DNA of 29,289 nt from a virus: positions 1 to 29,289 of the IMG/VR virus record IMGVR_UViG_3300009610_000759, one strand, 5' to 3'. The translations under genes and the position numbers were made by a program. The notes under the pieces were generated by a model that searched no databases, was not told the origin of the DNA, and worked only from the letters and a program-made list of their open reading frames with translations. Of this stretch, positions 1 to 29,289 are shown in pieces. Each line of letters opens with the position of its first letter. The stretch's first letter is position 1.

Positions 1-318
1 GGCCCCTCCCAAAAAGACCCCGGCCGCAGACAAGGAGTAAACTCCAAAACCAGTATAGGTCCCCGCCGCCAAATTAGTCCCTACGATGAACTCGTGAGGA
101 CCTGAACTGTTTTGAGTTGCGCGAACAGCCGCAGTCTCCATCGTCATGCCAATACGGGCATAGCTTCCACCAGTGGCTTCAGTCCCACCCGCACCCGTCT
201 GAAAGTTGGGATTGGTTGTATATAATGCCAGATAAAATCCGGTGGGCCGAGTGGGAGTCCCGGTCACCGTAATCCAATCGAGCATGAGTAAGACCGCCGC
301 ATCAGAGAATCCAGACAT
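1..318 (-). CDS. Tail-fibre-like structural protein, C-terminus cut off
   Basis: This reading frame begins with ATG at 318 and stays open for 106 codons to the window edge, so the C-terminus is missing. The visible part has a TGFYLALYTTNP segment, then a GGTEATGGSYARIGM segment and a TYTGFGVYS segment. This order (a line about values a product can take, then E-x-x-GGSYAR, then a short strand ending in GVY or GIY) is what I recall from small phage tail-fibre or tail-associated structural proteins of about 130 residues. It lies directly downstream of the neck genes, where tail genes are expected. The assignment rests on motif memory only; it could equally be another virion surface protein. Confidence 0.55.
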   Translation of the reverse strand, partial: MSGFSDAAVLLMLDWITVTGTPTRPTGFYLALYTTNPNFQTGAGGTEATGGSYARIGMTMETAAVRATQNSSGPHEFIVGTNLAAGTYTGFGVYSLSAAGVFLGGA

Positions 319-354
319 GATTTATTCCTTTTCTTTTTTCGTGGTTAATGAATT

Positions 355-702
355 TCATACCAGCAAAGCGATAAACAAAGTTTCAGTGGCCTTAAGGTTG
401 GGTATGCGCTGGAAGGAGGCCACTTCAAAAGCATCTGACATCTGCATAGGGTCCTCTAAAACGTCGAAGACTAACTCCCCTAATCGTAATCTATCCCCAA
501 GACCAACCACACGGTCAACATAAACAGTCGACTTGGAAATAAGAGTCTCCCCTTTAGAGTCCCTGAATTCCTCATTGCTATCATCCCAGCGGCAGTCAAT
601 TTCGACCGGAGTAACGAAAGAGTAAGCGCCATATTGATCGGGCGTTGCGGACCGCGCCCACCAAACGGCCTTTTGTTTCCGCATCTTCTTAATGATGCTC
701 AT
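355..702 (-). CDS. Putative head-closure / neck protein
   Basis: A 115-residue protein. The ATG at 702 is chosen because it overlaps the stop of the preceding gene in ATGA and follows a GGAGG Shine-Dalgarno site seven bases upstream; a TTG at 708 is the alternative. The sequence has VEIDCRWDDSNEEFRDSKGE, then ISKSTVYVDR, then LGDRLRLGEL, ending near LKATETL. Phage proteins with the same order (Cys-Arg-Trp plus acidic stretch, SKGE, VYVDR, LPNLKATE) are encoded between the capsid and tail genes of many siphophages, and are usually taken to be head-closure or minor capsid proteins. No catalytic motif is visible. Position next to the gp6-like connector supports a neck role. Confidence 0.55.
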   Translation of the reverse strand: MSIIKKMRKQKAVWWARSATPDQYGAYSFVTPVEIDCRWDDSNEEFRDSKGETLISKSTVYVDRVVGLGDRLRLGELVFDVLEDPMQMSDAFEVASFQRIPNLKATETLFIALLV

Positions 703-1409
703 ACGCAAGCCTCCGAAAGTGAAGCCCTGTCTGGACCAAGAGTCTCGTTCGCAACTAAACGAGGGGAAGAACCAGACAGGGCTGGGGAGGGAAGAAGCTC
801 CGATAAAAAGTCAGCAAAGGTAATGCGGTCGAACACAGGCAATTTGCTGGAGCCGTCCGTCACGTTATACACCCGCACTTGCGGGAACCGGTGGAGACTG
901 GAGGCAATACTATAGAATCCCCGGGTGAAGCGGACGAAGGGCTCCGTGTTCAGCTTCTTCTTATTGTAGTCGTGCCAATGAAACTTCCCACCCTGCACGC
1001 TCAAGTCGTATCCCAGAAGGTAAATACGATGGGCACCTAGCAGCATGGCGAGATTCATCGCAGCGGCGCCAGTGGACTGGTTCCAACCCAGGGTGTCGCC
1101 ATCATGCAATCCGTCCTTAACCCGCTTCATCTGCCACAGCCAGTCCAACTTGAGCGTGAGGCACGTGGGAGCACAGGAGACGACACGTCCCTTAAAGCTC
1201 TTCAAGTCCTGCTTGTTCTTCTCCCACCAGCTCGTATCCCCGAACAGGCAGATGGAAACGATCTCCTCGCCCAAGTGCCAGGCGTCGTTGCACCCAATAA
1301 CGTTCCGCCCCTTTAACAGCGAGAAATCAAATCCTCGGAGGGAAGAACCGCCGCCTACTAGAAAGGCGTCCTGCCCGTCCCAGTCGCGAGAAGGAGCCCA
1401 GAGTGGCAT
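699..1409 (-). CDS. Sialyltransferase/DUF115-like glycosyltransferase
   Basis: A 236-residue protein with an N-terminal nucleotide-binding-type loop (LVGGGSSLRGFDFSLL, residues about 17-32) followed by NVIGCNDAW, and a central STGAAAMNLAMLLG stretch leading into IYLLGYDLS. This arrangement is typical of the DUF115 / GT42-like sialyltransferase fold, where the Gly-rich loop and the following N-D bind a nucleotide sugar and the later GYD helps form the active site. The donor and acceptor cannot be read from sequence. It is placed between two neck genes and shares a 4-base overlap with the downstream head-closure gene, so it is co-translated with virion proteins. The Ser-rich C-terminal 30 residues look disordered. 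Confidence 0.6.
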   Translation of the reverse strand: MPLWAPSRDWDGQDAFLVGGGSSLRGFDFSLLKGRNVIGCNDAWHLGEEIVSICLFGDTSWWEKNKQDLKSFKGRVVSCAPTCLTLKLDWLWQMKRVKDGLHDGDTLGWNQSTGAAAMNLAMLLGAHRIYLLGYDLSVQGGKFHWHDYNKKKLNTEPFVRFTRGFYSIASSLHRFPQVRVYNVTDGSSKLPVFDRITFADFLSELLPSPALSGSSPRLVANETLGPDRASLSEACV

Positions 1410-1412
1410 AGC

Positions 1413-1793
1413 TTAGTCTACTGTGGAGGGTTTGGTCCCCAGCCAAGTAACGGAGCCGATGCGCTTCCGCTGCTTATTCAACCCGGCCAGTCCGCCCGCC
1501 GTGTCGAGCAGCATAGCGGTCTGGCCGTAGTGGGACGTATTGAGGTTTAGATCAACGGCACTTTGATAAGTAGCGCCGACAGGACCCGCATGTTCGCTAA
1601 CGGCACGCGGGTCCCGGTTGGTATAAAAATGGGCGGACAGCCAGCGTTCAATTAACTCCAGCCGTTCGTCGGTGTAGCCCGCATCCGAACAGACTTCAGT
1701 CACTAGCTCGTTTGCCACCGACATAAATGGTGTCAGCCCGATAGTGACATCCACTTCGATGATCTCCGCAACTTGTCCTGAAGTCGTTCGCAT
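1413..1793 (-). CDS. gp6-like head-tail connector protein
   Basis: A 126-residue protein. Residues about 20-70 are helical with LELIERWLSAHFYTNRDP, and the C-terminal part reads SAVDLNLNTSHYGQTAMLLD, then SVTWLG. The pattern of a helix containing LIE-x-x-LAAHF, followed by a Y-x-S-x-V-DL segment, a YGQ-A-LLD segment and a final WLG, is characteristic in my memory of DUF4054/gp6-type head-tail adaptors that form a ring under the portal. It lies two genes after the major capsid gene, the usual place for such adaptors. Spacing of three bases from both neighbours suggests one operon. Confidence 0.6.
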   Translation of the reverse strand: MRTTSGQVAEIIEVDVTIGLTPFMSVANELVTEVCSDAGYTDERLELIERWLSAHFYTNRDPRAVSEHAGPVGATYQSAVDLNLNTSHYGQTAMLLDTAGGLAGLNKQRKRIGSVTWLGTKPSTVD

Positions 1794-1796
1794 GGA

Positions 1797-2048
1797 TTAA
1801 CGTCCTTTCGACGCGGGCTTGGCTGCGGGTTTGGCGGCGGCCGGCATCGTAGTGTGCTTCACTGCCGCTGCGGGAGCCGCTGGCGCGGGCGCCTCGGCAG
1901 GTTCGGGATCTACCGGAGCATATTCCAGCTTGGTGAACTTGCCGGGAAAGAGTTTAGTAAGATCCTTTTCGCTCTTAACGATTTGATCTTTGGTGTAGGA
2001 CACCCCATCTTCGATGTGCGTCCCTATAACTACTTTGAACTTGGGCAT
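1797..2048 (-). CDS. Small phage protein with Ala/Pro-rich tail
   Basis: An 83-residue protein. The first half (MPKFKVVIGTHIEDGVSYTKDQIVKSEKD in outline: a KVVIGTH strand, a GVSYTKDQIV turn, and LFPGKF) resembles small conserved proteins found beside capsid and neck genes in many phages. The second half is a low-complexity run rich in Ala, Pro and Lys, probably disordered and basic at the very end (KPASKGR). No enzyme motif is present. Its position between the major capsid and the head-tail connector argues for a head or neck assembly role, but I cannot name the function. Confidence 0.5.
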   Translation of the reverse strand: MPKFKVVIGTHIEDGVSYTKDQIVKSEKDLTKLFPGKFTKLEYAPVDPEPAEAPAPAAPAAAVKHTTMPAAAKPAAKPASKGR

Positions 2049-2081
2049 ATGAGTTGTTAGTTGCGTTTGTTTGTTTAATCA

Positions 2082-2112
2082 GGCCGTCCAGCGCACAATA
2101 CGCCGGACGGCC
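2082..2112 (-). terminator. Strong hairpin after the major capsid gene
   Basis: On the transcribed strand an uninterrupted stem of about 12 pairs (GGCCGTCCGGCG with CGCTGGACGGCC, one G-U pair) closes a 7-base loop. It lies 24 bases past the capsid stop and is followed by TGATTAAAC, which is only weakly U-rich. It could be an intrinsic terminator, a partial attenuator that lowers neck gene expression relative to capsid, or an mRNA-stabilising 3' end. Confidence 0.5.
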
Positions 2113-2135
2113 CAAATTGTTTCGTCGGTTCGCTT

Positions 2136-3194
2136 TTAGGCAGCGTTGCCGTGGATGATTCCAGTCTGGCCATTGAAATCGGCCCGCAGCTGGGGAACCA
2201 TGATCGCCATCACTTTGAAGTTGAGGCGCATGCCACCGTGAGTTTCCCACTGGACTGTGGTCACGTCCATGCCGATCACCATGCGAATGACATCACTAGT
2301 CATCTGCACAAGAATCATCTGGAAGCCCGTAAGGTAGTCCAGCGTAGTCACGGCTCCGATGCCGTTGATCGCTGTGACGCGCTGGCGAAGGGTGATGTCT
2401 CCCTTGAGCGTGGAGTAATCATCATCGAGATACTGGTCCCAAGCCGGGCTCGTGTAGAGCGACCAAGGGCCATAGTGATGGTTGTCTTCGCTAGCCTGGC
2501 GCATCGCGAGCAGTTCCTGGATCGTGGTCTGCGGAGTCCAGCCCGTTTCCGTGGGCGCGGTGAGGCTCGTAGAGGTCACGCGCGAAGGGAAGTTGGTCAG
2601 GCCGTAGATCGTCCCGCCGCCGTATCCGAACGCGGGGAGAACTCCCAGCGTCAGCTTCTCAGCTTCTTCCGCAACCCGTCGGGCCGCCAATTGCGCGGTC
2701 GTGGTGTCGATGCCTGCTCCGCTGTTCCGCGAGGTCGCAACCTGACGGGCATTGAAGTAGAAGTCCTTGTGGATGACCGGCAAGGGCAAGCTGGTCAAAT
2801 CGAACTCCGGGCGATCCCCTTCGCTCTCCCGCGCCGGGTCCATGCTGATGGTCGCGCGAGTGATGTCGCTCATGCTCTCCGTCTCCAAGACGGTTTTACC
2901 CATCCCGTTGGGGATATTGTAGGTGAGCCCGCGGCCACGCAAGTCCGCGACCACCCGCAAGCGTTCCTTCGCAGCAATGACAATAGCGTCATCGAGCACC
3001 TTCCACTCCTCTTTGCGAAGGGTGGCAGTAGCGTTCTGCGTCGGGATAGCAATCAATTTGCCTCCCTGATTGCGGGCGATATAAGACCGCCCGTCCTTGC
3101 CGACCCAGGGTCGCAAGGCGGAAACGTCGAACCCGTTGTTCAACAGAGTCGTCGCGACGGCCCCTTGGGCTTGTCCGTTTAGAATGAATTCCAT
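2136..3194 (-). CDS. Major capsid protein, encapsulin-like (HK97 fold)
   Basis: A 352-residue protein in the position of a major capsid gene, directly after a decoration protein and a prohead protease. The central part (about residues 130-215) reads LPLPVIHKDFYFNARQ, then GAGIDTTTAQLAARRVAEE, then GLTNFP. The later part has GPWSLYTSPAWDQYLDDDY, then a TLDYLTGFQMILVQMT strand and IGMDVTTVQWE. This order matches encapsulins of the Linocin_M18 family (the P-domain helix with VRKVAE-E, the A-domain GPYTLVIN motif, the final LGQDLSIGYE-like strand), which share the HK97 fold. An N-terminal ELKR-like extension of about 60 residues may act as the N-arm. It is translated from an A/T-rich leader without a clear Shine-Dalgarno site. 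Confidence 0.8.
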   Translation of the reverse strand: MEFILNGQAQGAVATTLLNNGFDVSALRPWVGKDGRSYIARNQGGKLIAIPTQNATATLRKEEWKVLDDAIVIAAKERLRVVADLRGRGLTYNIPNGMGKTVLETESMSDITRATISMDPARESEGDRPEFDLTSLPLPVIHKDFYFNARQVATSRNSGAGIDTTTAQLAARRVAEEAEKLTLGVLPAFGYGGGTIYGLTNFPSRVTSTSLTAPTETGWTPQTTIQELLAMRQASEDNHHYGPWSLYTSPAWDQYLDDDYSTLKGDITLRQRVTAINGIGAVTTLDYLTGFQMILVQMTSDVIRMVIGMDVTTVQWETHGGMRLNFKVMAIMVPQLRADFNGQTGIIHGNAA

Positions 3195-3235
3195 ATATAA
3201 GTTTCTTTCGTTTGGTTGATGATGTTAGGGCCGGC

Positions 3236-3670
3236 TTAAAGGATGCGGACGCGAATCCTTTCGTTCACGTTGTTACTGTCACTGGCGTTCACCGCTTCCA
3301 GCGCAATCGCAATCGCGTTAGTGGTGCCCGCTTGCAGCGTGCCGTCACCATTGCTGTTCAGCGTAGCGCCCGGATTGACGTTCTCGCCGCCGCCTAGAAA
3401 GGCGTAGACGACGTCGCCCGGGGAAGCCAACACGAATCCGACCAGCTCGTTCTGAGCGTAGGCGGTGTTAATGGTGCGGCCCTGCAAGGCGTCTTCGAGT
3501 GCGAAGGCTTTCTCTGCGACTCCCGCCGCACCGTCGTGGGCAATGACCTGCCCAACCGAATTAACCTTCAGCAGCATGCCCGGGGTGATTGCACCGCCGG
3601 CCGTGGCTTCTTCGTGCCGTCCGGAACCAAGCAAGTGAATCCGCTTGGGATATTGAGTGATTTCGCTCAT
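3236..3670 (-). CDS. Putative capsid decoration (cement) protein
   Basis: A 144-residue protein between the prohead protease and the major capsid gene, the usual position of head decoration proteins such as lambda gpD analogues. It begins with a short arm, then TAGGAITPGMLLKVNS, a VAEKAFALEDAL segment, a VYAFLGGGENVNPGATL segment and a final IAIALEAVN followed by IRVRIL. The all-beta pattern with G-x-ITPGMLL and PGATL is what I recall from trimeric decoration or stabilisation proteins. There is no signal peptide. The exact family cannot be fixed without a profile search. Confidence 0.55.
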   Translation of the reverse strand: MSEITQYPKRIHLLGSGRHEEATAGGAITPGMLLKVNSVGQVIAHDGAAGVAEKAFALEDALQGRTINTAYAQNELVGFVLASPGDVVYAFLGGGENVNPGATLNSNGDGTLQAGTTNAIAIALEAVNASDSNNVNERIRVRIL

Positions 3671-3709
3671 ATTGATTTTCTGTTAAATGAATGTTTTGGG
3701 TTTGGTGGT

Positions 3710-5359
3710 TTAGGACTTCGCGAAGTTCATCGCCGGAACTTCCATCGCTTCTTCCTGCTCCGAGGAGTTCTCGGACGGAACATTTGCCTGGCCCCCGTAG
3801 TGGGCCGGAGGACGCGAAACAACGCTCACTCCCGCGAGGCGGGCCAGACCGCGCAACTCGCCGAGCGGGCGGTTGGCCAAATCCTCTTTGGAGAAAGGAT
3901 TGTTTTTGTTCGCCACGATGGAGTCGATCAGCTTGGCCTTCTCCTCGTCATAGACCTGGATGCTGTTATTCAGCACCGCAGCCACTTCCGGCGGAGCCGC
4001 AGCAATGTATTCCTGGAGGTTGAGAGCGACCTTGGGCGCGGCGGGCTCCTGCTTGGGCTCCTCGTTCTTCGTCGCTGCCATCTTGTCGAACATGGCGTTG
4101 CACGTGGCCTTGTCGCTGACTCCCGCTGCCGTGCACCGCGCCATGAAGTCGGACTTCGCTTCACCCTGCTTGGGCATCATCAGCACGTTCTGCACTTGCG
4201 GCGCGGCCTGTTTCAGCAACAGATTGGCTTTCCCGTCCGTGCTCTTTTCCATGGTGAAGTTCACAGTGGGAAATTCCACGCGAAGCTTGACCATCGACTC
4301 CAACTGGTTTTCAGTGAGGTCCATCAGCGCCGTGCGGTCCTCTTCCTTATAGCCCGCATTGGCAGTGATGATGGAATCCACCAACTCTTTTTTATTCATA
4401 CGTTTATCTTTGTTTTTGGTTTCGGTTTGGTTGCCCACAAAGGCCCCCTCCACCGTTCGGTATTCAGTCACCCTAACAACAGGCGCTGGTGTCTCCTTAC
4501 TTAAGGTGACTCCCGTATCCGTTGCAGAATAGCCAAGGCGGAATAGTTTGCCACCTAATTCATAGATGACGAAATCTTCATATACATCATTCACCCACAG
4601 CGAAGGACCGGTCAGATCGTTCGTTGTGTTGAACTTCTTTCGCAGTGCTTCCCCAAGCGAGTCCCGGATATTGCCATGCGACATCTCATTATCCAAGAGT
4701 CCCAATTCCCGCATCATGCGTTCCATGACGTGCCGATACTTAGGATTGCATTCGGCAGCATTGCGGAGGAACCCAGCACCGTCCTTAATGGAGCAAGCGC
4801 CAATCTTGTCGGGCAGCAAAGCCAAGTGGTCAGGCCGATAGTTGCGGGCGATCCCCATGTAGGCTTCGCCCTTCCAGTCGCCCGGCTCCGCTTCCATATC
4901 CACAAAGACACCCGTGGAGAGTTCCATCATTTGGTTAGCTTCGATCGCTGCCATGATGCGCTCGTCCACAGCATTCGCGCGGTCGACTTCAATCCAAGCC
5001 TCCGACTTCAGCTTGCCCTTCTCGAACTTAGTGTTCATCATCACACCCACCTTACGGTTGGTAATGACGGACGGGTCGCAAGCGGAGATTCCCTGGCCGT
5101 TCATTTCCGGGTGATAAACGACTACGGGCTTGTGGTTCCAAACAACGGGCGTCTTGGATAACTCCTCCTTGGGGTAAAGCATAGGGCCGTCGGACCCGGC
5201 GTGGACGCCTTCCGTTAGGATGATCATGGGAACGACTAAGAAGTCGCGGTTCTCCATCTTGTCGTGGCGCACTAACTTGGGGAGCAAGTTGAGGACCAGG
5301 TTCTGTATGTTCCCCGGCTTGGGGTTTTCATTGAGAACTAATTGGCTCGGCTTGTTCAT
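3710..5359 (-). CDS. Prohead protease (DUF2213-like) with C-terminal scaffold
   Basis: A 549-residue protein. Residues about 35-200 carry the DUF2213 signature: an LTEGVHAGSDGP segment, TPVVWNHKPVVVYHP, VGVMMNT, ELSTGVFVDMEAEPG and RNYRPDHLALLPD followed by GACSIKDGAG. Proteins of this family are thought to be head maturation proteases encoded just before the capsid gene. Residues about 230-305 form a second small domain with WVNDVYEDFVIYELGGKLFR. The rest (about 320-549) is acidic, helical and Lys/Glu-rich, as in scaffolding segments. Methionine 321 (position 4399) starts a segment, MNKKELVDSIITANAG, that could be an internal scaffold start. The gene has an A/T-rich leader and lies after a strong hairpin. 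Confidence 0.7.
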   Translation of the reverse strand: MNKPSQLVLNENPKPGNIQNLVLNLLPKLVRHDKMENRDFLVVPMIILTEGVHAGSDGPMLYPKEELSKTPVVWNHKPVVVYHPEMNGQGISACDPSVITNRKVGVMMNTKFEKGKLKSEAWIEVDRANAVDERIMAAIEANQMMELSTGVFVDMEAEPGDWKGEAYMGIARNYRPDHLALLPDKIGACSIKDGAGFLRNAAECNPKYRHVMERMMRELGLLDNEMSHGNIRDSLGEALRKKFNTTNDLTGPSLWVNDVYEDFVIYELGGKLFRLGYSATDTGVTLSKETPAPVVRVTEYRTVEGAFVGNQTETKNKDKRMNKKELVDSIITANAGYKEEDRTALMDLTENQLESMVKLRVEFPTVNFTMEKSTDGKANLLLKQAAPQVQNVLMMPKQGEAKSDFMARCTAAGVSDKATCNAMFDKMAATKNEEPKQEPAAPKVALNLQEYIAAAPPEVAAVLNNSIQVYDEEKAKLIDSIVANKNNPFSKEDLANRPLGELRGLARLAGVSVVSRPPAHYGGQANVPSENSSEQEEAMEVPAMNFAKS

Positions 5360-5368
5360 AGTAATTTG

Positions 5369-5396
5369 ACTCTAACAGAAAATTCTCCGCATGCAA
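5369..5396 (-). promoter_or_regulatory. Weak promoter candidate before the prohead protease
   Basis: Between a terminator-like hairpin and the protease start, the transcribed strand holds TTGCAT (5391-5396) and TAGAGT (5369-5374) separated by 16 bases. The -10 matches the sigma-70 consensus at four of six positions, the -35 mainly at TTG. The location after a hairpin is what makes it plausible; the sequence alone is not strong. Confidence 0.25.
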
Positions 5397-5413
5397 GAAG
5401 TAAGAAGGAATAA

Positions 5414-5459
5414 GGCCGTCGCCTGCTCGAGGAGGTGAAACCAGCAAGCAGGGACGGCC
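5414..5459 (-). terminator. Terminator-like hairpin upstream of the capsid block
   Basis: The arms are GGCCGTC and GACGGCC, continued by CCTGCT pairing with AGCAGG after a one-base bulge, around a 19-base loop. On the transcribed strand it is followed by a pyrimidine run, TTATTCCTTCTTACTTCTT. It lies just past the 59-residue gene ending at 5490. It most likely separates the accessory block from the capsid block. The outer arm repeats the GGCCGTCC core of the hairpin at 2082-2112. Confidence 0.6.
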
Positions 5460-5489
5460 CAGCCGATCCGCAGTGGAACGAACCGGAAG

Positions 5490-5669
5490 CTATGGCTTGG
5501 ACTTTTGCCAATGTGGAAGTTTCATCCTTTCTTCCACTAGTTTGTCATAAGCCGCTTCATCCTCGGGAGTCATCTCCGCGTTCTGCTTCTTTGCTTCGAG
5601 ATACTCCATCGACTTGTTGAAGGCCATTAGGGCCGCGCTTGCGAGTGCAATGATTGTTGCCGCTTCCAT
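5490..5669 (-). CDS. Small membrane-associated phage protein (59 aa)
   Basis: A 59-residue frame from ATG at 5669 to TAG at 5490. The N-terminal 18 residues (ATIIALASAALMAF core) could be a membrane segment or amphipathic helix, followed by a charged part with EYLEAKKQNAEMTPEDEAA and a short end reading ERMKLPHWQKSKP. The combination of a hydrophobic N-terminus, an EMTPEDE helix and an ERM-x-PHW tail resembles small conserved phage proteins of unknown function. It shares the 11-base leader AAATTACTATG with the prohead protease gene downstream. I see no enzyme motif. Confidence 0.6.
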   Translation of the reverse strand: MEAATIIALASAALMAFNKSMEYLEAKKQNAEMTPEDEAAYDKLVEERMKLPHWQKSKP

Positions 5670-5704
5670 AGTAATTTCTTTCTTTCTTTGATTGTTGGGT
5701 AGGT

Positions 5705-6181
5705 TTACCTGGGCAGCGGGCTGGAGCTTAGGTCCGGCGGGCTCTCTAAGTGAGTCGCCTTGATCTCTGCCCGCGTGCGAATGGCAGGTGGTAGATAGTT
5801 AGATGCCGGCGTGACGTCACTTTGCAAGCTAACCATCTTCTCTTCCACCACCGTCCTATCAGCAACGGAGCGGGTGGACTTGTAAGTCTTCGTCGCTAAC
5901 CGCAAGCCGTTGTAAGCGGGTGGAAACTTATCCCGCAGCGTCTCAGCTGCCTGAATCACTGCCGGCGGGACCGAAGCCCGGTTGTTAAACTCCCACTCGA
6001 GAAACGAGTCGGCCAATGTGAATGAGAGCTTAGCTGTCCGCTCCGCGTTCACGACTACTGCATCACTCCCGGGGGCCGTCTTACTGAAGAAGGCGCAACC
6101 AGGGAGAAGAACGACAGCCGGGGCCGTTAGGCCCAACACCAGCGTCATCGCAAGGAACATTGATTGGAATCTTGTTTTCAT
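5705..6181 (-). CDS. Exported lipoprotein of unknown function
   Basis: A 158-residue protein. It begins with basic residues (MKTRFQ), a hydrophobic core (SMFLAMTLVLGLTAPAVVLL) and a lipobox-like LPGC ending near residue 29, so it is probably a lipoprotein, although proline before the glycine is unusual. The mature part is mostly helical, with RTAKLSFTLADSFLEWEFNN, a PPAVIQAAETLRDKFP helix and TYKSTRSVADRTVVEEK. It lies among other exported proteins. An outer-membrane spanin role can be imagined, but it is longer than typical o-spanins and there is no partner gene that I recognise, so the function is left open. Confidence 0.6.
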   Translation of the reverse strand: MKTRFQSMFLAMTLVLGLTAPAVVLLPGCAFFSKTAPGSDAVVVNAERTAKLSFTLADSFLEWEFNNRASVPPAVIQAAETLRDKFPPAYNGLRLATKTYKSTRSVADRTVVEEKMVSLQSDVTPASNYLPPAIRTRAEIKATHLESPPDLSSSPLPR

Positions 6182-6235
6182 GTTTTGATTTATTGCTGTT
6201 TTCTAACTGCCGTCCTCTCCTGGCTGGCTGTGAGC

Positions 6236-6955
6236 TTATCCTCCAACGACGGGCTTCAGCTCGGGCGTTCCAACGGACAAGCCCAGGTTCTTCGCAGACG
6301 CACCGGCGACCTGCAACTCGATGACCTCGGAAATCTCCTCAACGCCTTCGCCAATGTCGGCGTCAGCTTTGACCAAGATTTGCGTGGTGCCGGGATTGTC
6401 TGCGCTTACCAGCAAAACGGATAAGCCGTCTTCGGCTGCCTGAACGTCGGCTTCACCGTCGATCTTTTCCCAGGTGGGTTTGCTATTAGGGTCGATCTTA
6501 GCCGGGCGTCCCGCATCCGTCTTCGGGTTTAGCGTCACTCGCACTTGCTGTTCATTCGTGATTTTAACTATCATGTTTTTCTCCTTCTTTTGGACTTTGG
6601 TTTCGACGGGCCCGATAGTCCAATCGAACCGGGGCCGTTTAATCAGCTTTGAGAGACGTCCCTCAGTAGCCAATAAATTGTCTTTCGTTACCGTGTCCCG
6701 CTTGCTAGGCAACCGGGACTCCAGCTGGGTAATGTAAGTCTTAACTGCAATCGTAGACTGTTCCAAGTCCACCTTGGTGGCGAGCTTGCTTGTGTCAACT
6801 TCGACTTTGATCTTAGCCAAGTCGGTTTTGCTGGGAAGGCGGGCTTCTAAGTCTAACAAGTCCTGAAGCCGCACGTCCCGGTTCGGATGCGGCTTGTCCG
6901 GCTTGTTCGGTTGGTTACCCTGATCCTTTGGACTTCGAATAGGAGGTTTCGGCAT
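6236..6955 (-). CDS. Ig-like (BIg2-type) protein with coiled N-terminal extension
   Basis: The full frame encodes 239 residues from ATG at 6955, preceded by AAAGGA six bases upstream. Residues 1-127 are Pro/Lys-rich and then helical, with repeated LEARLPSKTDL and LESRLPSKRDT units that suggest a coiled coil or a repeat. Residues 128-239 begin MIVKITNEQQVRVTLNP and continue with KPTWEKIDGEA, then LVSADNPGTTQILVKADADIGEGVEE and a final AKNLGLSVGTPEL. That second part is recognisable as a stand-alone Ig-like phage or bacterial protein of about 110 residues. Its methionine has its own excellent ribosome-binding site, so a short product is likely in addition to the long one. Confidence 0.65.
   Translation of the reverse strand: MPKPPIRSPKDQGNQPNKPDKPHPNRDVRLQDLLDLEARLPSKTDLAKIKVEVDTSKLATKVDLEQSTIAVKTYITQLESRLPSKRDTVTKDNLLATEGRLSKLIKRPRFDWTIGPVETKVQKKEKNMIVKITNEQQVRVTLNPKTDAGRPAKIDPNSKPTWEKIDGEADVQAAEDGLSVLLVSADNPGTTQILVKADADIGEGVEEISEVIELQVAGASAKNLGLSVGTPELKPVVGG
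6572..6588 (-). promoter_or_regulatory. Internal ribosome-binding site and start codon
   Basis: Inside the Ig-like gene, AGAAGGAG (6581-6588) is followed by a 6-base A-rich spacer and ATG at 6574. This is one of the best Shine-Dalgarno matches in the window. It precedes exactly the residue where the known type of stand-alone Ig-like protein begins, giving a predicted 112-residue product. Confidence 0.6.
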
Positions 6956-6964
6956 AACGTTCCT

Positions 6965-7507
6965 TTAGATAGAAGGAGAAGCGGAAGGCGGCTCGCCCGG
7001 TTGTAGCGGGCCCATAGGCGCCAGTGGCTGCATCAGCGGCTCGCCCTGTGCCTCCTCCTTCGGTTTGACTATCTTCACTTCTGACATGGGTGTAGTCCCG
7101 GGTATCTTCTCCGGCGCGAGCCCGATCATTTTATTCTTCGCCCGCTCCGATTCTTGCCCGGCTTTGAAACTAATCTGGCTTTGCTCGGTCAGCCGCTGCC
7201 GGATCATATGCTCGTCATAGTCCCGCTCGGCCTGTTCCGCGGCAGCAATGTCCGTGGGATGCTGCGTCACGTCCGCCTTCTCCCGCGCCAATATCATGAT
7301 AGTTCGCAACGCCCGGCCCATTGCTCCGTTGACTAAACTGTGGATCTCGCCCATGCGCTGTGACTGCCGGGCCACATACCCTCGCGCCTCTTCCACTGCC
7401 GAGCGGGCAATGCGGCGGGCGCGGCGGGCGTTCCATTGTGTCATGAACGCCACTAGGAATATTCCCAATAGTGTTCCCCATTCCGTAGCTTGTTGGGTCG
7501 TTATCAT
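6965..7507 (-). CDS. Membrane-anchored phage protein, function unknown
   Basis: A 180-residue protein if the ATG at 7507 is used; a longer form from 7564 adds 19 polar residues that look like upstream leader. Residues about 8-24 (EWGTLLGIFLVAFMTQW) form one membrane segment, directly followed by a cluster of Arg (RRARRIARS), which by the positive-inside rule puts the C-terminus in the cytoplasm. Residues 30-130 are helical and highly charged, and the last 40 are Pro-rich (PLMQPLAPMGPLQPGEPP). The predicted topology argues against an i-spanin. It is flanked by exported proteins and has no domain I recognise. Confidence 0.55.
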   Translation of the reverse strand: MITTQQATEWGTLLGIFLVAFMTQWNARRARRIARSAVEEARGYVARQSQRMGEIHSLVNGAMGRALRTIMILAREKADVTQHPTDIAAAEQAERDYDEHMIRQRLTEQSQISFKAGQESERAKNKMIGLAPEKIPGTTPMSEVKIVKPKEEAQGEPLMQPLAPMGPLQPGEPPSASPSI

Positions 7508-7570
7508 TTTCGTATTTCTTTGAATGTGCACTCTGGTTGGAGAAGAGCACTTCTGAAACTGCAAAACCTA

Positions 7571-8143
7571 TCACCTCTCCGTAGGCAAGGCGGGCGGGGC
7601 GGTAAGACGGAGGACTGCCGGCTCGCCCGGAATCGGCGGAGCGGCTGAAGCAATTTCACGAGTCACCCGCACGACACCGCGGAAGAAACCGGGCGCGGTC
7701 AAGTCAGTGCCCATCGTGGCATACTCCACCCAGGGCCCTGAAGGGTTATCGGACTTCTCCACATTGAACGCTAACTGGACGACGTTCGTTTTAAGATTGC
7801 CCGGAGGAAAGATGCCGCGCGGGGTGAAGTAGGATGCTTCATTGGAGAAATCGCTCTCTAGGCCAGCCGAGTTGTAGGCCGTCACAGCAAAGAAGAACTG
7901 TTGGTTGCGTGTGGGCAGCAAGCTGGTCACGTTAGTGATATTGCCCACGCTAGTTCGATTCGTGTATTGCCGGGAGCCTATCCCATAATAAAGGTTGTAA
8001 CCCGTGACGCTCGCATCCGGAGCCGGGTCCCATTGCAGCCGCACGGTCGGCGGAGCATTGCTAGGAAAGAGGAAGATGGCCGACTGGGCATAGGCCGCAG
8101 TGAATAGTAAGCTAAATGTTAGAATAGATAATATCTTTTTCAT
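7571..8143 (-). CDS. Secreted fibronectin type III protein
   Basis: A 190-residue protein with a clear Sec signal (KKILSILTFSLLFTAAYAQ, likely cut after AYA). The ATG at 8143 is preferred to the GTG at 8164 because it places the basic residues at the start of the signal. Residues about 30-110 form one fibronectin-III domain: PPTVRLQWDPAPD, VTGYNLYYG, YTNRTSVGN, FFFAVTAYNSAGLESDFSNE. The remainder has PSGPWVEYATM, resembling the second beta domain that often follows in Verrucomicrobiota proteins. Such domains mediate protein or carbohydrate binding. In a phage this could be a virion decoration or, given the signal peptide, a protein displayed by the infected cell. Confidence 0.75.
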   Translation of the reverse strand: MKKILSILTFSLLFTAAYAQSAIFLFPSNAPPTVRLQWDPAPDASVTGYNLYYGIGSRQYTNRTSVGNITNVTSLLPTRNQQFFFAVTAYNSAGLESDFSNEASYFTPRGIFPPGNLKTNVVQLAFNVEKSDNPSGPWVEYATMGTDLTAPGFFRGVVRVTREIASAAPPIPGEPAVLRLTAPPALPTER

Positions 8144-8169
8144 CCCCACAACTATAAGACCCACCTAAC

Positions 8170-8574
8170 TTAGTTGCCAGCCGTAACTTGTTTGAGCAGT
8201 TCCTCCGCCGAAATGGGAGTGTAACGACGCAGAATGATGCAATTCTTTTTTAGGCTATCCAACACAATCTTCCTATCTTCCTCAGCGGCCAGTGGGATCA
8301 AGGCCTCCAGTTCCTTGCTCGACATAACACTGCCGATCACACCCGCCATGATCTTAAGGGACCCGCCGAGCAGCTGATACTGGTTCGCCATGATGGTGAA
8401 CTGGTCACAAAGTGCATTGTATCCGTTCTCCTCCGACATTTTCAAATCCGCAAGTATGCGGGTCCAACGCCGCTCCATCTCCTCCACCGACACGCCCAGC
8501 TTCTTAGCAATCATCGCATCCGGCACGTTGCCCGCCTTGAGTTTGAATAAGTATCCGTCGTCAGTAACCTTCAT
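8170..8574 (-). CDS. Unknown protein with N-terminal HTH-like segment
   Basis: A 134-residue protein starting at ATG 8574 after GGAGAG nine bases upstream. The first 45 residues (GYLFKLKAGNVPDAMIAKKL followed by GVSVEEMERRWTRIL) have the look of a helix-turn-helix of the kind that tests whether to begin on a DNA site, with the spacing DAMIAKKLGVSVEEMERR. The remaining 85 residues are helical with an IMANQYQLLGGSLKIMAG stretch and an end reading SAEELLKQV. No other motif is seen. It follows the last glycosyltransferase by only four bases and could be a regulator of the cassette, which is inference from position alone. Confidence 0.5.
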   Translation of the reverse strand: MKVTDDGYLFKLKAGNVPDAMIAKKLGVSVEEMERRWTRILADLKMSEENGYNALCDQFTIMANQYQLLGGSLKIMAGVIGSVMSSKELEALIPLAAEEDRKIVLDSLKKNCIILRRYTPISAEELLKQVTAGN

Positions 8575-8578
8575 ATAG

Positions 8579-9118
8579 CTATACTCTCCGCAGCTTCCAG
8601 AACTGCAAAATGGACCGCTCCTTCTCCCGCGTGCTTAGGTGCCCGTGTTGGTGGGCAGCGTCGGCTTGGTGTCCCGTCCGCATGCCATCAAACCCGCTAA
8701 CGTCAAACTTGCACTGGTGCTCCTTGAGCCAAGCGAGCAGGCAGAACCCAGTTGTGGGAAACCGTTTTCCTATCTTCACCGCTAAGGGAAAACAAGTTTG
8801 GATATGGCGGTCACTTTCCGCATAGATCACCGGGCCCAAGCGGGCGTGGAAGTCATCCACAAACTTGTCCCGCTTCTTCGCCAGCGGCCACGTCCAGGGA
8901 ATAAAGATGGGATAGACGGGGCGGGGATCTATATCGCGGAAGCCGTTCGCCACCCAGTGCGTCACCTTGCTGCCGGAGAACCCGCCCAGCACATAGTTAT
9001 TGATACGGATGACTGTAGCGTAGTCCTGCTCCGGCACGGGCGAGCTTAAGACCCCGTTGCCAACAACGAGGATGGGACGAGTCAAGCTAGCGAGCCATGA
9101 AGTCAAGTGTTCGGACAT
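8579..9118 (-). CDS. Sialyltransferase-like glycosyltransferase (GT29-type)
   Basis: A 179-residue protein if ATG 9118 is the start. The longer frame to 9268 lies over the C-terminus of the upstream gene and has no similar composition, so it is rejected; a GGAG sits 10 bases before 9118. The N-terminal motif PILVVGNGVLSSPVPEQDYA followed by VIRINNY corresponds to the sialyl motif found in GT29-type enzymes (VVGNG, then V-I-R-x-N). A later TTGFCLLAWL and FDVSGFDGM match the second conserved region in which S-x-G or T-x-G precedes a helix. The terminal HQADAAHQHGHLSTREKERSIL could hold the catalytic His. The sugar used is unknown. It overlaps the upstream gene by 32 bases. Confidence 0.6.
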   Translation of the reverse strand: MSEHLTSWLASLTRPILVVGNGVLSSPVPEQDYATVIRINNYVLGGFSGSKVTHWVANGFRDIDPRPVYPIFIPWTWPLAKKRDKFVDDFHARLGPVIYAESDRHIQTCFPLAVKIGKRFPTTGFCLLAWLKEHQCKFDVSGFDGMRTGHQADAAHQHGHLSTREKERSILQFWKLRRV

Positions 9119-9920
9119 TTTCAATCCACTCCAAAAGTATCTTCCGGTTGCCATCCATTGTGGATTTGTAAACCGGATCGCTGGAGCCCGGGTGCCACTT
9201 GTGAATGAGGCAGAGTCGATTGTTCCACTCGTAGAGCTGCTTTGCTTTCGGCCGGCTGATTTCGTCACGGCATCTTCGCGTGACGTTCTCCAAGGTGATC
9301 ACGCCCGGCAGCGGGTCCTTGTCGAACTGGTATCGCTCCAGCATGTAGATTTGCTGATAGTCCTCCCAGCCGTAACCACGGAAACGCTCGTCACACCCGC
9401 CCAGCTTCAAGTAAGTTCCGCGGCGGCAGATGAAATTGGTTGCGGCCGGAAGCAAGTAGGAAGAGGAGGAGTAAGTCCGCGGACTCGCCATAACCGTATT
9501 GTAAGTCTTCACCGACAGCGGTTCCTTATCGGGAAGTATCATCAAAAACCGCTTGTTAAGATAGAACATTCCGCCGTTAAACCAGGCGCCCGGGCTGGCG
9601 TGGGAAAGCACGGGCAGCAACTCGCTGAAATATTCCGTATGCGGCAGACTGTCTATGTCTAACTTCATGATCCACTCCGTGCTGGCCTGCTCCGCTCCTA
9701 AGTTGTGGTAGTGACCGATGGACAAGCCCGGAGGTTCAAACTGGTGAAGGGCGTGGATGTTGGTCCCTTTAGTTTCCTCATCCCACCAGCTAGGGACCGG
9801 CTCGCCCACAAAGTAAATGAGATGCTGGACTGACGGCAGCGTGGCCGCCTTAATGCACCGCAGCCACGTCCGCAAGGCGTCGGGTCGGTTCCAATAAGCT
9901 GTGATCGTAGTGAGGATCAT
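9087..9920 (-). CDS. GT2 glycosyltransferase with GT7-like C-terminal motif
   Basis: A 277-residue GT-A fold enzyme. It starts with LTTITAYWNRPDALRTWL, and has the metal-binding D-x-D at residues 88-90 (MKLDIDSLPHT). The FRGYGWEDYQQ motif at residues about 180-190 is the galactosyltransferase/GalNAc-transferase C-terminal signature, in which W-E-D contributes the acceptor site and catalytic base; chondroitin-polymerase-type enzymes share it. TNFICRRGTYLKLGGCDE just before it is also typical. The gene starts in a 4-base ATGA overlap with the FkbM gene upstream, so the two are translationally coupled. Likely substrates are UDP-hexoses or UDP-HexNAc, by family only. Confidence 0.8.
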   Translation of the reverse strand: MILTTITAYWNRPDALRTWLRCIKAATLPSVQHLIYFVGEPVPSWWDEETKGTNIHALHQFEPPGLSIGHYHNLGAEQASTEWIMKLDIDSLPHTEYFSELLPVLSHASPGAWFNGGMFYLNKRFLMILPDKEPLSVKTYNTVMASPRTYSSSSYLLPAATNFICRRGTYLKLGGCDERFRGYGWEDYQQIYMLERYQFDKDPLPGVITLENVTRRCRDEISRPKAKQLYEWNNRLCLIHKWHPGSSDPVYKSTMDGNRKILLEWIENVRTLDFMAR

Positions 9921-10546
9921 ACCCGCTTGTAATAGCAGTCACCCCAACCTTGCTTCATCATTCTCGTCTCCCGCGCCTCAAACCCGTAGCCAGCTAAGTA
10001 GTCTGCAATCTCCGGCGCCAACGGGCAGCCTTTGTAAAGATGCCGCACGTTCACCTCAATGTAAGCATGGTCGAAGCTGAGCAGCAAGTTCTCCATACCT
10101 TTGAGCGCGAGCAGTTCCGCCCCTTGCAAGTCGATATTGAGAAACCAGCCGGGACCCACGCTCAGCCCGTGCGTAGCGAGCAGCGTATCTACCCGCGTCG
10201 TCTTCATCTTTAAGAAATTGACGAACTTGCAATCCGGATGCTCGACGGCATGCGTCCCAAATTCCAGGAAACTGGAACTTTGCCCACCGTTGTTAGCCAC
10301 GTTAAATGTAACGGTCTCGCCGTCCTTGTCGCTCACGCAAGCCAGCAAGGCAGTAGAACCCGGGTAGGACGCGATGTGCCGGACGAGAGCCGCGTGGACA
10401 ACGGGCAGGGCTTCCACCCAAATCACGTTCTTAATGCCTTGCGCAGCATATGCGGCAGCCTCCTGCCCCGTGTTAGCGCCGAGGTGGAGGACTCCCGGGG
10501 TTTTGATCTTGTGCCGGGCGAACAATTCATCGAATGGAATTAGCAT
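9917..10546 (-). CDS. FkbM-family methyltransferase
   Basis: A 209-residue class I SAM-dependent methyltransferase. Motif I is GVLHLGANTGQEAAAYAAQG (residues about 18-37), the acidic residue ending the second strand is in IWVEALP, and the FkbM region near the middle reads TTRVDTLL followed later by FLNIDLQGAELLALKGM. The end reads AGYGFEARETR. FkbM-like enzymes methylate hydroxyl groups of sugars in glycan and polyketide pathways, so it probably caps or decorates the glycan made by its neighbours. The start overlaps the upstream glycosyltransferase stop by seven bases. Confidence 0.8.
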   Translation of the reverse strand: MLIPFDELFARHKIKTPGVLHLGANTGQEAAAYAAQGIKNVIWVEALPVVHAALVRHIASYPGSTALLACVSDKDGETVTFNVANNGGQSSSFLEFGTHAVEHPDCKFVNFLKMKTTRVDTLLATHGLSVGPGWFLNIDLQGAELLALKGMENLLLSFDHAYIEVNVRHLYKGCPLAPEIADYLAGYGFEARETRMMKQGWGDCYYKRV

Positions 10547-11214
10547 GTGACAACTTTTTTAATATACTCAGCCGCGATTTCTTCCCGGCGGGCCCACGAG
10601 CAAGGTCCCGCTAAGTGGATGGTCGGCATGCCCAGTTCCCAGATCGTGCCGTCGCTCCAAATTTCCGGAGCGAAGCAGCCAATCTCTTTTCCCGTGCAAG
10701 CCCGGATGCCTTTATACTCCCACTTGCGAACGAGCTCATCCATATACCATTGCTCCCAGGGCTCGTGGAGCATCTTGGTAAGTTTGCCCGGGACAATGAG
10801 CGGGGAGCCGTGCTCGCAACGCTGGACCCACTCGTCTGTGAAGGCGCGGGCCGCTCCGCTATTGCGCCACACCGTCAGTCCAGCGCAGAGGTAGGGCCAC
10901 GCCGGCCAGTTAGTTTGGTGATACGCTGCCATGAACTCGTCCCGCACCAGCCTAATCAGCTTGGCTAAGTCCACCCGGTAGTCCATGAAAAGCACGTCCG
11001 CATCAGCCCACAGAACGTAATCGTATTGCTCCTTCAGAGCTTTGCTGATCTCGTGGACCTTAGAATAGCTAGGATGCAAGTCCGTCCAGTAGGGTTCACT
11101 CACCTCTTCATACTCGTAGCCTTGCGCCAGCGCATACTCTTTATGATTTTGAACGAGCCCGTTGCACCACTGCCGGATGTTGGGCGTGGCAATGGTAAGA
11201 AGTTTCTTTCTCAT
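10540..11214 (-). CDS. GT34-like (GMA12/MNN10) galactosyl-type transferase
   Basis: A 224-residue protein. The core motif YDYVLWADADVLFMDYRVDL (residues about 64-83) holds the D-x-D that binds the metal and sugar nucleotide, and resembles the W-x-D-x-D region of the GMA12/MNN10 family. It is preceded by YSKVHEISKAL, where family members carry W-x-K, and followed by AGLTVWRNSGAARAFTDEW, a second family-like block. Known members transfer galactose, mannose or xylose. The gene begins in an ATGA overlap with the methyltransferase upstream. The GT-A fold is convincing; the exact family number is less so. Confidence 0.7.
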   Translation of the reverse strand: MRKKLLTIATPNIRQWCNGLVQNHKEYALAQGYEYEEVSEPYWTDLHPSYSKVHEISKALKEQYDYVLWADADVLFMDYRVDLAKLIRLVRDEFMAAYHQTNWPAWPYLCAGLTVWRNSGAARAFTDEWVQRCEHGSPLIVPGKLTKMLHEPWEQWYMDELVRKWEYKGIRACTGKEIGCFAPEIWSDGTIWELGMPTIHLAGPCSWARREEIAAEYIKKVVTC

Positions 11215-11789
11215 GATTTTCTAACCCACCAAGAGGGATAGTCTTTTTCTCCCGTCACTGCGAGCACGGGCCCCAAGTTGTTCATCTGCACAAACTCGTT
11301 CACTGCGGTCTTCACTCCGTAGTCCCCTGACTGGATAACTCCATCAAGATAGTCATGCCCGGCAAAGATCCCGCCCACCTTCACCTTCGGCCACCAAAGC
11401 GCAATGTCCTTGCGGATGAACTCGAGCTTGTGGTTAGCGTCGATATAAACAAAGTCGAAGAAGTTGTCGGGAAACAGAACCGCCGCCGCGTCGGAGAACA
11501 TGCGCATTACCCGCGACCGCCCTTTGTAGAGAACAGACTTGTCCATTACCAGCTTGAAGCGGCGCTCCTGCTCGGTAGTATCTTGATTACAATAATCCCG
11601 ATAGATACCCTCCGTTAAGTGGAGCCAGGGATCTACCTGATAACAAGTGCCCGGCCACCTATCCAACAAGTAAAAGCTGAACCCTCCTTCCGCAACACCG
11701 ATTTCCACTGCGTTGCCCGTCAGCCCCAAGCTCACTAGATAAGGGGCGAAGTCATTCCGTTTTTGAGGTAGTTTCATTTTGATTACCAT
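11211..11789 (-). CDS. Class I SAM methyltransferase (Methyltransf_24-like)
   Basis: A 192-residue protein from ATG 11789, which overlaps the upstream stop by seven bases; ATG 11777 is also possible and neither has a Shine-Dalgarno site. Motif I is GNAVEIGVAEGGFSFYLLDR, the acidic strand end is YQVDPWLH, and motif II is FDFVYIDANHKLEFIRKDI followed by VKVGGIFAGHDYLDG. The YIDANH and GG-x-x-AGHDY pair is typical of small sugar or small-molecule methyltransferases of the Methyltransf_24 group, where the aspartate and histidine bind a metal. Context points to a glycan substrate. It is the second methyltransferase in the cassette. Confidence 0.75.
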   Translation of the reverse strand: MVIKMKLPQKRNDFAPYLVSLGLTGNAVEIGVAEGGFSFYLLDRWPGTCYQVDPWLHLTEGIYRDYCNQDTTEQERRFKLVMDKSVLYKGRSRVMRMFSDAAAVLFPDNFFDFVYIDANHKLEFIRKDIALWWPKVKVGGIFAGHDYLDGVIQSGDYGVKTAVNEFVQMNNLGPVLAVTGEKDYPSWWVRKS

Positions 11790-12508
11790 TGTCGTGCGAT
11801 GCGCTTTGCGGGTATGGGCCGCTCCCACACCCTTTCACCTTCCCACTTGGGAACCTTGCCAACGTAGGGAACCGCGTTGCCCGTGTCAATGTAAGCTTGC
11901 TGGGAGCCGCCGCGTTCGCTGATGCGTCCCGGCAACGGGCGGTTATACCAATAGAAAGGCTGATACTTCTTCTCATTAATCCCCACACTCAGGACGTTAA
12001 GGGCCCGGAGCCGGCGGTCTAGCTCCTGGTCGTCACCCGCATACTCCGCCCGATAGCCTCCTACCTTTGCAATGACGCTGCGGCGATATCCCCAACACCC
12101 GTGGTAGGCGCACCGGTTCCGCTTGGCATTGTGCGTCTCGCATTGCACCCACTCTTCGTTTACAAAGTCCATGGCGTGCTTGGGCTGGCAAACCTCCCCG
12201 GAATGCAGAGCCTCCGCCAGAGACTCCAGCCACCAGGGCATATAAATGTCGTCATCGTCCGCCTTGGCCAGCGCCTCGCTGTCAAAGGACGCAAGCGCGA
12301 TGGCCGCGTTGTTCTTTTCACCTAGGCTCCGGAACCGGCGCGGGACAGAGATCAAGTGCCAGCGGTCCCCGCTTTGGTTTTCATACTGCCCGCCGTCGTC
12401 CAGGATAATGAGTTCGCGGTTCTCGTAGGTTTGATTTTCGAAGCAAGCAATCATCCTGCCCAGCAACTCGGGACGATTAAGCGTCGGGCAAAAGGCAGTT
12501 ATCTTCAT
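11783..12508 (-). CDS. GT2-family glycosyltransferase
   Basis: A 241-residue GT-A enzyme; ATG 12508 is chosen because it forms an ATGA overlap with the upstream stop and directly precedes the fold's first strand. The N-terminus reads KITAFCPTLNRPELLGRMI, followed by ENQTYENRELIILDDGG. The metal-binding motif is a run of four aspartates at residues 84-87 (LAKADDDDIYMPWWLE). GCWGYRRSVIAKVGGY then AGDDQELDRRL correspond to the acceptor-side region with the catalytic E-D-type acid pair. It probably adds a hexose or HexNAc unit; the sugar cannot be told from sequence. Confidence 0.8.
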   Translation of the reverse strand: MKITAFCPTLNRPELLGRMIACFENQTYENRELIILDDGGQYENQSGDRWHLISVPRRFRSLGEKNNAAIALASFDSEALAKADDDDIYMPWWLESLAEALHSGEVCQPKHAMDFVNEEWVQCETHNAKRNRCAYHGCWGYRRSVIAKVGGYRAEYAGDDQELDRRLRALNVLSVGINEKKYQPFYWYNRPLPGRISERGGSQQAYIDTGNAVPYVGKVPKWEGERVWERPIPAKRIARQW

Positions 12509-12795
12509 ACAGATGTCAATCTTCCAGCTGTCAAATAACCATGCCACAAATCAGGCGCATGGATGCTAGGGACCAGCGTCGGCTTTTCCTCGTTGCCATC
12601 CCATCCCCATACCCTAGGTCCGCCGGGTGGGCCCTTCTGTATTCCCAACGCATCAGGCCCGCTAGTGCCTGGAATCCAAATGTAAATGTGGGTGAAGGTA
12701 TCATCGAAACAGAAGTCACCCACCTTCTCTATTCCTCCTTGTCCCTTCTCTTTCCCAAATCCTACTTTGTGGCAATCGATGCTTTCAGTGTTCAT
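12505..12795 (-). CDS. Small unknown protein with WGWDGN-x-PTL-x-PSI motif
   Basis: A 96-residue protein. ATG 12795 is chosen for its ATGA overlap with the fucosyltransferase stop and the GGAAGAG just upstream; a longer frame reads through the end of that gene. The C-terminal half has RVWGWDGNEEKPTLVPSIHA, then LWHGYLTAGRLTSV. Small phage proteins with WxWxG, P-T-x-x-PS and a final HGxxxxGR are common, often with a zinc-binding Cys pair near the start; here only scattered Cys are seen (Cys 8 and Cys 29 approximately). The function of that group is unknown to me. Being translationally coupled inside the cassette suggests a linked role. Confidence 0.5.
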   Translation of the reverse strand: MNTESIDCHKVGFGKEKGQGGIEKVGDFCFDDTFTHIYIWIPGTSGPDALGIQKGPPGGPRVWGWDGNEEKPTLVPSIHAPDLWHGYLTAGRLTSV

Positions 12796-13523
12796 AATCT
12801 CTTCCATTCCGGCGGAACAATATCCTTTGTTTCTAGCCCACCCCATCCCGGAACAAACCAAAGTTTTGGCATGACAACCTGCTTGTTGGAGTTTTGATTG
12901 AGCCACGCGCCCCACCAGCTAAAAGTAGAGGCAGAACAAATCTGGTGCTCGCATCCGCTCATTAAACAAAGGTCCTCGACCTCATTCCGACCTTCGGAAA
13001 AGGTGATCCAATCCTTTCCGCCAAATGTCTGTTTGCACCAGGCAATATCGTCGCTAAAGAACACGAACCGATAACCGGGGAACAACTTCATCGCTTGCTC
13101 TATCCATTCCTTGCCTATTTGCGGGTGCTTCTTATGCAGGCGCAGGAAGTCTCCGCGCCGGACGTGGACGGAGACATACCCCTTCCACTCCATCCAAGAA
13201 AAGTTCCACTGCTCCAACAACTGGTCGCGATAGTGCTTGAAGTATTTCTCGCTTTGCCAATAACCATCCAAAATGATGTTCTTGTCTCGCCAATCACTCT
13301 GGAAAGGAAGTTCCTGGCAGGCGAAACCCTTTTCCGTAATGAGAACCTCCGGCAGGTTAGGGTCCCACTTCGCATTCACCAAATGCTGGAGATAAACGGG
13401 CCCCTTCTTAGTAGGCGCATCGGGCAGGGTATAGTCCAGCCCGTGTTTCCAAGCGTAGGCCATCGCCGCCGCTGCTTGGAACAAGAAGTTACCCATCCTT
13501 CCGTAGGTTAAAGGTTTGACCAT
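12792..13523 (-). CDS. Alpha-1,2-fucosyltransferase-like enzyme (GT11)
   Basis: A 243-residue protein with the ordered GT11 motifs: GRMGNFLFQAAAAMAYA (residues 8-24), the GDP-fucose-binding VSVHVRRGDFLRLH (about 117-130, HVRRGD at 120-125), FVFFSDDIAW (about 153-162), and ICSASTFSWWGAWLN (about 195-209). The enzyme transfers fucose from GDP-fucose to a galactose-type acceptor, making H-antigen-like or O-antigen structures. Length is a little short of the usual 280-300 residues. No GDP-fucose synthesis genes are seen, so the donor must come from the host. Its start shares the base of TAATG with the upstream gene, and its end overlaps the next gene. Confidence 0.88.
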   Translation of the reverse strand: MVKPLTYGRMGNFLFQAAAAMAYAWKHGLDYTLPDAPTKKGPVYLQHLVNAKWDPNLPEVLITEKGFACQELPFQSDWRDKNIILDGYWQSEKYFKHYRDQLLEQWNFSWMEWKGYVSVHVRRGDFLRLHKKHPQIGKEWIEQAMKLFPGYRFVFFSDDIAWCKQTFGGKDWITFSEGRNEVEDLCLMSGCEHQICSASTFSWWGAWLNQNSNKQVVMPKLWFVPGWGGLETKDIVPPEWKRL

Positions 13524-13786
13524 TAGTCCTCTTGCCCTTTCACTTCTTGCGGAGGGACCGACTCGGTTTCCTTGATGATTTTAATTAAGTTGCCACCAAT
13601 CATTTTCCGCGCGGCGGCCAGTGCGTGGCCCTGGCAACCTCCTTCCAGAAAGGGAATATGGATTTCATTGATGTCTTGTGGGATAGTTGCATTGAGCAAG
13701 TTAGCGACATGCTTGTCGCGGCATTCCCACTTGTTCTCCTCGTCGTGCCACAGGGCCGTTTCTTCAAAGAGTTCAATCATTAACAT
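13523..13786 (-). CDS. Unknown 87-residue protein heading the glycan cassette
   Basis: An 87-residue acidic protein that I do not recognise. It reads WHDEENKWECRDKHVANLLN near the start, then NEIHIPFLEGGCQGHALAAARKMIGGNLIKIIKE, and ends in a charged tail (VPPQEVKGQED). There is one alanine-rich helix, two Cys and three His, but no obvious metal site. It lies two bases after the minor head gene upstream and shares the TAATG junction with the fucosyltransferase downstream, so it bridges the structural operon and the glycan cassette. Confidence 0.5.
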   Translation of the reverse strand: MLMIELFEETALWHDEENKWECRDKHVANLLNATIPQDINEIHIPFLEGGCQGHALAAARKMIGGNLIKIIKETESVPPQEVKGQED

Positions 13787-13787
13787 A

Positions 13788-16001
13788 TCACAAGCCCTTT
13801 ATCATTTTCACAATCGCGTCGAAGTATTCCGGGTCAGCATGGGCGAAGGCAGCGGCATCCTTCCACAGTAACTCAATGCCGACGGAAATGACTTCGCTGG
13901 CGTGCCCGTCCTCATACACCCGGCCGGCATAGACGCGGGTCTTATTGAACATATCCTTCTTGCCGCGGATTCCTTTGCTATGCCCGGGCAGCTGGACGAT
14001 CTTTTCGCCCACCGTCCGCTGCTCAAAGAAAGCGGTCTGCGCATTCATGATGGACTTAATCTTGTAGGAAAGGTGATGTCCGAACTCATGCGCCAATGTG
14101 GAGTGGTCGAGGGTCTTGTTTACCGGCATCGTGATTGTATCCTTCCACGAACTGTAGAGTCCGTTCGTGTTCCCCTTTAACGTCTTCAAATCCACCACAA
14201 GTTCATTGATAGCCCTTATCTCCGCTTGTGTGGCCCGTCCTTCCGGCATGAACTTTAAGACCTCGTTCATAGTTCCCGAATAGCGTTGCTCCACGCCCGG
14301 GAGATCGACCACGTTCGCCAAACTCTTCTCCTCAAAGAGTGCTTCCCGTGCGGCCTTCGCCACCGCTTCGTCCAGATCCCTCCGCGCAACATAGCCGGCA
14401 CTGGATGCTTTGTCGTAAGCGTCTTGTAAGCTCTGCAATCGCTCGTTAAAAATTAAGTCCTCCTGGGCGGTGAGCGTGCCTCGAATGGCCGTGTATTCCT
14501 GCCGGCCCTTTAGATAGGCAAGATAAGTATCGCTGGCCTTCTGCTCCAAAACTGCGGTCTCCGGATTTCCACGCGCGACCTTCGCCGCCTCAGTGAACAT
14601 ATTCTTTCGATACTCCTCCGCCGTAGCAAACCGGGTCGGAGCGGGAGCGGTTGGGACGCCCGGAGCGGGAGCAAGCGGCGCGGGTGGGATCGGTTCCGGC
14701 AGTGGCACAGGCGGAGGCGATACGGGCACCGGAGCTACGGGAGCGGGTGGCAATGGAGCGGGCTGGGGTATAGGCGGCGTCGGAACAGGTGTCGGCACTG
14801 GAACTGGCCCCGGCGGCGGCAAAGTGGGCGGAGGGATGGGCTGGACGCCCTGCTTAAACTTCCACAGTGCCCGGTTGGACCGCCACACTTCCCGTTCTAG
14901 GGTCTTGAGTTCTTCCCCGGTGATCCCCGCCTTCTTGGCTGTATTGAAAGCCGCACGGGCCGCTTTCAACGCCGCTTCCAGTTCCGGGCGGGACAGGGTC
15001 GCAGCCATGGCATCGGCCTCGCGGATAGCCTCAGCAGACAGGTCGCCCGCTGCCGCAATGCCGGCCTCCAGCGCCTCCTTCGCCGTATCGGACTCCGCCG
15101 GAATCCACGTGCATCGGCAATTAGGATGGAGGGGTATCAACCCGCGGGCTTCTTCCACAGAAAAGATTTGCCCTTCCATAGGCTCGCATTCCTCGCAGAC
15201 GCGATCGTCACCGGCCGTGCTCCACTCCGCCTTCACACCCAAGTCCTCCACTCCCAACTTAGTAAAAGCGTCCAGCTGCCCTTCGGCATGGGCGTTGATG
15301 ACTTCTGTCCGGGCGATTGTCATTGCTCGGCTATTGGAGAGGCTGTCAATCGCCTCGAACATATCCTTTGCGATCTCCTGGGCCCCGCTGCCGTCCGCCA
15401 TTCCTTGCGCGAGAATTAAATTCATGCGCGAGCCCATCGTGGCCGTAATGCCGTTCATGCCTTCCCAGGCGCGGGTCCCTAGCATCTGAATCTTCGACAT
15501 TACCTCCGGCGCACCGAAGGCGGAGCGGAGGAACTGTTCCTGGGTTTGCTCGCCCACACCCGCCGCCGCGAGCAGCTTTCCCTCCTTGCTGGACAAGTAA
15601 GCGTTCGTAAGCCCGCGCTTATAAGCTGACTCAACGAACTCAGTTGTCCACGGCTGCCCGTGCGGCGTCCCCGGGTCAGGTGAAAGAACGTTCGCTTCTA
15701 CTTGCTTGCGGAACCACTCATTAAAGATGGTAAGTTTCTGGGCGTCCGTGCGGAACTCGTATTCACGTGGGCTGATGTTGCCCACCAGTTTCTCAAAAGG
15801 AACGCGGTCGCGAGCGTCCAGCCCGAGTGCGTCTAGCGTCAGGAGGAACTTGCGCAGCTCTCGCTTGAGGTTGGCAAACGTCTTGCGTATCTCCAACATG
15901 AACTTCTTGCGGATCATGAGCGTGCGGGTAGGGTCCATCCGCAACGGGTTCTTGGCGTTGCGGATGAGTCGCTCAGGGGAATGAGCCGCGCAGCAAGGCA
16001 T
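13788..16001 (-). CDS. Minor head protein (Mu gpF/SPP1 gp7-like) fused to zincin-like domain
   Basis: A 737-residue protein; ATG 16001 is chosen because GGAGG lies eight bases upstream and the start is four bases past the portal stop. Residues about 20-150 are helical (PTRTLMIRKKFMLEIRK). Residues about 215-305 are the head morphogenesis domain, with RAMTIARTEVINAHAEGQ, then DDRVCEECEPMEGQIFS and PLHPNCRCTW, the last supplying likely zinc ligands. Residues about 388-455 are a Pro-rich linker with many PxP units. The C-terminal part has DHSTLAHEFGHHLSYKI (HEFGHH at 638-643), an HExxH zincin motif, followed about 60 residues later by DGHASEVISVGIELL, whose Glu may be the third ligand. It is expected inside or at the portal of the capsid. 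Confidence 0.75.
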   Translation of the reverse strand: MPCCAAHSPERLIRNAKNPLRMDPTRTLMIRKKFMLEIRKTFANLKRELRKFLLTLDALGLDARDRVPFEKLVGNISPREYEFRTDAQKLTIFNEWFRKQVEANVLSPDPGTPHGQPWTTEFVESAYKRGLTNAYLSSKEGKLLAAAGVGEQTQEQFLRSAFGAPEVMSKIQMLGTRAWEGMNGITATMGSRMNLILAQGMADGSGAQEIAKDMFEAIDSLSNSRAMTIARTEVINAHAEGQLDAFTKLGVEDLGVKAEWSTAGDDRVCEECEPMEGQIFSVEEARGLIPLHPNCRCTWIPAESDTAKEALEAGIAAAGDLSAEAIREADAMAATLSRPELEAALKAARAAFNTAKKAGITGEELKTLEREVWRSNRALWKFKQGVQPIPPPTLPPPGPVPVPTPVPTPPIPQPAPLPPAPVAPVPVSPPPVPLPEPIPPAPLAPAPGVPTAPAPTRFATAEEYRKNMFTEAAKVARGNPETAVLEQKASDTYLAYLKGRQEYTAIRGTLTAQEDLIFNERLQSLQDAYDKASSAGYVARRDLDEAVAKAAREALFEEKSLANVVDLPGVEQRYSGTMNEVLKFMPEGRATQAEIRAINELVVDLKTLKGNTNGLYSSWKDTITMPVNKTLDHSTLAHEFGHHLSYKIKSIMNAQTAFFEQRTVGEKIVQLPGHSKGIRGKKDMFNKTRVYAGRVYEDGHASEVISVGIELLWKDAAAFAHADPEYFDAIVKMIKGL

Positions 16002-16005
16002 TGGG

Positions 16006-17442
16006 CTAGCCTCCGAAGCGGTTCCCATTTCCACCCGCGGGCGCGGGCAGGGCGCCTCTAGCTCCCGGCGGAGCCACGATCGTAGGCGGAGGCGGCGGCT
16101 GTATGAGCTTGTCCTCCTCGTTCGCCAGCTGTTTCTCCGCTGCTTCGATCACAGAATCTGCCTCCTCGTCCGACAAACCCAGCACAAGCGTGAGGTAGTG
16201 GAAGGGTGGCATCAGCACATCACACCCGCCTTGCACATACTTCGCCAGTGAATTGGACTGCTTCTCCGCCACGCTGGCTTTATCCAAGTCTGTTGGGCTA
16301 TTCAAATCCGGCCAGTCCACTTCGTATCCCTCCGCCGGCATAGGCAACACACCCGCTGCAATCAGCCGCTCGCAAAACGGGCGGAGGATAAAAGGATTTA
16401 CATACTCATTACGACGCTTAGTGATGCGGGCGTTCCAGGCGCGGGTGTCTTGCTCGGACGCCAGCTGGGCCGCTTCCGACCCGACTAGGACCCGCCAAGG
16501 GACGCCCATCGCCACAGCAATAAGCTTGAGCTGGAGGTCAGCATGGGGACCGGGGTCAGCCACCTGCACGCTCAGCGACTTGGCCGTCATGCCAATCGTA
16601 GCGATGTAGCGTTGGAGGCCGTTCATGTAGCCCTCAATCTGCTCCTTAGTTGCCTCCTTATCAAACTCCACATCATCCTCCATGTTTTGACTCTCGAGAG
16701 ATATGCCAGGGAATCCACCCTTCCAAAACATCTCGCCGGACCCGCCGGATATCTTACGTAAATCAAGCAACCGGTCGAAAACCTTTTCCATGCGCGGGCA
16801 GCCATAAATTTCAGAGTTGGTGCGGTTGTCAGCAAGATGAATCATACGAGTCCAGTGGACTTCTTGAATCTGCTTCACCCCAGAAAACATATCCTCAAAC
16901 GTGACGCGGTAGGTAACCGGCTGGCCATAACGCGGGGAAGAAACGTCTGTCTCCAACGTAGGAACCTCCAACAACGTCTCATCAAAGGGGCGGAGGTAGA
17001 GCAGCTGGGTAGGTTCGCCCGTGCCCGGATTATCGAGCGTGGCAGTGAGGACCCGCTGCATCGGCAGGTTCAAGGGAAGTCCGTCATCGAACCCAAGCAG
17101 CAAGGCACCATAACGCCCAATGCCACTCAGGATATCGGCCCGCTGGAGATAAGTGAAGATGGGTATCTTCTCCACTAGCTCCTGCCAAGCTAGCTCGAAT
17201 TCGGTTTCCGCCTCGTCCTCCGTTTCGTAAACGTCCGGCGCCTCTTTCCAAGTCTCCTCCGGCATCAAGGACACCACTCGAGAGGCGACATCACCCCGGG
17301 TGAACATGCGCTTGTAATCAGATGTAATGATGGTTTCTGGGTGACCGCATTCCGCATCGATATCCCGCCGCGGGTCCATGAGCTTGGAAATCCACGCCTT
17401 GCGGGTGAGCAAAACATTTCGAACTAGGTTGGCCAGTTTCAT
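16006..17442 (-). CDS. Portal protein (DUF1073-like)
   Basis: A 478-residue protein from ATG 17442; the longer frame to 17565 overlaps the upstream exported protein and adds an unlikely hydrophobic leader. Family-like features are the opening with KLMDPRRDIDAECG, the clip and stem region with LQRADILSGIGRYGALLLGFDDG (about 105-127), DNPGTG-x-x-x-LLYLRPFDE, then SLSVQVADPGPHADLQLKLIAVAMGVPWRVLVGSE and RAWNARITKRRNEYVNPFILRPFCERLI. The last two blocks match the DUF1073 portal type, where the protein forms a dodecameric ring at the capsid vertex for DNA passage. The end is Pro/Gly-rich. The minor head gene follows four bases downstream, as is standard. Confidence 0.78.
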   Translation of the reverse strand: MKLANLVRNVLLTRKAWISKLMDPRRDIDAECGHPETIITSDYKRMFTRGDVASRVVSLMPEETWKEAPDVYETEDEAETEFELAWQELVEKIPIFTYLQRADILSGIGRYGALLLGFDDGLPLNLPMQRVLTATLDNPGTGEPTQLLYLRPFDETLLEVPTLETDVSSPRYGQPVTYRVTFEDMFSGVKQIQEVHWTRMIHLADNRTNSEIYGCPRMEKVFDRLLDLRKISGGSGEMFWKGGFPGISLESQNMEDDVEFDKEATKEQIEGYMNGLQRYIATIGMTAKSLSVQVADPGPHADLQLKLIAVAMGVPWRVLVGSEAAQLASEQDTRAWNARITKRRNEYVNPFILRPFCERLIAAGVLPMPAEGYEVDWPDLNSPTDLDKASVAEKQSNSLAKYVQGGCDVLMPPFHYLTLVLGLSDEEADSVIEAAEKQLANEEDKLIQPPPPPTIVAPPGARGALPAPAGGNGNRFGG

Positions 17443-17486
17443 AATTGCTAAGATAACACGGAGCCCGGAGGAGACTAGCAGAAAAA

Positions 17487-17774
17487 TCAGGGCGAAGTTC
17501 TCAGCCCGCCAGGCGGTGGAAAGGTATTCGTCCACGTGTAGAATAAAATGCCATCCCGATACCACTCCACCCGAACGATGGGCGCAACCATACTAGCGAA
17601 AGAGGCGCTGAGCGTAATCGTATTTGAAACCACGGCTCCGTTGGTGGGATAATTCCATTGGCTCCACATGGGCCCTTGCTCCTGTCCGCCCATAGGCATC
17701 ACGAGGATCGTAATTGCGATAGAGCCAGTGACTGCAATAAGCAGCATCAAGAAAAGGCTTTTAAGTTTCTTCAC
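17487..17774 (-). CDS. Small exported Ig-like protein
   Basis: A 95-residue protein starting at a GTG (17774). The N-terminus (KKLKSLFLMLLIAVTGSIAITILVM) is a signal peptide or membrane anchor. The rest reads YPTNGAVVSNTITLSASFAS, then IVRVEWYRDGILFYTWTNTFPP, which resembles one Ig-like (Big_9-type) unit of the kind P-x-x-G-x-x-V-S-x-T-x-x-I-S-A followed by V-E-F-Y-x-D-G. The unit is probably incomplete because the frame stops soon after the second strand pair. It sits just before the portal gene and after a terminator-like hairpin. Whether it is exported by the cell or placed on the virion cannot be told. Confidence 0.55.
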   Translation of the reverse strand: MKKLKSLFLMLLIAVTGSIAITILVMPMGGQEQGPMWSQWNYPTNGAVVSNTITLSASFASMVAPIVRVEWYRDGILFYTWTNTFPPPGGLRTSP

Positions 17775-17816
17775 GCTGGCAAGCTAATGCCTCGGGAAAG
17801 GGGAAGGAAAGAGAAA

Positions 17817-17856
17817 TGCGGAGTAGCCACCGTTCACTAGCAGCGACTACTCCGCA
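17817..17856 (-). terminator. Hairpin at the end of the 94-residue gene
   Basis: A perfect 10-base inverted repeat (TGCGGAGTAG and CTACTCCGCA) flanks a 20-base loop and begins at the stop codon of the upstream gene. On the transcribed strand it is followed by TTTCTCTTTCC. It is the likely end of the ThyX operon and separates it from the portal operon. Confidence 0.6.
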
Positions 17857-18131
17857 ACACTATTATCTCCAATCGGGCTAACGACCACGAACTCATCATA
17901 GAGGGAAGCGCCGAAAGGATGCACGCACCGGTCGGCCGCAACCCAGTAACCTTCCCGGCAGCCATACCCAACAATTTTGCCCAGCTCGCCCTTCTCGGCG
18001 TAAATGCACGCCGGACGGTCTTCGTTAGCAGGAGCGGTCAGAGACTTGAGAAAAGCAATGCGAGTGCCAACCGCAGGCAGCGGAGCCCGCGAGCGGGTGT
18101 CGTTGTCCGCGAACTTACTCTTTTTGTTCAT
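17847..18131 (-). CDS. Small unknown phage protein (94 aa)
   Basis: A 94-residue protein from ATG 18131 (a TTG at 18152 would add seven residues). It begins with a polar basic arm (MNKKSKFADNDTRSRAPLP), then reads GTRIAFLKSLTAPANEDRPA, IYAEKGELGKIVGYG and REGYWVAADRC. The G-x-I-G-Y-G, EGYWV and FVVVSP strands suggest a small SH3-like beta barrel. Proteins with this pattern occur in phage genomes but I know no function. The last codon falls in the terminator-like hairpin, and the gene follows another small gene by 23 bases. Confidence 0.5.
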   Translation of the reverse strand: MNKKSKFADNDTRSRAPLPAVGTRIAFLKSLTAPANEDRPACIYAEKGELGKIVGYGCREGYWVAADRCVHPFGASLYDEFVVVSPIGDNSVAE

Positions 18132-18154
18132 GTTCCCGTCTGGCACTCGCAAAT

Positions 18155-18367
18155 TTAATCCTCGTCGCGGGCCTTGCGGTCCCGGACAATAGCTTCATCG
18201 ATTGCCTTGTCCGACAACTTCTGCTCAAGCAGCCGCAGCTGGATCTCACGGGCGTCTATCTCTTTGATCGCCTCGTCCACCCGCTCCATCCAACCGCGCG
18301 TGACGCCATACTCACCACAGTTGGGCGTGGTGCGATAGTCCAATAAAAGTTGCTTAGCCTTGCTCAT
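18155..18367 (-). CDS. Small coiled-coil protein coupled to ThyX (70 aa)
   Basis: A 70-residue protein from ATG 18367, which overlaps the ThyX stop in ATGA and has GGAGGAG six bases upstream, one of the clearest ribosome-binding sites here. The longer frame reaching 18550 reads the ThyX gene out of frame and is rejected. The sequence opens with SKAKQLLLDYRTTPNCGEYG and then is one long charged helix (VDEAIKEIDAREIQLRLLEQ) ending in KARDED, so it is probably a coiled coil. No function is recognised. Confidence 0.6.
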   Translation of the reverse strand: MSKAKQLLLDYRTTPNCGEYGVTRGWMERVDEAIKEIDAREIQLRLLEQKLSDKAIDEAIVRDRKARDED

Positions 18368-19071
18368 CGAAACTCCTCCGCCGTGTCTACAGTCTTGAAC
18401 TTGACACTGTCGTAGATATCCATCGTCCAAGGAAACAACCCGCGCACAATCTCCTTCATCGCCTTCGCGTAGTCTTGATGTTCTCCCTGAGCGTGCGGGT
18501 CGTCCCGCAGCATGAAATACTTGAGCAGGTTGTTCAGGTCCCAGCAGCAATAGAACTCGGTGTAGATACCCACCGGCAGCACAATTCGCGCTTGCTCCCG
18601 CGCGACACCGAGCGCGAGGAGCCGCTGATATTGCTGATAGGCCTTCTCGTAGAATCCCTTCACCTCTAAATTAGCGCACCAAGCATCATCCTCGTCTAAA
18701 ACACCGTCGCTACTCTGCTTGTTCTTCGTGTCTTGCAAGCGCCACACGGCCGGCATAAAGAACTCTTCTGGCAGCATGCTATAACGGGCGGACACCTCGT
18801 TCACGTTCTGCATGCGGTGGCGGATATACTGCCGCATCACAAAGATGGGCATCTTGATATTGAACTTCACCTTCACCATCTCGAAGGGGCTGGTGTGACG
18901 GTTTTTAAACAGGTAGCGGAGAAGCTTGCGGTCCGCCTCCTCGCCTTTGCTGGCGCTGTGGTAAGACACGCGGGCCGCCTCCACAATATCGAGGTCGGTC
19001 CCCAAGTGGTCAATATAACGAACGAACCCGTGATCATGCACGGGGATGGTGTGGCCTTTAAGCAATGTCAT
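18364..19071 (-). CDS. thyX: Flavin-dependent thymidylate synthase
   Basis: A 235-residue protein of the usual ThyX length. The diagnostic RHR-x7-S motif is present at residues 84-94 (RHRMQNVNEVS, followed by ARYSM). The FAD and dUMP-binding segments are RHTSPFEMVKVKF (about 58-70), and ARIVLPVGIYTEFYCCWDLNNLLKYFMLR (about 155-185), where LP and the Asn-rich helix are conserved. The enzyme methylates dUMP to dTMP with methylene-tetrahydrofolate and FAD, so the phage can support its own dTMP pool. It is preceded by AGGAGA and an ATAATAA spacer. The downstream small gene is translationally coupled. Confidence 0.93.
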   Translation of the reverse strand: MTLLKGHTIPVHDHGFVRYIDHLGTDLDIVEAARVSYHSASKGEEADRKLLRYLFKNRHTSPFEMVKVKFNIKMPIFVMRQYIRHRMQNVNEVSARYSMLPEEFFMPAVWRLQDTKNKQSSDGVLDEDDAWCANLEVKGFYEKAYQQYQRLLALGVAREQARIVLPVGIYTEFYCCWDLNNLLKYFMLRDDPHAQGEHQDYAKAMKEIVRGLFPWTMDIYDSVKFKTVDTAEEFR

Positions 19072-19096
19072 GAATTATTATCTCCTACAGGCAGTT

Positions 19097-19294
19097 TCAT
19101 TTAGGAAAGTGGCGCCAATACCAAGCTTGCAAGTCACTGCGGGTAGCGAGGAGGCGGGCGTCAATCAGGCCCCATTCCTCGGGGCGTTGGCTGTTCCGCA
19201 TCTCGTGGGCGCGGGCCGCTTGCTCTAGCTTGTCTACGAGGTCCTTGAAAACCTCGAACTTGGTTTTGGGTTTGGTGTGGGAAGTGATGCTCAT
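19097..19294 (-). CDS. Small unknown protein (65 aa)
   Basis: A 65-residue charged protein. It reads TKFEVFKDLVDKLEQAARAHEMRNSQR, a helix, and ends SDLQAWYWRHFPK. I see no domain, signal or metal site. It lies one base after the upstream membrane-anchored coiled-coil gene and 26 bases before ThyX, so it belongs to the same transcript. Compact spacing and an ATG start within a TAATATG junction are the main support for its being real. Confidence 0.5.
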   Translation of the reverse strand: MSITSHTKPKTKFEVFKDLVDKLEQAARAHEMRNSQRPEEWGLIDARLLATRSDLQAWYWRHFPK

Positions 19295-19295
19295 A

Positions 19296-19559
19296 TTATT
19301 TCGGTTCGGTAATAAGCCCCTTCCGTTCCCACTCCATTGCGTTCACTCTCTCGATCAGTTCCTTGATAAGGACTTGTGACCGTTTCTGCTGATTTACCAA
19401 CTCGACCGCCAGAGAATACTGATTAGTCGTGAGGTGGAGCACCTTATTAGCAAAGGCTTCTGCGTCCTTGTCTAATCGGTTGATCTTCCGCTCCTGCACG
19501 ATCATAAACATGAGGATGGAAGCAAGGCAGATAAAGTCGAGGACTCTAGTAAATTTCAT
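19296..19559 (-). CDS. Membrane-anchored coiled-coil protein (87 aa)
   Basis: An 87-residue protein; ATG 19559 is selected for its ATGA overlap with the upstream stop. Residues about 7-20 (LDFICLASILMFMI) are a membrane segment and the rest is one long charged helix (ERKINRLDKDAEAFANKVLH, then NQQKRSQVLIKELIERV). A short cytoplasmic N-terminus followed by a membrane segment and a periplasmic coiled coil is the shape of an inner-membrane spanin, but no partner lipoprotein is nested in it and no endolysin is nearby, so that is only a possibility. Confidence 0.55.
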   Translation of the reverse strand: MKFTRVLDFICLASILMFMIVQERKINRLDKDAEAFANKVLHLTTNQYSLAVELVNQQKRSQVLIKELIERVNAMEWERKGLITEPK

Positions 19560-19891
19560 ACGGGGTGTCGGTCGCGCTCGCAGCATTGCCTCTTCCGCGC
19601 CTTAAGGATTTGCTCCCGCCGCGCCTTGTTGGCGTCGAGGTCCTGTGCCATCATCAGCATAGACTCAAACCCGCCGATGACGAGGAGGCAGATGTTAGCG
19701 TCGTTACTGTGCGGGGACATTTCCAAGCTGATGCTGGTCCCGTGCGTCTTCTGCAAGTTAATGTTGAACATGCCAGCGGACGTTGCCACCCAGCCCTTCC
19801 CCATTCCCTTCATATCGCAGTGGCACGCGATATCCGGCGCAAAGACGGGCAGCGAATAACCCTGCTCATTAGTGAACATCACATATTTCAT
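19556..19891 (-). CDS. Unknown phage protein (111 aa)
   Basis: A 111-residue protein that starts MKYVMFTNEQGYSLPVFAPD, then has CHCDMKG, and a second block with GWVATSAGMFNINLQ and GTSISLEMSPHSNDANICLL. The end is a charged Arg-rich helix (ANKARREQILKARKRQ). The strand pattern with SAGMF, a later G-x-S-x-SL, and ND resembles small conserved phage proteins whose role I do not know. It begins two bases past a 25-residue micropeptide and ends in an ATGA overlap, placing it in a chain of coupled genes. Confidence 0.5.
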   Translation of the reverse strand: MKYVMFTNEQGYSLPVFAPDIACHCDMKGMGKGWVATSAGMFNINLQKTHGTSISLEMSPHSNDANICLLVIGGFESMLMMAQDLDANKARREQILKARKRQCCERDRHPV

Positions 19892-19892
19892 A

Positions 19893-19970
19893 TTAACAAA
19901 ACAGTAGGAGGAAAAAGATGGCGATGATCGCCAAGATTAACAGCCACTCATCTGCTTCTTTATAAGTCAT
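19893..19970 (-). CDS. Membrane micropeptide (25 aa)
   Basis: A 25-residue frame from ATG 19970 to TAA. It opens with MTYKEADEW and continues with a solid hydrophobic run (LLILAIIAIFFLLLFC) to the end, so it is a single membrane-spanning peptide. Its start overlaps the upstream stop in ATGA and its stop is followed at once by the next ATG (TAATATG), the same junctions used by its neighbours, which argues that it is translated. Small hydrophobic peptides of this kind can be holin-like or regulate membrane proteins; no function can be assigned. Confidence 0.5.
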   Translation of the reverse strand: MTYKEADEWLLILAIIAIFFLLLFC

Positions 19971-20152
19971 GGGTTGGAAGATAACCACGACGCTTCCCTT
20001 TGCTGCCGCTGCCACACTTCCAACCGCCGCTTAATCTGGCGCCAGATGTGCCGCCACCGCTTGCGAGTAAGGACCCCGCGCTGGACCCGCCGATAGAAAT
20101 AGGCTGCAACGATGGGTGAGCGGTCCTTTGGAATTCGTGTAGGCCGTTTCAT
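19967..20152 (-). CDS. Small Arg/Trp-rich basic protein (61 aa)
   Basis: A 61-residue, strongly basic protein from ATG 20152, whose start overlaps the upstream stop in ATGA. It reads RPTRIPKDRSPIVAAYFYRR, then RGVLTRKRWRHIWRQIKRRL and EVWQRQQREASW. The density of Arg, Lys and Trp suggests nucleic acid or membrane contact, but I recognise no family. It is part of a run of four coupled small genes. Confidence 0.45.
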   Translation of the reverse strand: MKRPTRIPKDRSPIVAAYFYRRVQRGVLTRKRWRHIWRQIKRRLEVWQRQQREASWLSSNP

Positions 20153-20298
20153 GCCGCACGGGTGATGGAGTAAACCTCCTCCCAAGCGATTGGGAGTTTG
20201 AAGAACTGACCCAGAGCCGTCGCGAGATTGTCTGCCATCTCCACCCGCGTGCAAAAGCTGCCCTCGGAGTCAAAGTAAATTATCAAGTAGCGTTTCAT
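20149..20298 (-). CDS. Small unknown protein (49 aa)
   Basis: A 49-residue frame from ATG 20298 to TGA, preceded by GGAGA and an ATAATAA-type spacer like that of ThyX. It reads KRYLIIYFDSEGSFCTRVEM, then DNLATALGQFF and IAWEEVYSITRAA. The order strand, turn, helix and strand resembles half of a small alpha/beta domain. The stop overlaps the next start in ATGA. No function recognised. Confidence 0.5.
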   Translation of the reverse strand: MKRYLIIYFDSEGSFCTRVEMADNLATALGQFFKLPIAWEEVYSITRAA

Positions 20299-20305
20299 AT
20301 ACTTA

Positions 20306-20530
20306 TTATCTCCAACCGCCCGCGTCCCGCTGCCACTGGCGCCAGTTGCTCTTGAGATAAAGCACGATCACCCGCCAGTGCCACGGGCCCTTCCCCGAGT
20401 TCATCCGCTCCCGCAGCCAACCTGCCTCGTCCATGCTCAGCGCCAGCCGCTCTGCTACTTGCGCAACCAACAACGCATCCTTCGCCCAGTGCGGCATGTC
20501 GGACGACTTACGCTGGTGAGGCGGGTGCAT
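20306..20530 (-). CDS. Small unknown protein (74 aa)
   Basis: A 74-residue protein from ATG 20530, two bases past the TAG of the upstream lipoprotein gene; the longer frame to 20650 reads that gene out of frame and is rejected. It has a short polar start, DMPHWAKDALLVAQVAERLA, then AGWLRERMNSGKGPWHWRVI and LKSNWRQWQRDAGGWR. It is helical, basic and Trp-rich at the C-terminus, a bias shared with the 61-residue protein downstream. I do not recognise it. Confidence 0.45.
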   Translation of the reverse strand: MHPPHQRKSSDMPHWAKDALLVAQVAERLALSMDEAGWLRERMNSGKGPWHWRVIVLYLKSNWRQWQRDAGGWR

Positions 20531-20534
20531 CACA

Positions 20535-20954
20535 CTACCTAGCAGCCTCCTCGAAGACGACCTGTTCCACGGGAGCAATGCCCACGCCACTCTCCTCGCC
20601 CGTGAAGTAGTTGGTGGACGTGACTCCGCGCCACATGCCCGGGTGTGCATAGAATTCCACGTGCAAGGACTGAACGTTGGTGAGCACGTGGCAGGAGGTT
20701 AACGGCCGGCGGTTGTCGTTGTCGGGAACCTCCCGAACGTTAAACGAGATCCCGTTGGTTTCCCACCCAGGCGGACTATGCCATTGCAGCGACACCTTGT
20801 GGAAGCCGGCTGGGACCCGCAGCTCGCTGAAGGACGACACCGGCGTGGAACTGGCGGCCATCAGCATAGTCCGGGTCGCCTTAGGCGCCAGCGGACTGCT
20901 CTTGCATCCGAGCACGAGGGACAGAATGAATATCGAACTTAGTTTTAATGTCAT
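20535..20954 (-). CDS. Fibronectin-III-like lipoprotein
   Basis: A 139-residue protein. The signal (LKLSSIFILSLVLGC) ends in a good lipobox, LVLGC at about residue 17, so it should be lipid-anchored. The mature part has FHKVSLQWHSPPGWETNGIS, where W-x-x-P is a fibronectin-III start, then VREVPDN, LTNVQSLHVEFY and MWRGVTSTNYFTGEESG. This is a single beta-sandwich of the same style as the 190-residue fibronectin-III protein at 7571-8143. It lies directly after the terminase large subunit gene. Function may be surface display on the host or virion; the sequence cannot decide. Confidence 0.6.
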   Translation of the reverse strand: MTLKLSSIFILSLVLGCKSSPLAPKATRTMLMAASSTPVSSFSELRVPAGFHKVSLQWHSPPGWETNGISFNVREVPDNDNRRPLTSCHVLTNVQSLHVEFYAHPGMWRGVTSTNYFTGEESGVGIAPVEQVVFEEAAR

Positions 20955-20966
20955 ATAATCTTTGTT

Positions 20967-22397
20967 TTACCATCCACCCATTTTCTTCTTCTTCCGGGCC
21001 AGGCGGTTGAACGCGGCTCCGCTAGCGTCCACCTGGTCCTTGTATTTGCTCGCCGGAAAGTAGCGCAGCTCTTCTACAAAGTCGCGCGTCCAAGCCCTTT
21101 TAAGCACGTGGACATTGCCGGAGCCCACCTGGGACGAGAAGGGATAAGCTCGGCTCTCCTTATCCCCGGTAGGATGGAAGCACAGGACTTTGTAGCCCGC
21201 TAGATTCTTTACCGTGTGCTCGCCCGACTCCTTGCCACCGCTCCCGCCTTCGATCTCCAGCACTACCGTCACCCCGTGCCCGTCCAGTTCCGCCGTTTGC
21301 GCGATCACGGACTCCCGCTTCGTCGATCCCCATTGCCCGCGCACCACGTCGACTATCCAATACTCGTCCGCTTTGTCGATGCCCATCAACACACCCACGG
21401 ACCAAGCGCCGCCGTCCTCCGTGCCCGCCTTGTCCCAGCTGCGCACCCAACGTCGGATGTCTTTAGCGGGCACCTCGTCCTCAAGCTTGAGCAAATCCGT
21501 CTTAAACATTCCTCCGCCCAAGGGAACTGGGTCCTGGAGGATTTGGCTCGCGTATCCGTAGGCGCCCAGTTCCTTCTCTTGCGCTTGCAGGACGGTCTTG
21601 CTCATGCGGATGGGGTCCAGCAATCCGTGGACGTAGAACTCGGCCAGTTCCGGCGGCGACACTTTGTCTGTGATTTCCCCCGGAAGGCAGATGTGTTTGA
21701 GTCCCGCTCCGCCGTGCTTAGCTATCATTTCCCCGGACGGGTCGCTTTGGTGCAAGCGTTGCTGAACGAGGATGATCACGGAAACCTCCTTATCGACCTT
21801 GCGCGAGGGCAGCGTGGTCTCCATCCACCTATTCGTCGTCTTTAACTCCGCCTCCGAGTAGGACTCCTCGGGATTCAGCGGATCGTCAATAAGCAGAAAG
21901 TGGCCATGATAACCCGTGGCCGCTCCGCCCACACCCACCGACAAGCGGAAGCCCTTCTCGGTATTTACGAAGAGCCCCTTCATGTTTTCGTCCTCCCGCA
22001 GCTGGATGTGGGGGAAGCAATCTTGATAGAGTTCCGACTGGACGATATCCCGCATGCGCACCGCGTCCTTGAGGGCGACCTGCTGGGCGTAGGACCCGCA
22101 CAAGAACTTCGAACTTCCCATCCGGGCCCAGCACCACGCGGGGAACATCTGCGACACGACGGTGGACTTGGTGCTCCCGGGCGGAATGTTGACCAGCAGG
22201 TCGTAGAGCTTGGGCTGGCCGGCGAAGACCCGCTCCGCCACGATCTGCAATTCGTCGCACAAATATTTGATGTGCCAGTTGGGAACCAGTTCCTCGTGGA
22301 CGACTTCCCGCCAGAACTCGAGGAAGAACTGATAGAAGGATTCCTTTACAACCGAGGCAACTAAGTCCACTTCAAGAAATACGGGAGCGGCTTGCAT
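20967..22397 (-). CDS. terL: Terminase large subunit (packaging ATPase/nuclease)
   Basis: A 476-residue protein; ATG 22397 is used since it starts one base past the zinc-finger gene (TAATATG). The ATPase has an unusual Walker A, LLVNIPPGSTKSTVVSQMFP (residues about 67-86), and Walker B FLLIDDPLNPEE (about 167-178). The RNase H-like nuclease has its acidic residues in RSWDKAGTEDGG (Asp 322), VVLEIEGG (about 378-385) and KDQVDASGAAFNRL (Asp 457). The enzyme pumps DNA into the procapsid through the portal and cuts the concatemer. The two halves are in the expected order and length is normal. Oddly, its small-subunit partner is over 4 kb upstream. Confidence 0.9.
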   Translation of the reverse strand: MQAAPVFLEVDLVASVVKESFYQFFLEFWREVVHEELVPNWHIKYLCDELQIVAERVFAGQPKLYDLLVNIPPGSTKSTVVSQMFPAWCWARMGSSKFLCGSYAQQVALKDAVRMRDIVQSELYQDCFPHIQLREDENMKGLFVNTEKGFRLSVGVGGAATGYHGHFLLIDDPLNPEESYSEAELKTTNRWMETTLPSRKVDKEVSVIILVQQRLHQSDPSGEMIAKHGGAGLKHICLPGEITDKVSPPELAEFYVHGLLDPIRMSKTVLQAQEKELGAYGYASQILQDPVPLGGGMFKTDLLKLEDEVPAKDIRRWVRSWDKAGTEDGGAWSVGVLMGIDKADEYWIVDVVRGQWGSTKRESVIAQTAELDGHGVTVVLEIEGGSGGKESGEHTVKNLAGYKVLCFHPTGDKESRAYPFSSQVGSGNVHVLKRAWTRDFVEELRYFPASKYKDQVDASGAAFNRLARKKKKMGGW

Positions 22398-22398
22398 A

Positions 22399-22536
22399 TT
22401 AGAACTTGTGGGCGTTGAGCGGAAAGCGTGGCTTAATGCCCGCCTCCACCCGCTGGTGTTTCTGCAAGTGCGCAGCAAAGCGGACCGCGTTGCTAAACCG
22501 CCGCTGGCACTTGGGACAGATGATAGGCTTCTTCAT
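22399..22536 (-). CDS. C2H2 zinc-finger microprotein (45 aa)
   Basis: A 45-residue frame from ATG 22536 to TAA. Residues 7-27 form a textbook C2H2 finger, CPKCQRRFSNAVRFAAHLQK plus His, with spacing C-x2-C-x12-H-x3-H. The rest is basic (RVEAGIKPRFPLNAHKF). Such fingers bind DNA or RNA in eukaryotes and in the Ros/MucR family of bacteria, but the single short finger here is closer to the classical form. It abuts the terminase large subunit start, so a role in DNA recognition during packaging is possible but not shown. Confidence 0.65.
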   Translation of the reverse strand: MKKPIICPKCQRRFSNAVRFAAHLQKHQRVEAGIKPRFPLNAHKF

Positions 22537-22572
22537 TGTTATCCCCTAAGCAACGCCATCGAGGACGGTATG

Positions 22573-22785
22573 TCAAATCTGATAATCCGGCTCGGGTGCG
22601 GCTTCCAGGAAACTGTGATGATAGTATTGAACTGCTTTATGCCCGTCAAAAAGAATCCTCACGCTCTCTAGATCCTTCGTATATCCCTTCACCGTAGCAA
22701 TGTGCGGGCAGACGATTCTTGCGTGCTTGCGTGGCCATATTCTCTTGGCCTCCGCCGTATATTGCACCCGTTGCTCTCTGCGCAT
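22573..22785 (-). CDS. Small unknown phage protein (70 aa)
   Basis: A 70-residue protein whose ATG directly follows the TGA of the upstream membrane protein gene. It reads EAKRIWPRKHARIVCPHIAT, VKGYTKDLESVRILFDGHKA, then VQYYHHSFLEAAPEPD. The repeated beta pattern with G-T-V-x-G-Y, V-R-I-L-x-D-G-x-K and a final Y-H-x-x-F-L resembles small SH3/KOW-like proteins that are common in phages and plasmids. Its role is unknown. Confidence 0.55.
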   Translation of the reverse strand: MRREQRVQYTAEAKRIWPRKHARIVCPHIATVKGYTKDLESVRILFDGHKAVQYYHHSFLEAAPEPDYQI

Positions 22786-22950
22786 TCATATCTTCAAGAA
22801 GCGGAATCCGACAACGTAGAAAAACCACATCATCCCAAAGCAGACGAACCAGCCCTGCAACCCGCTGCAATGGGCGAGAAGACTCACAAACGCCGCGCTC
22901 ATGAGCACGGCTCCCACCGCAATCCCGCCGAAGTAGAAGAGGAATTTCAT
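22786..22950 (-). CDS. Two-span membrane protein (54 aa)
   Basis: A 54-residue frame from ATG 22950 to TGA. It reads KFLFYFGGIAVGAVLMSAAF and then, after a short LLAHCSGLQG turn, WFVCFGMMWFFYVVGF, so two membrane segments are likely, with a short basic C-terminus (RFLKI). The start overlaps the upstream stop in ATGA and the stop touches the next ATG. Size and topology fit a small holin, but no endolysin is nearby, so no role is claimed. Confidence 0.5.
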   Translation of the reverse strand: MKFLFYFGGIAVGAVLMSAAFVSLLAHCSGLQGWFVCFGMMWFFYVVGFRFLKI

Positions 22951-23138
22951 ACTTCAATCTTTGCAGAAGACAAGCAACAATATTCAGGGCCCTCGTCCGG
23001 CTCCGTAACAGTAACCTCCCTCAGTGGGTTCTCAGTGCCGTCCTTCTCCGTGAAAGGACCTGAGTTCAGTTTAACTTCAATATTACCATATTGCTTACGG
23101 TAACAATGAAGCCATTTCATTAGAGTATCAATTTTCAT
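22947..23138 (-). CDS. Small unknown protein, paralogue of the upstream gene
   Basis: A 63-residue protein from ATG 23138, seven bases past the upstream stop (an ATG at 23168 would overlap that gene). It begins KIDTLMKWLHCYRKQYGNIE and shares with the next gene upstream the pattern of M-K, six residues, K-x-L, R, then G-N-x-E-V, a turn with G-T and P, and V-T followed by P. The two look like tandem copies that diverged. It is a small alpha/beta protein of unknown role. It overlaps the downstream membrane protein start in ATGA. Confidence 0.5.
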   Translation of the reverse strand: MKIDTLMKWLHCYRKQYGNIEVKLNSGPFTEKDGTENPLREVTVTEPDEGPEYCCLSSAKIEV

Positions 23139-23145
23139 TGTTTTC

Positions 23146-23397
23146 TTAATTTCTCGAATCGTCTCCAAGTCCTTTAGTCTCTTCGATTGCTAAAATATCC
23201 AGGGTCATTTTGCACACAATTTCAACCCACCCTTTACCATCAAGTTCAGGGTCTGCAAAAGTAACCTGAAGCACGGGGTCCGCTATCGTTCCGCATGGGA
23301 TGGTCTGTGGATCATCCAGCAACACCGTCACCTCTACATTGCCTCCATGCTCCCGGCGGAGTCCTTCTAATTGCTTAATGAATTTATTCAGCTTCAT
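23146..23397 (-). CDS. Small unknown protein, paralogue of the downstream gene
   Basis: An 83-residue protein. It reads KLNKFIKQLEGLRREHGGNV, EVTVLLDDPQTIPCGT, then VLQVTFADPELDGKGW and VEIVCKMTLDILA. The N-terminal helix followed by G-N-V-E-V matches its neighbour at 22947-23138, and small phage proteins with a K-x-L helix, a G-x-x-x-V-x-V strand and a following D-x-x-x-P are common. No catalytic residues are evident. It is the first gene after a hairpin at 23419-23436, and its leader carries a TACATATACC stretch with no Shine-Dalgarno site. Confidence 0.5.
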   Translation of the reverse strand: MKLNKFIKQLEGLRREHGGNVEVTVLLDDPQTIPCGTIADPVLQVTFADPELDGKGWVEIVCKMTLDILAIEETKGLGDDSRN

Positions 23398-23418
23398 GGT
23401 ATATGTATTATCAGAAAT

Positions 23419-23436
23419 GGGGCGGACTCCCGCCCC
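23419..23436 (-). terminator. Compact GC hairpin, possible bidirectional terminator
   Basis: Seven-base perfect arms GGGGCGG and CCGCCCC enclose the 4-base loop. On the minus strand the hairpin is preceded by an A-rich run (AAACAAAACC) and followed by ATTTCTG; on the plus strand it is followed by GGTTTTGTTT. It lies 8 bases past the stop of the 409-residue gene and probably ends or attenuates its transcript. Confidence 0.6.
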
Positions 23437-23444
23437 GGTTTTGT

Positions 23445-24674
23445 TTAGACTGCTTTGCCCCGCGTAATGATTGTTTGCGGGACACCGTTGAACTGGTCGT
23501 GCTTCTTCACCGTGGCCTTGAGCTTCAGCGTATCACCCTCGTTCGCGACGGACTTGCTGGCGAACCAAGTAACCTGGTTGCCGTCCTTGTCCTCGAAGCG
23601 GGTGATGTAAGTCGTGCCGAAGTCGCCCTCGCGGGTGATCACACTCTTGCACGTCAGCTCAAATACTTCCCGTGCGCCTACAGCCCCAATGTGCTTCAGG
23701 AAGGGCTTGCGGGCGTCCAGCGCCTTGCGGGATGCCACGTTGCGGAGGAACTGACCAGCATAAGCGATCAAGCTAGCCTTGCGTTCCGGGAGAACTTCGA
23801 AGTTGACGGCATACACGAGCGCCTGGGCGAACTCGTCGTCCGCGGGCGCCTCGTAGCTCTTTAAGCGTTCGATAATCGCGTCCGCCGCGGCCCACATCGG
23901 GTGCGACGGGTTCTGGAACATACCCCAGATGCCGTTGGTGAGCGGCTTGCCCTGAGCGTCCGTGGGCATCGGAGCCGTCGCAACGGAGGCAGCCTTGCGG
24001 TGGGTGCCGTCGGCGATCAATTGACCCCACTCGTCCTTCTGGTTGTATTGCCAGCCGGACTGGCTGTTCATCCACTCCGCAGCGGCGATCACGCGGCGGG
24101 CGGAAACAACGTGGGTGGAGCGGCGTCCACTACCTGCTTCTCCGGGCCAGCACTCGTCTTCGCCCAGGTCAAACATGCTGACGACGAGGGACAGGAACTC
24201 GAGCTTGAGGAGCCCGTCGTGGCCGATGTAGTCCGCAAAGCAGTTGCGACCGACCTGCATCTGGCGGGCGTCGTCCTTGTTCTGGATGATGTAGGTAAAA
24301 TTACGGTTGCGGGACGTGTGGCAGTGGTCGCAGTTGCACGGGTCGGCCGTGGTCCACTTCGCGGCCAGGTCCAGGTCCTTCACGTCCACAAACGTAGTGC
24401 CGTCCTCGAGGCGTTCGATCTTGCCCAAGAGGGTCCAGCGATACTGCTCAGCGTCCGGGAGGACGAGCTCGTATGCGGTCACGTCCACGGGGATACGGCA
24501 TTCGCGCTCGCGGGACTCGCCCTCAAGCGTCTCGATGACCACGCGGGTCTGTTCCACAGTCTTGCGGCCGAGGTTCGTGTAGGTGATCGGGGCGAACCCA
24601 ACTTTGGCGGCGCGCTTGTTCAGGCGGGCGATTTCCTTTTCGAACGCCCAGGTTTGACTCACAAGTATCTTCAT
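23445..24674 (-). CDS. Unknown protein with Cys cluster and possible OB-fold C-terminus
   Basis: A 409-residue protein from ATG 24674; six extra residues to 24692 are leader. The first 110 residues include KEIARLNKRAAKVGFAPI and a beta-rich part ending in TTFVDVKDL. Then comes a Cys cluster, PCNCDHCHTSRNRNFTYII (Cys 113, 115 and 118) with VGRNCFADYIG (Cys 145), which could bind zinc. The middle is helical. The last 65 residues, FGTTYITRFEDKDGNQVTWF then VANEGDTLKLKATVKKHDQF and PQTIITR, look like an OB fold, a single-stranded nucleic acid-binding barrel. I recall similar proteins on plasmids and large phages without a known role. A single-strand DNA handling function is inference. Confidence 0.5.
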   Translation of the reverse strand: MKILVSQTWAFEKEIARLNKRAAKVGFAPITYTNLGRKTVEQTRVVIETLEGESRERECRIPVDVTAYELVLPDAEQYRWTLLGKIERLEDGTTFVDVKDLDLAAKWTTADPCNCDHCHTSRNRNFTYIIQNKDDARQMQVGRNCFADYIGHDGLLKLEFLSLVVSMFDLGEDECWPGEAGSGRRSTHVVSARRVIAAAEWMNSQSGWQYNQKDEWGQLIADGTHRKAASVATAPMPTDAQGKPLTNGIWGMFQNPSHPMWAAADAIIERLKSYEAPADDEFAQALVYAVNFEVLPERKASLIAYAGQFLRNVASRKALDARKPFLKHIGAVGAREVFELTCKSVITREGDFGTTYITRFEDKDGNQVTWFASKSVANEGDTLKLKATVKKHDQFNGVPQTIITRGKAV

Positions 24675-24706
24675 ATGGGTATTGATAAGCAAGGGTTAGG
24701 CCCAGA

Positions 24707-25144
24707 TCACAAGGGTCGGACTTCGATGTTAATATAACGGAGCCCGGCCCACTTCTGAGCACCCTTCTGGGCATTCTTCAAGGACATGGACCACTGAAGG
24801 ACGGTGAGCTTTCCCAACCCGTTGGCGATGTTTTGCTCCAGCAACTCGCAGCGGGTCCGGACCTGGCGGTCGATATTGGTCTGGACGTTGGTGGACCAGC
24901 CGTCAGCCAAAGTCTTCTCCTGGCCAGTCTTCGCGCTACAGATACGCTGGTGGGCGTGCGGGTGGGTTCCTTCGATCTGTGCCTTGTAGTATTCTGCGTT
25001 CGAGCGGTCCGTGGCGTTGGCCTGGCTATACTCCCGGCGGAGCGAGGCAATGTCCTTGCGGCCGATGACCACGTGGGTGTAGACACGGTCGGAGGAACGG
25101 GTGAAGGTGATCCCTTCGAGGGTGTAGGAGAACTTTGTTTTCAT
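24707..25144 (-). CDS. Unknown protein (145 aa) near the replication genes
   Basis: A 145-residue protein from ATG 25144; the frame to 25198 would overlap the upstream gene. It starts with a strand pair, KFSYTLEGITFTRSSDRVYT, then HVVIGRKDIASLRREYSQAN, and continues as a charged helical region with HPHAHQRICSAKTGQEKTL, ending in VLQWSMSLKNAQKGAQKW. No motif of a known enzyme is seen. Its leader is almost identical to that of the downstream 409-residue gene, so both may be controlled together. Confidence 0.45.
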   Translation of the reverse strand: MKTKFSYTLEGITFTRSSDRVYTHVVIGRKDIASLRREYSQANATDRSNAEYYKAQIEGTHPHAHQRICSAKTGQEKTLADGWSTNVQTNIDRQVRTRCELLEQNIANGLGKLTVLQWSMSLKNAQKGAQKWAGLRYINIEVRPL

Positions 25145-25175
25145 ATGCGTATTGATAGCAGGTTGCGTGCCCGGG

Positions 25176-25379
25176 TCACTTGGCGAGCCAAAGTTCAATC
25201 CGGCCGAACGGCGGCGGGTTAAGGATCTCGAACTTTCGGCCGCGCGACAACGGCTTGACTGTTAGTGTCTGCACTTTGCTGCCGTCCACGACCTGGAGCA
25301 CCTTGGCGGTTTCCACCTGGCCCGAAGCATAGGTGATCCGGACTACCTCGCCGACTTCGTATTGCATGTTTTTCATCAT
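25176..25379 (-). CDS. Small SH3-like beta protein (67 aa)
   Basis: A 67-residue protein from ATG 25379 (a TTG at 25400 and in-frame ATGs just after are alternatives). It reads QYEVGEVVRITYASGQVETA, KVLQVVDGSKVQTLTVKPL and ends GRKFEILNPPPFGRIELWLA. The run of short strands with V-G-E-x-V-x-I and K-V-L-x-V suggests a small SH3/KOW-like barrel. Function unknown. It is the first gene downstream of the noncoding gap. Confidence 0.5.
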   Translation of the reverse strand: MMKNMQYEVGEVVRITYASGQVETAKVLQVVDGSKVQTLTVKPLSRGRKFEILNPPPFGRIELWLAK

Positions 25380-25501
25380 GACAGTATATAAGCAGATCAA
25401 CGGCCCAGATGCAAATTGCTGCTATTCAACGAGGGCTGATCGAACAAAGGTAAAGGACGCTGACACTTTCCTTGACACTCTTGAAAGGCGCTGAGGATAC
25501 C

Positions 25502-25530
25502 CTATCAAGTCCAGCCACTTGCGTTGATAG
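25502..25530. repeat. Inverted repeat 1
   Basis: Perfect 7-base arms, CTATCAA (25502-25508) and TTGATAG (25524-25530), separated by 15 bases. The left arm overlaps one of the two CCCTATCA direct repeats. Arms spaced this way fit a repressor operator as well as a stem-loop. Confidence 0.5.
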
Positions 25531-25535
25531 AACAA

Positions 25536-25566
25536 GGGTGTAAAGTTTTGCGCTCACTTTACACCC
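25536..25566. repeat. Inverted repeat 2
   Basis: Perfect 10-base arms, GGGTGTAAAG (25536-25545) and CTTTACACCC (25557-25566), around an 11-base loop. It has no following T-run on the minus strand beyond TTGTTC, so a standard terminator is not clear. Confidence 0.6.
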
Positions 25567-25576
25567 TCGTATCGCT

Positions 25577-25624
25577 GGTCCATCTTTGGTCCTTTGTCCT
25601 GGGCAGCGGGTCCAAAGATGGACC
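25577..25624. repeat. Inverted repeat 3
   Basis: Perfect 13-base arms, GGTCCATCTTTGG (25577-25589) and CCAAAGATGGACC (25612-25624), with a 22-base centre. It is the longest perfect palindrome noticed in the window. A Shine-Dalgarno or start is not inside it. It could be a protein-binding site or a stable RNA stem. Confidence 0.65.
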
Positions 25625-25671
25625 TATAAGTCACGGGCCCCCTCCGGGTCCCTATCAGCAAAACCCCGGCC

Positions 25672-26376
25672 CTAGAACCGCCAGTTCTGCCGAACCAGCG
25701 TTTCCGTGGCGGGCGCCTCCGGAGCATAAGTGGTCGGGTCCTTTACTCCCGCCAGCCAGAACGCTTCGCGGCGTTCGATGCACGTCCCGCAGGCTCCGCA
25801 ATGCACGACGGCTCCGACATAGCAGGACCAAGTCATCTGGAAGTTGACGCCCAGCTCGAATCCCCGCGACACAATTTCCGCCTTCGTCTTGTGGATGAAG
25901 GGACGTTCCAGCGCAATCTGTTTCCAGTCGCATAGGTTGGCCACAGCCTGCATAGCGTCCGCAAACTCCGGCCGGCAGTCCGGGTAGATAGCGTGGTCGC
26001 CCGAGTGCGCAGCATAAGCCACGGAGTCGCACCCGTGGGCGATGGCATGCCCGATAGCAACGGCGAGGAGGATCATATTCCGGTTAGGGACCACCGTCGC
26101 CTTCATGTTCGCCTGAGTGTAATGGCCCGTAGGCACGGGTATGGTGAGGTCCGTCTGTGAGCTGCCCGGCAGGATGCCGGCGAGCTGGAATAAATCCGCG
26201 TTGCGGTAAGGGACGTGCAACGCAGCGGCCTGCACGAGTGCACACTCTAACTCCCGCATGTGGCGCTGGCCGTAGTTGAAGGACAAAGCGCGAAGTTCCA
26301 CGCCTTCCTTTTTGAGGTGGTGGGCGAGAACGGTGGAATCCATTCCGCCTGACAGTAGCACGACAGTTTTGCTCAT
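25672..26376 (-). CDS. queC: 7-cyano-7-deazaguanine synthase
   Basis: A 234-residue protein. The ATP-pyrophosphatase loop [13 protein letters not shown] (residues 9-21) opens the protein, [12 protein letters not shown] and [16 protein letters not shown] follow, then [31 protein letters not shown], and the zinc site TWSCY plus [15 protein letters not shown] with Cys 185, 193, 196 and 199. These are the signature elements of QueC, which converts 7-carboxy-7-deazaguanine to preQ0 with ATP and ammonia. In phages this usually feeds deazaguanine modification of DNA; FolE, QueD, QueE and the transglycosylase DpdA are not in this window. It starts four bases past the upstream small terminase-like gene. 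Confidence 0.93.
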
Positions 26377-26380
26377 ATTA

Positions 26381-27148
26381 TTATGTTCTCCCGTTTGTGT
26401 TGATTGATAGCAGTCTTTTCGCCGGAACCGCGTCCACCTCGATGGGCGCCTCCGCCTCCTGTTCCTTGCGCTTGCGAATAGCAGCTAGGATTTCCAGGCG
26501 GGTGTTGAGTGGCAAGTCCAGGTCCTCCAAGGAGAAGCCCGTCCCTACGCTGCCGCTGTGCTCCACCTCTAATTTCTCCCCATACCCGCGGTCCGCATTA
26601 ACAGTGCGGTTTACAAAGAGCACGGCTCCCGGATGGCGCTGGTCCACCAAATCCATTAAGGCGTGCTCGAAAAAGTTCTTTTTGTGCCACTGGATTTCCT
26701 CAATCATTTGGCGGAAGGCTAAATCTTTGCGCCAGTCCTCCAATACCGCCCGGGTGACACCGACTAAGCGGCAGGCAGTAGAGAGATTAAAATTGCTAGT
26801 GCAGAGCGCATGTATCCACAACTCTTGCCGCAACTCCCGCGTTTGGCCTTTAAGGATGGCTTCTATCTTTTCGTAGGCGTGCTCGGAGTCGTTCCAAAAG
26901 GAGAGTTGATCCCAGAGAGCTTTCGACTTGGGCGACAGTTGTTGATACACGTAGCCGATAAACGTGTCTTGCTTTCCCCGGCGCTCTTCAGCTAGGGCTT
27001 TAGCCTCCTGCAACTCGGGATGAGCAGCCAGGCGCTTGTGGAGGACTTGATTGCTGATTTCTAGGGCCGCCGCCACTTTGCTGGATTCGGCCTCGCGGAG
27101 CCAGGCGTCATACCAATCCAATATGAAACGTAAATTAAGCTTTTTCAC
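26381..27148 (-). CDS. Terminase small subunit-like DNA-binding protein
   Basis: A 255-residue protein beginning at a GTG (27148). The first part, [20 protein letters not shown] then [18 protein letters not shown], and the second part, [20 protein letters not shown] followed by [16 protein letters not shown], both look like helix-turn-helix units. The second is followed by [20 protein letters not shown] and [16 protein letters not shown], where RGYGEK is typical of phBC6A51-type small terminase proteins. These bind the packaging site and recruit the large subunit. The C-terminus is charged and probably disordered. The large subunit lies over 4 kb downstream, which is unusual, so an unrelated regulatory role is an alternative. 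Confidence 0.65.
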
Positions 27149-27189
27149 GCCATAAAACTAAGAGATGAAGTTGAACAAGTCCATCCCCA

Positions 27190-28056
27190 TTAAAGGCGGG
27201 CGGTTTTCCGCAGCAAAGCGATCTCGGCGGAGGTCGCTTCCCCGGGGTCCGCCGCGTCTAAAATAATGTTGCTGGTTTCGCCCGGGAATAGCGCGAGCGT
27301 GCGGCAGAGTTCGAGAGCTTTGCGCTGGGCTTGTGGTTCATTATCAAAACAGATGAAGCGATAGGGAATGGCGGCCAGCTGTTCCACTTGTGCGGGTGTG
27401 AAGGCAGTTCCAAAGAGGGCCGCGGCTCCCGGACCCACCTTCCAAGCGTCCACGGGTCCTTCCACGATGACGGTGGAGAGGTGGCACTTGCTGAGCCCGT
27501 AAACTAGATTTTTGATATTGGCTCCGCCGTCCTGTTCCGGAGAAGCTGACAGATAACGCTGGGACGAGTCGCCAATGGCGCGGGTGGTCCAGCTCATTGT
27601 TTGCCCGTTATCCCGAACCGGAATGTAGAGGCGCCAGCACAAGCGTCCGCCGTCGGGTCCGATGCCTTGCACGTTCCAGTGATCTGCAATTTCCTCCGGG
27701 TCCAGCTTCCGCTGGCGCAAGTAACGGACGTGGGCTGGAAGCAGCGGGACCCGACCCCGCGGCTCTCTGAGCTTTGTCAGCGTTATTACGTCGGGACGGG
27801 TCCATTGGCGCCCGGCGAGGGCTTGGCGCACGAGAGCGGGGTCGACACCGAGCTTGAGTAGCGTAGCGTAGCTGGACTGGGCTCCGCATCTCCAGCAAGC
27901 GCAAGCCCGCGAGCGGAGGTTAATGCCGAGATGATAAGACTGGGAATTGCACCACGGGCAGTCGCGCAGCTGGACCCAGCCCGGGCGGGCGTGGTGATGA
28001 TGTCCCTCCTCCGCATACGCCAAGCGGGCTTCTTTCAGAACTTCCACCAGTGTCAT
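27190..28056 (-). CDS. Short DNA primase with zinc finger and TOPRIM domain
   Basis: A 288-residue protein. The zinc finger has LRDCPWCNSQSYHLGINL then ACACWRCGAQ (Cys 33, 36, 54 and 57). A linker region with LPAHVRYLRQRKLDPEEIA and WRLYIPVRDNGQTMSW resembles the RNA polymerase-like N-terminal half of DnaG-type primases. The TOPRIM core has STVIVEGPVDAWKVG (Glu 199) and, after AAIPYRFICFDNEPQAQRKA, Asp 238. The D-x-D motif appears as D-N-E, a departure from the usual form. There is no helicase domain. It likely makes RNA primers for phage replication. Its start overlaps the upstream ribbon-helix-helix gene in ATGA. Confidence 0.8.
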   Translation of the reverse strand: MTLVEVLKEARLAYAEEGHHHHARPGWVQLRDCPWCNSQSYHLGINLRSRACACWRCGAQSSYATLLKLGVDPALVRQALAGRQWTRPDVITLTKLREPRGRVPLLPAHVRYLRQRKLDPEEIADHWNVQGIGPDGGRLCWRLYIPVRDNGQTMSWTTRAIGDSSQRYLSASPEQDGGANIKNLVYGLSKCHLSTVIVEGPVDAWKVGPGAAALFGTAFTPAQVEQLAAIPYRFICFDNEPQAQRKALELCRTLALFPGETSNIILDAADPGEATSAEIALLRKTARL

Positions 28057-28250
28057 GCGGCATGCTTTTGGGCGAACTCCCGCACGAGCTTAATTACGAC
28101 GTCCCGCATCGTCTCTCCCCGCCGCGCACAAGCGGACTTGAAAGCGGAGTGGGTATCCTCCGGAATGCCTTGCACGAACAGGGTCTTCTTGTGCCGCGGA
28201 CGCCCGGGATCAGCCGGCAATGGGGATATTTTGCTTCGGGGTCTTATCAT
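28053..28250 (-). CDS. Ribbon-helix-helix DNA-binding protein
   Basis: A 65-residue protein. After a basic, Pro-rich arm (RPRSKISPLPADPGRPRHKK) it has the ribbon TLFVQGIPEDTHSAFKSACA and then RRGETMRDVVIKLVREFAQ. The alternate strand residues, a P before a helix that starts D-x-x-x-x-A-F, and the RRG-x-T-x-R-D turn match the Arc/MetJ/ParG type. Dimers bind palindromic operators in the major groove. It is translationally coupled on both sides (helicase stop and primase start both in ATGA overlaps), so it may repress this replication operon. Confidence 0.75.
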   Translation of the reverse strand: MIRPRSKISPLPADPGRPRHKKTLFVQGIPEDTHSAFKSACARRGETMRDVVIKLVREFAQKHAA

Positions 28251-29289
28251 AAGTAGTTCTCTGGTTTCATTAACTCATCAAATATATTTAGCGGATCGGA
28301 CGCTTCTCCGCCATCTAAGACGGAGCCCAACACCTCGGCCTTGTGCTGGAGCATGCTGACCAATTTCTCCTCCACTGTTTCTTTGACTGCTAAATAATGC
28401 GCGGTCACTTTCAGCTTTTGCCCGATGCGGTGGATGCGGTCTTCGCCCTGTAACAGATCGCCCGGAGTCCAGGGATAGTCCAGCGCCACAATATCCTGGG
28501 CCGCGGTCATCGTGTTGCCCACACCCGCCGCCTTCCAATTGCCTACCAAAAGCCAAGTGGAGCGGTGGCTTTGAAAGCGCCGCACGGCTTCGGTCCGCTT
28601 GCGTCCCCGGATGCGGCCATCGACAATGACTGCCGTGGGAAAGCGTTTCACCAAATAGTCGATCACAAAAGTGTTCATCGTAAGCCCGACCAGCTTCCGC
28701 CCCGGGTGCACCTCGCGGAACCGGACAATCCAGCGGACCATGAGCTCCAGCTTCAAGCGGGCAACCAGGCGAAGCAGATAGCCCACCTTCACTAAAGCCA
28801 TGCTCTTTCGCGCCCTACGGGCCCTTAGCGGGCTTTGATTGTGGAGCCACTCCCGGAAGTGGTCTTGCGCCTTCCGATACTCCTGGAGCCCTTCCGCAGG
28901 CAGCTTCATCACGACCACCCGCCGTCGTTTGCTGGGCAGCTCAGTCAACACATTGGACTTGAGCCGGCGGATCATGCACTCTTGTCGCAGGATGCGGTGA
29001 AGCTCGCCTAGGCGCTCCGCTCCGTCATACTTCCAGCCCCACGGGGTCTTGCGCGGCTTGCAGTAGCGCCAGGCGTAAACCGCCCAGTCGGGGAAGATAT
29101 CGGGGCGGATAAGCCGCAGGACGTTCCACAGCTCTATCGGGCGGTTGGTGAGCGGCGTTCCGCTTAAGCCCAGCACCGAGGAGGCTCCGCGAACGAGCTT
29201 GACTGCGGCTTTGCTGCGAAGGGCGGACCTCTCCTTGCAGTAGTGGACTTCGTCAAAGATAACGCATTGCGGGCGGGCCGCGCACAGCA
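28247..29289 (-). CDS. SNF2-family helicase, N-terminal part outside the window
   Basis: The frame is open to the window edge, so the first motifs are missing. The visible part has QCVIFDEVHYCKERSALRSK (Walker B as DEVH), GLSGTPLTNRPIELWNVL (motif III), IRRLKSNVLTELPSKRRRVV, a lower helicase domain with VGLTMNTFVIDYLVKRFP, RRFQSHRSTWLLVGNWKAAG, and the motif V-VI segment VALDYPWTPGDLLQGEDRIH followed by RIGQ. This is the SMARCAL1/Rad5-like SNF2 arrangement. It translocates on double-stranded DNA using ATP. The role in phage replication or recombination is inferred from position next to primase. Confidence 0.88.
   Translation of the reverse strand, partial: LCAARPQCVIFDEVHYCKERSALRSKAAVKLVRGASSVLGLSGTPLTNRPIELWNVLRLIRPDIFPDWAVYAWRYCKPRKTPWGWKYDGAERLGELHRILRQECMIRRLKSNVLTELPSKRRRVVVMKLPAEGLQEYRKAQDHFREWLHNQSPLRARRARKSMALVKVGYLLRLVARLKLELMVRWIVRFREVHPGRKLVGLTMNTFVIDYLVKRFPTAVIVDGRIRGRKRTEAVRRFQSHRSTWLLVGNWKAAGVGNTMTAAQDIVALDYPWTPGDLLQGEDRIHRIGQKLKVTAHYLAVKETVEEKLVSMLQHKAEVLGSVLDGGEASDPLNIFDELMKPENYL

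Follow-up and report, generated by a model that had tools for sequence, protein, structure and literature searches.

The GtrABC serotype-conversion cassettes of temperate phages resemble the locus examined here in that they are glycosyltransferase operons borne by a phage. Mycobacteriophages glycosylate their capsid and tail tube with transferases of their own (PMC12363180), and Che8 gp110, Corndog gp38 and Myrna are instances of virion glycosylation in the account of Freeman et al. (2023) given in PMC12363180 and PMC12619734. In PBCV-1, a chlorovirus, the capsid glycan receives its cap from transferases and methyltransferases that the virus itself encodes (PMC9614988), so that transferases combined with methyltransferase caps are proven there. 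Glycan clusters in phages and glycosylation of virions are, each taken separately, already known; a head-module glycan locus of the kind reported below was not found in the literature searched, which covered a minority of the subscription journals.

Here, we describe such a locus in an uncultured tailed phage, represented by a stretch of 29,289 nucleotides (IMG/VR record IMGVR_UViG_3300009610_000759, hereafter the window). Gene calls confirmed the arrangement proposed in an earlier note, namely seven enzyme-sized genes and one small gene at 8579-13523, all on the minus strand and overlapping by 4-32 bases (Table 1). The portal gene (16006-17565) is located upstream of the cassette, and the stop of the 87-aa gene overlaps the start of GT11, joining the MuF gene to the cassette. 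Downstream are found the gene at 8170-8574, a signal-peptide-like fn3 gene, three genes without assigned function and then the DUF2213 protease, followed by the decoration protein and the major capsid protein (MCP). The order given in the earlier note, with the cassette between the minor head protein and the protease, is therefore correct, but five genes (from 8574 down to 5705), about 3.2 kb, separate the cassette from the protease; its position among structural genes is supported and is conserved in relatives. Neither the 87-aa gene nor the gene at 8170-8574 matched any family in Pfam or PHROGs, promoter and terminator scans gave nothing above chance, and no cassette protein contains a hydrophobic stretch suggesting a membrane helix. 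The window also encodes Thy1 and QueC.

Table 1. Genes of the cassette, its borders and the GT42-like gene of the head module, with the evidence for each.
Feature	Position	Strand	Evidence
MuF-type minor head / head morphogenesis protein, left locus border	13788..16034	-	Phage_Mu_F 5.4e-18; phrog_758 1.7e-36
Small 87-aa gene coupling MuF to the cassette, only in some relatives	13523..13786	-	homologues in L002, L007, L011, L012, L091
GT11 fucosyltransferase-like glycosyltransferase, core gene	12792..13523	-	PF01531 Glyco_transf_11 2.5e-25; HVRRGD motif
Small DUF6527 gene, a non-conserved cassette member	12505..12795	-	PF20137 4.2e-6; absent from L005
GT2 glycosyltransferase (GT2a)	11783..12508	-	PF00535 Glycos_transf_2 6.1e-11
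Methyltransf_24 methyltransferase	11211..11789 (start 11789 or 11777)	-	PF13578 6e-14
GT34-like glycosyltransferase	10540..11214	-	PF05637 Glyco_transf_34 1.9e-5, marginally above cut-off
FkbM-family methyltransferase, core gene	9917..10546	-	PF05050 Methyltransf_21 1.5e-12; alignment
Second GT2-type transferase (GT2b), GT7-like GxGWEDY, core gene	9087..9920	-	PF10111 Glyco_tranf_2_2 1e-10; AlphaFold
Last cassette gene, without family match	8579..9118	-	dN/dS 0.165; 48% identical homologue in L169
Small conserved gene, after GT2b in most relatives and in some cassette-less ones	8170..8574	-	synteny
DUF2213 head maturation protease-like protein, right locus border	3710..5359	-	PF09979 2.4e-7; phrog_2229 8.9e-7
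GT42-like (sialyltransferase/MptE-like) protein, head module	699..1409	-	phrog_4603 3.8e-29

The interpretation of these genes as a glycan cassette is supported by the Pfam profile search, which places six of them in glycosyltransferase or methyltransferase families: GT11, GT2, Methyltransf_24, GT34, FkbM and the second GT2 all score above the curated cut-offs, and PHROGs are concordant for GT11, GT2a and both methyltransferases. The labels originally given to GT11, the two GT2 genes, Methyltransf_24 and FkbM are thus borne out by Pfam, and that of GT34 just so, its match (25.0 bits, with the cut-off at 23) being weak and covering only positions 25-99 of 238. The FkbM protein, instead, scores 48.4 bits with Methyltransf_21 against a cut-off of 22.7 and covers positions 2-172 of the 173 of the profile. 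GT11 shows both the Pfam GT11 profile and the HxRRxD-type motif, which in the form HVRRGD is conserved in 18 relatives. In GT2b, the GT7-like motif noted previously is present, as GxGWEDY, and conserved, but the profile PF02709 itself remains below its cut-off (E 0.1). The AlphaFold model of this protein is good (pLDDT 87.6); among solved structures its fold comes closest to K4 chondroitin polymerase and LARGE1, and GalNAc-transferases rank lower (TM about 0.5). The model supports a GT-A transferase, perhaps a HexNAc transferase, with a fold that leaves the acceptor unfixed. A tblastn search of the phage collection gave no match for GT2b or for the last gene of the cassette.

The last gene deserves separate consideration. 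Its frame opens at a GTG at 9268 and an ATG at 9118 is the alternative; the latter was taken as the start because of the resulting 32-base overlap and of the agreement with relatives. The earlier note called the product sialyltransferase-like: the gene is real, as indicated by its dN/dS of 0.17 and by its homologues, one of which adjoins GT2b in L169, but the label reflects motif resemblance only. In fact, the segments VGNG...RxNNY and FPxxGF...GFDG look like sialylmotifs L and S by eye, and an HxxxxE present here is not conserved in the L169 homologue; searches of Pfam, including its Glyco_transf_29 (GT29) profile, of PHROGs and of PDB sequences returned nothing significant for this protein. 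Its AlphaFold model, from an input alignment of three near-identical sequences, has a pLDDT of 36.7. A further glycosyltransferase-like gene, absent from the list that the earlier note gave for the cassette, is found at 699-1409; a profile of 13 sequences reaches the solved GT42 enzyme Cst-II at E 5e-4 (profile positions 14-145), and the protein is also MptE-like, in 11 of 13 relatives, GT42 being a candidate family. We considered this gene as a cassette member and rejected it; since it is also conserved in phages that have no cassette, it probably lies outside.

In comparison with the near relative L005, the enzyme genes of the cassette are under purifying selection (dN/dS 0.04-0.17). Every enzyme gene being selected in this way, none of them is a chance reading frame, and the glycosyltransferases are phage-coded, intact and under selection. 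GT11 has synonymous sites that are saturated in this comparison (pS 0.80 vs pN 0.095), against a pS of 0.28 for the neighbouring GT2a and of 0.20-0.43 for the flanking structural genes, and the window GT11 is about equally distant from L005 and L002 at synonymous sites. The window and L005 also differ in the MuF C-terminus and in the small gene adjoining GT11. Judging from this pattern of divergence, recombination has probably replaced the block, GT11 included.

Relatives of the phage were collected among IMG/VR contigs by searches with portal, GT11, GT2b and FkbM. The comparison of gene order, suggested as a check on the cassette, reveals that they share the order portal-MuF-X-protease-decoration-MCP, in which X, where the interval is complete, spans 6.0-8.4 kb when it holds a cassette and 0.3-3.6 kb when it holds other genes or none. 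A portal tree of 73 loci gathers all 19 cassette loci, together with L108 and nine loci without a call of cassette state, into a single group with good support, and the cassette label requires 2 changes vs a mean of 13.6 in shuffles; about 20 relatives have no cassette at the locus, and L108 carries a different two-gene insert (an unassigned protein and a Methyltransf_23). All complete cassettes have GT11, a Methyltransf_24-type gene, FkbM and GT2b, while their interior is of two types, GT2a-MT24-GT34 as in the window or GT2c, MTx, GT25, and FkbM2 or g314. Some cassettes add a 220-aa protein which matches nothing in Pfam but, judged by eye, is like a 2-oxoglutarate oxygenase, and some a GDP-mannose 3,5-epimerase; in L169 the cassette is reduced to GT2b, the last gene and one methyltransferase-like gene. 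In this clade, the MuF-protease junction is an insertion locus with a fixed position and a swapped interior. A search of bacterial and archaeal genomes with the MCP returned one 5.7 kb contig of a Thermoplasmata MAG, insufficient for naming the host.

As for the sugar donors, no nucleotide-sugar gene was seen in the window when the epimerase family was searched. The proposal that donors are host-derived fits these 29 kb but is no rule: the cassette relatives L088 and L092 encode an epimerase of the GDP-L-galactose type, GDP-mannose 3,5-epimerase (phmmer 5.8e-95 in L088), and the cassette-less L135 and L149 have at the same locus a GDP-L-fucose pathway of two epimerase-family genes each, which in L135 are a GDP-mannose 4,6-dehydratase (1.5e-123) and a GDP-fucose synthase (6.3e-64). 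These genes are compatible with a GDP-sugar donor for the predicted GT11.

Similar cassettes, recovered by the GT11 and FkbM searches, also occur in phages that have head genes unrelated to those of the window. In at least three further lineages, GT11/GT2/FkbM cassettes adjoin terminase, portal or head-protease genes: in L194, and with the same layout in L192, the cassette lies between the terminase (phrog_6681) and the portal (phrog_6547), in L193 between the head maturation protease (phrog_94) and another portal (phrog_11226), and in L190 after the terminase (phrog_2), L020 being a less close case in which the cassette is near a structural protein. It is chiefly this recurrence next to packaging or head genes that newly speaks for a role in the virion.

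We consider it probable, on balance, that the cassette serves the glycosylation of virion proteins in the cytoplasm. Expression of the operon would be late and shared with the head genes, and the soluble enzymes would do their work in the cytoplasm. GT2b, as a core gene whose fold neighbours are HexNAc-transferase-like, is a candidate for starting or extending the glycan, its acceptor being presumably a virion protein; GT2a and GT34 may then lengthen the chain, in a step order that is conjectural, GT11 would draw on a GDP-sugar to attach a residue of fucose type, and O-methylation of the glycan would fall to FkbM and Methyltransf_24, while the last gene may contribute a cap. As the interior genes are exchanged among phages, the sugar coat would vary and the locus would stay constant. 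Against this reading, no Ser/Thr-rich acceptor region peculiar to cassette phages was seen when their MCP, decoration, connector and GT42-like proteins were compared with those of cassette-less phages. More tentatively, several unrelated lineages of tailed phages may have in common a modular glycan locus, exchanged horizontally and placed next to packaging and head genes. Its product would be a methylated oligosaccharide of fucose type, assembled in the cytoplasm directly on virion proteins and without a lipid carrier, and its swapping would diversify the particle surface.

The earlier note left undecided whether virion proteins or host surfaces are modified, and the comparison favours the former, short of proof: several lineages place the cassette in the head module, its enzymes are soluble, and genes for a flippase, GtrA or a tyrosine integrase were not found in 15 records. 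GT25 and FkbM families occur also in bacterial surface-polysaccharide pathways, which counts for a remodelling of host surface glycans (LPS, capsule or cell-wall polysaccharide) during infection, leading to superinfection exclusion or to an easier release of the progeny. The clusters of cyanophages S-SRM01 and P-SSM2 (GT11, FkbM, GT2, GT25 and GDP-fucose genes), which are away from head genes, point in the same direction, and such sets have been read as cell-surface genes (PMC9602691); that similar enzymes occur outside head modules, as presumed surface-polysaccharide genes, argues against a virion role. Nevertheless, we regard host-surface remodelling as unlikely, since the cassette enzymes include no membrane-bound member, the position is fixed in the head module of the clade and adjoins packaging or head genes elsewhere, and flippase (Polysacc_synt), GtrA (PF04138) and tyrosine integrase (PF00589) were absent from 15 records with positive controls, absences that are weak as the records are possibly incomplete. 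On the same absences, with the same reservation, a temperate serotype conversion of the GtrABC type was set aside.

A still less probable explanation is that the MuF-protease junction is a neutral insertion hotspot taking up cargo with no necessary link to the virion, so that glycan genes would be there by chance and have another cytoplasmic use. Other cargo is indeed found in the interval, such as the dehydratase and synthase genes of L135 and L149, the insert of L108 and small unassigned genes elsewhere, but much of the identifiable cargo is sugar- or methyl-related, which is unexpected for a neutral hotspot, and similar cassettes recur beside head and packaging genes of unrelated phages. 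It is highly improbable, finally, that the enzymes glycosylate modified bases of the phage DNA as a protection against host nucleases. Hypermodification of DNA by transferases encoded in phages is known (Pyle et al., 2024, as cited in PMC12619734), and the Thy1 and QueC of the window touch nucleotide metabolism; however, the thymidylate-synthase/hydroxymethylase family (PF00303) occurs in only 1 of 11 records, no Tet/JBP match was found in the records (the control set likewise gave none), GT11, FkbM and GT34 are families of glycan rather than base chemistry, and the gene set seems longer than base modification needs.

Outside the mycobacteriophages, the conserved head-module locus, constant in its core and exchangeable in its interior, suggests from uncultured phages a wider occurrence of sugar-coated particles, and the naming of the genes, of the locus and of cassette-less relatives, which form a natural control set, makes virion glycosylation testable. 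Compared with the GtrABC cassettes, no GtrA-type flippase or tyrosine integrase was found in the window or its relatives among the 15 records searched, and the enzymes are soluble. The cyanophages S-SRM01, P-SSM2 and S-SCSM1 similarly have GT11, FkbM, GT2, GT25 and GDP-fucose or GDP-mannose epimerase genes in one run, with identities of 28-32% for FkbM and of about 34-35% for GT11, but their clusters are larger, lie beside photosynthesis and metabolic genes outside the head module and are read as host-surface genes. PBCV-1 A064R/A061L are alike by description, in that virus-coded GT-A transferases and then O-methyltransferases build and cap a capsid glycan; PBCV-1 is, however, an algal virus with N-glycans on its major capsid protein and a fused multidomain enzyme. 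The mycobacteriophages, as described in the sources cited above, are likewise tailed phages encoding their own glycosyltransferases, and there the glycans are proven on capsid and tail tube, whereas the cassette reported here, known from genes alone in uncultured phages, is longer, includes two methyltransferases together with GT11 and GT34, and is located inside the head module.

In two of the relatives without the glycan-enzyme cassette, L135 and L149, a GDP-L-fucose pathway is the sole cargo at the MuF-protease junction, and the pathway genes identified in L135 encode GDP-mannose 4,6-dehydratase and GDP-fucose synthase. The GT42-like/MptE-like protein of the head module, the gene of which is flanked by capsid and connector genes, is kept in cassette-bearing and cassette-less relatives alike; in Caulobacter phages, relatives of this protein come after the tail genes. 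Between the cassette and the protease lies the gene of a protein that begins with a signal-peptide-like stretch and has a weak fn3 domain; within the cassette of the related loci L011 and L012, a leader of similar kind is found on a protein of 136 aa.

Features of the window and of related loci
Feature	Sequence	Position	Strand	Remark
GDP-L-fucose pathway locus	L135	3533-5406		
GDP-L-fucose pathway locus	L149	10462-12332		
GT42-like/MptE-like protein	window	699-1409	-	phrog_4603, 'alpha-2,3-sialyltransferase'
Signal-peptide-like N-terminus and weak fn3 domain	window	7571-8164	-	
MuF head protein, linker and C-terminal region	window	13788-14900	-	
Thy1	window	18364-19071	-	
QueC	window	25672-26376	-	queuosine/7-deazaguanine

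A major capsid protein 65% identical to that of the window is encoded by a 5.7 kb contig (QMSR01000059.1, L082), probably viral, which has been binned into a Thermoplasmata archaeon MAG; its assignment to a host is uncertain. Haloarchaeal viruses are among the best isolate matches of the portal. QueC and Thy1 co-occur in the phage, and the related locus L102 has a PF00303 thymidylate synthase near the site occupied by Thy1 in others.

A long, proline-rich linker is present in the MuF head protein, the C-terminal region of which carries an HEFGH motif (HExxH, metallopeptidase-like). This C-terminus varies and is absent from the near relative L005; in this respect it resembles the MuF proteins with exchangeable C-terminal domains.
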